Shown piece after piece: positions 1-64,000 of a stretch of 64,000 nucleotides of DNA (positions are counted from its first letter, which is position 1; every line of letters starts with the position of its first letter). The position numbers were made by a program, and so were the translations under genes. The notes under the pieces were generated by a model, which saw only the letters and a list, made by a program, of their open reading frames with translations, ran no database searches and was not told the origin of the DNA. The stretch comes from Caenimonas soli (lineage in GTDB: Bacteria; Pseudomonadota; Gammaproteobacteria; Burkholderiales; Burkholderiaceae_C). Location: NCBI RefSeq assembly GCF_013155545.1, contig NZ_JABJVV010000001.1, forward strand, positions 620,001 through 684,000. The letters are read 5' to 3'.

Positions 1-255
1 GAGCTTGGCCTCAAGGGTTTCGACACCTCGGTCTGGATCGGTCTCGTTGCGCCGGCCCGTACCCCGCCGGAAGTCACGGCCAAGCTGCGCGCGGCCGCCC
101 ACTCGACGCTCGATTCGCCCGAGGTCGAGAACGTGTTCAAGACGCAGGGCATCGACGTCGTCAAGACCAGCCAGGAAGAATTCAGCCGCCACCTGCGCAG
201 CGAAGCCGCCCGGTGGTCCAAGGTCATCCAGGCCGCCGGCATCAAGCCCGAATAA
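1..255 (+). CDS. Bug/TctC-family tricarboxylate-type substrate-binding protein (3' end only)
   Basis: The last 84 residues of a periplasmic Bug-family receptor; the 5' part lies outside the window. The fragment has the family's C-terminal pattern: a W-x-G-L-V-A-P segment, then a helix preceding SPEVENVFKTQGIDVV, then a C-terminal R-x-W-x-K-V-I helix ending in AAGIKPE. Such proteins bind carboxylates for TctAB permeases or act as orphan receptors. It ends 27 bp before the GlcG-like gene, so it probably heads or belongs to the meta-cleavage operon that follows and may deliver an aromatic or carboxylate substrate to it (inference). Confidence 0.9.
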   Translation, partial: ELGLKGFDTSVWIGLVAPARTPPEVTAKLRAAAHSTLDSPEVENVFKTQGIDVVKTSQEEFSRHLRSEAARWSKVIQAAGIKPE

Positions 256-282
256 ATTTTTCATCACTAAAGGAATAGCGAA

Positions 283-807
283 ATGGCAAAACTCACCGCC
301 GCGGAATGCCGCGAGTTCATCAAAGCCGTCACCGAGAAGGCCGAGGAAATGGGCGTGCCCCTCTCGGTTGCCGTGGTAGGCCCGGAAGGCAACCTGATCT
401 CTTTCGAAAGGATGGACGACGCCGGCTTCATCACGCCCGATACGGCCCGAGCCAAGGCGTACACGGCAGCCGCATTCCGCTCCATGAGCCCCCGTTTCAC
501 CGACGGCCTCGTGATCCAGAAATGGTTCAAGGAACGCAATCCACAGATGCTGGTGAACGCAGCCGTCTTCAGCAACGGCCTGGTCTGTGCCTCGGGTGGC
601 TGCGCGCCGGTGTTCAAGGGAGACGAGATGGTGGGCGCCTACGGCATCAGCGGAGCGACCGGTGACCAGGACGAAGAGATCGGCCGCTACGCCAGGGCCA
701 AGGTCGGCTGGGCCCATATGCCGGCCAACGACACGACGCCGGAGAGTGTCAAGAAGCACGTCAACGAGATCTACGCCAAGGTGGGCCTGAGCGACCGGAC
801 CCTGTGA
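283..807 (+). CDS. GlcG/HbpS family (DUF336, heme-degrading fold) protein
   Basis: A 174-residue GlcG/HbpS-type protein. Visible family features are the N-terminal helix with PLSVAVVGPEGNLISFERMD, the A-R-A-K-A-Y-T-A helix, and the C-terminal glycine-rich GAYGISGATGDQDEEI segment. The Shine-Dalgarno AAGGAATAGCG precedes the ATG. Members occur in catabolic operons as small cofactor- or substrate-binding partners, and some bind heme, but no defined reaction can be read from the sequence. It sits 4 bp upstream of the hydratase gene, so it is co-transcribed with the meta-cleavage enzymes. Slightly longer than many homologues (about 140 residues). Confidence 0.85.
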   Translation: MAKLTAAECREFIKAVTEKAEEMGVPLSVAVVGPEGNLISFERMDDAGFITPDTARAKAYTAAAFRSMSPRFTDGLVIQKWFKERNPQMLVNAAVFSNGLVCASGGCAPVFKGDEMVGAYGISGATGDQDEEIGRYARAKVGWAHMPANDTTPESVKKHVNEIYAKVGLSDRTL

Positions 808-811
808 ACTC

Positions 812-1624
812 ATGACTATCGACTCAGCGAATATTGACTGCGCGGCCCGTGCGCTGCGCGAGGCGGCGTCCAGCGGCAACTTTGTCCCGCCGCTGCGCGA
901 AAGCTATCCCGGGCTCGATGCCGCCGGCGCCTATGCGATCCAGCGGATCAACACCGAACACAGGTTGAAGCAGGGGCGCCGTGTCGTCGGCTGCAAGATC
1001 GGCCTGACCGCCCGCGCGGTGCAGGCGCAGCTCGGTGTCGACCAGCCCGATTTCGGCATGCTGTTCGACGACATGGGCTTCGGCGATTCGGACCCGGTCC
1101 CGATGGCCCACCTGCACCAGCCGAAGGTGGAGGCCGAAGTGGCCTTCGTGCTCGGCCGTGACCTGGCCATGCCGAACCCGGGCCATGCGGATGTGCTCCA
1201 GGCCATCGAATACGTGCTTCCCGCCGTGGAGATCGTCGGCAGCCGCATCGCCAACTGGAACATCCGTTTCGTCGATACGGTAGCCGATAACGCCTCCTCC
1301 GGAGCGTATGTGCTGGGCAGCACGCCGCGGCTCCTACGGGAGGTCGACCTGCAGCTGTGCGGCATGGTCATGACAAGGCGAGGCGAGCCGGTTTCGGTCG
1401 GCGCGGGCGCAGCTTGCATGGGCCATCCGCTGAATGCCGTGGCTTGGCTTGCCCGCACTATGGCTGCGCTGGGCCACCCGCTGCGGGCCGGTGACCTGGT
1501 GCTCTCGGGAGCGCTGGGCCCGATGGTGCCCGTCAGCGCAGGTGACGTCTTCGATGTCCGCATCTACGGCCTGGGCGCCGTCAAGGCGGCATTTGGCGGC
1601 CGTCCCGTCCAGGAATCACATTGA
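812..1624 (+). CDS. 2-oxopent-4-enoate hydratase (DmpE/MhpD-like, FAH superfamily)
   Basis: A 270-residue 2-keto-4-pentenoate hydratase. It adds water to 2-hydroxypenta-2,4-dienoate to give 4-hydroxy-2-oxovalerate in the lower meta-cleavage pathway, in the cytoplasm, using a divalent metal. Family landmarks are VGCKIGLTARAVQAQLGVDQP, the metal-ligand strand KVEAEVAFVLGRDL, EYVLPAVEIVGSRI, and the glycine-rich LVLSGALGPMVPVSAGD near the C-terminus. Its stop overlaps the next start (TGATG), indicating translational coupling. It could be exchanged in function with its paralogue downstream; the hydratase assignment rests on length and the VEIVGSRI/NWNIRFVDTVADN block. Confidence 0.85.
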   Translation: MTIDSANIDCAARALREAASSGNFVPPLRESYPGLDAAGAYAIQRINTEHRLKQGRRVVGCKIGLTARAVQAQLGVDQPDFGMLFDDMGFGDSDPVPMAHLHQPKVEAEVAFVLGRDLAMPNPGHADVLQAIEYVLPAVEIVGSRIANWNIRFVDTVADNASSGAYVLGSTPRLLREVDLQLCGMVMTRRGEPVSVGAGAACMGHPLNAVAWLARTMAALGHPLRAGDLVLSGALGPMVPVSAGDVFDVRIYGLGAVKAAFGGRPVQESH

Positions 1625-2397
1625 TGAATCACATCACCGAACTTGCAACTATTCTCGATGACGCCGCGCGCCAGGCGCGCGCGGTTGCCCAGATCGATGC
1701 CGAGGGCCGCCTGTCGCTGGACGACGCCTACGCCGTCCAGAAAGCTTCGATCGAACGAAGGCTGGCACGTGGCGAGAAGCATGCCGGCATCAAGATGGGA
1801 TTTACCAGCCGCAGCAAGATGGTCCAGATGGGAATCTCCGACGTGATCTGGGGCCGCTTGACCACGGGCATGCAGATCGAGGAAGGCAGTTCGATCGCCC
1901 TGGGCCGCTTCGTGCATCCGCGCGTCGAACCGGAAATCGCTTTCGTCCTCAAGAAGCCACTTCCCGGAATGGTCACCGCCGCCGAGGCGCTTTCCTGTGT
2001 CGAGGCCGTGGCCCCGGCGCTGGAGATCATCGATTCGCGCTACCGTGACTTCAAGTTTTCCCTGACGGATGTGGTCGCCGACAACGCATCGTCGAGCGGG
2101 TTCGTGATCGGCGCCTGGAACGATCCACGCGAGGACTTCAGCAATCTCGGCCTGACGATGAATGTGGATGGCGTTGCGGTCCAGATCGGTTCGACCGCGG
2201 CCATCCTGGGCCACCCCTTGCGCTCGCTGGTGGCGGCGGCGCGTCTGGCGGCCGCCGCCGGCGAGCCGCTCCAGGCAGGTGCGGTGGTGATGGCCGGCGG
2301 CGCGACGGCCGCGGAATGGATCAGGCCCGGAAGCTATGTCTCCATCGAGATGGAGCGTCTCGGCCATGCCGGCTTCCACGTCAATGAACAGGACTAG
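1624..2397 (+). CDS. 4-oxalocrotonate (2-oxo-3-hexenedioate) decarboxylase (DmpH-like)
   Basis: A 257-residue FAH-superfamily enzyme paralogous to the hydratase just upstream. Members decarboxylate 2-oxo-3-hexenedioate to 2-hydroxypenta-2,4-dienoate and act in complex with the hydratase. Landmarks are [18 protein letters not shown], the strand [14 protein letters not shown] carrying metal-binding acidic residues, and [22 protein letters not shown]. The ATG at 1624 overlaps the hydratase stop by one base (TGATG) and is preferred over the in-frame TTG three bases earlier. No 4-oxalocrotonate tautomerase or extradiol dioxygenase lies in the window, so the upper steps must be encoded to the left or elsewhere. 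Confidence 0.85.
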
Positions 2398-2400
2398 GCC

Positions 2401-3360
2401 ATGAGCGACAAGGTCAAGGCAGCCATCATCGGTCCGGGCAACATCGGCTCGGACCTGATGATCAAGGTACTGCGCAATGCGAAATATCTGGAGATGGGCG
2501 CCATGGTCGGGGTGGATCCCTCGTCCGATGGCTTGGCCCGCGCCGAACGTCTCGGCATCCCCGTCACGTCCGACGGCGTCGAGGGCCTGCTGAAGCTGGA
2601 CGTCTTCGACAAGATCGACGTCGTCTTCGACGCAACTTCCGCCGGTGCGCACCGCCACCACGACGAAGTGCTGCGCGCCCATGGCGTGCAGATCATCGAC
2701 TTGACGCCGGCGGCGATCGGCCCCTATGTGATTCCCGCCATCAATCTCGAGTCCGAAAACGCGCCCAACATGAACATGGTGACCTGCGGCGGGCAGGCGA
2801 CGATCCCCATCGTTGCCGCGGTATCCCAGGTTGCCAAGGTGCACTACGCGGAAATCGTTGCATCGATCTCCAGCAAATCGGCGGGGCCCGGCACCCGCTC
2901 CAACATCGACGAATTCACCGAAACCACGCGGGCGGCCATCGAGAAGCTCGGCGGCGCCGACCGCGGCAAGGCCATCATCGTGCTGAACCCGGCCGAGCCC
3001 CCTCTGATCATGCGCGACACCGTCTTTGTGCTGTCGGAGCTGGCCGATCAGGCGGAGGTCGAGGCCAGCATCGCTCGCATGGTGGCCAAGGTACAGTCGT
3101 ACGTGCCGGGCTACCGCCTGAAGCAGCGCGTGCAGTTCGACGTCATCCCCGCAAATGCCCCGTTCAACGTGCCGAAACTGGGCCCACGCCATGGACTCAA
3201 GACCTCGGTGTTCCTGGAAGTCGAAGGCGCCGCCCACTACCTTCCTTCCTATGCAGGCAACCTGGACATCATGACCTCCGCAGCATTGGCCTGCGGCGAC
3301 ATGATGGCTCGCCGCCGGATCGCCGCCGGCATTGCGCGCGGCCTCCAGGAGCTGGCATGA
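2401..3360 (+). CDS. dmpF: acetaldehyde dehydrogenase (acylating), DmpF/MhpF type
   Basis: A 319-residue enzyme that oxidises acetaldehyde with CoA and NAD+ to acetyl-CoA, channelled from the aldolase encoded next. It has an N-terminal Rossmann motif GPGNIGSDL (residues 11-19), the catalytic cysteine in [12 protein letters not shown] (about C129), and a [20 protein letters not shown] block matching the dimerisation/catalytic domain. The length equals the family norm. It starts 3 bp after the decarboxylase stop and overlaps the aldolase start by 4 bp (ATGA), the usual dmpFG arrangement. Confidence 0.95.
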
Positions 3361-4373
3361 ACAAGCTCTACATCTCCGACGTCACGCTGCGCGACGGCAG
3401 CCATGCCATCCGGCACCAGTACAGCATCGCCCACGTCAAGGCGATCTCGGGCGCGCTCGACGCCGCCGGCGTGGACAGCATCGAAGTGGCCCATGGGGAC
3501 GGCCTCGAAGGGTCGAGCTTCAACTATGGTTTCGGTGCGCACACGGACGTGGAGTGGATCGCCGCGGTGGCCGAAACGGTGAAAAACGCCAAGGTCGCGA
3601 CACTGCTGCTGCCCGGCGTAGGCACGACGCACGATCTGCGCGCGGCCTACGACGCCGGTGCGCGGGTGGTGCGGGTTGCGACCCATTGCACGGAGGCCGA
3701 CGTTTCGAGGCAGCACCTTGAGTACGCCCGGCAACTCGGCATGGACCCGGTCGGCTTTCTCATGATGAGCCACATGACCACGCCGGCGAAGCTGGCCGAG
3801 CAGGCCCGGCTGATGGAGGGCTACGGCGCCTCATGCGTGTACGTGGTCGACTCCGGCGGCGCGTTGAGCATGACCGACGTGCGCGACCGTTTCCGCGCGT
3901 TCAAGGACGTCCTGCGCCCGGAAACGCAAACCGGCATGCACGCACACCACAACTTGAGCCTGGGCGTGGCGAACTCCATCGTGGCGGTGGAAGAAGGTTG
4001 TGACCGGATCGATGCCAGCCTGGCCGGCATGGGTGCCGGTGCGGGCAATGCCCCGCTGGAAGTCTTCGTAGCGGCGGCCGAGCGCATGGGCTGGAACCAC
4101 GGCACCGATCTGTACCGGCTGATGGATGCCGCCGACGACCTGGTCCGGCCGCTGCAAGACCGGCCTGTGCGCGTGGATCGTGAAACCCTGGCGCTCGGCT
4201 ACGCGGGCGTGTACTCCAGTTTCCTGCGCCACGCGGAGGCCGCCGCCCGGAAATACGAGCTCAAGACCGTGGACATCCTGGTTGAACTGGGCAAGCGCAA
4301 AATGGTCGGAGGCCAGGAAGACATGATCGTGGACGTGGCCCTGGACCTGTTGAAGCTTCCACACCCCGCCTGA
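3357..4373 (+). CDS. dmpG: 4-hydroxy-2-oxovalerate aldolase, DmpG/MhpE type
   Basis: A 338-residue metal-dependent class II aldolase of the HMGL-like TIM-barrel family. It cleaves 4-hydroxy-2-oxovalerate to pyruvate and acetaldehyde. The N-terminal [12 protein letters not shown] supplies the active-site Arg-Asp pair, and [15 protein letters not shown] carries the metal-binding histidines. The C-terminal helical domain (after [11 protein letters not shown]) contacts the dehydrogenase partner in the known complexes. This is the last gene of the operon; no clear intrinsic terminator follows, and the next 400 bp contain gene remnants. Confidence 0.95.
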
Positions 4374-4394
4374 TCATCCGCCCCCAGGAGCGGT

Positions 4395-4505
4395 TCACCA
4401 CTTCATCTCGCCCTTGTTCACCTTGGCGCCAATCTCCAACGCGATGCCCGGGCCCGCCTCCGGGTAGGCCTGCTTCATTGCGCCGATGAGGGCACTGCTG
4501 TTGCG
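4395..4505 (-). pseudogene. C-terminal remnant of an unidentified protein
   Basis: On the minus strand, 36 open codons end in TGA at 4395-4397 and encode LIGAMKQAYPEAGPGIALEI followed by GAKVNKGEMKW. The reading is protein-like (amphipathic helix, charged tail), but an in-frame stop lies directly upstream at 4506-4508, and there is no start or upstream body. It therefore looks like the tail of a gene whose front has been lost. The sequence weakly recalls C-termini of MBL-fold hydrolases, but I cannot assign it. Confidence 0.4.
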
Positions 4506-4516
4506 TCACATCCAGA

Positions 4517-4761
4517 TTGCGGCACGTCCGGTCCCCGACAGGCCTCTGGAGGCCGACTGATGACGCAGCTATCCGTCGTGAACGGCAGATGATTGCTCAT
4601 GTCCTGGCCGGATTGACGACCAAGGAGGCCGCCCGCGAGATGGGGATCTCTTCCACCACCGCGCTCACCTATCGCGACCGTGCTTTCAGCATCTGGGTAT
4701 TCGCAGCCATCGGGAACTGATGGTTTTGCTGGCCCCGGGGCTCAGTGAGCCGCCTGAATAA
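4517..4761 (+). pseudogene. LuxR-type HTH regulator remnant, frameshifted
   Basis: The segment encodes RERQMIAHVLAGLTTKEAAR then EMGISSTTALTYRDRAF, a recognisable LuxR-family C-terminal helix-turn-helix. In this frame the protein then runs into a premature TGA at 4718-4720. Shifting by one base after the RAF codons restores QHLGIRSHRELMVLLAPG, the expected last helix, ending at TAA 4759-4761. So a one-base deletion near 4685 has broken the domain. The N-terminal receiver or sensor part is absent. It is probably a relic of a transcriptional regulator of one of the flanking catabolic operons. Confidence 0.7.
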
Positions 4762-4769
4762 GGCTCCCC

Positions 4770-5819
4770 TCAGCACATCCCGGAGACACGCACCGCCGGG
4801 ACCGCCAGCTCGCGGCCGACCAAGGCGCGGGCCGCCAGCTCGAAGGACATCCCTTTGACGGCCTCCGGATTGTGAACGTTGACAGCGTTTCCCGCGTCGA
4901 AGGCGACGATGTTCTTGAACGCATTGCCGTATGCGATCTCGTGGTTGTCCACCTCGACATAGCCGATGTGCGGTGTACACAGCGCATTGGGCAAGGAAAG
5001 CAAAGGGTCCTTGCCGTCCAACACGGGCTCAGTCTCGAAAACGTCGACGGCAGCCATCCCGGGGCGACCGGCCTTCAATGCCGCGGCCAAGACGCCGGGT
5101 GAGATCAGTTCCGCGCGGCTGGTATTGACGAGCAGCGCGGTCGGTTTCATGCACGCAAGATCCTGCGCCGTCACACTGCCGCGCGTCTCTTCGTTGAGTC
5201 GCAAGTGCAGCGAAAGAACATCGGACCGGGCAAAGAAATCGGCGCGGTTCGCCGGGATGTCATGCCCGTCCTTGCGGGCCTGTCCGAAGCCGTTCTCCCG
5301 TTCCCAGACCAGCACGTTCATCTCGAAGGCCTTCGCGTAGTTGGCGATGACCTTGCCGATCCGCCCGTAGCCGAGGATGCCCAAGGTCCGGCCTCGCAGG
5401 CCCCTGCCGATCCTGGACTGCCAGCGACCCTGTCTCAACGCCTCGGCCTCGAAAGGGATGTGGCGCATGGCCGCGATGATGAGTCCCCAGGTCAGTTCCG
5501 CTGCTGCATAGGACGGCCGGGAGGTCAACTCCGAGCAGACGACGACACCGTGTCGCGTACAGGCCTCGAGGTCGATATGGGGCACATGGCCGTTCTGCGT
5601 AATGAGCTTCAGGTTGGGCAGGCGCTCGAGCAGCGCCTCGCCGATCGGCGTGCGCTCGCGCAACAAGACCAGGGCTTCAGCGTCCTGAACGCGTTGGGCC
5701 AGCACATCGACATCGGACACATAGTCGTTGAAGATCGTGACTTCGTGACCCTCCAGGGTCTTGAAGCAGTCGAGGCGACGGACGACGTCCGCATAGTCGT
5801 CAAGGATGGCGATTTTCAT
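4770..5819 (-). CDS. D-isomer-specific 2-hydroxyacid dehydrogenase family protein
   Basis: A 349-residue NAD(P)-dependent enzyme that interconverts a 2-oxoacid and a D-2-hydroxyacid. It has the Rossmann motif LGILGYGRIGKVIANYAKAF, and the catalytic Arg (NTSRAEL), Glu (DVFETEP) and His (CTPHIGYV) are all present. The start MKIAILDDYAD was chosen because the longer in-frame extension has no family similarity. It is the last gene of the minus-strand operon that begins with the cyclase-type gene, 28 bp downstream of the RraA-like gene. With an aldolase next to it, it could reduce or oxidise the oxoacid product of that reaction (inference). Confidence 0.9.
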   Translation of the reverse strand: MKIAILDDYADVVRRLDCFKTLEGHEVTIFNDYVSDVDVLAQRVQDAEALVLLRERTPIGEALLERLPNLKLITQNGHVPHIDLEACTRHGVVVCSELTSRPSYAAAELTWGLIIAAMRHIPFEAEALRQGRWQSRIGRGLRGRTLGILGYGRIGKVIANYAKAFEMNVLVWERENGFGQARKDGHDIPANRADFFARSDVLSLHLRLNEETRGSVTAQDLACMKPTALLVNTSRAELISPGVLAAALKAGRPGMAAVDVFETEPVLDGKDPLLSLPNALCTPHIGYVEVDNHEIAYGNAFKNIVAFDAGNAVNVHNPEAVKGMSFELAARALVGRELAVPAVRVSGMC

Positions 5820-5847
5820 GGTGAATCCACTGGCAGTTATCTGTTGG

Positions 5848-6594
5848 TCAGGCGTTGGCCGGCAGGTCGGCAACCGCCAGGCCTTCGTCGATGAGCTTGC
5901 ACTTGCGCGCTTCCGCTGCGGCTTTTTTCTCGGACAGCGCCAGCACGTCCTCGGCTCTTTGCCGGGGAATGAAGCAAACGCCGGTGTCGTCAGCCAGCAC
6001 GATGTCGCCGGGCGAAACACGTATGCCACCGATCTCCACGTCGCCGTTGATCTCGACGGTTTCGATGCGCCACTTGCCCGTCACCGGGGAAATCTCGGTA
6101 GCCCAGACGGGATAGCCGACGCTTCTCGAATGGGAGATGTCGCGAATGGCGCCGCTGATGACCGCGCCGGCTTCACCCTGGCGCTTCCCGGTTTGCGCGG
6201 AAATTCCGCCCATGTTCGAGATGCCGCTGACGCCGTCGATCACGAGCACATCGCCCTGCGAGGCGAGGTTGTGCGCCTCGAACTCCGCCATCTTGTTGAC
6301 ATGAGCCCGAGCGCTTTCGTAGGCGTGCTCGCGCTGCATGATGTTGCGCACGGTCAACGCAGGTCCCACCACACACGCACCGGCGATGGTGGGTACGAAC
6401 CGCGAAGCCGGCAGGACGCCGACAATGCCCAGTTCGTCCATGATGTCGGAGACGATACTGCTGGCGTCGCCGCCGAGGGCCTTGAAGCCATCGATCAGGG
6501 CCTGCGCCGGGCGTGGTACCTGCATCAGGCGAATGCGCTCGGGGGCGATTTTTCCGGTCAGTTTTTTTTCGGTCATGGTTTGCTTGCTTTGCAC
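5848..6594 (-). CDS. RraA-like / 4-hydroxy-4-methyl-2-oxoglutarate aldolase family protein
   Basis: A 248-residue member of the RraA/HMG-CHA aldolase fold. Enzymes of this family perform retro-aldol cleavage or oxaloacetate-type decarboxylation with a divalent metal. The signature G-x20-R-D is present (G130, R151-D152), preceded by DVLVIDGVSGISNMGG and followed by SVGYPVWA. The usual acidic residue shortly after R-D is not evident (RDISHS), so the specificity may differ from characterised aldolases. An internal Met at residue 7 (MTEKK, 6576) is an alternative start. It lies 7 bp after the NIPSNAP gene in the same operon. Confidence 0.85.
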   Translation of the reverse strand: MQSKQTMTEKKLTGKIAPERIRLMQVPRPAQALIDGFKALGGDASSIVSDIMDELGIVGVLPASRFVPTIAGACVVGPALTVRNIMQREHAYESARAHVNKMAEFEAHNLASQGDVLVIDGVSGISNMGGISAQTGKRQGEAGAVISGAIRDISHSRSVGYPVWATEISPVTGKWRIETVEINGDVEIGGIRVSPGDIVLADDTGVCFIPRQRAEDVLALSEKKAAAEARKCKLIDEGLAVADLPANA

Positions 6595-6601
6595 TGTGTC
6601 T

Positions 6602-6913
6602 TTAACGAATCGGGGACCATGGAAGAGGCGCCATGATTCGGCCTTCCTGCTTGGTATAGAACGGTTTTATCTTGGCGACGTAGTCCTTCCACCCAGGCGC
6701 CACCTGCAGTTCGGCGCGCCTGCGGCTTCGGTCTTCCATGCTGTCGTAGGCCCACAGATGGACGACCTGGTTGAGCAGTTCGTCCTCTGTCTTGAAGTAG
6801 CCCAGCATCCGCAGCACCTTGCTCTGGATCGGCAGGCCTTCGCTCTCGTAGAGCGCCAGGTACTCCTTCATCCGTTCCGGCTGGATGGTGTAGATGCGTT
6901 CCTCAATGACCAT
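6602..6913 (-). CDS. NIPSNAP family protein
   Basis: A 103-residue ferredoxin-like alpha/beta-barrel protein of the NIPSNAP family. It starts MVIEERIYTIQPERMKEYL and contains the typical GYFKTEDELLNQVVHLWAYD core and a C-terminal PFYTKQEGRIMAPLPWSP tail. Biochemical roles of bacterial NIPSNAPs are poorly known; they recur in degradative operons. Here it sits between the lipoprotein hydrolase (12 bp upstream) and the aldolase-like gene (7 bp downstream), so it is clearly part of this operon. Confidence 0.85.
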   Translation of the reverse strand: MVIEERIYTIQPERMKEYLALYESEGLPIQSKVLRMLGYFKTEDELLNQVVHLWAYDSMEDRSRRRAELQVAPGWKDYVAKIKPFYTKQEGRIMAPLPWSPIR

Positions 6914-6925
6914 GCTCTTGCCTCG

Positions 6926-7972
6926 TCACTTCTCGATGCCCTGCTTGACCAGCCAGTCACGAACCAGGCGGGCCACCTGGTCGCTGTTGCGGTCCATCAT
7001 CACCATGTGGCTGTTGCCGCGAATTCCCATGGCGGGCAGGTCGATCGTGTCGGTAGTGCCACCGGCCGTCTTGATGGCATTCGTGTACGTCTCGGCGGTG
7101 TTCCGGTAGCGCATCCACAGCGCGCTGTCCGCGAGATAGTCGCCCCATACCGTCAGGTGCGGTATGTGCTTGACCCGGGCCGGATCGACCTTGACCGGAT
7201 CGAGGGCCGAGGCCGGCTCGATCAGCACGACCGCCTTCACCTTATCGGGCGCGCGCTGCGCCGCCGTGTAGACGAACTGGCCGGCCTGGCTATGCCCGAC
7301 GATGACGCACGGACAGACCCGCTGCACCAGCGCGTCATAGGCGCTCTGGATCTGTGCATCGGTATTGGTCCAGCGGGCGACAAATTGCTTGGTGAACTGG
7401 TCGATCGCCGCCACCGGGAACTGCATGCCCGGATAGGCCTTTTGCTTGCTGACCTCGGCCGAGTAGCCATCGGCCGGGCCAAAGCGGAAGATGCCCCACG
7501 ATTGGTCGATGGTGCGGTGCTCGGGCTCGGCGGGGTTGATCTCCGGATAGCGCGCCCATGAGGAGCGGCCTCGCTCCACGGCGTCAGAGACCAAGGTGTC
7601 GTAGCCCGCGCGCATGAAGTACTCATGCCATCCGGCTCGGCCGTCGGGAGTGGTTTCCCAGGTCACACCGGTCAGCCCGCCGCCATGCCAGAGCAGCAGC
7701 GGCACCTTGGCCTTGGGCGATGCCAGGGCAAAGTGCTGGACGTACAGCTGGCCGACCTGATAGTCGCCATTGGGATCGGACTTGCGAGTAGGCGCCTGGG
7801 GATTGGTGCGCACCTCTTTGACCGGCAGGCCGGATAAGGTCTTGCGTTCGCCGCCAATGTGGTAGCCACGCACGCTCTCGAGCGCGATCGGACCTTTTGT
7901 CGGCACTGCCGTGCTGGCACAGCCGGCGAGCAAGGCCACCCACGCGGCCAGCATGCATATTTTGAGATTCAT
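6926..7972 (-). CDS. alpha/beta-hydrolase, predicted lipoprotein
   Basis: A 348-residue alpha/beta-hydrolase exported as a lipoprotein: MNLKICMLAAWVALLAGC is a signal peptide with lipobox LLAGC (Cys18). Oxyanion-loop HGGGLTGVTWET and nucleophile elbow VGHSQAGQF are present, with a late GNSHMVMMD histidine segment. The start at 7972 is supported by GGAGAAAG upstream. It is likely an esterase or amide hydrolase acting in the periplasm or at the outer membrane before uptake through the Bug receptor encoded 17 bp upstream (inference). Confidence 0.85.
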   Translation of the reverse strand: MNLKICMLAAWVALLAGCASTAVPTKGPIALESVRGYHIGGERKTLSGLPVKEVRTNPQAPTRKSDPNGDYQVGQLYVQHFALASPKAKVPLLLWHGGGLTGVTWETTPDGRAGWHEYFMRAGYDTLVSDAVERGRSSWARYPEINPAEPEHRTIDQSWGIFRFGPADGYSAEVSKQKAYPGMQFPVAAIDQFTKQFVARWTNTDAQIQSAYDALVQRVCPCVIVGHSQAGQFVYTAAQRAPDKVKAVVLIEPASALDPVKVDPARVKHIPHLTVWGDYLADSALWMRYRNTAETYTNAIKTAGGTTDTIDLPAMGIRGNSHMVMMDRNSDQVARLVRDWLVKQGIEK

Positions 7973-7989
7973 CGGGCTTTCTCCGGCTT

Positions 7990-8964
7990 TCAATTCGGTT
8001 GCGCGCCGGATTTGCGTATCAACTCGGCCCAGCGTGGAATTTCCTTTTGCATGAACGTCGTCAACTCCTGCGGCGAGCTGCCCACGACTTCGATCCCGGT
8101 CGCCGCCATCTTCTCGCGCACCTCCGGCGTTTTGACGCTCGCGACGATTTCCTTGTTAAGCCGGTCGATGATCGCCTTTGGGGTGCCCTTAGGCGCATAC
8201 ACGGCCTGCCATGCCACCATCTCGAAGCCCTTGACGCCCGCCTCGTCCATCGTCGGCGTATCCGGCGCGGCCGCGACGCGTTTGGACGTAGTCACGGCAA
8301 GCAACCTGAGCTTGCCCGCCTTCACCAGCCCCATCCCAGCGGTTAGCTGGTCGAACAGGAACGCCACCTGTCCGGCCGCGACGTCTTGCAGCGCCTGCGG
8401 TTGCCCCTTATAGGGCACGTGGGTCAACGGCACCCCGATCAGGTCGGCAAACATTTCTCCGGCCAGATGGGTGGACGACCCGGCGCCGGGCGATGCGAAA
8501 GTGCGCATGGCCGGGTCCTTCTTGAGCAGCGCAATCAACTCCTGAACCGATCGCACAGGCAATTGCGCGTTGACGTACAGCGCGTTGGGAATGAAGCCGA
8601 CCAGCGAGACGGGCTCGAAGTCCTTGATCGGGTCGTAACCAAGATTCTTGTAGAGCCCCGCATTGATCGCATGCGTGCTGATGGTGCCGCCCAAGAGCGT
8701 GTACCCGTCCGGATTCGCATTCGCCACCAGGCGAGCAGCAAGGGCGCCCGCCGCGCCCGGTTTGTTGTCCACGACCACCGGCTGGCCAAGGGCATTGGCC
8801 AGACTATGACTGATGGTGCGGCCGACGACATCGGTGGTTCCGCCCGGCGTGAATGGCACGACGTAGGTGATTGGCTTGGTGGGCCAGGACTGGGCCATGG
8901 CCGCGAGGGGCGCACATGTCAGGACGGTTGCGGCGACTGCCGCGAGCAATTCAAGGGGCCTCAT
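7990..8964 (-). CDS. Bug/TctC-family substrate-binding protein
   Basis: A 324-residue periplasmic receptor with signal peptide MRPLELLAAVAATVLTCAPL ending AAMAQ. Family motifs are WPTKPITYVVPFTPGGTTDV, GQPVVVDNKPGAAG, the LTHVPYKG binding loop and the C-terminal GSSPQELTTFMQKEIPRWAE helix. Bug proteins bind small carboxylates. No TctA/TctB genes are near, so it is an orphan receptor whose partner permease is elsewhere. Embedded between a cyclase-type gene and a lipoprotein hydrolase, it probably binds the operon's substrate. Confidence 0.93.
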   Translation of the reverse strand: MRPLELLAAVAATVLTCAPLAAMAQSWPTKPITYVVPFTPGGTTDVVGRTISHSLANALGQPVVVDNKPGAAGALAARLVANANPDGYTLLGGTISTHAINAGLYKNLGYDPIKDFEPVSLVGFIPNALYVNAQLPVRSVQELIALLKKDPAMRTFASPGAGSSTHLAGEMFADLIGVPLTHVPYKGQPQALQDVAAGQVAFLFDQLTAGMGLVKAGKLRLLAVTTSKRVAAAPDTPTMDEAGVKGFEMVAWQAVYAPKGTPKAIIDRLNKEIVASVKTPEVREKMAATGIEVVGSSPQELTTFMQKEIPRWAELIRKSGAQPN

Positions 8965-8990
8965 GGGGTACTCCGTGTCTTGTGCGGCGA

Positions 8991-10010
8991 TTATTTCTCG
9001 CAGATGGCTATGACGCGGGCTGGGCTACCACTTCCAATGACGAGGGGGAGCGCGCCTGCGACGAGGGTGCAGCTGTCGGGCTTGGCCGAAGCGATCGAAC
9101 CCAGGTTGGTGGCGTTTTCTATGAACTTCCAGTCCCGCTGCAAGCCGCGCACGTGCGATGCATAGATATGCCCGGTAAAGCTTGCGTCAGCGCCGGCCTG
9201 GCCCTCGCCAGAGTCGATGCCAATGTTGTCGATCGCGATTCCATTGATGCGGATGCCTTTCTTTTTTTCCAGATCAATCAACGCATCCACTGCCGCCTTG
9301 CTTACACCAGGGAAATTCCAGCCATTGATGTAGGGCGATGTTGAAAGATCACCTCCTTTGTAGAAGCGCGACCAGCCGGTGTTGACAACAATCCAGCTGC
9401 CGTTCTGGAGCTTGTCGGCCACCGCATTGATGTCATTGGCTGTGACGTTGTTGGGCGAGGCTTCCGAGAAGTCCATCACGCTCTTTTGCGGGCTGGGGGT
9501 GCCGCCGTTCCTGTCCAGTTGGGCCTGCACGCGTTGGCTGATGTCGACAAAGACAATTGGTCCGGTCAGGTCTGCAAGGGTCAACTGATTTTGAAACCTG
9601 CGAGGTAAAGAAGCATCGGCCTCGACCGTTCCGGGGACATTGACGTAATGGGCTGGGGCATCAATGTGTGTTCCATGGTGCTCCGCAATCGTCATATAGG
9701 ATCGATAAAAATGCCCGTCATCAAAGTGATTTTCACTGGGCTGCAATGCAACCTGCCTGAAGAAGCTGGGCACGGGCTGGCTGTGTGCATGGGGCTTGGT
9801 CAGGTCTGGCTTGGCGGGGTCACTGGCCAGAGGCGCGAAGGTCGGAATCTCGTGGGTCAGGTCAAGGTAGAGCGGTTTGGCCTTGACGTCACTAGAGAGC
9901 ACATTTGCCTGGGAACCCTCAGCCGATCCGCAAGCGGTGAGCACCGCCCCGCTGATCGCTGCGAAACCCATTGAGCCAATGACGATCATCGTTCTTGCTG
10001 TCAATTTCAT
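8991..10010 (-). CDS. cyclase family (kynurenine formamidase-like) lipoprotein
   Basis: A 339-residue member of the cyclase family (PF04199 type; metal-dependent amidohydrolase/lactonase-like fold). The hallmark HGTHIDAPAH sits at residues 112-121. The N-terminus MKLTARTMIVIGSMG has a lipobox LTAC (Cys27), so it is exported, unlike cytosolic kynurenine formamidase. The start at 10010 is set by AAGGAGACTCCG. First gene of the operon running to 4770; divergent from a LysR gene, which probably regulates it. The substrate is unknown; ring opening or closing of a lactone or amide is plausible. Confidence 0.85.
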   Translation of the reverse strand: MKLTARTMIVIGSMGFAAISGAVLTACGSAEGSQANVLSSDVKAKPLYLDLTHEIPTFAPLASDPAKPDLTKPHAHSQPVPSFFRQVALQPSENHFDDGHFYRSYMTIAEHHGTHIDAPAHYVNVPGTVEADASLPRRFQNQLTLADLTGPIVFVDISQRVQAQLDRNGGTPSPQKSVMDFSEASPNNVTANDINAVADKLQNGSWIVVNTGWSRFYKGGDLSTSPYINGWNFPGVSKAAVDALIDLEKKKGIRINGIAIDNIGIDSGEGQAGADASFTGHIYASHVRGLQRDWKFIENATNLGSIASAKPDSCTLVAGALPLVIGSGSPARVIAICEK

Positions 10011-10081
10011 CGGAGTCTCCTTCTTGGTTTGTTCGGTCGCTCCGTAGTGCGAAGCGGCAGGCGTATTACAGGACTCCCTCA

Positions 10082-10133
10082 TTCATAATACAAACGAATC
10101 TTTTCAATAAACACATTTGAACTATTCATGAAT
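10082..10133. promoter_or_regulatory. candidate LysR-type operator region between divergent operons
   Basis: In the AT-rich 117-bp gap between the cyclase-type operon and the LysR gene, TTC at 10082-10084 and GAA at 10096-10098 form a TTC-N11-GAA box, the T-N11-A pattern of LysR regulators. A second perfect 10-bp palindrome ATTCATGAAT (10124-10133) overlaps the LysR start codon. Position suits autoregulation plus control of the divergent operon. The assignment is from pattern and position only. Confidence 0.4.
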
Positions 10134-11039
10134 CTGACAGTTCGACAATTGCGCGCTTTTGTCTTGGTGGTCCAGAAAGGCAGCTTTACCGGCGCGGGCC
10201 GGGCAATGCACCTGACCCAATCGGCGGTGAGTATCCTGGTGCGGGACCTGGAGGAGGCACTGGGCTCACGCCTCATCGACCGCACTACGCGCAGCATCGC
10301 CGTTACCGCGGTGGGGCAGGAGTTCTTCGCGAGCGCGCAGCGCATCCTGGCCGATATCGAGCATGCGGTCGGCAATGTGGACAAACTCATCGCGAAGCAG
10401 CGGGGCCGCGTGGTCGTGGCCGCACCCCTGATCCTGTCGAGCACCTTCCTGCCTCCCGTCCTGGCGGCCTTCGGGCGCCTGCACCCCGGTGTTGACGTTC
10501 TGGTGCTGGACTCGTTGACGGACCAGGTTCTGCCGAACGTGCGTTCCGGCGTGGCGGATCTGGGCATCGGCACTTTCCGCAAGACGGAGGCGGATCTGTC
10601 CAGCGCTCTGCTCTTCAAGGAGCCGCTGGTGGCCGTTTACCCCAAGCGCCATGCGTTTAGCCGCGCCGCCCGGCTGGCCTGGAAGGATCTCCATGGGTGT
10701 TCCATCCTGACCCTGCGCAGTGGCAGCGTCTTCAGAGAGCTGACGCAGGCCGGGTTGGCCTCTGCCGGGTTGCCGCTGGAGCCGGCCTTCGAAGCGACCT
10801 ACAGCGGCACACTGATCGGATGGGTGAAAGCCGGCCTGGGTGTGGCTATTGTTCCGGCGCACGCCACGGCACTGGCGGATGAAAGGAGCGTTGGCTGGAA
10901 GCGCCTGGAAAAGCCCGCGATAGAACGAGAGGTCCTCATGGTGCACCGCGCCGGCGTTTCGCTGTCACCGGCGGCGCAGGCAGTCGCCGAGCACCTGCTG
11001 ACGAACAGCACGCGGGGCGCCCTCGACTCCGGCAAATAG
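10128..11039 (+). CDS. LysR-family transcriptional regulator
   Basis: A 303-residue LysR regulator. The N-terminal winged HTH reads MNLTVRQLRAFVLVVQKGSF followed by TQSAVSILVRDLEEALGSRL; the rest is the periplasmic-binding-like effector domain, with GTFRKTEADLSSALLF and a C-terminal GWVKAGLGVAIVPAHA. It is transcribed divergently from the cyclase/Bug/hydrolase/aldolase operon and most likely senses its substrate or an intermediate. The ATG at 10128 is the only sensible start. Confidence 0.93.
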   Translation: MNLTVRQLRAFVLVVQKGSFTGAGRAMHLTQSAVSILVRDLEEALGSRLIDRTTRSIAVTAVGQEFFASAQRILADIEHAVGNVDKLIAKQRGRVVVAAPLILSSTFLPPVLAAFGRLHPGVDVLVLDSLTDQVLPNVRSGVADLGIGTFRKTEADLSSALLFKEPLVAVYPKRHAFSRAARLAWKDLHGCSILTLRSGSVFRELTQAGLASAGLPLEPAFEATYSGTLIGWVKAGLGVAIVPAHATALADERSVGWKRLEKPAIEREVLMVHRAGVSLSPAAQAVAEHLLTNSTRGALDSGK

Positions 11040-11056
11040 GTTGCGGCGGAGCAACC
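11039..11056. terminator. possible terminator hairpin at the LysR stop
   Basis: GGTTGC (11039-11044) pairs with GCAACC (11051-11056) across a 6-base loop, starting on the last base of the LysR stop codon. It lies between the converging LysR and small-lipoprotein genes. There is no T-tract, so its role as an intrinsic terminator is weakly supported. Confidence 0.3.
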
Positions 11057-11062
11057 CGCCCC

Positions 11063-11212
11063 TCAATCTCCGCTAACGTTGTTGTAGCGCTCGATCTGGC
11101 ATGCGTACGATGCCTCGCCGGCGGAACACGGCGATACGGTGGACTGGCGGGGGGAAATGCCTGAGCACCCCGCCACCGCCAGAAGCAAGGCGACACTGAA
11201 TGCCTTGATCAT
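11063..11212 (-). CDS. small lipoprotein, conserved hypothetical
   Basis: A 49-residue lipoprotein: MIKAFSVALLLAVAGCSG is a signal peptide with lipobox AVAGC (Cys16). The mature part contains CSAGEASYACQIERYNNVSG, a Cys-containing tail of a type I associate with small Comamonadaceae lipoproteins. Function unknown. It follows the 112-residue coiled-coil gene by 10 bp on the same strand and is probably co-transcribed. Confidence 0.6.
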   Translation of the reverse strand: MIKAFSVALLLAVAGCSGISPRQSTVSPCSAGEASYACQIERYNNVSGD

Positions 11213-11222
11213 GATCACGGGC

Positions 11223-11561
11223 TCAGCCCATCTGGAGTTCCTTCTTGAGACTCGAGGCCTCGTCGTGAGCCCGCTGCACCGCCTGCTGCACTTTCGGGTC
11301 GACGTTGCCCGCTTTGCGGCACGCCTGCATGGCGCGATCGCCCGCCTGCTCGAGTTGCATGACGACATCGCGCAAGCGGCCTTGGTCGGCTTGCTGCTGC
11401 TGCGAACTGCACGCCTGCTGCGCCTGGCGCGCCTGCTGATGCATTGCGTCCACGGACTGGCGCACCTCGCTCGGCACCGAGCCTGACTGAACTGCCCGCT
11501 CTGCCTCGTCTGCACATTGCTCGACTCGATCGATCCGTTGCTTCACTTCACTTGGCTGCAT
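11223..11561 (-). CDS. conserved hypothetical helical protein
   Basis: A 112-residue protein, Gln/Ala/Arg-rich and almost entirely predicted helical or coiled-coil: MQPSEVKQRIDRVEQCADEA, then a QQARQAQQACSSQQQQADQG stretch. GGAGTACCTC precedes the ATG at 11561, which is preferred over longer in-frame starts. It resembles small helical proteins I associate with Comamonadaceae, often near stress genes. An inverted repeat (11638-11654) lies in its divergent promoter region. No enzymatic motif is seen. Confidence 0.65.
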   Translation of the reverse strand: MQPSEVKQRIDRVEQCADEAERAVQSGSVPSEVRQSVDAMHQQARQAQQACSSQQQQADQGRLRDVVMQLEQAGDRAMQACRKAGNVDPKVQQAVQRAHDEASSLKKELQMG

Positions 11562-11637
11562 GAGGTACTCCTTCATCAGAAAATTCAAGCGTACGCACCC
11601 CGCCGCAAAGACCAAGCCGACTCGTGCCTACTCGCGT

Positions 11638-11654
11638 GTAGGACAACTACCTAC
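11638..11654. promoter_or_regulatory. inverted repeat GTAGG-N7-CCTAC
   Basis: Perfect 5-bp arms GTAGG and CCTAC flank ACAACTA in the 125-bp gap between the minus-strand helical-protein gene and psuG. The 9-mer TGTAGGACA within it recurs upstream of the Hsp20 gene (52518-52526), and the 10-mer AACTACCTAC recurs at 57757-57766. It could be the binding site of a shared stress regulator. Confidence 0.4.
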
Positions 11655-11686
11655 GGCCTTAGACTAGCTACACAGAAAGCATAGCC

Positions 11687-12619
11687 ATGACCAACCTTGC
11701 CCACTCCTGGTTGATCCGCAGCGCGCCTGTGGCCGCCGCACAGGCCGCCGGCCGCCCGGTCGTCGCGCTGGAATCAACCATCATCGCCCACGGCATGCCC
11801 TATCCCGAGAACGTTCGCACTGCGCGCGAAGTGGAGGCCGTGATCCGCGGCCTGGGAGCCGAGCCCGCCACCATCGCGCTGATGGCCGGGCGAATCCGCA
11901 TCGGCCTTTCGGATGACGAGCTGGAGCTGCTAGGCCGCTCCGGCCAGGCGCACAAAGTCAGCCGCCGCGACCTCCCGGCCGTGTTGGCAAGCGGCGAACT
12001 CGGCGCCACCACCGTGGCCGGCACGATGATATGTGCGGCGCTGGCGGGCATCGAGGTCTTCGTCACCGGCGGCATTGGCGGCGTACACCGCGGCGCGCAG
12101 GAGACCTTCGACATCTCGGCCGACCTGCAGGAACTGGCGAAAACCTCGGTGGCGGTGGTGTGCGCGGGCGCAAAGTCGATCCTGGACATCGGGCTCACGC
12201 TGGAGTACCTGGAAACGCACGGCGTGCCGGTGCTCAGTTGCGAGCAGGACAACTTCGCCGCGTTCTACACGCGCGACAGCGGCTTTCGCGCGGACTTCAG
12301 GCTGGACGACGCGGCGCAGCAGGCAATCTTCATCCGCACCAAGTGGGACCTGGGCCTCGCGGGCGGCGTGGTCCTGAGCACGCCGGTGCCGGAAGCGGCG
12401 GCGATGGCGCGTGGGGAGATCGACGCGCTGACGGAGCAGGCGCTCTCCGAGGCCAAGGAGCAAGGAATCACCGGCAAGGCCGTGACACCCTTTTTGCTGG
12501 GTCGCATCAAGGCGCTGACGGGCGGACGCAGCCTGGCGACCAACATCGCGCTGGTGAAACACAACGCCGAGGTGGGGGCCAGGCTGGCGCTGGCGTTGGC
12601 ACAGGCGGCGGTCCATTGA
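11687..12619 (+). CDS. psuG: pseudouridine-5'-phosphate glycosidase
   Basis: A 310-residue PsuG. It reversibly cleaves the C-glycosidic bond of pseudouridine 5'-phosphate to uracil and ribose 5-phosphate, using Mn2+ and an active-site lysine. Family signatures are [17 protein letters not shown] near the N-terminus, [37 protein letters not shown], and the late [13 protein letters not shown]. Length is typical. The usual partner pseudouridine kinase (PsuK) and a nucleoside transporter are not adjacent; the gene appears monocistronic. Confidence 0.93.
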
Positions 12620-12661
12620 GCGAGTAAGGCCGAATCCCCCTGCGTTGGCAAGGTCTCCATC

Positions 12662-12682
12662 ATGCAACTACAGTTGTTGCAT
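12662..12682. promoter_or_regulatory. 21-bp palindrome overlapping the Rrf2 start codon (candidate autoregulatory operator)
   Basis: The 21 bases beginning ATGCAAC and ending GTTGCAT form a near-perfect palindrome (9 of 10 pairs match around a central A). It overlaps the ATG of the Rrf2-family gene (12681). Rrf2 regulators commonly bind such dyads in their own promoters, so it is the likely operator for the Rrf2-reductase operon. It would cover the ribosome-binding region as well as promoter DNA. Confidence 0.6.
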
Positions 12683-13142
12683 GAAACGAGACAGTCGATT
12701 ATCCGGTGTGCTGCATTGCCTGCTGCACATGGCCGAGTTGGATGGCCCGGCAACTTCCGAGTCCCTGGCTGCCGCCATGCACACCAACCCTGTGGTGGTG
12801 CGGCGACTGATGGCCGGGCTGCGCGATGCCGGGTTTGTGGCATCGGCGAAAGGCCACGGGGGTGGCTGGGTGCTTTCCTGTCCCCTGGAGCACGTCACCC
12901 TGCGAGACATCCACGAGGCCGTGGGCTCGCCCGATCTGCTGGCTGTGGGCCATCGCGAGCAGAACCCGACCTGCCTGGTCGAACAGGCGGTGAATGCCGC
13001 GCTGGAAGACGCCTACCGCCAGGCGGAAGAACTCCTCCTGGCGCGCCTGGGCACGGTCACTCTCTCGGCGCTGTCGAAGGATTTCCACCGTCGCATGGCC
13101 AGCGGCCACCACAGCCTCGAGGAGATATCACATGGAATTTGA
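12681..13142 (+). CDS. Rrf2-family transcriptional regulator
   Basis: A 153-residue Rrf2 regulator: wHTH MKRDSRLSGVLHCLLHMAEL with TSESLAAAMHTNPVVVRRLM as recognition region, then a GGGWVLSCPLEHVTLRDIHE wing and dimerisation helix. It has only one Cys in the sensor region (QNPTCLVEQ), so an Fe-S cluster of the three-Cys type is unlikely; thiol or small-electrophile sensing is possible. It overlaps the reductase gene by 11 bp, so the two are translationally coupled. The start at 12681 lies inside a palindrome. Confidence 0.9.
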   Translation: MKRDSRLSGVLHCLLHMAELDGPATSESLAAAMHTNPVVVRRLMAGLRDAGFVASAKGHGGGWVLSCPLEHVTLRDIHEAVGSPDLLAVGHREQNPTCLVEQAVNAALEDAYRQAEELLLARLGTVTLSALSKDFHRRMASGHHSLEEISHGI

Positions 13143-14016
13143 CGCAGTCGTCGTTGGTGGAAGTTTCGCCGGGCTGTCCGCAGCGCTGCAACTGGCGCGG
13201 GCCAGGAGGCAGGTCGCCGTGATCGACAGTGGCCTGCGCAGGAATCGTTTTGCGCAGGTCTCGCATGGTTTTCTGGCTCAGGACGGACGGCCCCCGTCCG
13301 AAATCCACGCGGAAGCCAAGCGCCAGCTGCTGAGGTATCCGGCCGTGCGGTGGCTGGAGGGCGCGGCGCACGCCGTCCGCAGGAGCGGAAAGTCGTTCGA
13401 GGTAGTCACCGACCAGGGGGCGCAGCGCTCGAGGCGAATCGTTCTTGCCACAGGCGTGGCCGATCAACTGCCGGACGTGCCGGGGCTGCGCGAACGCTGG
13501 GGCAAATCGGTGTTCCATTGCCCCTACTGCCACGGCTATGAGCTCCGAAACGGCCACATCGGCGTGTTGGCAGTGGGGCCGGTGTCCATCCACCAGGCTA
13601 TGCTGCTGCCGGACTGGGGAGCGGTCACCCTGTTCTTGAACGACGCGCTGACGCTGGACGCCGATCAGGAGCAAGCATTAGCGGCGCGCGGCGTGAGGAT
13701 CGAGCGCGCACGAGTGGTCCGGGTGGCGGGGCGCGCGGCAATACAGCTGGAGGGACAGCGGGAGGTTGAACTGGACGGTATTTTCACGGCCAGCCTCACG
13801 CAACCTGCCAGCCCACTGGCTGAGCAGCTCGGTTGCGAATTCGATCACGGCCCACTGGGCCCCTTCGTAAAGACTGGTGCGCAACAAGAGACCACCGTCC
13901 CGGGCGTGTTCGCCTGCGGGGACCTCGCCCGAGCGGCTGGCAATATTGCGGTCGCCGTGGGAGACGGCGCCGTAGCGGGTTCGGCCGCGCACCGCTCGCT
14001 GATTTTCGAGCCGTAG
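13132..14016 (+). CDS. NAD(P)/FAD-dependent oxidoreductase, thioredoxin-reductase-like
   Basis: A 294-residue flavoprotein. It has the N-terminal FAD motif VVVGGSFAGLSAALQLARAR, the redox motif CPYCHGYE (CxxC) in the middle, and C-terminal GVFACGDLARAAGNIAVAVG. The usual GxGxxA/G NAD(P)-binding motif after the CxxC is degenerate (IGVLAVGPVSIHQAML), a feature of this thioredoxin-reductase-like subgroup. It probably reduces a disulfide or small electrophile under control of the overlapping Rrf2 gene. Confidence 0.88.
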   Translation: MEFDAVVVGGSFAGLSAALQLARARRQVAVIDSGLRRNRFAQVSHGFLAQDGRPPSEIHAEAKRQLLRYPAVRWLEGAAHAVRRSGKSFEVVTDQGAQRSRRIVLATGVADQLPDVPGLRERWGKSVFHCPYCHGYELRNGHIGVLAVGPVSIHQAMLLPDWGAVTLFLNDALTLDADQEQALAARGVRIERARVVRVAGRAAIQLEGQREVELDGIFTASLTQPASPLAEQLGCEFDHGPLGPFVKTGAQQETTVPGVFACGDLARAAGNIAVAVGDGAVAGSAAHRSLIFEP

Positions 14017-14037
14017 TGTGAACAAATGTGTCACAGT

Positions 14038-14060
14038 CTTCACGCGGCCTTTGCGTGAAG
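14038..14060. terminator. 8-bp perfect hairpin downstream of the reductase gene
   Basis: CTTCACGC (14038-14045) and GCGTGAAG (14053-14060) are perfectly complementary around a 7-base loop, 21 bp after the reductase stop. Just before it, TGTGA and TCACA (14017-14035) form another inverted repeat with a 9-base spacer. The hairpin is a plausible transcript end, although no clear T-tract follows. Confidence 0.45.
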
Positions 14061-14128
14061 CCGTCATCTTCCCTGCCCTGCTCCCCGTTGAAGCAGTAAC
14101 CGGCCCAGAAGGCGGAGGAGGTGCCAAA

Positions 14129-14335
14129 ATGATCCAGACCAGACCCAGCCCCTATCTGCTGCGTTTCAAATCGCTGTTCGAGAACGGACCCGGGTACGCC
14201 TTCCCTTGCGATGACAGGGGCCGGGTGGACCTGGATGGCCTGAGCGAGAGCGCCCGCAACGACTACTTGTATGCCCGAGCGATGATAGGCCGCGAGCTTG
14301 CCGCCCCTGCGGTGGAGGCCGGCGACCTGCATTGA
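14129..14335 (+). CDS. small conserved hypothetical protein
   Basis: A 68-residue protein starting MIQTRPSPYLLRFKSLFENG with a strong Shine-Dalgarno (GGCGGAGGAGGTG). It contains FPCDDRGRVDLDGLSESARN and DYLYARAMIGRELAAPAV, typical of a short family I associate with Comamonadaceae and related Burkholderiales. Function unknown. It ends 2 bp before the next gene, so the two are probably co-transcribed. Confidence 0.65.
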   Translation: MIQTRPSPYLLRFKSLFENGPGYAFPCDDRGRVDLDGLSESARNDYLYARAMIGRELAAPAVEAGDLH

Positions 14336-14337
14336 CA

Positions 14338-14793
14338 ATGTCCCCCATGCCCGGCACATCGTTCCTGAGGTTTTGGGCGCCCGGCCTGGTTGCGCTGGGC
14401 GCGATGCTGTCGACCTGCGAAGACTCGCCGGCCGACCCGCGAAACGTCGAGCAGCAACTGCAGGGCACGTGGCTGAGGGAGTACGCGATGCACGGCATGA
14501 AAGCACGGCGCATCCTGACGCTCCAGCTGGACGGTTCGTTTCGCGAAAGGGTTCGGGTCGTTGATGGAGCCGGCGCCGTTACCCAGTACGACCATGAGGG
14601 AACCTGGCTCTACGACGGCACCAACCTGAAGCGCAAGTACACGCTGATGAACGGCGAACCGCCTTCGCGCCTGAACCTGCCGTTTGCCACCTTCCAGATT
14701 TCCTTCGAAAGCAACGACGAATTTCTTGGCATCGACCACATTCGCGGCCACCGGGTCCACTACCGGCGGGTGGCGCCGGAAACGCAGCCCTAA
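14338..14793 (+). CDS. hypothetical exported protein, lipocalin-like strand pattern
   Basis: A 151-residue protein with a hydrophobic N-terminus (SFLRFWAPGLVALGAMLSTC), probably a signal or lipoprotein-type leader. The body contains LQGTWLREYAMHGMKARRIL, LDGSFRERVRVVDGAGAV, and HEGTWLYDGTNLKRKYTLMN: alternating G-T-W strands as in lipocalin-like or META-type beta-barrels. No catalytic motif. Starts 2 bp after the upstream small gene and overlaps the convergent KTSC gene by 4 bp. Confidence 0.6.
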   Translation: MSPMPGTSFLRFWAPGLVALGAMLSTCEDSPADPRNVEQQLQGTWLREYAMHGMKARRILTLQLDGSFRERVRVVDGAGAVTQYDHEGTWLYDGTNLKRKYTLMNGEPPSRLNLPFATFQISFESNDEFLGIDHIRGHRVHYRRVAPETQP

Positions 14794-15014
14794 GGCGTTC
14801 GCGTCATCGGAGTGCCCTTGGGATATTCGTCCGCGATCCGGTCCTCCCAGTAGGTCGCCGGGTTCGGTGCGCTGCAAAGCCGCCGGTACACCTCTTCCGG
14901 AACATGCTTGTACGCCAGGATGGACTTGTTTTCCCAGTGCAGATCCAGCTGCCGCGGCGCGGGGTCGTACTCCGCCTTCTTGATGCGACCGCTTGTGAAT
15001 ACCTTCGTGAGCAT
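14790..15014 (-). CDS. KTSC-domain protein
   Basis: A 74-residue protein matching the KTSC domain: RIKKAEYDPAPRQLDLHWEN, then AYKHVPEEVYRRLCSAPNPA and YWEDRIADEYP. KTSC domains occur alone or fused to lysyl-tRNA synthetases and nucleases; function is unknown. The start MLTKVF at 15014 is preferred because GGGAG lies upstream. It converges with the preceding exported-protein gene. Confidence 0.75.
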   Translation of the reverse strand: MLTKVFTSGRIKKAEYDPAPRQLDLHWENKSILAYKHVPEEVYRRLCSAPNPATYWEDRIADEYPKGTPMTRTP

Positions 15015-15087
15015 GATTGGCGACTCCCGCGAACAGCTACCAGAGTGCATGGAAGCTGCCTGTGCCCCAGTTTACAACGCGGGGAGC

Positions 15088-15813
15088 CTAGCGCGAGCGC
15101 ACCATCGTCGTCGTCAGTGAGTAGCGGCCCCTGGGATAGACGGAGCGCGTCACCAGCACGACGGCGCTGGCGGGATCGCGGTATTTTCGCAAGACCTTGA
15201 GGCCGGTGGATCCGTCCTCAGCCCGCAGCCGCCGCGCAATTTCGCCCTCCACCGCGCAGGCGGAGACGGTCTGCTCCACGGTGCCGATGCGGCGGCCGTA
15301 GGTTTCCTCGATCAGGTCGCAAAACAGCTTGCCGGGATACTTCGCGGCAAGCTTGGGCAAGCCCTCGTAGTGGGTATCGACGAAAGCATCGGTCCAGCCC
15401 AGGGGCAAAGCGGCGCCCTCCTCGCGCCGGGTCAGGCCGATGTGGATCCATCGCGAGCCGGGCGGACACCCCAGTTCGCGCGCCGTTGCCACGTCCAGAA
15501 CCACGTGCCCGGTTTCCTCGATCTTGCGCTGCGCCGTCTGCGCGAGCGACACCAGATCGTCCAGGGTGGCCAGCGACTGCGTGAATGAGCCCACCGCAGG
15601 CAGCGCTTCGACCATGGTGCCGCGGTTGCGGCGCCGCGATACCAGCCCCATCTCCTGCATTTCCTTCAAGGCTGCGCGGATGGTGTTGCGGCTGGCGCCG
15701 TACTCGTCCATCAACTGCAATTCGGTCGGCAGCAAAGCGCCGACCGGCAACTCGCCCGAGGTGACCTTGCCGACCAGGTGCTGGGCGATCTGCTGGTAGC
15801 GGGTAACGGTCAC
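15088..15813 (-). CDS. GntR-family (HutC/UTRA) transcriptional regulator
   Basis: A 241-residue regulator with a GTG start. N-terminal wHTH TVTRYQQIAQHLVGKVTSGE then YGASRNTIRAALKEMQEMGL, followed by a UTRA effector domain (GLTRREEGAALPLGWTDAFV, RKYRDPASAVVLVTRSVYPR). It is divergent from the Bug receptor and D-tartrate dehydratase-like gene and probably represses them, releasing upon binding the substrate. A candidate operator overlaps the promoter at 15865-15909. Confidence 0.92.
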   Translation of the reverse strand: MTVTRYQQIAQHLVGKVTSGELPVGALLPTELQLMDEYGASRNTIRAALKEMQEMGLVSRRRNRGTMVEALPAVGSFTQSLATLDDLVSLAQTAQRKIEETGHVVLDVATARELGCPPGSRWIHIGLTRREEGAALPLGWTDAFVDTHYEGLPKLAAKYPGKLFCDLIEETYGRRIGTVEQTVSACAVEGEIARRLRAEDGSTGLKVLRKYRDPASAVVLVTRSVYPRGRYSLTTTMVRSR

Positions 15814-15864
15814 GATATAGGCGCCTGTGCGAGGGAGATGCGGGCAAGTCTAACAACCCGTTGC

Positions 15865-15909
15865 TTGACAGCGGTAAGGCCCGCGCCTTAGTATATGTAC
15901 CAACATATA
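15865..15909 (+). promoter_or_regulatory. sigma70-type promoter with overlapping GntR-type operator
   Basis: A consensus -35 TTGACA (15865-15870) is followed after 18 bp by TAGTAT (15889-15894). Overlapping and just downstream is the perfect inverted repeat TATATGT-ACCA-ACATATA (15892-15909), in the TRAP-free gap between the divergent GntR and Bug genes. An operator on the -10 element would let the GntR protein block transcription of the Bug/dehydratase operon. Confidence 0.6.
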
Positions 15910-15941
15910 AATAGACGGTATTTATTCAAGGATACGACTTC

Positions 15942-16928
15942 ATGCTCCCTCGCAGATCCCTGTTGATTCACTCCCTGGCCGCCGTCCTGGCGCTGCCTTC
16001 GCCGGCCCTGGCGCAAGGTGCGGCCGATAACTTCCCCACCAAGCCCGTCACCATCATCGTTCCGTTCACGCCCGGCCAGTCGGGCGACGTCCTGGCGCGG
16101 GTACTGGCCGACGGCCTCACCAAGCTGTGGGGCAAGGCTGTCATCGTCGACAACAAGGGCGGCTCCGGAGGCACGGTGGGCAGCAAGATCGCCGCCGCAG
16201 CCGCGGCCGACGGCTACACGCTGTTGCTGGGATCGAGCGGCCCCATGGCCATCGCACCCAATCTCTACAAGAACACGGGCTACGACCCGCGCAAGGACTT
16301 CACGCCCATCATGAATGTGGCCGGGGTCGCGCAGTTGCTGGTGGTGCCGGCGGAGTCGAAATACAAGACCGTGGCCGAGTTTGTGGCGGGCGCGAAGGCT
16401 GCGCCCGGCAAGCTGAGTTACGGCTCCGGTGGCGCCGGATCCACCCAGCACCTGACGATGGAGATGTTCAAGCAGCGCGCCGGCGTCCACATCCTGCATG
16501 TGCCGTACCGCGGCTCCGCCCCTGCGTACACCGACATGTTCGGCGGCCAGATCGACGCGCTGTTCGATTCGCAGCCCGGCGTGCTGCCGTTTATCGCCTC
16601 CGGCAAGGCGCGGGTCCTGGCCGTGTCCACGCCCAAACGGGTACCCTCCCTGCCGGATATTCCGACGCTGGCCGAGAGCGGCTACCCCGGCTTCGACGTG
16701 CTGGGCTGGCTGGGCATCGTGGCACCCAAGGGGCTCGACCCGGCGATCCGCAACAAGATCAATGCCGACCTGAAGAAGGTCATGGCCACCGACGAGGTCA
16801 AGGCGCGCTTCGCCACGCTGGGCATGCTGCCCGTGGGCGGCAGCCCCGAAGACTTCGCCACCTACCTCGACAGCGAGCTGAAGAAATGGGGCGCCGTGAT
16901 CAAGACGGGCTCCATCGCCGTCGAATAA
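15942..16928 (+). CDS. Bug/TctC-family substrate-binding protein
   Basis: A 328-residue periplasmic receptor: signal peptide MLPRRSLLIHSLAAVLALPS ending PALAQ, then FPTKPVTIIVPFTPGQSGDV, GKAVIVDNKGGSGG, the HVPYRGSAPAYTDMFGGQID loop and C-terminal GGSPEDFATYLDSELKKWG. It is 12 bp upstream of the D-tartrate dehydratase-like gene, which suggests that the bound ligand is tartrate or a similar hydroxy-dicarboxylate (inference). No membrane components are nearby. Confidence 0.93.
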   Translation: MLPRRSLLIHSLAAVLALPSPALAQGAADNFPTKPVTIIVPFTPGQSGDVLARVLADGLTKLWGKAVIVDNKGGSGGTVGSKIAAAAAADGYTLLLGSSGPMAIAPNLYKNTGYDPRKDFTPIMNVAGVAQLLVVPAESKYKTVAEFVAGAKAAPGKLSYGSGGAGSTQHLTMEMFKQRAGVHILHVPYRGSAPAYTDMFGGQIDALFDSQPGVLPFIASGKARVLAVSTPKRVPSLPDIPTLAESGYPGFDVLGWLGIVAPKGLDPAIRNKINADLKKVMATDEVKARFATLGMLPVGGSPEDFATYLDSELKKWGAVIKTGSIAVE

Positions 16929-16940
16929 GCGGCCAATTCC

Positions 16941-18113
16941 ATGCGCATTACCGAAATCCGCGAACTCGCTGTTCGCCTCGAGGGCGACGTCGCCAACGCC
17001 GTCGTCAATTTCTCCGACCACGACGTCTCGCTCGTCTGCGTCGTGACGGACATCATCCGCAACGGCAAGCCGGTCACCGGGCTGGCGTTCAATTCCATCG
17101 GGCGCTTCGCCCAGGGCGGCATCCTTCGCGACCGGATGATTCCCCGGATGCTGGCGGCGCCTCCCGACACGCTGCTGGACGACAACCGGTCCGCCTTCTC
17201 ACCCGCCAAAGTACTGGCCGCGGCCATGCGCAACGAAAAGCCCGGCGGCCACGGCGACCGGGCCGGTGCGGCAGCCGCCATCGAGCTGGCGGTGTGGGAC
17301 CTGAATGCCAAGCTGGCGGGCGAGCCCGCGTACGCCACCATCGCGCGCGCCCATGGCCTTGTGCCCATGACCGACCCGGTCGATGTGTACGCCGCCGGGG
17401 GCTATTACTACGCCGCCGGCAAGCAGAAGGGCCTGGGCGATGAGCTTCGGCGCTACCGCGACATGGGTTTCAACGCCTTCAAGATGAAGATCGGCGGCGC
17501 ACCGATAGCGCAGGACATGCGCCGCATCGAGGAAGCGCTCGAAGTGGTGGACGGCGATGGCAGCCGCCTGGCCGTCGACGCCAACGGCCGTTTCGACTAC
17601 GAAACGGCCGTGGCCTACGGCAAGGCGATGACGCCCTATGGCCTGCGCTGGTTCGAGGAGATCGGCGATCCGCTCGATTTCGATTTGAACCGCCGTGCGG
17701 TCGAAGCCGTCACCAGTCCGGTGGCGACCGGCGAGAACCTGTTCTCCCGCGTCGACACGCTGAACCTGCTGCGGTTCGGTGGCATGCGCCCCGGCCGCGA
17801 TATCTTCCAGATGGATGCAGGGCTCTCGTATGGATTGACGGAATACGCGGGCATGCTGGCACTGCTGGAACAGCACGGCTTCAGCCGCAAGCAGGCTTAT
17901 CCCCATGGCGGCCACCTGATCAACCTGCACATCGTGGTGGGCCTGGGACTGGGCGGCTGCGAGGCCTACCCCGGCGTGTTCCAGCCCTTCGGCGGCTACT
18001 CACCGCAGTGCCGGCTGCAAAACAGCGCGGTAAGGCCGAGCGACGCGCCCGGCTTCGGGCTGGAAGAAAAGGCAGAGTTGGCGCCGTTCATCGCGAAATT
18101 GCTCGGGGACTGA
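16941..18113 (+). CDS. enolase-superfamily dehydratase, probably D(-)-tartrate dehydratase
   Basis: A 390-residue mandelate racemase/muconate lactonising-type enzyme. It has the KxK base motif KMKIGG (K181, K183), metal ligands D213 (VDANGRF), E239 (FEEIGDP) and E265 (TGENLF), and the catalytic H322 (PHGGH). Blocks such as FNSIGRFAQGG, NEKPGGHGDR and YAAGGYYY agree with my recollection of the characterised D-tartrate dehydratase subgroup, which forms oxaloacetate. The pairing with a Bug receptor and a divergent GntR fits a compact tartrate-use operon. A related sugar acid cannot be excluded. Confidence 0.85.
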   Translation: MRITEIRELAVRLEGDVANAVVNFSDHDVSLVCVVTDIIRNGKPVTGLAFNSIGRFAQGGILRDRMIPRMLAAPPDTLLDDNRSAFSPAKVLAAAMRNEKPGGHGDRAGAAAAIELAVWDLNAKLAGEPAYATIARAHGLVPMTDPVDVYAAGGYYYAAGKQKGLGDELRRYRDMGFNAFKMKIGGAPIAQDMRRIEEALEVVDGDGSRLAVDANGRFDYETAVAYGKAMTPYGLRWFEEIGDPLDFDLNRRAVEAVTSPVATGENLFSRVDTLNLLRFGGMRPGRDIFQMDAGLSYGLTEYAGMLALLEQHGFSRKQAYPHGGHLINLHIVVGLGLGGCEAYPGVFQPFGGYSPQCRLQNSAVRPSDAPGFGLEEKAELAPFIAKLLGD

Positions 18114-18199
18114 ATTTTCCTTCCTGCTGGGCTTCAGCCTGTCGGTGTCTTCGTCGCCATAGAATTTCTTCAGGCACGGGAAGCCGCGAAGGAGCCCCT

Positions 18200-19621
18200 A
18201 TGCGAACGCTGTTGAAACTGATCGGCGCCTTCATGTTCGTGGCTCTCGCCGCCACCAGCAACGCCGCGGCGCCACAGCTGCGGACAGGCGCCAACTTCAC
18301 CGGCAGTACCTACGGCATCGACAGTTCAGACGTTCCCCCGGACACCGATGGCGCTGTGGGTCGGCGCCACATAGTCGAGCTCCTCAACGGCCAGTACGCG
18401 GTTTACCTGAAGAACGGCAGGCGTGTGCAATCCGCCTCGCTCGATCAGTTCTGGGCCGCGGCCGGTGCAACTGTTCGGGGACGGTTGGCCGATCCGCGGA
18501 TATTGTTCGATCCGTTCAGCCAGCGCTGGTTCGCGTCGACGCCTTCGTTCAACTTCGGGAACGGTCCGGACGACCTGCTGGTCGGCGTGTCGAAGGGCCC
18601 GGACCCCACGAAGGGCTGGGCAGGCTTCACGATTCCGTTTGCCGGCCCGGTCGGCACCTTCGTGGATTTTCCGACGCTCGGGATCGATCGCGACGGCGTT
18701 TTCGTCTTCACCAACGGCACCGTGCTGGTAGTGCCGAAAAGTGACCTTCTGGCCGATCCGCCGTCCGTTGCCCATGCCGTGCTCGTGCAAAGTACTGATC
18801 TCCTGACGCCGCTCGGCACCAAATTGCAGCCCATCGTCAGCCTGGACAATGTGGCGTTGCCGGAGCCCCTGCTCGGCCCTTGGGACGTGGAAGGCACCGT
18901 GTTCCGCCGCTGGAGCGTCACGGGCCCCATCACTGCGCCGGTGCTGGATGCGTCGGCCGGATTCATTCCGGTCACGCCGTACCAGGGGCTGGGCAACCAG
19001 GGCGCGCTGCAGCCGGAATCCGGGATCGGCATTTTCACGAGTTCGCCCATGTTCGCCTCGAGCGTCGTCATGCGGAACGCGGTCCTCTGGGGCGTGCAGA
19101 CCGTGGCCAATCTGGGCCGCGCGGCGCTGCGCTGGTTCGCGATCGACGCCCAAACCAACGCCGTGCTCCAGGAAGGCCTGATCGCCGACCCGATCCGTGA
19201 CGTGTTCATGGGTTCGATCGCGGTGAATGCCTGCAACGACGTCGTGATCGGCTTCAACGAATCCGGGCCGAGCCAGTTTGTGAGTGCCTATGCGGTGGCA
19301 GGCACCACGGTCAACAACGTCACGACCTTCGGCGAGCCGCTCCTGCTCAAGTCCGGCGTGGCGCCTTACGAGGTGACGGGCGGCGCGCCTGTTGCCCGTT
19401 GGGGCGACTACAGCGCGACCGTCGTGGACCCCAGGCATCCCCTCACCTTCTGGACATTCCAGGAATGGCCATCCGCGCGCGACGTCTGGTCCACCCAGAT
19501 CACCCAACTCAAGCTGCACAAGGGCGGCCGGGCGCACGACGAAGCTGAAGACGACGATCGGGCGGACGACGCCGACGTCAACGATCACGCGAAGCAGGTT
19601 TCCAGATGCCGCGCGGGCTAG
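18200..19621 (+). CDS. secreted protein of unknown function
   Basis: A 473-residue exported protein. MRTLLKLIGAFMFVALAATS NAAA is a Sec signal; the start at 18200 has GAAGGAG upstream. The mature part has SSDVPPDTDGAVGRRHIVEL, RILFDPFSQRWFASTPSFNF and repeated hydrophobic strand/turn units, suggesting a beta-propeller-like extracellular domain. The C-terminus (after THLKLHKGG-like region) is very charged: HDEAEDDDRADDADVNDHAK. Not assigned to a known family. Its 3' end overlaps the convergent regulator gene by 44 bp. Confidence 0.7.
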   Translation: MRTLLKLIGAFMFVALAATSNAAAPQLRTGANFTGSTYGIDSSDVPPDTDGAVGRRHIVELLNGQYAVYLKNGRRVQSASLDQFWAAAGATVRGRLADPRILFDPFSQRWFASTPSFNFGNGPDDLLVGVSKGPDPTKGWAGFTIPFAGPVGTFVDFPTLGIDRDGVFVFTNGTVLVVPKSDLLADPPSVAHAVLVQSTDLLTPLGTKLQPIVSLDNVALPEPLLGPWDVEGTVFRRWSVTGPITAPVLDASAGFIPVTPYQGLGNQGALQPESGIGIFTSSPMFASSVVMRNAVLWGVQTVANLGRAALRWFAIDAQTNAVLQEGLIADPIRDVFMGSIAVNACNDVVIGFNESGPSQFVSAYAVAGTTVNNVTTFGEPLLLKSGVAPYEVTGGAPVARWGDYSATVVDPRHPLTFWTFQEWPSARDVWSTQITQLKLHKGGRAHDEAEDDDRADDADVNDHAKQVSRCRAG

Positions 19622-21155
19622 AACCGCGACTGGCGGCGACGCCCAACCAGTCGCGAAGTTGCTTCCCCCACTGAGGCTGACATTCCCAAAGCAACCTGAG
19701 GGCGTCTCCGGCGGTAGCGTCGCTTGGTCGATCAAGTGAAGCCAGTCGCAGAGAGCACCGACCTGCCGCCTTCTCGTCCTGCAACGCCACGTGGCAACAG
19801 ACTTCGCATTGCAGCGCCGGCGCCCAGTCCGGTCGGACCCCCTGGGCGCTGCGGGCGCATTGCAGTGCGCTAACCGGATTTCCCGCGAACAGGTGTGCAT
19901 AGGCCAGCGTGACGTACCACACGAAATTCTGCGGATCGAACGCATTCAAATGCAGGCCGCGGGTCAACGCGGCCTGAGCTCCGGGTGCGTCCCCAGAGAA
20001 GAGCCGAGCCATACCCAGCACGAGGTGACCGAGCGCAAAGCCCGGGGCCAGCTCAGCCGCGACGGTAGCAGCGCGGATTGCCGTATCGAAGCGCTGCGCA
20101 TACACGCTCGTAATAGCGACCGCGTAGTGTGCATAAGGATTCTTACCGTCCAAGCGGATCGCGCCCGCCGCTGCTTCCAGGCCTTCGCGCAAGTCGCGTT
20201 CGGGCGCGTCGCTCCAGCCGTAAGCAACAATGCCCGCACTTACCCGCGCAAGCCAGAAGTGTGCTTGGCCAGACGCTGGGTCCCGGTGGCATGCCTCACG
20301 AAACAAGTCGCGCGCCTGCAGATGTCCGGAGCGCGTGACTTGATGGAAGAGCCAGGTGCCGCGATGCACCAGGTCTCTGGCGGTGGCTGTTGCGGTCCCA
20401 CCCGCTTGGACCTGGGACGAAGAACTCTTGAGCAGTTCAGGCTCGACCGCTCCCGCCACTTGGTGCGCGATGGTGTCGTGGACGTTGCCCAGGTCGCCCG
20501 CCGCGAGCTCGTAGCGCGCCGACCAAAGTTGCGTCTCGGTAGGCGCATCGGTGAGCTGTACAGCGATGGCGAGTCCGTCAGCCGATTTGCGCAAGCTGCC
20601 TTCGAGCGCGTACCGAACACCGAGTTTTCCGGCGACCTCGCGCGTTGGCAGGCGATCGCCCTTGAATGCAAAGCTTGCGCTTCGACCGATCACCTGAAAC
20701 CACCTGAAGCGAGACAACGCCATCATGATGTCTTCCGTGATGCCGTCGGCAACATACTCCTGCTCGGGGTTGCCCGTAAGGTTCAGCAGGGGAAGCACGA
20801 CAATGGACGACCCTGGGTCGATGTCGAACGCCGGCGGCTGGACTGAAACGGGAAAGCAGAACCGGTAGCCGATTCGCGACACCGTTGCGATGAAATCGCC
20901 ACCGTTTTCGGTTGTGCCCAGCACGCGCCGAAGCGCAGAGATCTGCACCGAGAGGTTGCTTTCCTCGACCACTGCGTCCGGCCAAGCGGCGTCGATCAGT
21001 TCGGCCTTGCTCAGAACGCGACCATTGGCACGCACCAATGCAACCAGAACGGCGGCCGCACGGTGACCCAGCGAAACAGGGGTGCCGTCCCGCAACAGAA
21101 TGGCCCGCCCCGCATCGAGCGTAAAGGGCCCCAGCTCGAAGCACTCTTCAGCCAT
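19578..21155 (-). CDS. winged-helix (OmpR/CadC-type) regulator with TPR-like C-terminal region
   Basis: A 525-residue regulator. Residues about 1-100 form a Trans_reg_C winged helix (FELGPFTLDAGRAILLRDGT; LSVQISALRRVLGTTENGGD). Then comes a SIVVLPLLNLTGNPEQEYVA-DGITEDI segment and FRWFQVIGRSASFAFKG, seen in adenylate-cyclase-like or TolB-like regulators, followed by TPR-like helices. There is no receiver domain. The start MAEECFELG at 21155 is preferred. Divergent from a cupin/RidA gene pair, with an inverted repeat between them. Confidence 0.85.
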   Translation of the reverse strand: MAEECFELGPFTLDAGRAILLRDGTPVSLGHRAAAVLVALVRANGRVLSKAELIDAAWPDAVVEESNLSVQISALRRVLGTTENGGDFIATVSRIGYRFCFPVSVQPPAFDIDPGSSIVVLPLLNLTGNPEQEYVADGITEDIMMALSRFRWFQVIGRSASFAFKGDRLPTREVAGKLGVRYALEGSLRKSADGLAIAVQLTDAPTETQLWSARYELAAGDLGNVHDTIAHQVAGAVEPELLKSSSSQVQAGGTATATARDLVHRGTWLFHQVTRSGHLQARDLFREACHRDPASGQAHFWLARVSAGIVAYGWSDAPERDLREGLEAAAGAIRLDGKNPYAHYAVAITSVYAQRFDTAIRAATVAAELAPGFALGHLVLGMARLFSGDAPGAQAALTRGLHLNAFDPQNFVWYVTLAYAHLFAGNPVSALQCARSAQGVRPDWAPALQCEVCCHVALQDEKAAGRCSLRLASLDRPSDATAGDALRLLWECQPQWGKQLRDWLGVAASRGSSPRGIWKPASRDR

Positions 21156-21224
21156 ACAAGATTGTAGGGGCGCACATTTCGGAGTTTTTCGGCATTCCTT
21201 CAAGACTGGCCGCGAGGCTTGACC

Positions 21225-21239
21225 TAGGCTGAAAGCCTA
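21225..21239. promoter_or_regulatory. inverted repeat TAGGCT-GAA-AGCCTA
   Basis: Perfect 6-bp arms with a 3-bp spacer in the divergent gap between the winged-helix regulator and the cupin gene, 22 bp before the cupin ATG. The hexamer TTGACC (21220-21225), a possible -35, abuts it. Likely operator for the cupin/RidA operon. Confidence 0.4.
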
Positions 21240-21261
21240 CCCATCACCGAAGGTGTTCGCC

Positions 21262-21681
21262 ATGACGACAAGCCCCAAGAGCAAGATTGCACAAGTGGTC
21301 CGTGGGAGCGAGCCGTTCCGCAGCGTACAAGGTACTGTCTACGCACCTGGCATCAGCGCGGAAACCGCCAACGCAAAAGCGCTTTTTCTGGGGCTCGTCA
21401 CCCTGCCCCCCGGGGAGCGAACCAAAGCGCATGTCCACAAGACCCACGAGTCGGCGTTTTATCTGGTCAGCGGCGAGCGGGTGGAACTCTGGAGCGGCGA
21501 GCACCTGGAGCATTTCGCCGTAGCTCGCCCCGGCGACTTCTTGTTCATCCCGCCGCTAGTGCCGCACGTGGCTGTGAACCGAAGTGCGAATCAGCCGGCC
21601 GTTTTCATTGGCGCGCGAAATGAGCCGACGGCCATAGAGAGCGTTCAAATGCGACCCGACCTCGACGACCGAATCCTTTGA
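21262..21681 (+). CDS. cupin-domain protein
   Basis: A 139-residue single-domain cupin. Motif 1 is G-x5-H-x-H region PPGERTKAHVHKTHESAFYL, and motif 2 is PGDFLFIPPLVPHVAVN, giving a His-rich metal site. The ATG at 21262 is preferred over the upstream GTG. Single-domain cupins can be dioxygenases, isomerases or sensors; specificity is not visible. It is followed 22 bp later by a RidA gene, and both are probably under the divergent winged-helix regulator. Confidence 0.8.
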   Translation: MTTSPKSKIAQVVRGSEPFRSVQGTVYAPGISAETANAKALFLGLVTLPPGERTKAHVHKTHESAFYLVSGERVELWSGEHLEHFAVARPGDFLFIPPLVPHVAVNRSANQPAVFIGARNEPTAIESVQMRPDLDDRIL

Positions 21682-21703
21682 CCAAGAGAATGTGGAGGTT
21701 CAA

Positions 21704-22093
21704 ATGCAAAAGTCGATTGTTCATACTGAGCACGCACCCGCTGCGGTAGGTCCCTATTCACAAGGCGTGACCGTGGACGGGTGGGTTTTTACATCGGGTC
21801 AGGTGGCACTTGACCCACGCACCGGCACGCTCGTCGGCGACAATGCGGCCGCCCAGGCGGAGCAGGCGCTCCGTAACGTCAAGTCCATCCTGCTGGCAGC
21901 TGGAAGCACACTCGAATCCGTGATCCGCGCCACGGTCTACCTGACGGACATGGACGATTTTTCAGCCTTCAATGCCGTGTACTCGCGCTACTTCCCCGAT
22001 AGCTTTCCGGCCCGGGCATGTGTCGAGGTTTCACGCTTGCCCCTGGGGGCCCTGGTGGAAATCGATGCCATTGCGCGAGTCCAACAACGCTGA
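21704..22093 (+). CDS. RidA (YjgF/YER057c/UK114) family protein
   Basis: A 129-residue RidA-family protein. Members hydrolyse reactive enamine/imine intermediates released by PLP enzymes. Landmarks are HAPAAVGPYSQGVTVDGWVF, TSGQVALDPRTGTLVG, the invariant Arg in RATVYLTDMDDF, and PARACVEVSRLPLGALVEID. The start at 21704 has GTGGAGG upstream. The full set of imine-deaminase residues seems present, so it is probably active. Confidence 0.92.
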   Translation: MQKSIVHTEHAPAAVGPYSQGVTVDGWVFTSGQVALDPRTGTLVGDNAAAQAEQALRNVKSILLAAGSTLESVIRATVYLTDMDDFSAFNAVYSRYFPDSFPARACVEVSRLPLGALVEIDAIARVQQR

Positions 22094-22118
22094 GCCGTCA
22101 CGCCGCACCTGCAGGCGA

Positions 22119-25100
22119 TCAACGATTGGCGAGCTCGCGACAGCGGGCCTCGTCCAGCGGGTGCCCGGCGCCGCGGAAGCCTTGCGCAGCGGCGGCGAAG
22201 CCCTCGCGGGCGGCCGAGCGCTCGCCCGCGGCCAGCGCGACATGCGCCCGCGCCTCATGCAGCGCGGCATACCAGGCGGGCAGCTTCATCACCACGTTGG
22301 CCAGGAATTCGGATAGCCGCTGATGGCCGGCGGCCAGGTCCATCTCGCGAGCCCTGGCGGCCGCGATGGTGGCGGGAATGGCGAAGGTGATGCGGCAGCC
22401 GGGGCAGGTCTCCAGCGGGCCGCGCACGGCGGCCTCGGCCTCTTCCAGCACGCCCAGGGCGGCATCCGGATCGGTCGTGATGGCGATGCGGGTGCCGTAG
22501 ATGCGGTCCAGCAGATGGAAGCCGACGTCGGACTGGCGCGCCACGTCCAGCGCTTCATCCAGGAGGCCGCGCGCCAGGTCCGGCTGGCCGCGGTACATGG
22601 CGAGCTCGGAACGGCGCTGCAGCGACAAGGCTTCACCCGTCGCGCCGCCGATGGCCCGATGCAGCCGGCCGCCGGCGACCAGGTCTTGCTCGGCCGCGTC
22701 GAGCTGGCCGCTGAGCAGCTTGGCCTCGCCACGCAAGGTCACGGCGAAAGCATGGCCGCGCGCGGCGCCGAGCCGCTGCGCCTCGGCGGCCAGCGAGTCG
22801 GCGAACGAGATCACGTCGGCGTACGGACGCGAACCGTAGAGGAAGCGCTGCGTGATGCACAAGTGGCCGTCGAACACCCGCGTCGCAAGGTGCGGCAGGT
22901 GGCTGGTCTCCTTCAGGTCGGCCCACACGCTGCCGTGCAGGTCGCCGCGCGCGTGCGCGGCCGCTGCCTGCGCCCAGGAGGCGATCACCAGCGTGCCCTC
23001 GTCGCCGGTCTCCAATGCGAGGCGGCGCACCTCGGCCGCGCGGCGCGTGCCTTCGGCCGGATCGCCGAAGCCCAGCGCCGCGGCGCCGCTGTAGGCCAGG
23101 GCTTCGGCCAAACGGCCCGCGACGGTCGTCGGATGCACGTTCTCCAGGTACTTCAGGGCGCCCGGCGGGTCGCTCATCTTCACCTGCGCCAGCGCCCGCT
23201 TGGCGCGCAACTCGTGGGCCTGGGCCTCGGGTGCGACGTCCGCGGCGGCGTCATAGGCGAACAGGGTGCCCGGGCGAGCCAGGGCGTCCATGGCCTCGGC
23301 GCGCAGCGCCAGCGCTTCCGGCTGCGCCGGGCGATGCGCGAGCAGCGGCTCGACGTGGCGCAGCACGTCCTCGAAGGCGCCGAGGCGGAACGCCTGGCGC
23401 GCTGCGGCCAGCGAGGGCGGCACCGCCTTGTCGGGATCGCCCGCGGCCAGCCAGTGCTGGCCGACCAATCCCGGCGCGGCGCCGGCACCGTCCAGCCGCG
23501 TCGCCACGTCGCGATGCAGGGCCACGCGCCGATGTGGCGTGACGCCGTCGACCAGCGCCTGCCGCACCAGCGCATGGCGGAAGCGGTAGCGGCCGTCCGT
23601 CACCACCAGCACGCCGGCGCTGAGCGCCCGGTCCAGCCGGGCCAGCGGATCGTGGCCTTCGTCCACGGCAAGCGCAACGGCGGTAGCGACGTCGAAGTCC
23701 TCGGCCGCGAGCGCCAGCCGGCGCAGTCCCTCCATCGCACCCTCATCCACGTCGCACAGGCGTTCGGCCAGCGCCGCCGACACGCTGCGCGGCAAGTCCG
23801 GGCTGGCAGCATCGCCTGACGCGGGTGCCGCGTGCGCAAGTTCGACCACCGCAAACGGAAGGCCCTCGGCCCGCCGCGCGATGCCTGCTGCCGTACCCGG
23901 CGGCAGCGGTGCAGCGGACGACCGCGTGGCCAGCAGCGCCGCTTCGTCCTCGGTCAGCGGCCCAAGCTCGATCGCCTCCAGTTGTCCCGAGCGCAGCATG
24001 CGCGACACGTGGCGACCCAGCAGCTCCGGCAGCGTGGGCCGGCATGCGAGCAGCACGAACACCGGCGGGCCGCTGGCCGCCAACTGCACCAGCACCTCGG
24101 CGCTGGCGTCGTCGGCAGAGTGCGCGTCGTCGACGATCACCAGCACGGGCTTGCCGGCGGCGGTGGCCAGCAACAGGCGACGCACGGCGCCCACCATCTG
24201 GTGCCGCCCGAGCGGCAGCGCCAGCGGCGGCGCGCTCCCGGCGGCGGGACTCATCGCGGCCAGCACCGTCTGGGCGTGCGCGCCGATGGCCTCCAGCGCG
24301 TCGGGGGTGGCGTCACGCAGCAGCGGCTCCACCACATCGGCCGTGAGCCCGTAGGGCCGCGTCCAGTCGCTGGCCTGCATGGCACGCACCTGCCAGCCGA
24401 GGCCCCGAGCCTCCTCGGCCACGCGGCGGCAGAAGGCGGTCTTGCCCATACCGGCCGGCGCGCGCACCACCGCCCCGCCCGGCCGGCCCGCAAGGCTCGC
24501 GCGCAGCAGCGTCAGCACACGCACCAGTTCCAGCGCCCGTCCGACGAAGCGCGGCGCGGCGCCCTCCATCCCCGCGACACATTCGCGGTACAGCGCTTCC
24601 ACCTGCGGGCTGGGCCGCAGGCCCATGGACTGCTGCAGGTGGTCGCGCAGGTGGCCATACCAGCGCAGCGCCGAAGACCGGCGGCCGGCGGCAAGCTCCT
24701 CACGCATGAGTTGCAGGTGGGCTGCCTCGTCGGTGGGATCTTCCTGAACCAGCCGCTCCAGCTGGCCGGCCTGCCGCAGCAGCCGCAGGTACTTGTCGCG
24801 CAGCCGCTGCCGCGGCGCCTCCGTCCAGGGTTCGTAGCGGGCTTCGGGCAGCAGCTCGCCGCCATAGAGTTCGGCCGCCGCCTTGCACGACTGCGCGTCG
24901 CCGCCGGCCAGCGCATCGTCGGCGGCGCGCTCGAAGCGCACCGCATCGCAATCAACGCTGCGGTCGGGCAGCAGGAAGACGCGGCCCCCGCGCAGCACCA
25001 GCGCATCGGGTTGATCGATGAACTGCCGGGCGTGATGTGCCGCCTTGCGCAGGTTGGCGCTGCCGGCATCCGGGTCCAGGTGGGGCCACAGCGCCTCGAC

Positions 25101-25247
25101 CACCTCCTCGTTCATGAGGCTGCGCTCGGGCTGCAGGCTCAGCAGTTGGATCAGCTCGGCGGCGCGGCGGCCGAGCTGTTCCTCTGGCGACTTCGCCCCC
25201 TCGACGCTGACGCGGAACTGCCCGAGCAGCCGGATTTGAAGCGACAT
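22119..25247 (-). CDS. large BTAD/ATPase transcriptional regulator (AfsR/MalT-like architecture)
   Basis: A 1042-residue STAND-type regulator. Residues 1-95 are an OmpR-like winged helix (MSLQIRLLGQFRVSVEGAKS ... DPDAGSANLRKAAHHARQFI), and 97-225 a bacterial transcriptional activator domain with TPR-like helices. Around 263-270 is the P-loop APAGMGKT, with Walker B VLVIVDDAHSADD about 370. The remainder is TPR-like repeats. No LuxR HTH is present at the C-terminus, so DNA binding must be N-terminal. Divergent from a cupin/methyltransferase pair; a perfect 18-bp palindrome lies just upstream of its ribosome-binding site. Confidence 0.88.
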   Translation of the reverse strand: MSLQIRLLGQFRVSVEGAKSPEEQLGRRAAELIQLLSLQPERSLMNEEVVEALWPHLDPDAGSANLRKAAHHARQFIDQPDALVLRGGRVFLLPDRSVDCDAVRFERAADDALAGGDAQSCKAAAELYGGELLPEARYEPWTEAPRQRLRDKYLRLLRQAGQLERLVQEDPTDEAAHLQLMREELAAGRRSSALRWYGHLRDHLQQSMGLRPSPQVEALYRECVAGMEGAAPRFVGRALELVRVLTLLRASLAGRPGGAVVRAPAGMGKTAFCRRVAEEARGLGWQVRAMQASDWTRPYGLTADVVEPLLRDATPDALEAIGAHAQTVLAAMSPAAGSAPPLALPLGRHQMVGAVRRLLLATAAGKPVLVIVDDAHSADDASAEVLVQLAASGPPVFVLLACRPTLPELLGRHVSRMLRSGQLEAIELGPLTEDEAALLATRSSAAPLPPGTAAGIARRAEGLPFAVVELAHAAPASGDAASPDLPRSVSAALAERLCDVDEGAMEGLRRLALAAEDFDVATAVALAVDEGHDPLARLDRALSAGVLVVTDGRYRFRHALVRQALVDGVTPHRRVALHRDVATRLDGAGAAPGLVGQHWLAAGDPDKAVPPSLAAARQAFRLGAFEDVLRHVEPLLAHRPAQPEALALRAEAMDALARPGTLFAYDAAADVAPEAQAHELRAKRALAQVKMSDPPGALKYLENVHPTTVAGRLAEALAYSGAAALGFGDPAEGTRRAAEVRRLALETGDEGTLVIASWAQAAAAHARGDLHGSVWADLKETSHLPHLATRVFDGHLCITQRFLYGSRPYADVISFADSLAAEAQRLGAARGHAFAVTLRGEAKLLSGQLDAAEQDLVAGGRLHRAIGGATGEALSLQRRSELAMYRGQPDLARGLLDEALDVARQSDVGFHLLDRIYGTRIAITTDPDAALGVLEEAEAAVRGPLETCPGCRITFAIPATIAAARAREMDLAAGHQRLSEFLANVVMKLPAWYAALHEARAHVALAAGERSAAREGFAAAAQGFRGAGHPLDEARCRELANR

Positions 25248-25260
25248 CGCGATCCTTTTC

Positions 25261-25278
25261 TCCCGGCGCGCGCCGGGA
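25261..25278. promoter_or_regulatory. perfect 18-bp GC palindrome in the leader of the BTAD regulator
   Basis: TCCCGGCGC and GCGCCGGGA form an uninterrupted 18-bp palindrome, 13 bp upstream of the minus-strand ATG at 25247 and immediately before its Shine-Dalgarno AAAAGGA. It could be an autoregulatory operator or fold in RNA and affect translation initiation of the regulator. Confidence 0.4.
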
Positions 25279-25351
25279 ACGTTTCAGGAACACCCGGTGT
25301 GGATCATGACATCACAGGCGCTAACCGGTGCCTGATTCTAGGAGAGCAAGC

Positions 25352-25738
25352 ATGCGCATGGCTAAAGATGACGTAGACGTCAAGATGCAGATCCCGGGCG
25401 CGGTGATCCGCCAGCAACTGAACTTTGGCGACGCGACCGGACTGGGAAAAATCAGCGGGGAGTACTTCAGCCTCTCGGCAGGCGTCGATACCACGCCGCT
25501 GTTCCAGGGACTGCAAGGCAATTCATGCCAGTGCCCGCACTGGGGCTTTGTCTTGCACGGTCAGCTGACGACGACCGATGAGGGCGGCGCGCAGGAGACG
25601 GTCAAGACGAATGACCTTTTCTACTGGCCGCCCGGTCACAACGTCAAGGTCGACGCAGACGCGGAGATCGTGATGTTCAGCCCTCAACACGAGCACAGCC
25701 ACGTTATCAACCACATGATCGAAAAGGTGAAATCATGA
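25352..25738 (+). CDS. cupin-domain protein
   Basis: A 128-residue cupin of the type with CQCPHWGFVLHGQLTTTDEG, metal-site His residues, and KTNDLFYWPPGHNVKVDADA as the second motif. The ATG at 25352 has TAGGAGAG upstream; MAKDDV at 25358 is an alternative. It overlaps the methyltransferase gene by 4 bp (ATGA). Comparable in motif layout to the cupin at 52659. Divergent from the BTAD regulator, which probably controls this pair. Confidence 0.8.
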   Translation: MRMAKDDVDVKMQIPGAVIRQQLNFGDATGLGKISGEYFSLSAGVDTTPLFQGLQGNSCQCPHWGFVLHGQLTTTDEGGAQETVKTNDLFYWPPGHNVKVDADAEIVMFSPQHEHSHVINHMIEKVKS

Positions 25739-26553
25739 ACCCGAACAAGACCCTCTGGGAAAAAGGCGACTTCACCCGTATCGCCGAAAGCATGCGGGAA
25801 AACGGGGAAGACATCGTCAGGCAAGCCGGCATCACTCCCGGCATGAGAGTTCTCGACCTCGGATGCGGCGATGGCACGACGGCCATCCCGGCCGCGAAGC
25901 TGGGCGCCAATGTGCTCGGCGTGGACATCGCAAGCAACCTGGTCGCCGCGGGCAACCGGCGCGCGGCCCAGGAAGGCTTGTCGGCGACCTGCCATTTTTT
26001 GGAAGGCGACGCCTGCGACCTGGGCAGTATCGAGAACAAGACCTTCGATCTCGTCATCAGCATGTTCGGCGCCATGTTCGCCCCCAAGCCCTTCGACGTG
26101 GCCAGGGAGATGGTTCGCGTGACCAAGCGCGGCGGCCGCATCATCATGGGCAACTGGATCCCCAATGACCCGACGCTGGTCGCGCAGATCCTGAAGATCA
26201 GCGCGTCCTACTCGCCGCCGCCGCCCGAAGGCTTCATCAGCCCGATGACCTGGGGCTCGCCCACCAACGTGATCGAACGCTTCGGCGAGGCGGGCATCGC
26301 GTACGAGGGCATCACCTGTGAGCGGGACAGCTACCTGTTCGACTTCAAGGGGTCACCGGCGGAGTTCGTCGACACGTTCCGGCAGTTCTACGGGCCCACG
26401 ATGAATGCCTTCGACGCGGCCGCCAAGGAGGGTCGGACGGATGCGCTGCGCAAAGAGCTGGTGACGCTGTTCGAAAGCCAGAACCTGAGCCAGTACCCAG
26501 GCACGGCGTTGATCCCGGCGACGTTCCTGCGAGTGACGGTGCAAGTGGGCTGA
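25735..26553 (+). CDS. class I SAM-dependent methyltransferase
   Basis: A 272-residue methyltransferase of the UbiE/Methyltransf_11 type. Motif I is VLDLGCGDGTTAIPAAKLGA, then VLGVDIASNLVAAGNRRA as motif post I, FDLVISMFGAMFAPKPFDVA as motif II, and RVTKRGGRIIMGNW as motif III. The substrate is unknown. Its start overlaps the cupin stop, so a coupled cupin-methyltransferase function is likely. Confidence 0.9.
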   Translation: MNPNKTLWEKGDFTRIAESMRENGEDIVRQAGITPGMRVLDLGCGDGTTAIPAAKLGANVLGVDIASNLVAAGNRRAAQEGLSATCHFLEGDACDLGSIENKTFDLVISMFGAMFAPKPFDVAREMVRVTKRGGRIIMGNWIPNDPTLVAQILKISASYSPPPPEGFISPMTWGSPTNVIERFGEAGIAYEGITCERDSYLFDFKGSPAEFVDTFRQFYGPTMNAFDAAAKEGRTDALRKELVTLFESQNLSQYPGTALIPATFLRVTVQVG

Positions 26554-26571
26554 CGGTACGCCTTTGCGACT

Positions 26572-27390
26572 CTACTGGCCCGAGCCAGCCCAGTAGAGCG
26601 CCGCGGGATTGCTGGTGAGCGCCAGGGTGGCGGCTTCCTCTCCCACCCAGTCGTACACCGCATCGAGCAAGCTTGGATATACCGCGAGCGCTTCGTAGTT
26701 GGTACAGGGCCAGTCGCTGCCCCACAGCAAACTCCGAGGACCCAGCTCGTCATGAAGGATCCTGCCCACCGCGCGGGGGTCTTTTCCTTCCAGGCGATAT
26801 GCGCCGCTCAACTTGACGTGCACCGGGTTCAGGCGAGCGCGCGCCCTCAGCATTCCGATCGTCGGGTCCGAAGCCGAGGCTGCGGCAGGTTTGCTCATGT
26901 GGTCGACGACCAGCGGGATTCCCCTGGGGAGTTGGCGCAGCACATGCGGCAGGCCTCCCACGTCGGTGTGGAGTTCCACGTGCCAGTCCAGCAGGAACAT
27001 CTCGTCCCAAACCGAAGTGGCATGGTTCCATGCGCCCAGGTCGTGGGAGGCACCGGAGAGATTGAGGCGAATTCCGCGCACACCGCACGATTGAAGATGA
27101 CGCAACTGCTCCGCTGACCAGGCAGGATCGATTACAGCGATCCCGCACAAGGTGTCGGCGTGCTTGCGCAGCTCTTCGCACAGGCGGGTGTTGTTGGTGC
27201 CTAGAAAGCTGGGTTGGACGAGTACGCCTCGGCCCACCCCTACCGCGCTTGCGGCAGCCCGCCAGGTCTGGAAATCCGCGTCATACGCGGGGACATACCG
27301 TGCGCCGGGACTCGCCTCGCCCGCTGCGAAGAGGTGGAAGTGAGAGTCGACCAAAAGGTTTTTTGACGATTTCGGCGGCATGCAGTACAT
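26572..27390 (-). CDS. amidohydrolase-family protein (2-pyrone-4,6-dicarboxylate lactonase-like)
   Basis: A 272-residue TIM-barrel metal hydrolase of the amidohydrolase_2 type. It has metal-binding HxH in LLVDSHFHLFAAGE, His in PLVVDHMSKPAA, and Asp in LLWGSDWPCTNYEA. Members include pyrone-dicarboxylate lactonases and related lactone hydrolases. AGAGGA lies 5 bp upstream of the ATG at 27390; that sequence is part of a palindrome shared with the divergent GntR gene. It presumably belongs to the catabolic function controlled by that regulator and served by the two Bug receptors (inference). Confidence 0.85.
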   Translation of the reverse strand: MYCMPPKSSKNLLVDSHFHLFAAGEASPGARYVPAYDADFQTWRAAASAVGVGRGVLVQPSFLGTNNTRLCEELRKHADTLCGIAVIDPAWSAEQLRHLQSCGVRGIRLNLSGASHDLGAWNHATSVWDEMFLLDWHVELHTDVGGLPHVLRQLPRGIPLVVDHMSKPAAASASDPTIGMLRARARLNPVHVKLSGAYRLEGKDPRAVGRILHDELGPRSLLWGSDWPCTNYEALAVYPSLLDAVYDWVGEEAATLALTSNPAALYWAGSGQ

Positions 27391-27391
27391 T

Positions 27392-27411
27392 CTAGTCCTC
27401 TAGAGGTCTAG
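27392..27411. promoter_or_regulatory. 20-bp palindrome filling the gap between divergent amidohydrolase and GntR genes
   Basis: The 20 bases begin CTAG, end CTAG and centre on the perfect 10-bp palindrome CCTCTAGAGG; only one pair of bases mismatches. The 24-bp gap between the two start codons consists almost entirely of this element, and AGAGG on each strand sits at ribosome-binding distance from both ATGs. It is the best candidate operator for the GntR regulator and may double as Shine-Dalgarno for both genes. Confidence 0.65.
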
Positions 27412-27414
27412 TCG

Positions 27415-28167
27415 ATGCAACAAAGCAGTCAATTCACCGCCGACGTGGAGCCGTCCATTCCCGGCCTGAGCCGCTATGCGGAGCTTGCGACGGACCTGCG
27501 CGCGCGCATCCTGCGGGGCCAATGGGAGCCGGGGCAAGCCCTCACCGCTGAAGCTGAACTGGCGCGCGCCTATGGCGTCGCCCTGGGCACGATCCGGCAG
27601 GCGATTGCGCTGTTGGTGGATCAGGGCCTGCTTGAACGGCGGCACGGCAAAGGCACGTTCGTGAAAGCGGGGCTCGGCGGCGCGTCGATGCTGCGCTTCT
27701 TCCGTTTCCGTCATGCCGACTCATCGCAGGCGCCCACCTCGCGCATCCTGAATCGCAAGCGGATACCGGCCGATGCTGCCACCTCTCAAGCCTTGACGAT
27801 CCCTGAAAACGCGCCCGTGCTGGCACTGGAGCGCCTGCGCAGCATCGCCGGGCAGCCGTGCCTGCTCGAGACGATCATGCTGCCCCTGCCCCTGTTCGAG
27901 CCGCTCGCAAGCTCGGATCCGGCAGCTTGGGGCGATCTTCTCTACCCCGAGTACCAGCGTCGATGCGGGGTGGTCGTCCACCAGGCCGAAGATCAGCTGA
28001 GCTTTGACACGTTGGGCGCATCGAATGCCCGACGGCTGGGACTCACGAAGGGCCACCCCTGCGTGCGTGTTCGGCGCCGGGCGTATGACCTCACCGGCCG
28101 ATGCGTGGAGCTTCGCATCACCCTCGGCGATGCGTTTGACTTCGAATACACGGCCCACGTGCGGTGA
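27415..28167 (+). CDS. GntR-family transcriptional regulator (UTRA type)
   Basis: A 250-residue regulator. The wHTH spans SRYAELATDLRARILRGQWE to YGVALGTIRQAIALLVDQGL and ERRHGKGTFV; the UTRA domain follows, with LALERLRSIAGQPCLLETIM and a C-terminal YDLTGRCVELRITLGDAFDF. It is followed by two Bug-receptor genes on the same strand and is divergent from the amidohydrolase. It probably represses the whole cluster. Confidence 0.92.
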   Translation: MQQSSQFTADVEPSIPGLSRYAELATDLRARILRGQWEPGQALTAEAELARAYGVALGTIRQAIALLVDQGLLERRHGKGTFVKAGLGGASMLRFFRFRHADSSQAPTSRILNRKRIPADAATSQALTIPENAPVLALERLRSIAGQPCLLETIMLPLPLFEPLASSDPAAWGDLLYPEYQRRCGVVVHQAEDQLSFDTLGASNARRLGLTKGHPCVRVRRRAYDLTGRCVELRITLGDAFDFEYTAHVR

Positions 28168-28198
28168 GGCCCTTCACTTCTTCTCCAGGAGACAGTCC

Positions 28199-29188
28199 AT
28201 GAAGCCCCGTTATTCTTCGCTCGGCCGTGCCGCCGGCATCGTCACGATCGGCATCCTGGCGGCCGCGGCGCAAGCCAACGCCCAGCCGACAGCCTGGCCC
28301 GCGAAGCCCATCACACTCGTGGTGACCTATCCGCCCGGCGGCGGCGCTGACGCCATGGCTCGCCTGATCGCGCCCAAAATGGGTGAAGCGCTCGGCCAGA
28401 ACGTGATCGTCGATAACCGCCCCGGCGCAGGCGGACAGATCGGGGCCTCCTTCGTGGCCAAGGCCGCGCCGGATGGTCATACGCTGATGCTCGACGCGTC
28501 ATCGTTCGCAGTCAATCCGTCGCTCTACCCCAAGCTGCCCTACGACAGCAGCAAGGCGTTCCGCGCGATCGGCCTTGTCGCGCAGTTTCCGAACGTGGTG
28601 CTGGTGAATGCCCAGTTCCCGGCGAAATCGGTGGGCGAACTCACTGCGCTTGCGCGTGCGCGCAAGGACGCTGTCTCCTACGCCTCGTCGGGCAACGGCT
28701 CGGCCCAGCATCTCGCCGGGGCGCTGTTCGAATCGGCAGCCAAGGTCGACATGGTTCACGTTCCTTACAAGGGAGGTGGCCCGGCGTTGAACGATGTGAT
28801 CGGCGGGCAGGTTCCGCTCTTCTTCGGCAATCTTGCTTCCACCCTTCAGCATGTGCAGTCCGGCAAACTGCGAGCACTTGCCGTCACCTCCGCCAGACGT
28901 TCCAGCATGCTCCCGGACGTGCCCACCTTGACCGAATCAGGTCTGCAGGGAGCCGATATCTATGAGTGGAACGCGCTCTTCGCGCCCAGTGGCACCCCTG
29001 AGCAAGTGGTGCAAAAGCTCAACGCCGCGCTGCACAAGGCCATCGACGCGCCCGACGTCAAGGCACGCATCGCTCAGCTTGGCGGCGAACCCCAGCGAAC
29101 GACGCCCGACGCCGCCCAGCAATTCATCAGCGCCCAGATGTCTCTGTGGGCGCGGGTGATCAAGGACCGCAACATCACTATCGAGTGA
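28199..29188 (+). CDS. Bug/TctC-family substrate-binding protein
   Basis: A 329-residue periplasmic receptor. Signal peptide MKPRYSSLGRAAGIVTIGIL ends AQANAQ. Motifs: WPAKPITLVVTYPPGGGADA, GQNVIVDNRPGAGG, VHVPYKGGGPALNDVIGGQV, and a C-terminal APDVKARIAQLGGEP helix. CAGGAGACAG precedes the ATG. It lies between the GntR gene and a second Bug gene (30 bp apart), a tandem arrangement without membrane subunits. Confidence 0.93.
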   Translation: MKPRYSSLGRAAGIVTIGILAAAAQANAQPTAWPAKPITLVVTYPPGGGADAMARLIAPKMGEALGQNVIVDNRPGAGGQIGASFVAKAAPDGHTLMLDASSFAVNPSLYPKLPYDSSKAFRAIGLVAQFPNVVLVNAQFPAKSVGELTALARARKDAVSYASSGNGSAQHLAGALFESAAKVDMVHVPYKGGGPALNDVIGGQVPLFFGNLASTLQHVQSGKLRALAVTSARRSSMLPDVPTLTESGLQGADIYEWNALFAPSGTPEQVVQKLNAALHKAIDAPDVKARIAQLGGEPQRTTPDAAQQFISAQMSLWARVIKDRNITIE

Positions 29189-29218
29189 CTCGACGCCCCT
29201 AACCCAACCCGGAAAGAA

Positions 29219-30235
29219 ATGAGGTTTGACATGCAATTTGAAGATCAATCTACTACGCGGCGCACCTGGATCACCCAGGCCGCGGCGGCGGGACTCTCGC
29301 TCTCCCCGCTATTCGCAGCACGCGCCGCGGAGGCCTGGCCGACAAAGCCGGTACGCCTGGTGGTGCCGTTCGCACCCGGCGGAAGCTCCGAGATCGTGGC
29401 TCGAGCACTCGCCGGCGAGATGGCCAAGACCATCGGGCAGAACGTGTTTGTGGACAACAAGCCAGGCGCGGCCGGGAACATCGCCATGCAGGAAGTCGCG
29501 AACTCCACCGACGGCCACACACTCATCCTGGGTCACATCGGCACCCTTGCCGTGAACCCCTACATATTTCCCAAACTCCCGTACGATGCCGAACGGGACT
29601 TCGCCCCGATCACGCTCATCTCAAAGGTGCCCAGCCTTTATGTCGTGCATCCGGATCTGCCCGTGAAGGACTTGAAGGAGTTCGTCGCGTACGCCAAGGC
29701 GAGGCCTGGTCAGCTGAATTACGGCTCGGCCGGCAATGGCAGCGCCGGCCACCTGGCCATGGAGTACCTCAAGCTGGCGACGGGATCTTTCATGCTCCAT
29801 GTGCCGTATCGGGGCACGGGCCCCATGCTCACGGACCTGATGGCGGGCCGGTTGCAGGCGGCGTCGGTTGGCGCCCCGGCATTACTGCAATTCATCAAGG
29901 CAGGAAAGCTGCGGTGCATCGCCACGGGCAGTTCGACGCGCCTTTCCCAGTTGCCTGACGTCCCGACGGTAGCCGAACAGGGCTACAAGGGGTTCGAGAT
30001 GACGCAATGGTACGGATTGATGGCACCCAGCAAGCTTCCCAAAGAACACCTTGACAAGCTCGAAGCCGAGGCCGTGAAGGCTGCGCGCTCCAGGGCCGTC
30101 GCCGACAAACTGGGACAGGAGACCGCGATTGCCGTCGGCAGCACCCGCGCCGAGTTCGCCGCCTTCATCCGTCAGGAGCAGGCGCGCTGGAAACCAGTGA
30201 TCGCGCGCGCGCAGATCAAGCCGGAAGGCACCTGA
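29219..30235 (+). CDS. Bug/TctC-family substrate-binding protein with Tat-like leader
   Basis: A 338-residue receptor, second of a tandem pair. The N-terminus has a twin arginine (TTRRTWITQAAAAGLSLSPL) before LFAARAAEA, so Tat export is possible. Motifs are WPTKPVRLVVPFAPGGSSEI, GQNVFVDNKPGAAG, HVPYRGTGPMLTDLMAGRLQ and C-terminal GSTRAEFAAFIRQEQARWK. An ATG at 29231 is an alternative start. It diverges in sequence from its neighbour, so the two may bind different ligands of one pathway. Confidence 0.92.
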   Translation: MRFDMQFEDQSTTRRTWITQAAAAGLSLSPLFAARAAEAWPTKPVRLVVPFAPGGSSEIVARALAGEMAKTIGQNVFVDNKPGAAGNIAMQEVANSTDGHTLILGHIGTLAVNPYIFPKLPYDAERDFAPITLISKVPSLYVVHPDLPVKDLKEFVAYAKARPGQLNYGSAGNGSAGHLAMEYLKLATGSFMLHVPYRGTGPMLTDLMAGRLQAASVGAPALLQFIKAGKLRCIATGSSTRLSQLPDVPTVAEQGYKGFEMTQWYGLMAPSKLPKEHLDKLEAEAVKAARSRAVADKLGQETAIAVGSTRAEFAAFIRQEQARWKPVIARAQIKPEGT

Positions 30236-30239
30236 CCAC

Positions 30240-30890
30240 CTAGCCAGGACGGATGTCTGATTTTGGCCGGCGGACGGCCCTCACCTTCCCGCTATTGCCG
30301 CCGCCGCAAAAAAACTGCTCTGCACCGTCGGACTCGAGCCCGGAGATGCCCACCCCGGCCGGCATCTCCAGGGCCTCCAGGACTTCCCCGGTCCGCGGAT
30401 CGATCCGCCGCAACTCGCTTTCGTCGCCTTCCCAGGTGGCGTGCCACAGCTCGCCATCGACCCAGCTCACGCCGGTGACGAAGCGGTTGGATTCGATGGT
30501 GCGAAGCACGGCACCTGTCTGCGGATCGATCTGATGGATCTTGCGGTCCCGGTGCTGGCCCACCCATAAGGTCCCTTCCGCCCACGCGAGCCCCGAGTCG
30601 CCGCCACCGCCCGGCGCGGGGATGGTGGCGAGTACGCGGCCGGTGTCCGGGTCGATCTTCTGGATGCGGTCCTCCGCGATCTGGAAGAGGTGCCGGCCGT
30701 CGAACGCCGTGCCCGCATGCGCGGCGACGTCGATCGAGCGCACCGTCTGTCCGCTCGCCGGATCGAGGGCGTTCAGCTTGTCCCCGGAGGCAAACCAGAC
30801 CTGCCGGCCGTCATAGGTGACGCCACCCACTTTCTCGACACCCGGAAAGGGCCCGTATTCACGCACGATTTTGGCTGCTTGTCGCTTCAT
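30240..30890 (-). CDS. beta-propeller protein, glutamine-cyclotransferase/SMP-30-like
   Basis: A 216-residue protein built of repeated blades: VEKVGGVTYDGRQVWFASGD, AGTAFDGRHLFQIAEDRIQK, DSGLAWAEGTLWVGQHRDRK and VTGVSWVDGELWHATWEGDE. The D-P-x-T-G turns recur between strands. It most resembles glutamine cyclotransferase-type propellers, without a signal peptide. No catalytic residues can be assigned. It lies 9 bp downstream of the HTH regulator on the same strand, so co-transcription is likely. Confidence 0.7.
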   Translation of the reverse strand: MKRQAAKIVREYGPFPGVEKVGGVTYDGRQVWFASGDKLNALDPASGQTVRSIDVAAHAGTAFDGRHLFQIAEDRIQKIDPDTGRVLATIPAPGGGGDSGLAWAEGTLWVGQHRDRKIHQIDPQTGAVLRTIESNRFVTGVSWVDGELWHATWEGDESELRRIDPRTGEVLEALEMPAGVGISGLESDGAEQFFCGGGNSGKVRAVRRPKSDIRPG

Positions 30891-30899
30891 GCCGCCATC

Positions 30900-32123
30900 C
30901 TACTCACCTGGCAGCGAAGCGGGGAGTAACAATGCCGTCGTGAATCCGGCCACGGTCGGCGTCGTCATCCAGCGACGCGATCGCCCGTGGCCCAACCATT
31001 GCACCTTGCCCGCCCCCGCCAGGGATTCCAGCGCACGCTGCACGGTGCGCTGGCTGGCGCCCAGTGCCAGCGCCAGGGCCGAGCTCGACCACGACTCGCC
31101 GTCGGCCAGGAAGGCGAGCACCTCCCCATGCTCCCCTTCCATCGGCCGCGCCAGCACGGCCACCTCGGCCGCGTGGTGAGGCTCCAGCACGAAGCCCTGC
31201 TTCGTCGCCGTCACGCTTGCCAGTGGTTGTAGCAGCGTGCGAAGCCGTCCCATCTCGACCCGCAACCGCGCTCGATACGACTCGTCCGCTTCCTTGCCGC
31301 GGAAGGCCCGCGCGACCAGTGTGTCCCGCGGCACGTCGGCGGGCCACGCCTCGCCCAACGCGCGGGCCAGCGCAAACAACACCGGCCGGCTTGCCAGTGA
31401 CACCGACACTCCTGCCCGGCGCACCGCATAGCGGCACGCGTCCACGACGAACGCCTCGGATGCGAGAAGCGCTTCCACCTCTTCGAGCAGCAGGGCCCGC
31501 CCCTCGCCGCGCGAGATCAGGCGCGCCGCGGGCGCGTCCAGAGCGCGCGAGGCGCTCGCCACTTCCGCCGCCAGCGCGGGGATGCCTGCCTGGCGCGCGG
31601 CGAGCTCGGCCCCGGCGAGCGCAGCGCGCGCCGTCTTCGTGTGCAGGCGCCGCACCGCGAGCCCCGCAACCACCAGCGCATGGGCGACCTTCGATGCCGG
31701 CGGCAAGGGTGTGGGATCGAGCCCGGCGAGCGTCCGCTCGGCCTCGTCGAGCTGGCCGATCAGCAAGAGGCGCCGGGCCTGGAGATGTCCCGCATGAGCG
31801 GCGTTGGCCTTGTCGCCATGCGCTTCGAGCGTCGCCCTTGCGGCGTCCAGCGCCTTCGCCGGCCAGCCCAGGTCGCGCGAGACGAGCGCGATCTCGGCCT
31901 CGGCGACCACGCACCGGGCGCGGTCCACGGCTTCTTTCGATCCGAAGGCGCGGGCGGCACTTCGCAACAGCGCCTTTGCCCGCACGAGATCGCCGAGCCG
32001 CGCCATCGCGATGCCCCGAAGCGCGAGCGCGGCTGCGTCGTCGCGCAGAGCCACGCGGTTCAGCGCGCCGAGCACATCACCGGCCGCGAGCGCGCGCGCC
32101 GCGGCAGTGATCAGCGAATCCAT
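30900..32123 (-). CDS. helix-turn-helix regulator with helical N-terminal repeats
   Basis: A 407-residue protein. The N-terminal 230 residues are Ala/Leu-rich helix pairs (MDSLITAAARALAAGDVLGA; LGDLVRAKALLRSAARAFGS; LLLIGQLDEAERTLAGLDPT), TPR-like. After a middle BTAD-like section (VARAFRGKEADESYRARLRV), the C-terminus holds a wHTH: SSSALALALGASQRTVQRAL then GKVQWLGHGRSRRWM. It probably controls the adjacent propeller gene and/or the divergent DUF899/DUF2182 pair. The start at 32123 replaces a longer, low-quality extension. Confidence 0.8.
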   Translation of the reverse strand: MDSLITAAARALAAGDVLGALNRVALRDDAAALALRGIAMARLGDLVRAKALLRSAARAFGSKEAVDRARCVVAEAEIALVSRDLGWPAKALDAARATLEAHGDKANAAHAGHLQARRLLLIGQLDEAERTLAGLDPTPLPPASKVAHALVVAGLAVRRLHTKTARAALAGAELAARQAGIPALAAEVASASRALDAPAARLISRGEGRALLLEEVEALLASEAFVVDACRYAVRRAGVSVSLASRPVLFALARALGEAWPADVPRDTLVARAFRGKEADESYRARLRVEMGRLRTLLQPLASVTATKQGFVLEPHHAAEVAVLARPMEGEHGEVLAFLADGESWSSSALALALGASQRTVQRALESLAGAGKVQWLGHGRSRRWMTTPTVAGFTTALLLPASLPGE

Positions 32124-32228
32124 CCCCACCTCGCCAAATATCCCGCCACATTTGTCACTCTCACTCTCCCCATGCTTGTTTTTACTATAAGCCCACGCCT
32201 GATCGACAACCAACGAAAGGAGATGGCG

Positions 32229-33044
32229 ATGACGACACATAGGACCGGAACACGCGAAGAATGGATGGCCGCGCGGCTCGAGCTGCTCACTGCGGAGAAG
32301 GAGCTGACGCGGCGCGGCGACGAGCTGGCGCGGCAACGCCAGCAACTGCCGTGGGTGCGGATCATCAAGAGATATCAGTTCGAGACCGACGAAGGCGGCG
32401 CCTCGCTGGCGGACCTGTTCCAGGGGCGCTCGCAGCTGCTGGTCTATCACTTCATGTTCGGGCCCGACTACACGGCGGGCTGCCCCTCCTGCTCGATGAT
32501 CGCGGATGGCTTCAATGGGTTCGCCGTGCACCTGGCCAACCATGACGTGACACTCTGCGCGGTCTCGCGGGCGCCGCTCGCGAAGCTGCAGGCGTTCAAG
32601 CAGCGGATGGGCTGGACTTTCCCCTGGGCGTCCTCGGCCGCCGGCGACTTCAACGCCGACTTCAACGTCACGTTCACGGAAGCGCAGCAGCGCAAGGGCG
32701 ACATCGACTACAACTACCGGCGCGAGCCGGCGTGGACGCTACGCGGGATCGGCGACTCGCTGACGAAAGGCGGCGAGGGACCCGTCGCCGAGATCGCGGC
32801 CACGACCGGAACCGACGTGGCCACGTACACGCGAGAGAGACCGGGCATGAGCGCGTTCGTGCGCGAGGACGGCGCGATCTACCACACCTACTCCACCTAC
32901 GCACGTGGACTGGACGCGCTGTGGGGCGTGTACCCGTGGCTCGACCGCGCCCCGATGGGACGCAACGAGACGGGCATCTGGTGGCGCCGTCACGACGAGT
33001 ATGACGAGCCGGCGCGCACCGCCAGCGCGGCGTGCTGTGCCTGA
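32229..33044 (+). CDS. DUF899 thioredoxin-like family protein
   Basis: A 271-residue DUF899 protein. It has TREEWMAARLELLTAEKELT at the N-terminus, a thioredoxin-fold core with a CxxC (GCPSCSMIADGF, C85 and C88), and the C-terminal VYPWLDRAPMGRNE and WWRRHDEY blocks. GAAAGGAG precedes two in-frame ATGs (32223 and 32229); the second has better spacing. DUF899 proteins frequently neighbour DUF2182 membrane proteins, as here, suggesting a shared redox role. The Cys-rich tail SAACCA is notable. Confidence 0.85.
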   Translation: MTTHRTGTREEWMAARLELLTAEKELTRRGDELARQRQQLPWVRIIKRYQFETDEGGASLADLFQGRSQLLVYHFMFGPDYTAGCPSCSMIADGFNGFAVHLANHDVTLCAVSRAPLAKLQAFKQRMGWTFPWASSAAGDFNADFNVTFTEAQQRKGDIDYNYRREPAWTLRGIGDSLTKGGEGPVAEIAATTGTDVATYTRERPGMSAFVREDGAIYHTYSTYARGLDALWGVYPWLDRAPMGRNETGIWWRRHDEYDEPARTASAACCA

Positions 33045-33663
33045 GCACAACCTGTGGATGCCGATGTGCGGCCAGACTTGGGCCGGCACAGCGGCGTCCT
33101 TCGTCGGCATGTGGGCCGCAATGATGGTGGCGATGATGCTGCCGTCATTGGCGCCCACGCTGTGGCGCTATCGGCTGGCACGGGGCACGTTGGTAGGCGC
33201 GGGCTACTTTGTCGTATGGACCGTGCTCGGGCTGAGCATCTTCGCGCTGGGCGCTGCGCTCGCGGAAGCCGCCATGCAGATGCCGGCGGTGGCGCGCGCC
33301 GTTCCCGTGTCATCGGGGATGGTCGTGCTGCTCGCCGGCGCGTTCCAGTTCACGGCGTGGAAGGCGCATCACCTGGCTTGCTGCCGGCAAGCACCGGGAC
33401 GGGACCTTGCGTTCCCCGCGAACGTCGGCATGGCATGGCGCCACGGCGTGCGGCTGGGCTTGCACTGCTGCTACTCGTGCGCCGGCCTGACGGCCATCCT
33501 CCTTGTCATGGGCGTCATGGACCTGCGCGCGATGGCGATCGTCACGGCAGCCATTACCGCCGAGCGTCTTGCGCCGGCGGGTGAGCGCGTCGCCCGCGCC
33601 GTCGGAGCCGTCTCAGTGGGGGCAGGCTTGGTGCTGACCGCGCGAGCGGTCTGGCTCGCGTAA
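33037..33663 (+). CDS. DUF2182 integral membrane protein
   Basis: A 208-residue membrane protein with about five helices: GMWAAMMVAMMLPSLAPTLW, GYFVVWTVLGLSIFALGAAL, SSGMVVLLAGAFQFTAWKA, LHCCYSCAGLTAILLVMGVM and a C-terminal helix. The family's Cys/His motifs KAHHLACCR and LGLHCCYSCAG are present, suggesting metal handling. Full-length homologues have an additional N-terminal helix that is missing here. The GTG at 33037, overlapping the upstream stop, or ATG at 33058 could be the start. Confidence 0.8.
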   Translation: MPEHNLWMPMCGQTWAGTAASFVGMWAAMMVAMMLPSLAPTLWRYRLARGTLVGAGYFVVWTVLGLSIFALGAALAEAAMQMPAVARAVPVSSGMVVLLAGAFQFTAWKAHHLACCRQAPGRDLAFPANVGMAWRHGVRLGLHCCYSCAGLTAILLVMGVMDLRAMAIVTAAITAERLAPAGERVARAVGAVSVGAGLVLTARAVWLA

Positions 33664-33671
33664 ACGCCGAG

Positions 33672-34124
33672 CTAGAACTTTCCGATGACCTGTGCCTTTG
33701 CGAGCACCTGAGCGCCATACCTCGCCTCGAACGCATCGATGGTCCACGGCGTGCGCGTGTCGACCTGCAGCTTGTCGCGCGAGGCGAACACGGCAAAGCG
33801 ATAGGCGTGCACCCCATCGGGCGGACACATTCCTTCGTAGCCGCGCCCGCCGCCCGTGGTCTGCCCGACGTCACCGGAAAGCTGCTGGCCCGCGGCGATG
33901 GTCACATCGCCGTTCGCCGGGACGTTGAACATGTTCCAGTGCACCCACACCTTGCCGGCGGGCTTCACCGCGTCGGGGTCGTCGGCGACGATCGCGATGA
34001 ACTTGGTGTCGGCCGGCACGCCGCGAATGGTGAGCTGCACCGGCTGATCCGTTCCGCCCTTGGCGCGGCAGGCGTGGGGTTTCTGGATCCGACCGCCCAC
34101 GATGCTGGAAGAAGAGAGTTCCAT
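33672..34124 (-). CDS. YbhB/YbcL family (PEBP/Raf kinase inhibitor-like) protein
   Basis: A 150-residue phosphatidylethanolamine-binding-protein-like protein. Motifs are KFIAIVADDPDAVKPAGKVW, VHWNMFNVPA and the conserved CPPDGVHAYRFAVFA. The start at 34124 has AGAGGAGGCTCTC upstream. No signal peptide, so it is cytosolic. The function of bacterial members is unknown. It converges with the DUF2182 gene. Confidence 0.88.
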   Translation of the reverse strand: MELSSSSIVGGRIQKPHACRAKGGTDQPVQLTIRGVPADTKFIAIVADDPDAVKPAGKVWVHWNMFNVPANGDVTIAAGQQLSGDVGQTTGGGRGYEGMCPPDGVHAYRFAVFASRDKLQVDTRTPWTIDAFEARYGAQVLAKAQVIGKF

Positions 34125-34337
34125 GAGAGCCTCCTCTTTCAATCTACGCCTTTGCGCGCCGGTGCGCAAACGCGGCCCCAGCTCGACAAACAGCGGGTCA
34201 ATCGGGACATTTTTCGTAATCGCTGAAGCTACCCGGCACCAAGCTTGCCGTGCGTTACCGGCGCTTGCCTTCGCCAGTGATCAGAATCATCATTGGCGGT
34301 GACCATGACGTGCATGGCCGCGTAGCAGGAGAGCAAC

Positions 34338-34562
34338 ATGAGATGCAAGCTATCAGTGATGGACTCGAGTGGCGACAAGGAAGTAACCTGGCAGCCCGAT
34401 AGCCCCAGCGAGGTTGCGGCGGCCAAGGCGATTTTCGACGCCGTCAAGAAGCGCGGGTACCTGGTGTATTCGCAACCGGCCGGGGAAAGTGGCATTGCCT
34501 TGGGTCAGTTCGACGCCAAGGTCGAAACCATGATCGCAGTCCCGCCAATCGTCGCCGGGTGA
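34338..34562 (+). CDS. small hypothetical protein
   Basis: A 74-residue protein with a good ribosome site (AGGAGAGC). MRCKLSVMDSSGDKEVTWQP is followed by SEVAAAKAIFDAVKKRGYLV, an alpha/beta small fold of the kind seen in phage or plasmid-linked protein families. It overlaps the next gene by 4 bp (GTGA), so it is the first of a two-gene unit. Function unknown. Confidence 0.55.
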   Translation: MRCKLSVMDSSGDKEVTWQPDSPSEVAAAKAIFDAVKKRGYLVYSQPAGESGIALGQFDAKVETMIAVPPIVAG

Positions 34563-35002
34563 CCATGGCTATGTGGTGGACCCGAGCCTTTCGCCGTCAT
34601 GTCGAGGCCGAGGGCGGGTGGGTGGCATCGGAAGTGACTGTGCTTGCGACCACGTGGGAATTCCTGGGTCCGTCGCTCAACGACTACCACCTCCCCGATC
34701 AGGCCGCACAGGCCAAAGCCAGGGTGTTGCTGGAGAGGGCCCTCACGCCGCAGCAGCGGCGCGATCTGCTCGCCAAGCGCTGCTTCTACGTGAAGGGCAA
34801 GAGGTTCAACTATCGCATTCGCGAAGGGCACTCGGGCAACGTGGACGCGCTTGACTCCAGCGGGCGCGTGATCAGCCGGCTCTGTGCCCATCCGCTCGGC
34901 CGCGTTCCGGTCTACGACATGATGCTGGCGCAGAAGCTGTGGATCGAAACCGACGAGACGATGTTTCTGGAGAATGCGGCGCCGTATCCGCTTCAATACT
35001 GA
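34559..35002 (+). CDS. hypothetical protein, second gene of a two-gene unit
   Basis: A 147-residue protein using GTG at 34559 (or ATG at 34565). It contains ALTPQQRRDLLAKRCFYVKG and KRFNYRIREGHSGNVDALDS, with a YDMMLAQKLWIETDETMFLE C-terminal region. The Y-R-I-R-E-G-x-x-x-N-V segment recurs in uncharacterised proteins, sometimes in mobile regions. No catalytic motif. Translationally coupled to the 74-residue gene. Confidence 0.55.
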   Translation: MTMAMWWTRAFRRHVEAEGGWVASEVTVLATTWEFLGPSLNDYHLPDQAAQAKARVLLERALTPQQRRDLLAKRCFYVKGKRFNYRIREGHSGNVDALDSSGRVISRLCAHPLGRVPVYDMMLAQKLWIETDETMFLENAAPYPLQY

Positions 35003-35032
35003 CCGGCGGTCTCACATACGGTACCGCAGCAG

Positions 35033-36085
35033 CTAGGGCAGGTTCTCCCGGAAGATCACCTGGCTTCTGACCTGCTCGACGCCGCTAGTCGGCTCGCGCC
35101 CATCGCGCAGGTTGGCGAAGATGCGCACGCAGTTCATCACGGCGCCCTGGGGGTTCTGGGTGATGACGGCGTCCATGGTGCCGTCGATCAGCAGCGCTCG
35201 CGTGTCCGGCGTCAGGCCATGCCCGATGAACACCGGCTTGCGCGAAGCGCCCACCTCCTTGATGGCGCGGCCAATCCCTGCGGCGCCGCCGCCGATGTTG
35301 TAGATGCCGGCCAGGTCGCCATGCTGCTCCAGCAGCGTGCGCGCCTGCCGGTAGTTCTTCTCTTCGTCGTCCTGCCCTTCGCGAGCGCCGACCACATGGA
35401 CCCCCGGGTACTGCTCTTCGAACAGATGCAGAAACCCGGCTTCGCGCTCTTCATGCGCCCGGTAGCTCAGCGAGCCGGCGATCATCGCCACCTTGGGATG
35501 GCGCCCGCGCGCGGCCGGTCCCATGAAGCGTGCGATCAGGTAGGCGGCCGTGCGCCCCGCCGCGCGATTGTCCAGGCCGACGTAGGCGGCGCGGCTGGAG
35601 TTGGACAGGTCGGAGATCAACGTCACGGTCGGCACGCCTTGCTCGGCCAACGACGCCACCGCTTCGCGGACCATCGGATGTTCCAGCGCCATGAAGGCGA
35701 TGCCGTCGCATTTCTTGCCATGCTTCAACAACTGGCGCGCCAGTGCCTCCGGATTGAAGCTCTCCACGTACTCTGCCTGGCAGCGCACGTTGAATGGCGC
35801 CCAGTGCTCGTGCGAGTAACCGATCAAGTCGCCCAGCATGCGCAGGAACCGGTTGGGGCCCTCGGGGATCAGGAAAGACAGCCGCAAGGGCTTGGGCGCC
35901 ATCGCGGCCCAGGCCTCGGCTTGCGCCACATAGCCCAGGTCCGCGGCGGCGCGCATCACGCGTTGCACGGTCGAAGCCCGCACGCCGGTGCGGCCGTGCA
36001 GAACCCGGTCCACGGTGGCCAGCGAGACCTCGGCTCGTTGCGCGACCTCTTCCATGCGGGGCAGACTCACCTCAAAACACCTCAT
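35033..36085 (-). CDS. LacI-family transcriptional regulator
   Basis: A 350-residue regulator with LacI HTH MEEVAQRAEVSLATVDRVLH then GRTGVRASTVQRVMRAAADL (hinge), and a periplasmic-binding-like ligand domain (LRLSFLIPEGPNRFLRML; HPKVAMIAGSLSYRAHEERE). The ligand domain is of the ribose-binding type. Possible starts are ATG 36085, an internal GTG and ATG 36055. It is divergent from the TRAP/RuBisCO-like operon and most likely controls it in response to the sugar acid taken up. Confidence 0.93.
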   Translation of the reverse strand: MRCFEVSLPRMEEVAQRAEVSLATVDRVLHGRTGVRASTVQRVMRAAADLGYVAQAEAWAAMAPKPLRLSFLIPEGPNRFLRMLGDLIGYSHEHWAPFNVRCQAEYVESFNPEALARQLLKHGKKCDGIAFMALEHPMVREAVASLAEQGVPTVTLISDLSNSSRAAYVGLDNRAAGRTAAYLIARFMGPAARGRHPKVAMIAGSLSYRAHEEREAGFLHLFEEQYPGVHVVGAREGQDDEEKNYRQARTLLEQHGDLAGIYNIGGGAAGIGRAIKEVGASRKPVFIGHGLTPDTRALLIDGTMDAVITQNPQGAVMNCVRIFANLRDGREPTSGVEQVRSQVIFRENLP

Positions 36086-36094
36086 TCAGCCGGT

Positions 36095-36130
36095 TTGACG
36101 ATGCGGCCATGCCTGCCTACTCTATCGTCA
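36095..36130 (+). promoter_or_regulatory. candidate promoter of the TRAP/RuBisCO-like operon with flanking inverted repeat
   Basis: TTGACG (36095-36100) is followed after 17 bp by TACTCT (36118-36123), a sigma70-like pair. TGACGAT (36096-36102) and ATCGTCA (36124-36130) are perfect inverted repeats that embrace the -10 region with a 21-bp spacer. A LacI-type protein could bind both half-sites. Supported only by pattern. Confidence 0.4.
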
Positions 36131-36200
36131 TCCGAGGGCAGAGACAATCGCCCCAACATCAGAAACCCTCAGAAGCCGTCAGATCAACAGGAGACAATGC

Positions 36201-37232
36201 ATGCCCTCGAACCTCACGCAACCTTCGCGCCGCACGGTGCTGCGCCAACTGGGCGCCCTGCCTGCCGCCGGCATCGCCGCCGCGCTGCCCCGCTTTGCCC
36301 ACGCGGCCGAGTACTCGCTGAAGTACGGCAACAACCTGCCGGTGAGCCATCCGCTGAACGTACGCGCCCAGGAAGCGGCGGACCGCATCGCCAAGGAAAG
36401 CAAGGGCCGCGTCGAGATCAAGATATTCCCCAACAACCAGCTGGGCGGCGACACCGACATGCTGGCCCAGGTGCGATCCGGCGGCATTGACTTCTTCACG
36501 CCCTCCGCGCTGGTAATCGCCACGTTGGTGCCGGTGGCCGCGATCAACGCCACGGGCTTCGCCTTCGCCGACTACAACCAGGTCTGGTCGGCGATGGACG
36601 GCAAGGTGGGCGCCCATGTGCGGGCCGCCATCGGCAAGATGCGGCTGCATGCCTTCGAGAAGATGTGGGACAACGGCTTCCGGCAGATGACCAGCAGCAA
36701 GTCGCCGATCACCGCGGCCAAGGACATGGACGGCCTGAAGATCCGCGTGCCGGTCAGCCCCTTGTCCATCAGCATGTTCAAGGGCCTGGGCGCCTCGCCC
36801 ACCAGCCTGCAGTTCAGCGAGGTGTATTCCGCGCTCCAGACCAAGATCGTCGATGCGCAGGAGAACCCGCTGCCCATCATCCAGGTCGCCAAGCTGTTCG
36901 AGGTGCAGAAGCACTGCTCGCTGTCCAACCACATCTGGGACGGCTTCTGGTTCATCGCCAACGGCCGCACCTGGGAAGGCCTGCCGGCCGACCTGAAGAC
37001 CATCGTCTCCAGCGCCATCAACGACGCCGGCGTCAAGCAGCGCGAAGACATCAAGAAGCTCAACGAAACCCTGCAGGCCGACCTGGCGGCCAAGGGTCTG
37101 GTGTTCAACAAGACCAATCCCGACAGCTTCCGCGCCAAGCTGCGCGAAGCCGGCTTCTATGCCGAATGGAAGGGCCGCTTCGGCGACGAGGCCTGGGGCC
37201 TGCTGGAGCAATCCGTCGGCAAGCTCGCCTGA
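36201..37232 (+). CDS. TRAP transporter substrate-binding protein (DctP type)
   Basis: A 343-residue periplasmic receptor. The twin-arginine leader PSRRTVLRQLGALPAAGIAA suggests Tat export, cleaved after AHA. The mature part shows the DctP pattern: LKYGNNLPVSHPLNVRAQEA, GRVEIKIFPNNQLGGDTDML, the conserved Arg in DGLKIRVPVSPL that salt-bridges a ligand carboxylate, and VYSALQTKIVDAQENPLPII. It starts an operon with the fused permease and the RuBisCO-like enzyme genes. The ligand is therefore probably a sugar acid. Confidence 0.93.
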   Translation: MPSNLTQPSRRTVLRQLGALPAAGIAAALPRFAHAAEYSLKYGNNLPVSHPLNVRAQEAADRIAKESKGRVEIKIFPNNQLGGDTDMLAQVRSGGIDFFTPSALVIATLVPVAAINATGFAFADYNQVWSAMDGKVGAHVRAAIGKMRLHAFEKMWDNGFRQMTSSKSPITAAKDMDGLKIRVPVSPLSISMFKGLGASPTSLQFSEVYSALQTKIVDAQENPLPIIQVAKLFEVQKHCSLSNHIWDGFWFIANGRTWEGLPADLKTIVSSAINDAGVKQREDIKKLNETLQADLAAKGLVFNKTNPDSFRAKLREAGFYAEWKGRFGDEAWGLLEQSVGKLA

Positions 37233-37248
37233 CAACGCCCGGTCCTTC

Positions 37249-39138
37249 ATGACGCACTCCCTCACGCCAGACGCGGCGGAAGCCCTCGCGCCGCCGCACA
37301 ATCCCCTCAGCGCCGCGGCCCGGCGCGTCGACAGCGGCCTGGGCGCCACGGTCGAAGCGGCCGCCGCCGGCCTGGTGCTGGTGGAAATATTCGTGCTGTT
37401 GGCGGGCGTCATCACGCGCTACGTGTTCCACAAGCCGCTGGTGTGGTCGGACGAGCTGGCCTCTGTGCTGTTCCTCTGGCTCTCGATGCTGGGCGCCGTG
37501 GTCGCGCTGCGCCGCGGCGAGCACATGCGCATGACCGGCCTGGTCAATCGCGTCAAGCCGCGAACGGCGGCCTTGCTCGAAGCATTGGCGCTCACGATTC
37601 CGCTGGCCTTCCTGGCCCTCGTGATGTGGCCGGCTTTCGAATACGCCTACGAAGAGATGCCGGTCGTGAGTCCGGCCATGGAGCTCAGCAATGCCTGGCG
37701 GGCCAGTGCCATTCCGGTCGGCCTGGGGTTGATGGCGGTGGTGGCATTGCTGCGCCTGTTCCGCTTCCATGAGCTGCGGCATATCGGGATCGCCCTGGCG
37801 GCAACGGCGGCGGTCTGCCTGCTGTTCTGGGTGGCCGGCCCGGTACTGGCACCGCTGGGCAAGCTCAATCTCATCATCTTTTTCGTGGTGATCGTCGGCG
37901 CCTGCGTGTTCGCCGGCGTGCCCATCGCGTTCTCCTTCGCGCTGGCGACCTTCGCCTACCTGGCGCTCACGACCCGCACGCCGATGCTGGTGATGGTGGG
38001 GCGGCTGGACGAGGGCATGTCGCACCTGATCCTGCTGGCGGTGCCGCTCTTCATCTTTCTGGGCGCGCTGATCGAAATGACGGGGATGGCCCGCGCCATG
38101 ATCCAGTTCCTGGCGAGCCTGCTGGGGCACGTGAAGGGCGGTTTGTCGTACGTGCTGATCGGCGCCATGTACTTGGTGTCGGGCATCTCGGGCTCCAAGA
38201 TCGCCGACATGGCCGCCATCGCGCCGGTGCTCTTCCCCGAGATGAGGAAACGCGGCGCCAAGCCCGGCGACCTGGTTGCGCTGCTGTCCGCCACGGGCGC
38301 CCAGACCGAAACCATCCCGCCTTCGATCGTGCTGATCACGATCGGCTCGGTCACCGGCGTTTCGATCGCCGCGCTGTTCACCGGCGGCCTGCTGCCCGCC
38401 GTGGTGGTGGGCGCATGCCTGTGCGCTGTGGTGTGGTGGCGCTACCGCCGCGAGGACCTGTCGCAGGTGCGGCGCTATGGCAAGCGCGAGATCGGCCGCT
38501 TCCTGCTGGTGGCGCTGCCGGCGATTGCCCTTCCCTTCGTCATCCGCGCCGCCGTGGTGGAAGGCGTGGCCACCGCCACTGAAGTCTCCACCATCGGCAT
38601 CGTGTATGCGGTGGCTGTGGGCGTCTTCATCCATCGCCAGTTCGATCTGAAGCGCATCAAGCCCATGCTGGTGGAAACGGCCTCGCTCACCGGCGCCATC
38701 ATCTTCATCGTGGGTTGCGCCACGGCCATGGCCTGGGGCCTGACCCAGTCGGGCTTCTCGCAGGATCTGGCCAGCATCATGCAGAAGATGCCGGGCGGCG
38801 CGATCGGTTTCATGGCGATCTCCATCGTGGCCTTCGTGATCCTGGGCAGCGTGCTCGAGGGCATTCCGGCCATCGTGCTGTTCGGGCCGCTGCTGTTCCC
38901 GATCGCCAAGGCCGTCGGCATCCATGAGGTGCACTACGCCATGGTGGTGATTTTCGCGATGGGCATCGGCCTGTTCGCGCCACCCTTCGGCGTCGGCTAC
39001 TACGGCGCCTGTGCCATCAGCAAGATCCACCCCGACGAAGGCCTGCCGCACATCGGCGGCTACATCCTGGCCCTGCTGGCCGGCCTGGTCGTCGTCGCCG
39101 CGATCCCGTGGATCTCCATCGGCTTCCTGAAGACTTGA
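37249..39138 (+). CDS. TRAP transporter fused permease (DctQM)
   Basis: A 629-residue membrane protein. Residues about 30-180 form the small DctQ subunit (four helices; AGVITRYVFHKPLVWSDELA motif), and from about 210 onward the large DctM subunit: GVPIAFSFALATFAYLALTT, PLFIFLGALIEMTGMARAMI, and the signatures GSKIADMAAIAPVLFPEM and GAQTETIPPSIVLITIGSV. The subunits are encoded as one protein. Only 16 bp separate it from the receptor gene and 11 bp from the VOC gene. Confidence 0.93.
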   Translation: MTHSLTPDAAEALAPPHNPLSAAARRVDSGLGATVEAAAAGLVLVEIFVLLAGVITRYVFHKPLVWSDELASVLFLWLSMLGAVVALRRGEHMRMTGLVNRVKPRTAALLEALALTIPLAFLALVMWPAFEYAYEEMPVVSPAMELSNAWRASAIPVGLGLMAVVALLRLFRFHELRHIGIALAATAAVCLLFWVAGPVLAPLGKLNLIIFFVVIVGACVFAGVPIAFSFALATFAYLALTTRTPMLVMVGRLDEGMSHLILLAVPLFIFLGALIEMTGMARAMIQFLASLLGHVKGGLSYVLIGAMYLVSGISGSKIADMAAIAPVLFPEMRKRGAKPGDLVALLSATGAQTETIPPSIVLITIGSVTGVSIAALFTGGLLPAVVVGACLCAVVWWRYRREDLSQVRRYGKREIGRFLLVALPAIALPFVIRAAVVEGVATATEVSTIGIVYAVAVGVFIHRQFDLKRIKPMLVETASLTGAIIFIVGCATAMAWGLTQSGFSQDLASIMQKMPGGAIGFMAISIVAFVILGSVLEGIPAIVLFGPLLFPIAKAVGIHEVHYAMVVIFAMGIGLFAPPFGVGYYGACAISKIHPDEGLPHIGGYILALLAGLVVVAAIPWISIGFLKT

Positions 39139-39149
39139 GGTATTGATCA

Positions 39150-39704
39150 ATGAGCAGATTTTTTGGCGAGATTCGCCAGGTGGCCTACCTCGTGCCCGAC
39201 ATCGAGGCCGCCATGGACTACTGGGCCAATGTCCTGGGCGTGGGCCCCTGGTTCTACAACCCGCGCGTTCCCATTCGCAACTACACCTACCGCGGCGAAC
39301 GCTACGAGCCCCACAACTCGGTGGCGCTGGCCAACGCCGGTGGATTGCAGGTGGAACTGCTGCAAGTGCGCAACGACGTGCCCTCGATGTACCGCGACTT
39401 CATCCGTGCCGGCCACCAGGGCGCGCAGCACTTCGCCTACTGGACCGAAAGCTTCGATGCCGACCTGGCGCGCGCGCAAGCGCAAGGCTTCAAGGTCTGC
39501 ATGGGCGGCGAAGTCGGCGAGAACGGCCGTTTCGTGTATTTCGAGGACCAGAGCTCCCACCCCGGGCTGCACCCCGGCACGGTGGTCGAGCTGTCCGAAG
39601 TGGCGGGTCCCAAGGGCAAGCTCTTCAAGCTGATCCGCGAGGCCGCGCAAGACTGGGACGGACGCGACCCCGTGCGGCCGTTTCCCGACTTGAACACGCT
39701 GTAG
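39150..39704 (+). CDS. VOC-family (glyoxalase/dioxygenase fold) protein
   Basis: A 184-residue vicinal-oxygen-chelate protein. The first strand QVAYLVPDIEAAMDYWANVL supplies a Gln in the place of the usual metal His; later ligands are His in AGHQGAQHFAYW and Glu in HPGTVVELSE. It may act as an isomerase, epimerase or lyase. In this operon it stands where an oxidoisomerase would be expected in apionate-type pathways, so it could be the missing step or an accessory enzyme. No direct evidence of its reaction. Confidence 0.85.
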   Translation: MSRFFGEIRQVAYLVPDIEAAMDYWANVLGVGPWFYNPRVPIRNYTYRGERYEPHNSVALANAGGLQVELLQVRNDVPSMYRDFIRAGHQGAQHFAYWTESFDADLARAQAQGFKVCMGGEVGENGRFVYFEDQSSHPGLHPGTVVELSEVAGPKGKLFKLIREAAQDWDGRDPVRPFPDLNTL

Positions 39705-39707
39705 CCC

Positions 39708-40985
39708 ATGCCCAGTGATCGCTTCACGGCAAGCTACCTGATCGAGACACCGCTGGACCCTGCCCACGTGGCAGAGGTGCTGGCCGGCGAGCAGTCCTGC
39801 GGCACCTTCGCACGCGTCGAGGGGGAATCCGATGCGCTGCGCGAGCGGGCGCGCGCCAATGTCGAATCCGTCGAGCTGCTGGATGTGGCCGATGGCCCCA
39901 GCCTGCCCAATGGCTGGATGCAGCGGCGCGGCATGTTGCAGCAACCGCAGACCTGGCGGCGGGCCCGGCTGCGGGTGAGTTTTCCGGTGAGCAACGTCGG
40001 CGCCAACCTGCCCACGCTGGCCGCCACCGTGTCCGGCAACCTGTTCGACCTGGGCGAAGTGACAGGCCTGCGGCTGGAGTCGCTGCAGCTGCCCGCCGCC
40101 TATCGAAAGCAATTCGACCTGCCCGCGCAGGGCATCGCCGGCACGCGCGAACTGACAGGCGTGCGCGGCCGGCCCCTGATCGGGACCATCATCAAGCCCA
40201 ACGTGGGCCTCTCCGCCGAGGAGACGGGCGAGCTGGCCGGGCGGCTGTGCGCGGCCGGCGTGGACTTCATCAAGGACGACGAAGTCTGCGCCAATCCGGC
40301 GCACGCACCCCTGCAGGAGCGCGTGAAATCGGTGATGCGGCGGGTGCGCGCCCACCGCGACAAGACCGGCAAGCAGGTGATGGTGGCCTTCAACATCACC
40401 GACGAAACCGATGCCATGCGAAGGCATGCGGACCTGGTGGCGCAGGAAGGCGGCACCTGCGTCATGGCCAGCCTCAACTGGTGCGGCTACTCGGCGATCC
40501 AAACGCTGCGCCGCCACACATCGCTGGCCCTGCACGGGCACCGCAACGGCTATGGCGCGCTCTCGCGCCACCCGTTGCTGGGTTTCTCGTTCCAGGCCTG
40601 GCAGGCGCTGTGGCGCCTGGCCGGCGTGGACCACATGCACGTGCACGGCCTGCAGGGCAAGTTTTCGCAGACGGACGACGAAGTGATCGAGTCGGCCCGG
40701 GACACCTTGCGCCCGCTGGCCGATGGCGTGGACGATCGCGTGCTGCCGGCCTTTTCGAACGGGCAGTGGGCGGGCACCGTGCAAGCCACCTGGGACAGCG
40801 TGCGCAGCAACGACCTGCTGTTCATGTCCGGCGGCGGCATCCTGGCTCACCCGGATGGGCCCGCGGCCGGCGTGGCCAGCCTGCAGCAGGCCTGGGACGC
40901 GGCGCAGCAAGGCGAACCGCTGGCGCAACGCGCCCTGCGCTCACCCGAACTGCGAAACGCCATCGCGTTTTTCGGCAAGACCTGA
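39708..40985 (+). CDS. RuBisCO-like protein (form IV), probable 3-oxo-acid-sugar-phosphate decarboxylase or hydrolase
   Basis: A 425-residue RuBisCO large-chain homologue without a small subunit gene. The metal/carbamate motif GVDFIKDDE is intact (K189, D191, E192 matching K201, D203, E204 of spinach). Catalytic Lys is kept in GTIIKPNVGLS (K163), and His in ALHGHRNG. Loop-6 Lys is kept in HGLQGKF (K318), as is the phosphate site SGGGILAHP (S374-G377). The KPK of true RuBisCO is KPN, so it is not a CO2-fixing enzyme. Paired with a DUF1537 kinase it resembles the enzymes acting on 3-oxo-isoapionate 4-phosphate. It overlaps the kinase gene by one base. Confidence 0.9.
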   Translation: MPSDRFTASYLIETPLDPAHVAEVLAGEQSCGTFARVEGESDALRERARANVESVELLDVADGPSLPNGWMQRRGMLQQPQTWRRARLRVSFPVSNVGANLPTLAATVSGNLFDLGEVTGLRLESLQLPAAYRKQFDLPAQGIAGTRELTGVRGRPLIGTIIKPNVGLSAEETGELAGRLCAAGVDFIKDDEVCANPAHAPLQERVKSVMRRVRAHRDKTGKQVMVAFNITDETDAMRRHADLVAQEGGTCVMASLNWCGYSAIQTLRRHTSLALHGHRNGYGALSRHPLLGFSFQAWQALWRLAGVDHMHVHGLQGKFSQTDDEVIESARDTLRPLADGVDDRVLPAFSNGQWAGTVQATWDSVRSNDLLFMSGGGILAHPDGPAAGVASLQQAWDAAQQGEPLAQRALRSPELRNAIAFFGKT

Positions 40986-42391
40986 TGTCCGCTCCCCTGC
41001 TCGGCTGGTACGGCGACGATTTCACCGGCGCCACGGACACGCTGGCGGTACTCACCCAGGCCGGCCTGCGGGCCATGCTGTTCATGGGCGTGCCCGGTGG
41101 AGCGCAGCAGGCCGCGGCGGCACATGCGCTGGGCGGGCCGCTCCATGCCGTGGGCATCGCAGGCGCATCCCGCTCGATGGCGCCGGCGGCCATGGAGGCC
41201 GAGCTGGAGCCGGCTGGTGCGTTCTTCGCCGCGTTGGGCAGCCGTGTCCTGCACTACAAGGTGTGCTCCACTTTCGACAGCGCCCCGGAAGTCGGCAGCA
41301 TCGGCGTGGCCGTGCGCGTGTTGCGCCGCCATGTGCGCAACGCCTTTGTCCCCGTCGTCGGCGGGCAGCCGAACCTGGGCCGCTATTGCGCGTTCAGCAA
41401 CCTGTTCGCGGCCGCCGGCAGCGGCGCAGCCGTGGAGCGCATCGACCGGCACCCCACCATGCGCAATCACCCGATGACGCCCATGAAAGAGGCCGACCTG
41501 CGGCGCCACCTGGCACTGCAAGGCCTGCAGCCGGTGGCCGGGCTGCACTATCCGGTGTACGCCGAGAACCAGGACGCGCAGCAAGGCGTGCTGCGACGCC
41601 TGCTGGATGGAGCCGCCGCCGTGCTGCTCGACGTCACCGAACCGGCGCAGCTCGCGGCGATAGGAAATTTGATCTGGCAGCAGGCGCAGCAAAGCCCGCT
41701 GCTGGCCGTGGGGCCTAGCGGTGTGGCGCAGGCACTGATCGCGCACTGGCAGGAAAGCGGGCAGATGCCCGCGCCCGAGCAGTGCGCCCCAAGGGATGGC
41801 CAAGGCCTGCAGCCGGCCAAGAGCCCGGTCTTTGTCTTCGCCGGCAGCCTCTCGCCCATCACAGCCAGGCAGGTGCGGGCCGCGAAGTCATTCCAGCAGG
41901 TCGCGCTGGATGCCGGCGAGTTGCTGGATTCGCCGGGTTATGCGGCCAAGGTGCAAGCCGAGATCAGCCGGCATCTGCTGGCGGGCCGGCATGTGCTGGC
42001 CTACACCGCATCGGCCAATGGCAATCCCCCCGACACCAGCAAGTCGGCTGCGCTGGCGCGGGCCACCGCGCGCTGCGTCAAGGCCATCGTCGATGGCCAG
42101 GCCGTGCGCGGCGCACCGCTGCGGCGCATGGGCATCGCCGGTGGCGACACTTCCAGCCTGGCCGTCAAGGCCTTGGGCGTTTGGGGCCTGTCCTATCGCG
42201 CTGCGCTCGGCGCCGGCGTATGCGTCAGCGTGACCCATAGCGACGACCCGGCGCTCGATGGCATGGAATTGATGCTCAAGGGCGGGCAGATGGGCAGCGA
42301 GGACGTGTTCGAAAGGCTGCTTGGAGATCCCTTACCCCCGCACGGCCATCCTCGTCGGTGCGAACATACTCCGTCCCAGCCAGCGCCATAA
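40985..42391 (+). CDS. DUF1537 four-carbon acid-sugar kinase family protein (OiaK-like)
   Basis: A 468-residue ATP-dependent acid-sugar kinase. The N-terminal LGWYGDDFTGATDTLAVLTQ is the family signature, and NGNPPDTSKSAAL plus GIAGGDTSSLAVKALGVWGL form the C-terminal nucleotide/substrate site. Members phosphorylate threonate, erythronate, or 3-oxo-isoapionate. Start at 40985 overlaps the RuBisCO-like stop (TGATG). The tail beyond GSEDVFERLL (about 22 residues, Pro/His-rich) is atypical and runs antisense into the convergent HxlR gene, so the native 3' end may have been lost. Confidence 0.9.
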   Translation: MSAPLLGWYGDDFTGATDTLAVLTQAGLRAMLFMGVPGGAQQAAAAHALGGPLHAVGIAGASRSMAPAAMEAELEPAGAFFAALGSRVLHYKVCSTFDSAPEVGSIGVAVRVLRRHVRNAFVPVVGGQPNLGRYCAFSNLFAAAGSGAAVERIDRHPTMRNHPMTPMKEADLRRHLALQGLQPVAGLHYPVYAENQDAQQGVLRRLLDGAAAVLLDVTEPAQLAAIGNLIWQQAQQSPLLAVGPSGVAQALIAHWQESGQMPAPEQCAPRDGQGLQPAKSPVFVFAGSLSPITARQVRAAKSFQQVALDAGELLDSPGYAAKVQAEISRHLLAGRHVLAYTASANGNPPDTSKSAALARATARCVKAIVDGQAVRGAPLRRMGIAGGDTSSLAVKALGVWGLSYRAALGAGVCVSVTHSDDPALDGMELMLKGGQMGSEDVFERLLGDPLPPHGHPRRCEHTPSQPAP

Positions 42392-43018
42392 GAGTTGCCC
42401 CGCCCGGCCGGCTCCCTGCACGACCAGCTCGCCGCCTCTAATCTCATCCGCTGGATCGCTGTCGCCGGTCCAGACCTCGGTCAAGGCGCGCACGGTCGAC
42501 TCGACGATCACCGTCAAGTCGTGGCCGGGGTCATCGCGGCACAGATCGGCGGTACGGTCTTGCACCACCAGCCACCACAGACGCTCTGCCGCGGGCCCGT
42601 CGCGGAAACGGAAATGCACCACGGTCCGCCGGCTGGCGGGGAATTCGTCAACGAGCGCGAAACGGCGGATGTCCCACATCAGGAAGCCGGCATCGAGCTG
42701 CTCGCGCCGCAGGCGACTGCCGATCCAGCGGGCGCCCCAGTGACCAAGGGCCACCACGATCGGCCGCAATTCCTCGCCTGCGGCCGTGAGGTGGTATTCC
42801 CAAGTTTTATCGGCCCGGCGCCGTTCCAGCACACCAATCGCCTCGAGCTTGCGCAGCCGCTGGCTCAGCAGAGTGGCCGACATGCGCGGCACGCCGCGGT
42901 GGATGTCGTTGAACCGGCAACTGCCGCAGAGCAACTCGCGCACCACCAGCGGCGTCCACACCTCACCGAGCACCTCGGCGCCGCGGGCCACCGTGCAGAA
43001 CTGCATGTAGTCGATCAT
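42332..43018 (-). CDS. HxlR-family transcriptional regulator
   Basis: A 228-residue regulator. HxlR wHTH: MIDYMQFCTVARGAEVLGEV, WTPLVVRELLCGSCRFNDIH and PRMSATLLSQRLRKLEAIGV. The C-terminal 110 residues form an extra domain (SCP2/sterol-carrier-like pattern with RFRDGPAAERLWWLVVQD). Divergent from a methyltransferase with a perfect palindrome between. Its 3' end overlaps the kinase by 60 bp. Confidence 0.9.
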   Translation of the reverse strand: MIDYMQFCTVARGAEVLGEVWTPLVVRELLCGSCRFNDIHRGVPRMSATLLSQRLRKLEAIGVLERRRADKTWEYHLTAAGEELRPIVVALGHWGARWIGSRLRREQLDAGFLMWDIRRFALVDEFPASRRTVVHFRFRDGPAAERLWWLVVQDRTADLCRDDPGHDLTVIVESTVRALTEVWTGDSDPADEIRGGELVVQGAGRAGQLLWRWLGRSMFAPTRMAVRG

Positions 43019-43052
43019 GGATGAAGTCTACGCCGCCGCAGCCGGCGTGAGG

Positions 43053-43069
43053 AGTCCAGATTCTGGACT
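43053..43069. promoter_or_regulatory. perfect 17-bp palindrome between HxlR and methyltransferase genes
   Basis: AGTCCAGA, one central T, then TCTGGACT: all eight base pairs match. It lies 35 bp upstream of the HxlR ATG and 79 bp upstream of the methyltransferase ATG. This is the best-formed operator candidate in the window and probably binds the HxlR dimer to regulate both genes. Confidence 0.65.
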
Positions 43070-43147
43070 TGAGCGACCCGGGCACCAGCCTTACCTTTGC
43101 GCCAGCCGACGCATGTCGTGCCGGCCGCAATTGCAAGGAACACCACC

Positions 43148-44035
43148 ATGGCTGAAACCGTTTCCTCCCCGACAGTTCCCGCGACGTTCGATGCGGACAA
43201 ATTCCGCCAGACCACCCGTGCCCAATGGGAGAACGCGGCCGAAGCGTGGGACCGCTGGTCTGCGTTGCTGGGCCGCTGGCTGGGCCCGGCAACCGAAGCC
43301 ATGCTGGACGCGGTGCACATAGGCCCCGGTTCACGCGTGCTCGACATCGCCGCCGGCGCCGGCGAGCAGACGCTCGCGGCAGCACGCCGCGTCGGGCCCA
43401 CAGGCCACGTGCTGGCCACCGACATCTCGCCCGCCATCCTGCGCTATGCGAAGGCCGCCGCGCAAAAGGCCAGCTTGGCCCATGTCGAAACCCGCGAGCT
43501 CGACGGTGAGCGTCACGACATGCTGCCTGCGGCATCCTTCGATGCCGCGATTTCGCGCGTCGGGCTCATCTATTTCCCCGACCAGCAACGCGCGCTTGCC
43601 GGTATTCGCCACGCCCTGCGGCCGGGCGGCCGCTTCGCCGCGGTGGTGTACTCCACGCCGGAGAAGAACCCTTTCTTCGCCCTGCCGGTCGGCATCATCC
43701 GCCGACGCGCGCAGTTGCCGCCGCCGCTGCCGGGTCAGCCAGGGCCTTTCTCACTGGGTGGCGAAGGCGTCCTCGCACGCACATTGGAACAGGCCGGCTT
43801 TCGCGACGTGAAGGTGGACAAGGTCGACTCGCCTGTGCGCTTGCCCACGGCGGCGGAATGCGTGCGCTTCGAGCGCGAGTCCTTCGGCGCACTGCTCCAG
43901 ATGATGGCGGGCATGGGCGAAGACGAACGGGCCGGCACCTGGGATGAAATCGAGCGCACGCTGGCACACTTCGAGACGAGCGAAGGCGGATTCGTCGGAC
44001 CGTGCGAGATGCTGATCGGCAGCGGCACGCGCTGA
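43148..44035 (+). CDS. class I SAM-dependent methyltransferase
   Basis: A 295-residue UbiE-type methyltransferase. Motif I is RVLDIAAGAGEQTLAAARRV, then GHVLATDISPAILRYAK, SFDAAISRVGLIYFPDQQRA and LRPGGRFAAVVYSTPEKNPF. Substrate unknown. The ATG at 43148 is preceded by AAGGAA. It probably responds to the divergent HxlR regulator. Confidence 0.88.
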   Translation: MAETVSSPTVPATFDADKFRQTTRAQWENAAEAWDRWSALLGRWLGPATEAMLDAVHIGPGSRVLDIAAGAGEQTLAAARRVGPTGHVLATDISPAILRYAKAAAQKASLAHVETRELDGERHDMLPAASFDAAISRVGLIYFPDQQRALAGIRHALRPGGRFAAVVYSTPEKNPFFALPVGIIRRRAQLPPPLPGQPGPFSLGGEGVLARTLEQAGFRDVKVDKVDSPVRLPTAAECVRFERESFGALLQMMAGMGEDERAGTWDEIERTLAHFETSEGGFVGPCEMLIGSGTR

Positions 44036-44066
44036 TCAGCAGGGCATAGGTGTTTACCCGTGAGCC

Positions 44067-44084
44067 CCTGTCAACTCTGACAGG
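44067..44084. promoter_or_regulatory. 18-bp inverted repeat (CCTGTCA-N4-TGACAGG)
   Basis: CCTGTCA (44067-44073) and TGACAGG (44078-44084) are perfect arms around ACTC, 58 bp upstream of the membrane-protein gene and 32 bp after the methyltransferase stop. It could be an operator (TetR/MarR-type spacing) or a terminator hairpin, but there is no T-run. No regulator gene adjoins it. Confidence 0.4.
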
Positions 44085-44141
44085 CGCTGCCAACACACGT
44101 GCTTTCGCGGGAGCATAAGAGAGCAAAGGATCCCACGACCG

Positions 44142-45026
44142 ATGAATGCACTACCCGCCCTGAAGGACATGAACACGCCGCCCCCGCGACATGCACGTGC
44201 CCTTTGGCAGCATTTCTCGGACACCTACCTCTCTATTCGGTTGGGCCTTGCCGTATTGGCATTTGCTCTCCCCATCCTGCTGTGGGCATGGGGCCGTTTC
44301 GTCCACGGACTGCCCCTGCAACCCTCAATGAGTTCCTACTTCTGGGCGGCCGATGCCACGCAGTGCGCAAGCTTTCCGATGCGATCTCTATTCGTCGGCG
44401 TGGTGATCGCCATAGGGGCGTGCCTTTACCTGTACAAAGGCCTGACGGTGCTGGAGAACTACCTGCTGAACGGCGCCGCGATCTGCGCCGCAGTGGTCGC
44501 CATGGTTCCAGAACGGCTCGGAACGGACGATCCCTACCCGCGCGTGGTGCAGCTGTTTGCCCAGTGCCCCGCCATAGAACAGTGGGCGGTCGAGCAACAG
44601 CCTGGCCTGCCGTACCACTACATGGCAGCCACCGGACTGTTCGTGCTCCTGTTCATCGTGGCGTGGTTCTGCGCCTGCAAGTCCCTGGAGTATCTGCCGC
44701 CTGACCCACCTCTGACCGAAGGGCAATTCCGTTCCTTCTACCGCGGTATCGCTTTGTCGATGCTGATCGTGGGCGCAATCGGCGGCTTGGCCGTTTACCT
44801 CCTGCGTCACGAGCAAACGCCCGCGATGTTCTTCCTGGAGATGGCAGAGATCTGGGTGTTCGCCGCCTACTGGGGCTTGAAGAGCTTCGAGATGTCGCTC
44901 ACCAAGCTGGAGAAGGATCCTGAAGCCGCGGTGAGCAACGCTGTTGCGAGCGGCGCGGCTCAGGATATTGAACGATCGGGACGGGAGGCCGGACAGCCGG
45001 CGGCGGACGTCCAGCCGCCGGCATAG
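44142..45026 (+). CDS. polytopic membrane protein of unknown function
   Basis: A 294-residue protein with about six transmembrane helices, including YLSIRLGLAVLAFALPILLW, SLFVGVVIAIGACLYLYKGL, YLLNGAAICAAVVAMVPERL, MAATGLFVLLFIVAWFCACK and GIALSMLIVGAIGGLAVYLL, then an acidic C-terminal tail (LEKDPEAAVSNAVASGAAQD). No transport signature recognised. Starts 106 bp after the methyltransferase with a palindrome between them. Confidence 0.75.
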   Translation: MNALPALKDMNTPPPRHARALWQHFSDTYLSIRLGLAVLAFALPILLWAWGRFVHGLPLQPSMSSYFWAADATQCASFPMRSLFVGVVIAIGACLYLYKGLTVLENYLLNGAAICAAVVAMVPERLGTDDPYPRVVQLFAQCPAIEQWAVEQQPGLPYHYMAATGLFVLLFIVAWFCACKSLEYLPPDPPLTEGQFRSFYRGIALSMLIVGAIGGLAVYLLRHEQTPAMFFLEMAEIWVFAAYWGLKSFEMSLTKLEKDPEAAVSNAVASGAAQDIERSGREAGQPAADVQPPA

Positions 45027-45044
45027 CGCGACTCAAGGCGGATG

Positions 45045-45851
45045 CTATTGCGCCACGATCACACCGCGGAGGCCCGCGCCGTCGACCGCGGACCGCACCA
45101 AGCCCGCCGCCTTTGCCTGTTCGACAAACTTGGAGACATACGCAGCAGCGATGGCGTTACGCCCCTTGGGAACGCCCATGCCGATCGGTTCGACAAGAAG
45201 CCGGCCATCGAGAACTCGCGAGCCCGGGTGCTTTGCCGCCGTATCGAACAGGAACGTCTTGGTCGCGGCGATCACGTCCGCATTTCCCGATCCCCACAGG
45301 GAGTCGAGGTCGCTCACAGTTTTGGTGCGGACGATCGAAGCATTCTTCAGCGTCTTTGAAAGATGCATGTCGGCACCGCCCCTTTCGACTACACCAACCC
45401 GGATGCCTGGTTTGTCCACGTCGGAGCTTGTGAGGATAGGCACGCCGGGGCGGACGAGGTAACCCTGCTCGACCTCGATGTAAGGCGCGGAAAAATCCAT
45501 CGCCGCCGCGCGCTCGGCATTAATGCCCATCAGCGCGATGTCCCATTCGCCAGACTTCGCCCCAGCGACTATCGCAGCAGGGTTCGGATACAGCACCGGT
45601 TGGAACGGCACACCGACGCGGCGGGCGAGTTCTTTTCCAAGATCGACTGCGACGCCCTTCAGCTCGCCCGTTGCGGAATCTTTGGTCGCATAGAGCACTC
45701 CCGAAAGGAATGCCACACGGAGCGCACCCGTTGGCACCAGTGCCTGCCGCGTTTCCGCAGTGGGTGCTGCAGTGGGCGCCGTCTGAGTGCTGACGCAGCC
45801 GCCGAGCAGGAGCCCAAGTATCCCGGCAATAAACCAATGGGAATGACGCAT
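45045..45851 (-). CDS. ABC-type amino-acid-like solute-binding lipoprotein
   Basis: A 268-residue family-3 (SBP_bac_3) binding protein. The N-terminus MRHSHWFIAGILGLLLGGC is a lipoprotein signal (lipobox LLGGC). Motifs are GALRVAFLSGVLYATKDSAT, GVAVDLGKELARRVGVPFQP, GEWDIALMGINAERAAAMDF and SDLDSLWGSGNADVIAATKT. No permease or ATPase genes adjoin it, so it is an orphan receptor, or functions as a sensor. Ligand not evident. Confidence 0.88.
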   Translation of the reverse strand: MRHSHWFIAGILGLLLGGCVSTQTAPTAAPTAETRQALVPTGALRVAFLSGVLYATKDSATGELKGVAVDLGKELARRVGVPFQPVLYPNPAAIVAGAKSGEWDIALMGINAERAAAMDFSAPYIEVEQGYLVRPGVPILTSSDVDKPGIRVGVVERGGADMHLSKTLKNASIVRTKTVSDLDSLWGSGNADVIAATKTFLFDTAAKHPGSRVLDGRLLVEPIGMGVPKGRNAIAAAYVSKFVEQAKAAGLVRSAVDGAGLRGVIVAQ

Positions 45852-45965
45852 TTCAGCCTCCGTGGAGTTACTGTCCGTCTCTGTGTGATTTTAGGTCGCA
45901 GCCGCAGCAGAGGTGATCGCTCTGGGGTAGCCTTCAGGGGATTCGAACAACAAGGAGTTTCACAG

Positions 45966-47081
45966 ATGAGTCGCCTCTTCGAGCCTTGGTCGTTGGGCGA
46001 GCTGCGCCTGCCGAATCGCATCGTGATAGCGCCGATGTGCCAGTACTCCGCGGAAGAAGGCTCCGCCACCGATTGGCACATGATCCACCTGGGCCACCTG
46101 GCTTTGTCCGGCGCCGGCCTTTTGATCCTGGAGGCGACGGCGGTGTCGGCGCGGGGCCGAATTTCGCCGCAGGACCTCGGGCTGTACTCCGACGAGAACG
46201 AGGCGGCGCTGGCCCGCGTGCTGAAGGCGGTGCGAGCCCATTCGCCTATCGCACTGGCGACCCAGCTTGCGCATGCGGGCCGCAAGGGCTCGAGCCGGAG
46301 CCCTTGGGAAGGCGGCGCCCAGATCCCTCCCGATGAACCCGGCGGCTGGAAAACCGAAGCGCCCAGTGCAGTGCCGCACGCCGAAGGCGAGGACACGCCG
46401 ATGGCTCTGGACCGCGACGGGCTGCGTCGCGTGCGCGATGAATTCGTGCAGGCGACCCGCCGCGCCGCGCGGCTGGGGTTCGACGGCATCGAGGTGCATG
46501 GTGCCCACGGCTATCTTCTGCACCAGTTCCTGTCGCCCATCGCGAACAAGCGGGACGACGAGTACGGCGGGAGCCTGGAGAACCGCATGCGCTTTCCGCT
46601 GGAGGTGTTCGACGCGGTGCGGGCCGCATTTCCCGCAGGCAAGCCCGTCTGGATGCGGATTTCAGCGACCGACTGGGTGCCGGACGGCTGGGACATCCAC
46701 GGAACGGTGGCGCTGTCGCAAGCGCTCAAGGCGCGCGGCTGCGCCGCCATCCATGTGACGACGGGCGGCGTCTCGCCGCAGCAGGCCATCAAGCTGGGCC
46801 CGGGCTACCAGGTGCCCTACGCGCAACGGGTGAAGGCCGACGTCGGCCTGCCCACCATCGCCGTCGGCCTGATCACCGAGGCGGAGCAAGCGGAAGCGAT
46901 CATTGCGAACGGCGAAGCGGATGCCGTTTCACTGGCCAGAGCGATGTTGTACGACCCGCGCTGGCCGTGGCACGCCGCCGCGAAGCTGGGCGCGCATGTG
47001 TTTGCGCCGAAGCAGTACTGGCGCTCGCAGCCGCGGGAGCACAAGGATTTGTTCGAGGGGCTTAGTTTCGGGCAGAGATAA
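45966..47081 (+). CDS. NADH:flavin oxidoreductase/old yellow enzyme family (YqjM-like)
   Basis: A 371-residue FMN-dependent ene-reductase. N-terminal RLPNRIVIAPMCQYSAEEGS has the YqjM-type Cys. Substrate-binding HGAHGYLLHQFLSPIANKRD has the His pair, DEYGGSLENRMRFPLEVFDA is the family signature, and EADAVSLARAMLYDPRWPW closes the FMN site. It reduces activated C=C bonds (enones). ATG 45966 follows AAGGAG. Monocistronic. Confidence 0.93.
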   Translation: MSRLFEPWSLGELRLPNRIVIAPMCQYSAEEGSATDWHMIHLGHLALSGAGLLILEATAVSARGRISPQDLGLYSDENEAALARVLKAVRAHSPIALATQLAHAGRKGSSRSPWEGGAQIPPDEPGGWKTEAPSAVPHAEGEDTPMALDRDGLRRVRDEFVQATRRAARLGFDGIEVHGAHGYLLHQFLSPIANKRDDEYGGSLENRMRFPLEVFDAVRAAFPAGKPVWMRISATDWVPDGWDIHGTVALSQALKARGCAAIHVTTGGVSPQQAIKLGPGYQVPYAQRVKADVGLPTIAVGLITEAEQAEAIIANGEADAVSLARAMLYDPRWPWHAAAKLGAHVFAPKQYWRSQPREHKDLFEGLSFGQR

Positions 47082-47083
47082 GG

Positions 47084-48133
47084 CTAGAAAACGTCGAGAG
47101 TCGGAAAGCGATCTCCGCTGCGGATGCAGTCCCACAAATAGATGGCAAAGCCGGGATCGCCCGTCCACAGCGAATACCTCATCTGCCCATAGGCCTCACG
47201 GGCAGCATCAGTCTGCTCGATGCCCCGCATGGCGAACGCTCTTGCGCGATCCAGCCATTGGGCGTCGCCCGTGCGGCGGTAAAGCTTGAGGAAGGCGTAG
47301 CCATTGCCTCCAGTGCCGTGACACAGGTTGGAGCCCTTTTTCAGAGGTCCGGCCGCCCAGGTGGCTTGCGCCCCCGCGATCAGAAGGTCGTCCAGCGAGT
47401 CGTCCGGAAAGTCGGCCAGGCAGATGACGAACCCGGGGGCGCCATGGCAGTACTGCATGAGCTGGAGATCGCCCCGCGGCGAGGAAAGCCGCGGGGGCCA
47501 ACTGGCGAGTTCGCCTTCCCACTGCGCCGTTCGCCGCACCGTGTTCGCGATGCATTCACGCCAGCGCTCCCAATCGGCGGGCTTCAGCAGATGGCGGCCC
47601 TGGATGAGGGGCGACGCCGTCGCGACGAAACCATGCACCGCATCGATATAGGTCGAGCGCTGGCCATACAGGTCCTGCGTCCAATAGTGGCATGACTCCT
47701 TGTCGGACCACTCCAACTGCGACCACAGCATGGCCGCCGTATCGCGGAACAGGTCCGCCCACTTCGGTTCACCTGTGCGCCGATGCATGAACAGAGCGGC
47801 CAGCAGAGTGCCGGGAGACCCCCACATCAATTCGCGGGCGGGATGGTTCTTGTTCGAGTCGATGAGGCGCGACAGTTCCGACGCCAACTCCTCGGACGGA
47901 GTCACCCAGTACTCCAGCAGGCGGATGCTCGTGTCACCCATCAAGTACGCGCCAAAAGAAGCGCTATCGGCGATGCCCATCTGGGCCCTGTTGGGCGCGA
48001 GCAAGGCCGGGAACGTCTCGGGTGAAAAGCGATTCTCGGTGTCACGCACGATGCGCAGGATCGCGTCTCGCGCACGGGATTCGTCCCACTTCATGGCGGG
48101 TGCGGGTTCGTGACGGTCCTCAGCGAAAAGCAT
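47084..48133 (-). CDS. LanC-like protein, solitary
   Basis: A 349-residue alpha-toroid protein. WGSPGTLLAALFMH is a LanC GxxG helix; the zinc-ligand motifs YCHGAPGF (C229) and LCHGTGGNGYAF (C271, H272) match the Cys, Cys-His ligands of LanC cyclases and eukaryotic LANCL. Other repeats read WADLFRDTAAMLWSQLEWSD. There is no lantibiotic dehydratase, precursor peptide or exporter nearby, so it may act as a LANCL-type enzyme (such as thioether formation with glutathione) or an unknown substrate. An internal ATG at 48094 is an alternative start. Confidence 0.85.
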   Translation of the reverse strand: MLFAEDRHEPAPAMKWDESRARDAILRIVRDTENRFSPETFPALLAPNRAQMGIADSASFGAYLMGDTSIRLLEYWVTPSEELASELSRLIDSNKNHPARELMWGSPGTLLAALFMHRRTGEPKWADLFRDTAAMLWSQLEWSDKESCHYWTQDLYGQRSTYIDAVHGFVATASPLIQGRHLLKPADWERWRECIANTVRRTAQWEGELASWPPRLSSPRGDLQLMQYCHGAPGFVICLADFPDDSLDDLLIAGAQATWAAGPLKKGSNLCHGTGGNGYAFLKLYRRTGDAQWLDRARAFAMRGIEQTDAAREAYGQMRYSLWTGDPGFAIYLWDCIRSGDRFPTLDVF

Positions 48134-48167
48134 CGTCTGTGCTCCTGTGCGCGCAGTCTAGCCCCGC

Positions 48168-48203
48168 TACAATACCCTTCATCGGGGGAATGAGCAGACC
48201 CCC
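48168..48203 (+). promoter_or_regulatory. candidate -10 and leader hairpin of the MFS gene
   Basis: TACAAT (48168-48173) matches a -10 element, without a clear -35. Downstream, GGGGG (48184-48188) and CCCCC (48199-48203) can pair across a 10-base loop in the leader of the MFS gene, whose GTG start is at 48272. Low-confidence promoter assignment. Confidence 0.3.
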
Positions 48204-48271
48204 CGCCGCAAGATGCACCAGCATCCAAGCGCTGCTCCTGATCAGGGTGTTGCCCAGTTAGGAGTCATGGC

Positions 48272-49483
48272 GTGTCCAACCCAATCCCTCCCCTCAACCG
48301 GCTCATTGCCGCCAAGGCCATCCGTGGATTCGGCGACGGCTTCGTCAGCTTGTTGCTGCCGGTCTACCTGCTCAATCTGGGGCTGACGGCCTTTCAAGTC
48401 GGCCTTATCGCCACGACCACCTTGCTTGGCTCCGGGATCCTGACGCTGCTCATTGGTGTCCAGGCTTCGCGCTTCCACCACCGGCCATTGCTGCTGGCCG
48501 CTTGCGCATTGATGGCTTTCACGGGCTTGGGTGTGGCGTCACTGGAAAGCTTCTGGCCCCTGATGCTGGTGGCCTTGGTGGGCACCTTGAACCCCTCCGG
48601 CGGGGACGTCAGCGTATTCATGCCGGTGGAGCATGCGATGCTGGCCCGCAATGTCGAAGGCCCGCGTCGCACCGCCGCGTTCGCGCGCTACAGCTTGACC
48701 GGCACTTTGTTTGGAGCGTTGGGGGCTCTGGCTGCCGCCATTCCCGGATTGCTCGCGCCAGCGGCGGGCGTCCCGGCGCAGACAGCCATCAAGGGCATGT
48801 TCGTCCTCTATGCCCTGCTGGCGCTCGTGATGGCGGGCTTGTATCGGGGCTTGCCGTCACGGCCCGCAATGCAAGCCGCTGAAGCGCCGTCGGCACTGGG
48901 CCCGTCCAAAAAGCGCGTCTACGTGCTGGCTGCGCTGTTCAGCCTTGACGCATTCGGCGGCGGATTCGTGGTTCAGTCCCTGATCGCCCTTTGGCTTTAC
49001 CAGCGCTTCGGCCTCTCGATGGAGGCCGCCGGGTCCATCTTCTTCTGGACCGGCCTGCTGACGGCGTTCTCTTATCTGGTGGCGGCGCGCATCGCCAGCC
49101 GCATCGGACTGGTCAAGACGATGGTGTACACCCATCTGCCGTCGAGCCTGTGCCTGATCGCGATACCGTTTTGCGCCGACCTGGCTTATGCCGTCATCCT
49201 GCTGCTGGTGCGAAGCGCGTTGTCGCAGATGGACGTGCCCACGCGAAGCTCATACGTCATGGCCATCGTCACGCCGCAGGAGCGCGCGGCGGCGGCAAGC
49301 GTGACTTCGGTACCGCGCAGCCTGGCCGCGGCCGCCAGCCCCGCGCTGGCCGGCTATCTGCTTGGCATCTCCAGCTTCGGCTGGCCGCTGATCGTGGGCG
49401 GGGCAGTGAAGATCATCTACGACGTGCTGCTCCTGGCCATGTTCAGCCGCGTGCGCCCGCCGGAGGAGATCAGCTTCCCTTAG
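48272..49483 (+). CDS. major facilitator superfamily transporter
   Basis: A 403-residue MFS protein with 12 predicted helices: RGFGDGFVSLLLPVYLLNLG, LTAFQVGLIATTTLLGSGIL, GLGVASLESFWPLMLVALVG, and YVLAALFSLDAFGGGFVVQS among them. TTAGGAG supports the GTG start. The loop between halves is short. Similar proteins are of unknown specificity. Divergent from the LanC-like gene. Confidence 0.85.
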   Translation: MSNPIPPLNRLIAAKAIRGFGDGFVSLLLPVYLLNLGLTAFQVGLIATTTLLGSGILTLLIGVQASRFHHRPLLLAACALMAFTGLGVASLESFWPLMLVALVGTLNPSGGDVSVFMPVEHAMLARNVEGPRRTAAFARYSLTGTLFGALGALAAAIPGLLAPAAGVPAQTAIKGMFVLYALLALVMAGLYRGLPSRPAMQAAEAPSALGPSKKRVYVLAALFSLDAFGGGFVVQSLIALWLYQRFGLSMEAAGSIFFWTGLLTAFSYLVAARIASRIGLVKTMVYTHLPSSLCLIAIPFCADLAYAVILLLVRSALSQMDVPTRSSYVMAIVTPQERAAAASVTSVPRSLAAAASPALAGYLLGISSFGWPLIVGGAVKIIYDVLLLAMFSRVRPPEEISFP

Positions 49484-49495
49484 CGAGCTCCGACT

Positions 49496-49771
49496 TCATT
49501 CCTCAGACGGATCCTCGGATTCGTCAGTGCTCAAGAGACTGCCCACCTTATTCATTTTTTCGATGACCTCGCTGTTCTCAATCTCTACAAAGCGTTCCCC
49601 AGTGACTTCAACACCGTCGGGCATGCAGGTGTGTTCGGTCGCAAGCAGCCCATCGCTATCGGCGAATGCTTGTGCCGCCTCGCCCACGGCCGCGACGATG
49701 TAGTCCACGGTCGGGCGGGGCAGAAGAACGTCGCCGTTCGGCTGAGGAATGCCTTTCGGGATTTTGGACAT
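49496..49771 (-). CDS. small acidic hypothetical protein
   Basis: A 91-residue protein: MSKIPKGIPQPNGDVLLPRP, then TVDYIVAAVGEAAQAFADSD and a very acidic C-terminus (LSTDESEDPSEE). No recognisable motif and only a poor ribosome-binding site, so the start is uncertain. Could be a partner or immunity-like protein, but nothing supports this. Confidence 0.45.
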   Translation of the reverse strand: MSKIPKGIPQPNGDVLLPRPTVDYIVAAVGEAAQAFADSDGLLATEHTCMPDGVEVTGERFVEIENSEVIEKMNKVGSLLSTDESEDPSEE

Positions 49772-49907
49772 TATTCATGCTAGGTCACAACTTGGCCTCG
49801 CGCACCACGCGCGGCGTCTCGCGAGACCGTAGGCTAGGCGCTGCGCCTTACGTCGGACATCCCTCACGCGCCGTGCTGCAACTACTGACGAGCCCCGCCG
49901 GCCGCGA

Positions 49908-50315
49908 TCAGTAGCGGTACGGGTTGTGCGGCGCGCGGTCGGCGCGGTTCGGCACGCCGTCGTGGTCGGCATCGCGCCGGCCGCCGTGGCGGTAGGCGGC
50001 ACGCGGGTCGAACCAGCGCGAGTCGCGGTCGAACCGGTTGGCCACGCCGTCGCCGTCCGCATCGCCGTGCGGGCCACGGCGTTGAGCGTAGTAGCGGTCG
50101 CCGTAGTAACCGTTGCCGTAGTAGGCCGGTTGCGGCTGCACGTACACAGGCTGCGGCTGAACATACACGGGCGCCGGCTCGAAGTGGCGCACGGGTGCGT
50201 TCAGGCCGATGGAAACGAACACGTCGCTGCGCGCGTGCGCCGCGGAGGCCGCCGCGACCGCGCCAAGCGCGATAGCAGCTGCAACGAGGGGTTTGGCGGA
50301 GATGAGGTTGTTCAT
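49908..50315 (-). CDS. secreted Asp-rich (thrombospondin type 3-like) protein
   Basis: A 135-residue exported protein: signal MNNLISAKPLVAAAIALGAV ending SAAHA. The middle is a Tyr/Gln/Pro-rich low-complexity region (PVYVQPQPVYVQPQ; YYGNGYYGDRYYAQRR). The C-terminus carries Ca-binding-like repeats DADGDGVANRFDRDS and DADHDGVPNRADRAP. AAGGAGCTAACC precedes the ATG. Probably periplasmic or cell-surface; function unknown. Confidence 0.75.
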   Translation of the reverse strand: MNNLISAKPLVAAAIALGAVAAASAAHARSDVFVSIGLNAPVRHFEPAPVYVQPQPVYVQPQPAYYGNGYYGDRYYAQRRGPHGDADGDGVANRFDRDSRWFDPRAAYRHGGRRDADHDGVPNRADRAPHNPYRY

Positions 50316-50409
50316 GGTTAGCTCCTTGGGTTGATGGAGCGTATGGTGCAATCCGCTCCATGAACGCAGGATGAACAGATTCGCCGCTGGTGTTTCCGCT
50401 GGGTAAAGT

Positions 50410-51687
50410 TCAAGTGGGCTTCTTGGCCAGTAGAAACAAGGCCGATCCGGACCCCGCGACGAGCGCCAGCAACGTGAAACCCAGGCGGTAGTTGCCGGTA
50501 ACGTCCGACAGCCCGCCTGCAACCATGGGGCCCGCGACCTGGCCGATGGAGATGACGAATGCCGAGAGGCCCAGGATCATGCCGATGGCGGGAAGACCGA
50601 AATAGTCGGCGCGCATGGCCTGCATGAAAGGACCGCGCAGACCCCAGGCCATCCCATGCAATATGGCGAATCCACCGAGCCAGAGCGGGTGATCCGCGTA
50701 GGTCAGCATCAGCAGGCCCGACATGTGGGCCAGCATGCAGCCCGCGGCCACGTAACGCTTCTCCCAGCGGTCGCCGAGTGCCACGCCTGCCAGCACGCCG
50801 GCGACCTGCGAGACCGTCATCAGCGTGATGACCAGCGACGCCTGCGCCAACGTATAGCCAAGGCCTTCCTTCATGTGCGAGATCGCATGCACATTCACGG
50901 CGGTGACCACCAGCAGCGCAAACCCGTGGCCCACGGCCAGCAACCAGAACGCCCGCGTCCGCAGTGCTTCCTGCGCCGTGAAGTGGCGTGATGGCTGCTG
51001 ACCGACGTCCGCTCGTGGCGAGTCGGAGGGCACTGTTTGGGGCGGCAAGCCGTCCTCGGTCTCGCCCACGTCCGCGGGATGCCGGCGCAGGACCCGCGCC
51101 AGCGGCCAGCCGACCACAATCACCAGCACGCCCGAGGCGAAAGCCGTTGCGCGCCAGCCATAGGCTTGCATCGACCAAGCCACCAGGGGCACCGCCACCC
51201 CGCCCATCGCCAAGCCCAGACTCATGGTCGAAAGCGCTCGCGCCCGCCAGCGCCGAAACCAGTGCACCAGCGTTACGGTGAGCGGAAAATAGCCTGCCAG
51301 ACTGGAACCCATCGCCAGCAGCACGATGGCCGCGTAGAAGCCGCCGATGCTGTCGATCTGACTGAGCGTCATGAAACCCAGCCCCAAGATGACGATGCCG
51401 ACCTGGACCATCGTGCGCGCGCCGAACCGGTCGATGAGCCAACCCAGCGCGGGCCCGAGCAAGGCGCCTTCGAGCGACTGTATGGCTGCTCCCAACGACA
51501 AAGCGGTCTTGCTCCAGCCGCGGTCTTCCGAGAGCACGGCGACGTAGGCGCCGAAGGACTGGATCAACAGCCCGCCGAGCAGGAACTGGATGAGCGAGGC
51601 GGCACCAACCATCCGCCAGCCGTAGAAGACCTTCCCTCGGGGACGAGCGGATGATTGGTTTGCAGTTTGCACGGGGATCCCGCGCAT
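50410..51687 (-). CDS. MFS transporter (OFA/MCT-like)
   Basis: A 425-residue 12-helix transporter: FYGWRMVGAASLIQFLLGGL, LLIQSFGAYVAVLSEDRGWS, GPALGWLIDRFGARTMVQVG (signature), and FWLLAVGHGFALLVVTAVNV in the second half. The pattern is that of oxalate/formate or monocarboxylate antiporters, so a carboxylate is the likely substrate. Monocistronic, 94 bp downstream of the Asp-rich gene and on the same strand. Confidence 0.88.
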   Translation of the reverse strand: MRGIPVQTANQSSARPRGKVFYGWRMVGAASLIQFLLGGLLIQSFGAYVAVLSEDRGWSKTALSLGAAIQSLEGALLGPALGWLIDRFGARTMVQVGIVILGLGFMTLSQIDSIGGFYAAIVLLAMGSSLAGYFPLTVTLVHWFRRWRARALSTMSLGLAMGGVAVPLVAWSMQAYGWRATAFASGVLVIVVGWPLARVLRRHPADVGETEDGLPPQTVPSDSPRADVGQQPSRHFTAQEALRTRAFWLLAVGHGFALLVVTAVNVHAISHMKEGLGYTLAQASLVITLMTVSQVAGVLAGVALGDRWEKRYVAAGCMLAHMSGLLMLTYADHPLWLGGFAILHGMAWGLRGPFMQAMRADYFGLPAIGMILGLSAFVISIGQVAGPMVAGGLSDVTGNYRLGFTLLALVAGSGSALFLLAKKPT

Positions 51688-51723
51688 TCTGCGGGTGGCA
51701 TTAGAGCTTGAGCATAGGGCATT

Positions 51724-52452
51724 CTAGGATTGCTTGCCCGCCCCCGACGAGCCGGACGCCTGCGTCGAGCCGTCGCGAATTTCAATCTGCCGGGTCTGCT
51801 GCTGCGGCGTGCGCGGGGCATCGAAGCACACGTCGAGCACCCCATTCTTGAAGCTTGCCTCGACGGTCTGCGGGTCCACGCCCTCGGGTAGCGGGATGCT
51901 GCGGTAGAAACTGCCGTAGCTGCGCTCGCTCTGATAGAAGCCGCTGCCCTGCTGGCCTTCCTCGTGGCTGGACCGCCGCTCGCCCTGAACGATGAGCTGG
52001 TCGCCTTCCATGCTCAGCTTCACGTCTTCCCTGCTCATGCCGGGGAGGTCCGCGAAGACATGCAGTTTCCCGCCCTGTTCGCAAACCTCCACCTGCGGCA
52101 TCCACATCGACTGCGTGTCGGTCCCGCGTCCGCGCATGACATTGCGGCCACCGCCCCAGAAATGCTGGAACAGCCGGTCCATGTCCTCATCGAGCCGCCG
52201 GAATACATCGAAGGGGCTGCCTCGGCCGCCAAACAGCGAAGGCATCCCACCGCTGCGGCGGCTGAGCGCGCCACCTTGTTGGCCTCTGGCCGAGCTGTAG
52301 GCCTCCTGCTGCGAACCCGATCCGCCCTGCTGTGCGCTGCCGGGACTGAACTGCTGGGCCTGGCCACCGGACTGCGTACCTGCGCCTTGCTGCCCGCCCT
52401 GTTGCGTGGCTGACCCGCCTTGCTGGCCGCTGCGTTTGTCTTGCGTGTCCAT
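51724..52452 (-). CDS. Hsp20/alpha-crystallin family small heat-shock protein with Gln/Gly-rich N-terminus
   Basis: A 242-residue sHSP. The N-terminal 75 residues are low complexity (GQQGGSATQQGGQQGAGTQS). The alpha-crystallin domain spans PQVEVCEQGGKLHVFADLPG, SREDVKLSMEGDQLIVQGER, SYGSFYRSIPLPEGVDPQTV and ASFKNGVLDVCF. The C-terminal I-x-I anchor appears as QIEIRDG. AAAGGAGACTTCTT precedes the ATG at 52452. A TGTAGGACA motif lies upstream. Acts as a holdase chaperone. Confidence 0.92.
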   Translation of the reverse strand: MDTQDKRSGQQGGSATQQGGQQGAGTQSGGQAQQFSPGSAQQGGSGSQQEAYSSARGQQGGALSRRSGGMPSLFGGRGSPFDVFRRLDEDMDRLFQHFWGGGRNVMRGRGTDTQSMWMPQVEVCEQGGKLHVFADLPGMSREDVKLSMEGDQLIVQGERRSSHEEGQQGSGFYQSERSYGSFYRSIPLPEGVDPQTVEASFKNGVLDVCFDAPRTPQQQTRQIEIRDGSTQASGSSGAGKQS

Positions 52453-52658
52453 AAGAAGTCTCCTTTCGAATGCCTCAAACGGCCAGTTGATGCTCAGACA
52501 AGCATCCGCAAAACGCTGTAGGACACCTGCGGTGCGAGCTGTCCGAAGGCTCTGGTGGACCATGGCGACATTCACGACAAATGGTTACTGCAGAGAGCAC
52601 ACAAACCCTCACCGGCCATACGATGGTTGCCCGCTTTTGCTTTTTTTGAGGTGATGCC

Positions 52659-53045
52659 ATGACTGCAACCACGGAAAAGAAGGAGTTGGCGAAGAAGTCT
52701 GCGGACCAGCCGGATGAAGTGCGGCCGTTCAAAGACGGAAAAGGCAAGATGGGTGTCTTCACGTTCGGGGCCCAGACCATGGGCCGTGGCGAGTTCGAGC
52801 CCGGCTGGCGCTGGAGCCAACACGTCAAGCCCATCGCAGGAACCGACTCGTGCCAGGCCACGCACACCGGCATCGTGCTCGAGGGCCGGATGGTGGTGAA
52901 GATGCTGGATGACGGATCCGAGATGGAATACGGACCCGGCGACGTCTTCTACATGCCGCCCGGGCACGACGCGTGGGTGGTCGGAAAGGATCGTTGTGTT
53001 CTTTTCGACTTCACCGGCGTGGCGCAATACGCCAAACCCCGTTGA
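52659..53045 (+). CDS. cupin-domain protein
   Basis: A 128-residue cupin. It starts MTATTEKKELAKKSADQPDE; RWSQHVKPIAGTDSCQATHT and GIVLEGRMVVKMLDDGSE form the first motif, and GPGDVFYMPPGHDAWVVG the second. Motifs resemble those of the cupin at 25352, but the metal site has fewer His residues. GAGGTGATGCC precedes the ATG. Divergent from the Hsp20 gene. Confidence 0.85.
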   Translation: MTATTEKKELAKKSADQPDEVRPFKDGKGKMGVFTFGAQTMGRGEFEPGWRWSQHVKPIAGTDSCQATHTGIVLEGRMVVKMLDDGSEMEYGPGDVFYMPPGHDAWVVGKDRCVLFDFTGVAQYAKPR

Positions 53046-53060
53046 GCGCTTCGCCCGCGG

Positions 53061-53684
53061 CTATGCCTTCAGCGCTTTGAGCTTGCCGAAGTATTCCCGC
53101 ATGATCCCGCGCAACCTGTCCGCATCGGGCCGCCCCCAGTCACGCTGGAGCTCGCAGGCGAGGCCGAGCACCGAAATCGGTACGGCGCCCGCCTGGATCA
53201 TTCGCTGCATGGCGGATTCGTGCGCCACGCGGCTGACGCCGCCGATCGCATCCACAACGACGTATACCTCGTAGCCCGCGCGCAGCGCGTCGAGCGTCGG
53301 GAAGGCAACGCACACCTCGGTCCACAGGCCGGCGATTACCAGCTTCTTGCGTCCCGTCCGCTCCACGGCCTTGCGAAAGTCCGGGTCCTCCCATGAGTTC
53401 ATGGAGGTACGGTCGATTTCCGGCACGCCTGGCAACGCCTCGAGCAGTTCCGCGTTCGTGCCGGACATGCCGTGCTTGACGTAGACCGTGCTCAAGACCA
53501 CAGGCAACTCAAAAACCGTGGCAACGCGCCCGAGCATGGTGACGTGCGCCAGCAGTTCACCGTGCGCGACCGAGGTGACGCCCGCGTATTGCTCGGGCTG
53601 GTAATCGATCAGCGCCAGGACGGCATTTTGCGGCGTGAGCAACGAGTCTGTTTTGGGGTCGCGGATGGGGGTGACATCTGACAT
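53061..53684 (-). CDS. isochorismatase-family (cysteine) hydrolase, YcaC-like
   Basis: A 207-residue Cys hydrolase: catalytic Asp in LIDYQPEQYAGV (about D27), Lys in RTGRKKLVIAGLW, and Cys in TEVCVAFPTLDALRAGYEVY. The family acts on amides or esters and includes YcaC. No neighbour suggests a substrate. Converges with the cupin gene. Confidence 0.9.
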   Translation of the reverse strand: MSDVTPIRDPKTDSLLTPQNAVLALIDYQPEQYAGVTSVAHGELLAHVTMLGRVATVFELPVVLSTVYVKHGMSGTNAELLEALPGVPEIDRTSMNSWEDPDFRKAVERTGRKKLVIAGLWTEVCVAFPTLDALRAGYEVYVVVDAIGGVSRVAHESAMQRMIQAGAVPISVLGLACELQRDWGRPDADRLRGIMREYFGKLKALKA

Positions 53685-53875
53685 GGCTACGTCCTGTTTG
53701 TTGCGCTGGATTTGTGATGGGTGGGAGACTAGCGCACTTTGAACGGTTGAGCAGAGATCGCGGCGTCGCTGGCGCTTGGGGCGCTGGCCTTCAGGGGGCC
53801 CCCAGGAGTGAAGATCAGGGGCTACAGTGTATGGAAAGCCTGACGTTTTTCACCTCTACCGGAGGGTCCTAGCCC

Positions 53876-54898
53876 ATGAACATCGACGCACTCAAATCCG
53901 TGGCCAATGCCATCGTCGCGAAACAGAAAGGCGTGCTGGCTGCAGACGAAAGCAGCCCCACCATCAAGAAGCGCTTCGATTCGATCCAGCTCGAGTCCAC
54001 CGAAGAAAACCGCCGGCGCTACCGCGAAATCCTGTTTACCGCGGACGGCACCGAACGCACTCTCGGCGGCGTCATCCTATTCGACGAAACCCTGCGCCAG
54101 AGCACGCGCGATGGCGTCCCATTCCCCACGCTGCTGGCGGGCCGGGGAATCATTCCCGGCATCAAGGTCGACCAGGGCACCAAGGCGCTGGCGCTGCACC
54201 CGGGCAACAAGGTGACCGTGGGGTTGGATGGCCTGGCCGAACGGCTCGCCGAATACCGGCAGCTGGGCGCGCAGTTCGCCAAGTGGCGGGCGGTGATCGA
54301 GATCGACGAGCGCGATATTCCGTCGCCGTTCGGCATCCACGCCAACGCCCACGCACTGGCACGTTACGCCGCGCTGTGCCAGGAGGCCGGGCTGGTGCCG
54401 ATCGTGGAGCCCGAAGTACTGATGGATGGTGCCCACGGCATCGAGCGCTGCGAGGCGGTGACGGCGCAGGTGCTGCAGGCGGTGTTCGCGGAACTCGACG
54501 CCCATCGCGTGCTGTTCGAGGGCATGCTGCTCAAGCCGAACATGGTGATCGCCGGCAAGAAGTGCGCGCGCCAGGCCGGCGTGCAGGAGGTGGCCGAGGC
54601 CACGCTGCGCTGCCTCAGGCGCTACGTGCCGGCGGCGGTCCCGGGGATCGTGTTCCTGTCCGGCGGGCAGAGCGAGGAGGACGCGACCGACCACCTGAAT
54701 GCCATGAACGCGATGGGCGCGCAGCCGTGGCAGGTCAGTTTTTCATATGGGCGGGCGCTGCAGGCGCCGGTGCTGGCCGCGTGGAAGGGGCAGGAAGGCA
54801 ACGTCGCCGCCGCCCAGCAGGCGCTGCTCAAGCGTTGCCACCTCAACGGCCTGGCCCGTGAGGGAAAGTATTCCCGGTCCATGGAAGCCGCCACATGA
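53876..54898 (+). CDS. class I fructose-bisphosphate aldolase
   Basis: A 340-residue class I (Schiff-base) aldolase of the animal-like type. It cleaves fructose 1,6-bisphosphate to DHAP and glyceraldehyde 3-phosphate. Motifs: GVLAADESSPTIKKRFDSIQ, GVILFDETLRQ, and the Schiff-base Lys in LLKPNMVIAG, with VFLSGGQSEEDATDHLNAMN and a C-terminal KYSRSMEAAT. GGAGGGTCC lies upstream. Converges with the aminotransferase gene. Confidence 0.95.
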   Translation: MNIDALKSVANAIVAKQKGVLAADESSPTIKKRFDSIQLESTEENRRRYREILFTADGTERTLGGVILFDETLRQSTRDGVPFPTLLAGRGIIPGIKVDQGTKALALHPGNKVTVGLDGLAERLAEYRQLGAQFAKWRAVIEIDERDIPSPFGIHANAHALARYAALCQEAGLVPIVEPEVLMDGAHGIERCEAVTAQVLQAVFAELDAHRVLFEGMLLKPNMVIAGKKCARQAGVQEVAEATLRCLRRYVPAAVPGIVFLSGGQSEEDATDHLNAMNAMGAQPWQVSFSYGRALQAPVLAAWKGQEGNVAAAQQALLKRCHLNGLAREGKYSRSMEAAT

Positions 54899-54927
54899 TC
54901 GATGCGCGCCGCTGCTCACACGCCGGA

Positions 54928-56328
54928 TCAACCAGTGGCTCCTGCCAGCCACCCGGCAGCATGTGCCTCCGCGAACGTGCGATCTAGGGCTCCTCGGATC
55001 AGCGCGAACATCTCGTCGATCTGGGCGCGGGTAATGACCAGCGGCGGCGCGATGATCATCCGGTCGCCGACCGCCCGCATCACGAGGCCGTTGTCGAAGC
55101 AGTGCCTGCGGCACACCAGGCCGACCCGGAGCTCGGCGGCGAACGCTTCGCGGGCGTGCGGTTCCCGCGACAGCTGGATGGCCGCCATCAGCCCGCAGCT
55201 CTGGACCTCACCGACGATCGGGTGGTCCAGCAGCAGGGCGAGCTGTTCCGCCAGATACGGGCCGGTGTCTTCGCGGACCCGCTGGACCAGGCCTTGCTGC
55301 TCGATCAGCTCCAGGTTGGCGAGGCCGACCGCGCAGGCCACCGGGTGGCCCGAGTACGTGAAGCCGTGCTCGAACTCGCCTCCGCGCTCGATCAGTACGC
55401 GCGCGACCCGCTCCCCCACCATCACGCCTCCCAGCGGGACATACCCACTGGTGACGCCCTTGGCGAAGGTCATGAGGTCCGGGGTCGTCCCGAACGTCTC
55501 GCAGCCCCACCACTGACCCGTGCGCCCGAAGCCGCAGATCACTTCATCGCTGATCAGCAGGATGCCATGGCGGTCGCAGATGCGCTGGATCTCGGGCCAA
55601 TAGCTGGAAGGCGGCACGACCACGCCCCCCGCGCCCTGCACCGGCTCCCCGATGAACGCAGCGACCTTTTCGGGGCCGAGCGCGAGGATCTTCTCCTCCA
55701 ACCAGCCGGCGGCGATGACTCCGAACTCCTCGCGGCTCAAGCCCTTGGCCGCGCCGTCCCGATGCGCCCAGTAATGAGGCTGGTCAATGTGGACGATGCC
55801 GGGAATGGGCAATCCGCCCTGGGTGTGCATGGCGGCCATGCCCCCGAGCGAAGCGGCCGCCAAGGTCGAGCCGTGGTAGGAATTGAGCCGAGAGATGATC
55901 ACCTTGCGCTCCGGCTGCCCCATCAGGTCCCAGTAGCGGCGCACCAGCCGTATGTTGGTGTCGTTGGCCTCCGACCCTGAGCCGCTGAAGAACACGTGCC
56001 GGAACTGCGCCGGTGTCAGCGCCGCGAGCCGCTCCGCGAGTGCGATAGCCGCCGGAGTCGTGGTCTGGAAGAACGAGTTGTAGTACGGCAGCGTCCGCAT
56101 CTGCTGCATGGCGGCGTCGATGAGCGCCGCCTGCCCGTACCCGACGTTCACGCACCACAGGCCCGACATGGCGTCGAAGAGGCGCTGATCTTCGCTGTCC
56201 CACACGTAAAGGCCTTCGCCGCGCGTGATCACGCGCACCCCTTTTGATGCGAGCGCCTGGTGGTCGGTGAACGGGTGCAGGAAATGGGACGCGTCCGCGG
56301 CCTGCCAGTCACGGGTCCTTGCTGTCAT
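54928..56328 (-). CDS. class III (omega) aminotransferase
   Basis: A 466-residue PLP aminotransferase of the class III family, likely an amine/putrescine or beta-alanine:pyruvate type. Visible landmarks are GLWCVNVGYGQAALIDAAMQ, FFSGSGSEANDTNIRLVRRY (phosphate-binding), LISDEVICGFGRTG (Asp for PLP N1) and MTFAKGVTSGYVPLGG (PLP Lys). It follows a glutamine-synthetase-type gene by 12 bp in the same operon, suggesting polyamine degradation. Confidence 0.93.
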   Translation of the reverse strand: MTARTRDWQAADASHFLHPFTDHQALASKGVRVITRGEGLYVWDSEDQRLFDAMSGLWCVNVGYGQAALIDAAMQQMRTLPYYNSFFQTTTPAAIALAERLAALTPAQFRHVFFSGSGSEANDTNIRLVRRYWDLMGQPERKVIISRLNSYHGSTLAAASLGGMAAMHTQGGLPIPGIVHIDQPHYWAHRDGAAKGLSREEFGVIAAGWLEEKILALGPEKVAAFIGEPVQGAGGVVVPPSSYWPEIQRICDRHGILLISDEVICGFGRTGQWWGCETFGTTPDLMTFAKGVTSGYVPLGGVMVGERVARVLIERGGEFEHGFTYSGHPVACAVGLANLELIEQQGLVQRVREDTGPYLAEQLALLLDHPIVGEVQSCGLMAAIQLSREPHAREAFAAELRVGLVCRRHCFDNGLVMRAVGDRMIIAPPLVITRAQIDEMFALIRGALDRTFAEAHAAGWLAGATG

Positions 56329-56340
56329 TGCTCGACTCCC

Positions 56341-57708
56341 TCAAACGTGCAGCAGCAGGTGCTCCCGTTCCCACGGCGAGATCACCCTCATGAATTCCTC
56401 GTGCTCGAGATCCTTGATTTCCGTGTACACCGTCAGGAACTCCTTTCCGAGCACGTCGGCCAAGTCGTGGTCGGCGCGCAGCAGCGACACGGCTTCGGCC
56501 AGGCTGCGGGGGAGCGCGTACGCACTCTGGTAGCCGTCGCCCGTGCATTCCGCCGTGGGCTCGATGCGCTGTTCGATGCCCAGGTAGCCGCAGGCCAGCG
56601 TGGCTGCCAGCGCAACGTAGGGATTCGCGTCCGCGCCAATCACGCGGTTTTCCACGCGCCGCGCCTGGGGCGTGGAGACCGGCGAGCGGATTCCGACAGT
56701 CCGGTTGTCGACGCCCCACTGGATGTTGATGGGGGCCGCGGTGAATCGGGCCAGGCGGCGGTAACTGTTCACATACGGTGCGAAAAGGGCCATGGCAGCC
56801 GGTATGTATTTCTGCAGGCCGCCGATGTACCAGAAGAATTCCTGGCTTGGCGTGCCGTCCTCGTTGGTGAACAGGTTGCGTCCCGTCTCCTTGCTCACCA
56901 GGCTCTGGTGCACGTGCATGGCACTACCCGGCTCCCCCGCGATCGGCTTGGCCATGAAGGTGGCGTACATGTCGTGCCGCAGCGCGGCTTCACGAACGAT
57001 TCGCTTGAAGAGAAAGACTTCGTCGGCCAGGGCCAGCGGAGCCGCATGAAAGAAGTTGATCTCCATCTGCCCGGCGCCGACTTCGTGGATCAGGGTGTCC
57101 ACGTTCAGCTCCATCTTTTCGCAATAGTCGTAGACGTCCTCGAACAGCGGGTCGAATTCGTTGACGGCATCGATGGAATAAGCCTGGCGGGAGGTTTCCG
57201 CGCGGCCACTGCGCCCGATCGGCGCCTTAAGCGGGATATCAGCGTCCGTGTTGCGGGCCACGAGATAGAACTCGAGCTCCGGGGCGACCACGGGCGTCCA
57301 CCCCTTTCGATCGAAAAGCTCGCAGACCCGGCGAAGCACCGACCGCGGCGCGAACGGCACGAGACGACCGTGGCGGTCGTAGCAGTCGTGGATCACCTGC
57401 GCAGTAGGGTCGGCCGCCCAGGGCACGATGCGGACGGTGCTCGGGTCCGCGACCAGGTGCATATCGGCGTCATTGCGGCTGACGACATCGAAATAGGGCC
57501 CCTCGCGCGGATACTCCCCAGTGACGCTCATCGCCATGACGACTTCAGGCAGTCGCATGCCGCGGTCTTCGGTGAACTTCTCCCGAGGGAGGATCTTGCC
57601 GCGGGCCACTCCGGTGAGGTCGGGCACGAGACATTCGATTTCGGTGACCCGGTGATCGTCAAGCCAGCTTTCCAGCTCTGCAAATTGGATCTGCCGACGA
57701 TCTTGCAT
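56341..57708 (-). CDS. glutamine synthetase family protein (gamma-glutamylpolyamine synthetase-like)
   Basis: A 455-residue GS-fold ligase of the PuuA type. It has the N-terminal ESWLDDHRVTEIECLVPDLT, catalytic domain EVGAGQMEINFF, GSAMHVHQSLV (metal/ATP) and the RVENRVIGADANPYVALAAT signature. The family ligates glutamate to putrescine or other amines. The adenylylation loop of true GlnA is absent. With the class III aminotransferase it forms a putrescine-catabolism pair. Confidence 0.9.
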   Translation of the reverse strand: MQDRRQIQFAELESWLDDHRVTEIECLVPDLTGVARGKILPREKFTEDRGMRLPEVVMAMSVTGEYPREGPYFDVVSRNDADMHLVADPSTVRIVPWAADPTAQVIHDCYDRHGRLVPFAPRSVLRRVCELFDRKGWTPVVAPELEFYLVARNTDADIPLKAPIGRSGRAETSRQAYSIDAVNEFDPLFEDVYDYCEKMELNVDTLIHEVGAGQMEINFFHAAPLALADEVFLFKRIVREAALRHDMYATFMAKPIAGEPGSAMHVHQSLVSKETGRNLFTNEDGTPSQEFFWYIGGLQKYIPAAMALFAPYVNSYRRLARFTAAPINIQWGVDNRTVGIRSPVSTPQARRVENRVIGADANPYVALAATLACGYLGIEQRIEPTAECTGDGYQSAYALPRSLAEAVSLLRADHDLADVLGKEFLTVYTEIKDLEHEEFMRVISPWEREHLLLHV

Positions 57709-57869
57709 GATGAGATAGTAGCGCGGCCTTGCTGCACGGACGGGTTGATTGCGGGGAACTACCTACTATTTAGATGAGCCACGCCTTGTCCACATCGTGT
57801 AACGGACTGTTGAGTCAGTCGTCCCTCGCCGGTTGCCTACCTGCCGCTGCGCGGGCACGATAGTGCTCG

Positions 57870-58907
57870 ATGTTCTTCCTGTGGCCTGAGTACCTCTGGC
57901 TGATGCTGGCGCTGCCCCTGCTGCCGGCGGTATACGTCTGGCTGCTACGCCGTCGGCGCAAGTCGGCCGTGCGCTACAGCAGCATCAGCATTGCCCGCGC
58001 CGCGTCCGCCGGGCCGCAGTGGCGCCGGCACGTGCCGCCCGCCCTCTTACTGCTGGCCTGCGCCGCGTTGATGCTGGCCGCGGCGCGTCCGATGGCCCGG
58101 GTGCCACTGCCATGGGCACGGTCCACCATCATGCTGGCCATGGACGTGTCTCTCAGCATGCGGGTGAGCGACGTCCAGCCGACGCGGCTGGCGGCCGCGC
58201 AGGATGCGGCAAAGCTGTTCCTGCGCGACCTGCCCAAGGACATCGAGGTCGGGCTCGTCACCTTCGCCGGCAGCAGCCAGGTCGCGCAGCGGGCGACACT
58301 GGACCGCGCCGCACTGGTCGCAGCGATCGATGGATTCCAGATGCAGATAGGCACGGCGGTGGGCAACGCCATCGTGACGTGCCTGGCGGAACTGTTTCCC
58401 GACCACGGCATCGACGTCGGCGAGATGACGTTCGGGAGCAAGCAGCGTGGGCGCAGCCTGGACGACAAGGACAGGCCGCCGCCCAAGCAGATCACACCGG
58501 TGGCACCAGGCTCGTACAAGTCCGCGGCCGTCGTCCTGCTGAGCGACGGCCGCCGCACCACCGGCGTGGACACGCTGGACGCGGCAAAGATGGCCGCCGA
58601 CCGAGGCGTACGCATCTACGTGGTGGGGTTGGGCACCGTGGGCGGCCCCGGCGGCATGCCCGAAGGCATGCCCATCTACCTGCAGTTGGACGAACCCACC
58701 CTGCGCGAAGTGGCGCGCATGACCGGCGGTGAGTACCACCATGCGGGCACGGCGGAGAAGCTGCGCAGCGTTTACAAAAATCTTGGATCGCAGGTGCAGG
58801 TGCAGACACGAGAGACGGAGGTCACGGCGCTGCTGGCGTTGGGGGCGGCGTTGCTTGCGTTGGGGGCGGGGGTGCTGTCGGTGGTCTGGTTTCGGCGGAT
58901 TACATGA
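57870..58907 (+). CDS. VWA-domain membrane protein (BatA-like)
   Basis: A 345-residue protein with N-terminal helices (YLWLMLALPLLPAVYVWLLR and ALLLLACAALMLAAARPMAR), a von Willebrand A domain with MIDAS motif IMLAMDVSLSMRVSDV, and a C-terminal helix (LGAALLALGAGVLSVVWF). The domain order matches Bat-type proteins near MoxR ATPases. No MoxR is in the window. It probably acts in periplasmic assembly or stress tolerance. Confidence 0.88.
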   Translation: MFFLWPEYLWLMLALPLLPAVYVWLLRRRRKSAVRYSSISIARAASAGPQWRRHVPPALLLLACAALMLAAARPMARVPLPWARSTIMLAMDVSLSMRVSDVQPTRLAAAQDAAKLFLRDLPKDIEVGLVTFAGSSQVAQRATLDRAALVAAIDGFQMQIGTAVGNAIVTCLAELFPDHGIDVGEMTFGSKQRGRSLDDKDRPPPKQITPVAPGSYKSAAVVLLSDGRRTTGVDTLDAAKMAADRGVRIYVVGLGTVGGPGGMPEGMPIYLQLDEPTLREVARMTGGEYHHAGTAEKLRSVYKNLGSQVQVQTRETEVTALLALGAALLALGAGVLSVVWFRRIT

Positions 58908-58923
58908 CTCGGCTCTTGAGCAA

Positions 58924-59574
58924 CTAGACGAGCTTGGTCAGCACCACATGCGACGCATGGGGCGACGCGACGTGTTCCGTGACGCGAAATCCGAGCTGGA
59001 GCAAATCAATTCCTGCCAGCAATGCTTCACCGCTGCCAAGCAGCGTGGGCGAAATCGCCAAATGGATTTCGTCGAGCAGCCCCGCCTGCAGGTACTGCCG
59101 CACGGTGGCGACGCCGCCGCCCACGCGCACGTCTCGGCCTTGCGCTGCTTCGCGCGCTCGCTCCAGCGCCTCGTGGATTCCACCGGTAACGAAGTGGAAG
59201 ACGGTGCCGCCTTCCATCGTGATGGACGCGCGGGGGTGGTGGGTGAGCACGAAAACCGGCACGTGATATGGCGGGTTGCTGCCCCACCAGCCCTTCCACT
59301 CGTCGTCGGGCCAGGGGCCGCGCACGGGCCCGAACATGTTCCGGCCCAGGATCCACGCACCCATGTTGTCGAAGCTGCGCCTGGCAAAGTCATCGTCTAC
59401 CCCAGAGCTACCGCCTTCGCCCCCGCCGAGCATTTCCTTGAACGTACGGGTCGGAAAAAACCATTCGTGCAAGGACTCCCCGCCCACGCCGAGCGGATGC
59501 TCCAGGCTTTGCCGGGGGCCGGCGCCGTAGCCGTCAATCGACACCGCGAATGCTTGCACCTTGAGTTTGGTCAT
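58924..59574 (-). CDS. dihydrofolate-reductase-like (RibD C-terminal domain) protein
   Basis: A 216-residue protein of the RibD-C/DHFR fold: LKVQAFAVSIDGYGAGPRQS, NMFGPVRGPWPDDEWKGWWG, FHFVTGGIHEALERAREAAQ, VGGGVATVRQYLQAGLLDEI and ISPTLLGSGEALLAGIDLL. An NADPH-dependent reductase of unknown substrate. It overlaps the VOC gene by 4 bp and is the third gene of a DUF1428-VOC-DHFR operon. Confidence 0.9.
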   Translation of the reverse strand: MTKLKVQAFAVSIDGYGAGPRQSLEHPLGVGGESLHEWFFPTRTFKEMLGGGEGGSSGVDDDFARRSFDNMGAWILGRNMFGPVRGPWPDDEWKGWWGSNPPYHVPVFVLTHHPRASITMEGGTVFHFVTGGIHEALERAREAAQGRDVRVGGGVATVRQYLQAGLLDEIHLAISPTLLGSGEALLAGIDLLQLGFRVTEHVASPHASHVVLTKLV

Positions 59575-59951
59575 GAGTCGTCCTGGATCAGCGCCATGAT
59601 GTTGCCTTCGCTGTCCTTGAACCAGGCGGCCTTGGCGCCGCCTGCGGTGATGGCTCCGGCCGCGCTCTTCTCTCCCGGCATGTCGTAGTCCTCGAACACC
59701 ACGCCCTTGGCCTTGAGCGCCTCGATCTCGCGGTCAACGTCGGCGACCGACCAGAACGCCTGGCTGGCCTGCGATGTTCCGGCGTTCGGCGTCGGGTACA
59801 GAAAGCATGCCGTGCCCTTGCCGAATTCGTAGACCACGCCGCCGTTGGTTTCCTGGCTGGGTTTCAGGCCCACCTTCTCTTCATAGAACTTTCGCGCCCG
59901 CGCCAAGTCCTTGGCCGGGATGTACGCGTACATGGGTGAATCTTGCAGCAT
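59571..59951 (-). CDS. VOC-family protein
   Basis: A 126-residue glyoxalase-fold protein: MYAYIPAKDLARARKFYEEK, VYEFGKGTACFLYPTP, and the C-terminal AKAAWFKDSEGNIMALIQDD with the late Glu/Gln ligand region. It has no clear His in the first strand, so metal binding is uncertain. A Met upstream at the same frame gives the start MLQDSPMYAY. Second gene of the operon. Confidence 0.85.
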   Translation of the reverse strand: MLQDSPMYAYIPAKDLARARKFYEEKVGLKPSQETNGGVVYEFGKGTACFLYPTPNAGTSQASQAFWSVADVDREIEALKAKGVVFEDYDMPGEKSAAGAITAGGAKAAWFKDSEGNIMALIQDDS

Positions 59952-59967
59952 GGTGTTCTCCGATTGG

Positions 59968-60321
59968 CTAGGCGTTGACGATCATCTCGAAGCCGCCGTA
60001 GATGAGCCGCTTGCCGTCGAACGGCATCGGGTTGGTTTCCGGCTGCAGCCGTGGATCGGCCATGACCTTCTTCCACCCTTCGTCGCGGACCGCTTTGGAG
60101 GGCCAGGTGACCCAGGAGAACACCACGGTTTCATCGTCCTTGCGCTGCACAGCCATGGGAAAGGACGTGACCTTGCCCTCCGGCACGTCATTGCCCCAGC
60201 ATTCGACAACCTGCAGCGCACCGTGCTCCTTGAACACGACGGCCGCCTCTTGCGCGTGGCGCAGGTACTTGTCCCGATTGGCCGTCGGAACGGCCGCGAC
60301 GAATCCATCCACATAGTTCAT
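59968..60321 (-). CDS. DUF1428 family protein
   Basis: A 117-residue protein: MNYVDGFVAAVPTANRDKYL, VFKEHGALQVVECWGNDVPE, and ETVVFSWVTWPSKAVRDEGW plus NPMPFDGKRLIYGGFEMIVN define DUF1428 (a ferredoxin-like fold). AAGGAGATTTCGC precedes the ATG at 60321. First gene of the three-gene operon. Function unknown. Confidence 0.92.
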   Translation of the reverse strand: MNYVDGFVAAVPTANRDKYLRHAQEAAVVFKEHGALQVVECWGNDVPEGKVTSFPMAVQRKDDETVVFSWVTWPSKAVRDEGWKKVMADPRLQPETNPMPFDGKRLIYGGFEMIVNA

Positions 60322-60436
60322 GCGAAATCTCCTTGAACAAGGGCTACGAAATGCAGCCCGTAACCATACGACGAACGACCCGAGCCGGTCTCGACATCTG
60401 GTTGTAACGGAGAGTTGCTGATCTGGCGGGCACCGA

Positions 60437-61345
60437 CTAACCGTCGATGCGCGCCTGCTGCTCCAGGAAATCCAGGAAGGCACGCACCCGGGCTGGCAGC
60501 CTGCCGCCCTTGCCCAGGTAGACCGCGCTGACCGGCTCCATCTCGCCGGGGTTGTACTTTTCCAGCACGGGCACCAGCCTGCCCGCAGCGATGTCGAGGT
60601 GGATGTGGAACAGCGATAGACGCGCCAGGCCCGCACCCGCCACCACAAGTTGGCGGAGCACCTCGCCGTCGCCGGCACGCACGCTGCCCGTGACGGGGAT
60701 GTGCAGCAGGCGCCCCTTCACGCGCAGCGGCCAGTCGCTGGTGCTGCGGCGGAAGCTGAAGCCCAGCAGCTCGTGCCTCTCCAGGTCGGCGGGTTTGAGC
60801 GGTGTCCCGCGGCTCGCAAGGTAGGCCGGCGAGCCGACGATGGCCTGCGCGGTTTCGCCCAGGCTGCGCGCCACCAGCTCGGACGCCGGCAGCTTGCCCC
60901 AGCGGATTGCCACATCGGCACGCTCGTCCATCAGATCGACCACGCGGTCGCTGAGCGTAATGTCCAGCGTGACCTGCGGATGCATCTGCAGGAACAGCGG
61001 GACCTTGGGGATCAGGTAGTTGCTTCCGAACGGCACATTGGCGTTGACACTGACACGCCCGCGGGGCACGGCGGAGACGGCCGCGCAACGCTCGGCTTCG
61101 TCCATGTCGGCAAGCACCCGGACGCTGCGTTCGTAGAACGCGCTGCCCTCGGGCGTGAGCTGCAGCTTGCGCGTGGAGCGATGCACCAACTGCGTACCCA
61201 GCCGGGCCTCGAGCCGACCCACCAGCTTGCTGATGGCCGAGGGCGTCATCTCCAGCGCTCGCGCCGCGGACGAGAAACCGCCGCGCTCCACCACCTGCAC
61301 GAAGGCTTCCATTTCACCGGACCGGTTGACGTCGAGCCGCGGCAT
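60437..61345 (-). CDS. LysR-family transcriptional regulator
   Basis: A 302-residue regulator. The HTH reads EMEAFVQVVERGGFSSAARA then MTPSAISKLVGRLEARLGTQ. The effector domain has VTLDITLSDRVVDLMDERAD and AIRWGKLPASELVARSLGET, typical of the CrgA/PrhI-like LysR subgroup. Divergent from the MFS gene at 61421; a short inverted repeat sits between. Confidence 0.93.
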   Translation of the reverse strand: MPRLDVNRSGEMEAFVQVVERGGFSSAARALEMTPSAISKLVGRLEARLGTQLVHRSTRKLQLTPEGSAFYERSVRVLADMDEAERCAAVSAVPRGRVSVNANVPFGSNYLIPKVPLFLQMHPQVTLDITLSDRVVDLMDERADVAIRWGKLPASELVARSLGETAQAIVGSPAYLASRGTPLKPADLERHELLGFSFRRSTSDWPLRVKGRLLHIPVTGSVRAGDGEVLRQLVVAGAGLARLSLFHIHLDIAAGRLVPVLEKYNPGEMEPVSAVYLGKGGRLPARVRAFLDFLEQQARIDG

Positions 61346-61359
61346 GGTGAATTCAGTTC

Positions 61360-61371
61360 ACAAGTTCTTGT
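61360..61371. promoter_or_regulatory. inverted repeat ACAAG-TT-CTTGT
   Basis: Perfect 5-bp arms (61360-61364 and 61367-61371) in the 75-bp gap between the LysR gene and the divergent MFS gene, a likely LysR binding box. Confidence 0.4.
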
Positions 61372-61420
61372 CCATTCCGCATTCTAGTCAAAGCCGCCCG
61401 AAGCCCGCACAGTTCATGGC

Positions 61421-62602
61421 ATGCCTATCGCCCTCCTCGCCCTCACCGCCGGTGCCTTTGGCATCGGCACCACCGAATTCGTCATCATGGGCCTGCTGTT
61501 GCAGGTTTCGGCCGACCTCCATGTGTCCATCGCCGCTGCCGGCCTGCTGATCTCGGCCTATGCGCTCGGCGTGGCTGTCGGCGCGCCGCTGCTGACGGTC
61601 GCCACCCGCAAACTGCCGCGCAAGACTGTGCTGCTGGCGCTGATGGCCATCTTCACGCTGGGCAACCTGGCTTGTGCCTTGGCGCCGAGCTACGAATGGC
61701 TGATGGCGGCACGCATCGTCACCTCGCTGGCGCATGGCACCTTCTTCGGCGTTGGCGCGGTGGTCGCCACAGGGCTGGTGCCGCCCGAGCGCCGCGCGTC
61801 CGCCATCGCCATCATGTTCACCGGCCTGACGGCTGCCACGCTGCTGGGCGTGCCAGCCGGCGCCTGGCTGGGCCTGCACTTCGGCTGGCGCTCCGCATTC
61901 TGGGCCGTGACGGCGATCGGCGTGGCGGCGTTCGCGGTGCTGGCGGTATTCGTGCCGCGCACCAGGGGGGATGCCGCACCGGTGGCGCTGCGCCACGAAC
62001 TGGCGGTACTGGGCCGGCCGCAGGTGCTGCTGGGCCTGGCCATGACGGTGGCCGGCTATGCGGGCGTGTTCGCCGTCTTCACCTATGTGCAGCCGCTGCT
62101 GACGCGGATCACGGGCTTGGCCGAAGGTTCGGTTTCGGGGGTACTGCTGCTGTTCGGCGCGGGCATGGCGGCCGGCAACCTGCTGGGCGGCAAGCTGGCC
62201 GACCGCGGACCGATCCGCGCGGTGCTGATCACGCTGACTGCGCTGGCCGCCGTGCTGGGCGCGATGCAGCTGGCAATCGCGACGCCTTTTGCCGCCATCG
62301 CCTTCTTTGGTGTGCTGGGCGTGGCCTCGTTCGCCACCGTAGCGCCGTTGCAAATGCGGGTGCTGGAAAAGGCGGATGGGGCCGGCCAGAACCTGGCGTC
62401 CAGCCTGAACATCGCGGCCTTCAACCTGGGCAATGCCATCGGCGCCTGGGCCGGCGGCGTGGTGATCGAGCGCGGCCCCGGCCTGACCGCGCTGGGCTGG
62501 GTGGCTGCGCTCATCACCCTCCTGGGCCTGGGCCTGGCGGCATGGAGCCGCCTGATCGACCGGCGGGACAGCATCGCATGCCCCGCGGCGGCTGGCGCCT
62601 GA
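61421..62602 (+). CDS. MFS transporter (DHA1/arabinose-efflux-like)
   Basis: A 393-residue 12-helix transporter: LLALTAGAFGIGTTEFVIMG, LISAYALGVAVGAPLLTVAT (motif A region), GTFFGVGAVVATGLVPPERR, and the PLLTRITGLAEGSVSGVLLL segment. Related to AraJ/YdhP-type efflux proteins. Regulated probably by the divergent LysR. An aldo/keto reductase gene follows after 26 bp. Confidence 0.9.
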   Translation: MPIALLALTAGAFGIGTTEFVIMGLLLQVSADLHVSIAAAGLLISAYALGVAVGAPLLTVATRKLPRKTVLLALMAIFTLGNLACALAPSYEWLMAARIVTSLAHGTFFGVGAVVATGLVPPERRASAIAIMFTGLTAATLLGVPAGAWLGLHFGWRSAFWAVTAIGVAAFAVLAVFVPRTRGDAAPVALRHELAVLGRPQVLLGLAMTVAGYAGVFAVFTYVQPLLTRITGLAEGSVSGVLLLFGAGMAAGNLLGGKLADRGPIRAVLITLTALAAVLGAMQLAIATPFAAIAFFGVLGVASFATVAPLQMRVLEKADGAGQNLASSLNIAAFNLGNAIGAWAGGVVIERGPGLTALGWVAALITLLGLGLAAWSRLIDRRDSIACPAAAGA

Positions 62603-62628
62603 ACTTCTAATCTCACAAAAAGGAAATC

Positions 62629-63660
62629 ATGGAACAACGTTTTCTCGGCCGCTCCGGCTTCAAGGTACCCGCCCTGGGTTTTGGCGCCGGCACTTTCGGG
62701 GGGCAAGGCCCGCTGTTCGGCGCATGGGGCAACACCGGCGAAGACGCGGCGCGCCGCATCGTCGATATCTGCCTGGAGGCGGGAGTCAACCTGTTCGACA
62801 CCGCCGACGTCTACTCCGGCGGCGCCTCGGAGTCCATCCTTGGCGCGGCGGTGCGGGGACGGCGCGACAAGGTCATCCTGTCAACCAAGCTGTCGCTGCG
62901 CTCAGGCGACGGACCCAACGAGGTGGGCTCCTCGCGCCACCATCTGCTCGCGGGAACGGATGCCGCGCTCAGGCGCCTGGGCACGGACTACATCGACATC
63001 CTGCAGCTGCATGCCTTCGACGCGATGACGCCGGTCGAGCAGGTGCTGGACACGCTGGACGGGCTGGTGCGCGCGGGCAAGGTGCGCTATATCGGCGTGT
63101 CGAACTTCTCCGGGTGGCAGCTGATGAAGTCGCTGGCGGCGGCCGACCGACTGGGCCTGCAGCGCTATGTGGCCCACCAGGCGTACTACTCCCTGATCGG
63201 CCGCGATTACGAGTACGAGCTGATGCCGCTGGGACTTGACCAGGGCGTGGGGGCCATCGTCTGGAGCCCGCTGGGCTGGGGCCGCCTGACGGGCAAGGTG
63301 CGGCGCGACCAGCCACTCCCGCCAGGAAGCCGCCTGCACGAGACGGCGGGCTTCGCGCCGCCCGTAGACGATGAACGTTTGTACCGGGTGGTGGATGCGT
63401 TGGACATCGTCGCCGCGGAAACTGGCAAGACCGTGCCACAGATCGCGCTGAACTGGTTGCTGCGGCGCCCCACGGTGGCCAGCGTGCTGGTCGGTGCGCG
63501 CGACGAGGCGCAGCTCAGGCAGAACCTGGGCGCGCTGGGCTGGGAGCTCACGGGCGAGCAGGTGGCCCTGCTGGATGCGGCGAGCGCGGTGACGACGCCC
63601 TATCCCTACTATCCCTACTGGAACGGGCAGTTCTCCGAGCGCAGCCCGGCACCGGTCTGA
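62629..63660 (+). CDS. aldo/keto reductase
   Basis: A 343-residue NADPH-dependent oxidoreductase. Catalytic tetrad: Asp in LFDTADVYSGGASE, Tyr in the same segment, Lys in VILSTKLSLRSG and His in DILQLHAFDAM. SNFSGWQLMK and VLVGARDEAQLRQNLGALGW are family signatures. AAAAAGGAAATC precedes the ATG. Similar to YajO/YghZ-type enzymes. Cotranscribed with the MFS gene. Confidence 0.93.
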   Translation: MEQRFLGRSGFKVPALGFGAGTFGGQGPLFGAWGNTGEDAARRIVDICLEAGVNLFDTADVYSGGASESILGAAVRGRRDKVILSTKLSLRSGDGPNEVGSSRHHLLAGTDAALRRLGTDYIDILQLHAFDAMTPVEQVLDTLDGLVRAGKVRYIGVSNFSGWQLMKSLAAADRLGLQRYVAHQAYYSLIGRDYEYELMPLGLDQGVGAIVWSPLGWGRLTGKVRRDQPLPPGSRLHETAGFAPPVDDERLYRVVDALDIVAAETGKTVPQIALNWLLRRPTVASVLVGARDEAQLRQNLGALGWELTGEQVALLDAASAVTTPYPYYPYWNGQFSERSPAPV

Positions 63661-63705
63661 CAAACATACTGGATATGCGCGCTGGCGTATGGAGTTGGGC
63701 TGTAG

Positions 63706-64000
63706 ATGAGCGAGACTACCTCAATGCCCAACGCGCAAACTCTTCATATCGACAGACTGCGAGCTTTGCCGAAGGCAGAGGTTCATGTCCATCTCGAGGG
63801 CTGCTTCGAACCGAGCGTTCTCGAGCAATGGGCAACGCAGGCGGGCGTGCTCATGCCCAGGCCTCGCGAACGTTTGTTCGAGTTCAAAGGCTTGGCGGAC
63901 TTCCTGCATTTCCTCGACTGGGCTTGTGGCCTGGCCTCGACCCGCGAACGCCTGGCCGAACTGAGCTACGGCTTCAGCAAGCGGCTCGCCGACGGCGGTG
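63706..64000 (+). CDS. adenosine deaminase family protein (5' end only)
   Basis: The first 98 codons; the gene continues past the window. LRALPKAEVHVHLEGCFEPS contains the first metal-binding HxH of adenosine/adenine deaminases, followed by FKGLADFLHFLDWACGLAST. An in-frame ATG at 63724 is an alternative start. The family deaminates adenosine, adenine or related purines. Confidence 0.88.
   Translation, partial: MSETTSMPNAQTLHIDRLRALPKAEVHVHLEGCFEPSVLEQWATQAGVLMPRPRERLFEFKGLADFLHFLDWACGLASTRERLAELSYGFSKRLADGG

Follow-up and report, generated by a model that had tools for sequence, protein, structure and literature searches.

Comparative analysis of a locus in Caenimonas soli that codes for a RuBisCO-like protein (RLP) suggests, with a probability that we put at about one-half, that it is a self-contained acid-sugar catabolic cassette combining TRAP import, isomerization by a protein of the VOC superfamily, phosphorylation by a DUF1537 kinase, and carboxylase-type cleavage by the RLP (RLP1). 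The locus lies in a stretch of 64,000 nucleotides that was analyzed as a whole (the window). Gene reading and Pfam matches upheld the operon described in an earlier sequence-only reading, namely, a divergent LacI-family gene followed by genes for a TRAP importer, a VOC protein, an RLP, and a DUF1537 kinase (Table 1). The interval given in that reading starts at 36095, which is intergenic; the RLP stop and the kinase ATG overlap by one base; and ATG 37249 was chosen as the start of the fused DctQ-DctM gene, the open frame of which begins at 37159. We found no paper on this gene set in the portions of the open-access literature that our search covered.

Table 1. Genes of the RLP1 locus, in window positions
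Product	Position	Strand	Domains and remarks
LacI-family regulator	35033-36085	-	PF00356 + PF13407 (Peripla_BP_4); divergent
TRAP solute receptor DctP	36201-37232	+	PF03480
Fused TRAP membrane protein DctQ-DctM	about 37249-39138	+	PF04290 + PF06808
VOC-superfamily metalloprotein, likely isomerase	39150-39704	+	Glyoxalase_4 (PF13669)
RuBisCO-like protein RLP1, form IV	39708-40985	+	RuBisCO_large (PF00016)
DUF1537 acid-sugar kinase	40985-42391	+	SBD_N (PF07005) + NBD_C (PF17042)

In the proposed pathway, the TRAP system, recognized by its gene family, would import an acid that the VOC protein, acting as a metal-dependent enolate/enediol-type isomerase, would convert to a 3-oxo acid; alternatively, the VOC substrate may be the product of a dehydrogenase added by some cassettes. 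The VOC product would most likely be 3-oxo-isoapionate or a close analogue, which would give the VOC protein the position that ApnO has in the apionate pathway. The kinase, judging by its family, would phosphorylate the 3-oxo acid, and the RLP would act on the phosphorylated form by RuBisCO-type chemistry: it would decarboxylate it to an enediolate, add a carboxyl group back at the other carbon, hydrate the product, and cleave a C-C bond, with 3-phosphoglycerate and glycolate as probable products in place of those of a simple decarboxylation. The Xanthobacter transcarboxylase/hydrolase reportedly forms these two products, and the order of steps is likewise as reported for it. The D-apionate/3-oxo-isoapionate route (Carter et al. 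2018), made up of ApnO, OiaK, and either OiaX or the Xanthobacter enzyme, shares with the window the adjacency of kinase and RLP, an acid importer, and the fold families, whereas the window has a VOC protein for ApnO, separate RLP and kinase clades, a LacI regulator, and another importer. The two characterized RLP reactions are reported in PMC6302742. Further, the passage of PMC8914248 that cites Kim et al. 2018 for the D-hamamelose RLP of Ochrobactrum anthropi presents that enzyme as the last in a pathway for a branched sugar, linked to 3-phosphoglycerate and glycolate, and names no VOC protein. The cassette suggests a third type of entry, by a VOC protein beside ApnO and the SDR, into the RLP and DUF1537 route in Beta- and Alphaproteobacteria. 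We offer only tentatively, as a somewhat unlikely elaboration, that the VOC protein is a redox-free ketol-acid (hydroxymethyl-shift) isomerase replacing ApnO and feeding a widespread RLP clade of no assigned function, with an almost complete RuBisCO active site, that performs catabolic carboxylation and C-C cleavage, with SDR-bearing cassettes splitting the two half-reactions of ApnO between the SDR and the VOC protein.

Searches with the RLP confirmed at least 576 stretches, more distant relatives included, and we read 80 loci of the window clade. The VOC gene is present in all 80 and the kinase gene in 79, the loci having been collected by their RLP and not by the VOC protein. The cassette ranges over many Beta- and Alphaproteobacteria and is also carried on plasmids; its core gene order is identical in the nine plasmid loci read (nine of the best 18 window-clade plasmid matches) and in seven of seven congeneric loci, two of which are also among the 80. 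The linkage also holds in the opposite direction: when 398 genomes sampled from the phylum were searched with the VOC protein, an RLP gene adjoined the VOC gene in every genome with a match of at least 62% identity (8/8, that of C. soli included), and the window VOC is the sole match of its type in its own genome. Among relatives at 45 to 53% identity in the same sample, no RLP gene was found within 1.5 kb of the 22 weaker matches. The neighbors of six such weaker relatives, inspected by eye, are mixed and include P450, TctC-type receptor, and SDR genes.

The VOC protein matches the structures of epimerases and of glyoxalase I in fold and retains intact metal-site residues, with Q10, E69, H94, and E147 as the presumed ligands, marking it as a metalloenzyme of the VOC superfamily. 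It scores only 25.1 bits against the methylmalonyl-CoA epimerase model TIGR03081 (cut-off, 115), and while it shares its fold with that epimerase and glyoxalase I, it sits in an acid-sugar setting. The sequence-only reading had offered the VOC protein as a possible supplier of a different isomerase step, and, beyond its constancy across the clade loci, two sets of exceptional genomes favor such an entry role. In four hybrid genomes, an RLP/kinase pair of the ApnO-partnered type replaces the window-type pair, while the LacI and TRAP genes are of the window type and the VOC protein is 71 to 72% identical to that of the window, although one of the four VOC genes carries a stop. The hybrid RLPs are 64 to 65% identical to RLP2 and 54 to 55% identical to RLP1, the hybrid kinases group with OiaK in the kinase tree (support, 100/100), and an ApnO-type gene is absent genome-wide from all four. 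These hybrids amount to a natural swap experiment in which two types of RLP/kinase pair stand behind a single importer and a single type of VOC protein. In three other genomes, a VOC gene occurs with TRAP genes and an OiaK-side DUF1537 kinase gene in the absence of an RLP gene. Against the pathway as proposed stand the VOC genes that lack an RLP neighbor, three of which adjoin PdxA, kinase, and aldolase genes and one of which (genome G594) has no kinase gene beside it either. The VOC tree was thinned to 52 rows and the kinase tree to 85, and the VOC gene of locus L228, which holds a stop, was omitted.

These configurations also bear on an alternative in which the VOC protein acts after the kinase or the RLP, or else removes a toxic, reactive dicarbonyl by-product as a glyoxalase would, the imported acid being the kinase substrate already. 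Its ligand set is consistent with this, as glyoxalase I has the residue set Q/E/H/E, and so are its fold and the absence of the cassette-type SDR from 76 of the 80 clade loci. The importer also offers it some support: the closest solved chain to DctP is 4OAN (E = 1.2e-132; next best, 9.8e-44), which was reportedly modelled with acetolactate, a compound with the skeleton of 3-oxo-isoapionate. However, the VOC gene is kept with the TRAP and kinase genes after loss of the RLP and is also kept when the pair is swapped; this points to a role upstream of the RLP, and we regard a late or detoxifying role as unlikely. In its own genome, the gene for 4OAN adjoins a CoA ligase gene and not an RLP gene, and a literature search found no paper carrying that code; the structure model of the window DctP is weak (pLDDT, 64).

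RLP1 belongs to form IV of the RuBisCO superfamily; it matches PF00016 with 222 bits (cut-off, 30.1) and falls below the models of the carboxylating forms (235 of 497 for type III and 222 of 438 for the large subunit). In an RLP tree that includes OiaX rows, RLP1 lies in a separate clade of 67 rows with 100/100 support, and the OiaX rows lie outside it; matches with stops or fewer than 370 residues had been dropped, and the remaining 122 were thinned to 90 rows. The kinase, with SBD_N at 175 bits and NBD_C at 88 bits, is a DUF1537 acid-sugar kinase, and in the kinase tree its clade is likewise separate from that of OiaK. We considered whether the pair is OiaX/OiaK and rejected this, both scores (297.2 bits for the kinase against the OiaK model NF042436) being far under the 700-bit cut-offs. 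The closest solved chain to RLP1 is PDB 3nwr (E = 7.3e-198, residues 3 to 423 aligned), an entry described just as "A rubisco-like protein." The protein comes from Burkholderia fungorum and is not known to have an assigned function.

The catalytic residues reported in the sequence-only reading are all present, with the K-D-D-E site (K189, D191, E192), the loop-6 lysine K318, the phosphate-site S350, and G375 to G377 identical in 67/67 clade rows; these residues and the adjoining kinase gene support its suggestion that RLP1 would act on a phosphorylated substrate. In spinach RuBisCO numbering, and with window RLP position 311 taken as H327 by motif position, the protein keeps E60, T65, N123, K175, K201, D203, E204, H294, R295, H327, K334, S379, G403, and G404 and departs from RuBisCO at W66 (F) and K177 (N). 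It thus retains the residues that RuBisCO uses for carboxylation, hydration, and cleavage, as would suit a transcarboxylase/hydrolase of the Xanthobacter type, the comparison being with RuBisCO itself. In the residue table (90 rows, seven of which were left in no group), E60, N123, H327, and S379 are kept in 67/67 window-clade rows, 3/3 sister rows, and 10/10 rows of the RLP2 type, which by elimination we infer to be the transcarboxylase type. The window clade also has residues of its own near loop 6 and the K177 position (N165, H313, and G317, versus S, N, and N/S in 13/13 comparison rows), and its substrate may therefore differ from 3-oxo-isoapionate-4-phosphate.

A plain decarboxylase like OiaX, with the tetrulose phosphate taken further by other enzymes of the cell, would involve the simplest chemistry for the RLP fold, and OiaX (NF042437) is indeed the best NCBIfam model for RLP1, but the score of 408.4 bits is far under the cut-off of 700, and the four residues kept throughout the window clade (E60, N123, H327, and S379) are replaced by D, G, Q, and G/C, respectively, in 3/3 OiaX rows. 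Moreover, triose-phosphate-isomerase-like and RpiB-like genes occur in 0/96 cassette loci, whereas one OiaX operon carries genes for both enzymes. This absence is weak evidence because isomerase genes were seen in just that one of the three OiaX loci read; the other two show none nearby, and the isomerases of the cassette carriers could lie elsewhere. Because RLP1 retains these RuBisCO residues and no genes for isomerases of tetrulose phosphates lie near the cassettes, we favor carboxylase-type chemistry and hold simple decarboxylation to be quite unlikely. A pyruvate kinase gene, which would fit 3-phosphoglycerate as a product, was found in 0/96 cassette loci and an enolase gene in 1/96. As the active site of the RLP1 clade is closer to that of true RuBisCO than is that of the decarboxylase OiaX, this clade, which has no assigned function, offers a good test of the residues that set carboxylase-type apart from decarboxylase-type chemistry.

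The sequence-only reading noted that the window lacks the oxidoisomerase ApnO and suggested that the missing genes might be elsewhere. No ApnO-type gene (PF16896) is present in the window, and the genome search gave a single match, on contig C45, so that this suggestion holds for ApnO in the C. soli genome. The operon on C45 comes with a separate RLP, an OiaK-type kinase that passes the cut-off (736.8 bits; cut-off, 700), and TRAP genes; unlike the window, it has the ApnO-type gene, an aldehyde dehydrogenase, a GntR-type regulator, and a tartrate-dehydrogenase-like gene and no window-type VOC gene, and the two pairs are only 50% (RLP) and 38% (kinase) identical. A query with a presumed ApnL (lactonase), run without a positive control, gave no match in the genome. 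As a general explanation, the suggestion fails because an ApnO-type gene occurs in 0/80 clade loci, within the stretch around each, and the entire genome lacks one in 20 of 25 carriers (a control genome, G062, gave a match); on the same count of carriers, we rejected the cassette as an apionate operon with missing parts. An arrangement in which the cassette is an additional kinase/RLP pair that degrades D-apionate together with an ApnO encoded elsewhere could draw on the C45 gene, on the presence of ApnO-type genes in 4 of 24 further carriers, and on Cupriavidus, where a TRAP receptor of the window type (53%) lies close to an ApnO-type gene, but it is very improbable in view of the carriers devoid of such a gene and of the complete pair on C45, and it would leave no task for the VOC protein. 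The genome also has a match to the cassette-type SDR (56%, contig C2), which by eye adjoins thiolase-like and TRAP genes and, because of these neighbors, is probably unrelated to the cassette.

The LacI gene is present in 77/80 clade loci, the other three being short contigs, and its product presumably represses the operon until a ligand is present. A comparison of the window with five congeneric loci (one of them represented twice) found no palindrome above the threshold as a shared LacI operator, and a search for sigma-70 promoters found 0, with 0.4 expected. Weak palindromes that differ from one another are seen in some other loci. A polar-amino-acid-type ABC importer, unusual for a sugar acid, is encoded in 12 of the 80 clade loci.

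Gene reading and Pfam families bore out the operon proposed from the sequence alone: in the 5.6-Mb Caenimonas soli genome, a LacI gene on the reverse strand is followed on the forward strand by genes for DctP, DctQM, a VOC protein, the RuBisCO-like protein (RLP1) and a DUF1537 kinase, with 3 bases between the VOC and RLP genes and a one-base overlap of the RLP and kinase genes. The kinase gene's end is in turn overlapped, on the opposite strand, by the end of an HxlR-type regulator gene. Scanning a profile of 17 window-clade RLPs over the genome collection gave at least 576 confirmed stretches. Among the best 80 of these, the VOC gene lies upstream of the RLP gene in all 80, the kinase gene lies downstream in 79 (the remaining contig ends), a LacI gene is present in 77 (the other three are short contigs) and DctP is >50% identical to the window's in 65. 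In 12 of these best 80 loci, an ABC importer of the polar-amino-acid type takes DctP's place (found by similarity to that of L071, with the receptor Pfam-confirmed in L071 and L055), an uncommon choice for acid-sugar uptake that offers a hint about the ligand; the other three comprise two cut contigs and one different TRAP. In four of the best 80, a gene for an SDR dehydrogenase separates those for LacI and DctP, and none has an ApnO-type (oxidoisomerase) gene in the flanks covered, which reach up to 10 kb on each side. The order LacI, importer, VOC, RLP, kinase recurs in each of nine plasmid loci examined from among the 18 best hits and in each of seven loci from congeneric genomes; the TRAP type differs in four of the former (L032, L034, L035 and L050) and two of the latter (L041 and L042), and another of the plasmid loci, L033, has the SDR. 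We consider the cassette a distinct conserved module (probability about 0.95).

Features discussed in the text and their locations
Feature	Location	Contents
Window	C1:620001-684000	
HxlR-type regulator gene	window 42332-43018 (-)	
Second RLP cluster (L003)	G000 (own genome):C45:262000-281000	ApnO-type gene, TRAP, aldehyde dehydrogenase, RLP (RLP2), OiaK equivalog, NanR-like regulator, isopropylmalate/tartrate-dehydrogenase-like, 2-hydroxyacid dehydrogenase, 3-hydroxyisobutyrate-dehydrogenase-like
TRAP system of the 4OAN receptor (L200)	G606:C1:3061000-3079000	beside AMP-binding CoA ligase
ABC-importer cassettes		L055-L058, L071, L074, L082, L084, L088, L092, L094, L121

The residues behind the predicted catalytic competence of the RLP are also in place. 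In an alignment with five RuBisCOs from related genomes, all 67 window-clade rows retain E60, T65, N123, K175, K201, D203, E204, H294, R295, H327, K334, S379, G403 and G404 (spinach RuBisCO numbering), the metal site, loop-6 Lys and phosphate site among them, with W66 replaced by F and K177 by N. The three rows of OiaX, the 3-oxo-isoapionate-4-phosphate decarboxylase, have E60 replaced by D, N123 by G, H327 by Q and S379 by G or C; these four residues are kept in the three sister and ten RLP2-type rows. All 13 of the latter differ from the window clade at N165 (S), H313 (N), A241 (H) and G317 (N or S), so the window-clade RLP may act on a variant substrate. In the RLP tree, midpoint-rooted for display, the 67 rows form a clade (support 100/100) joined at 98/89 by L051, L178 and L043, where an SDR-type gene (34, 31 and 34% identical to the cassette SDR, respectively) lies beside or near the pair; L051 and L178 share the same TRAP type.

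For the oxidoisomerase missing from the operon, the sequence-only reading had offered either a location elsewhere or substitution by the VOC protein. The former stands insofar as profile searches of the genome recovered, besides two RLPs (PF00016) and three DUF1537 kinases (PF07005), one PF16896 gene, a type we take to be ApnO from its place in OiaX/OiaK loci. However, it lies in the contig C45 cluster, which has its own RLP and a kinase passing the OiaK (3-oxo-isoapionate kinase) cut-off (736.8 versus 700), and PF16896 is absent genome-wide from 20 of 25 carriers of the RLP1-type cassette (listed completeness of the negatives, 80 to 100%), the exceptions being G000, G489, G410, G789 and G705; the positive control, G062, matched. 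The window RLP and kinase are 50 and 38% identical to their C45 counterparts, and scores of 408 to OiaX and 297 to OiaK, against a cut-off of 700, reject them as that pair. The C45 RLP is likewise under the OiaX cut-off (434.8), and by elimination we take it as the transcarboxylase/hydrolase type.

Substitution by the VOC protein fared better. At an E value of 0.001, it matches 37 of 398 genomes in a phylum sample; an RLP adjoins all eight matches of ≥62% identity (own genome counted), and none lies within 1.5 kb in the 22 loci examined among the weaker matches, seven others being outside that set. A second sample, of 341 genomes from the family, yielded 19 matches at 1e-65, of which 11 sit with an RLP of the window type, four are hybrids and four lack an RLP (G330 is counted in both samples).

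The hybrids (G330, G820, G823 and G834) have a backbone like the window's (LacI, 63 to 64%; DctP, 76 to 79%; DctQM, 73 to 78%; VOC, 71 to 72%). Their RLPs are 64 to 65% identical to the C45 RLP and 54 to 55% to the window's, and their kinases 49 to 52% versus 37 to 38% (50% over 442 columns in one comparison); that of G330 scores 541 to OiaK, under the cut-off of 700. All four RLPs group with the C45 RLP in a set of 14 rows (98/90), all four kinases fall on the 23-row side of the C45 kinase (100/100), and three VOCs among cassette VOCs (99/97), the tree leaving out the fourth, from L228 (G834), whose gene has an in-frame stop. A genome-wide PF16896 search found no ApnO-type gene in any of the four. 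Thus, a pair type often accompanied by ApnO elsewhere here sits with TRAP and VOC.

In G554, G513 and G538, a VOC (59 to 61%) accompanies a related TRAP system (DctP, 61 to 63%) and an OiaK-side DUF1537 kinase (42 to 44% to the C45 kinase); these loci have no RLP, and all three have a PdxA-type gene, a DeoR regulator and a DeoC/LacD-type aldolase (77 to 85% among themselves; families Pfam-confirmed on L224 and L225). G594 has LacI, DctP and VOC and neither RLP nor kinase. The VOC protein therefore tracks the importer, and usually a kinase, even in loci with another final step, and this assigns it an early role in the pathway; L223, L224 and L225, with their window-type TRAP, are possibly an RLP-free version of the route. 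The VOC gene's presence in all 80 best loci and the hybrids' lack of an ApnO-type gene argue for substitution and against simple loss; on this evidence, the "missing" oxidoisomerase has been replaced, and the sequence-only interpretation is supported in part. As one proposal, TRAP import, VOC isomerization to a 3-oxo acid, phosphorylation by the kinase and RLP cleavage to 3-phosphoglycerate and glycolate would stand at about even odds.

The solved receptor nearest to the window DctP is 4OAN (Rhodopseudomonas palustris HaA2 RPB_2686; 58% over 236 aligned residues; E value, 1.2e-132), and that nearest to the C45 receptor is 4pdd. The density in 4OAN is reported to have been modeled as acetolactate, the dideoxy skeleton of 3-oxo-isoapionate, which we treat as a lead and not as evidence. 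In G606, which encodes a 100% match, the receptor adjoins a CoA ligase and not an RLP, and 4OAN-type receptors match in 170 of the 341 family genomes at 1e-60.

Triose-phosphate-isomerase-type and RpiB-type genes, as for a tetrulose phosphate, occur in one of three OiaX loci read and were not seen in the other two. Pyruvate kinase or enolase genes, which fit 3-phosphoglycerate, occur in L051, L053, L176 and L178; none was seen in L052, L177 or L183 or found in the C45 locus. Across 96 cassette loci (two counted twice), there are no triose-phosphate-isomerase-type, RpiB-type or pyruvate kinase genes and one enolase gene. These contents hint, weakly, at the simpler reading that the RLP product enters central metabolism directly. 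The RLP/kinase cluster on a Haloterrigena plasmid (L053) is haloarchaeal and combines an ApnO-type gene, an SDR, pyruvate kinase and enolase; on a Croceibacterium plasmid (L183), the pair is embedded in a gene cluster for polysaccharide degradation that includes a gene of the arabinofuranosidase type.
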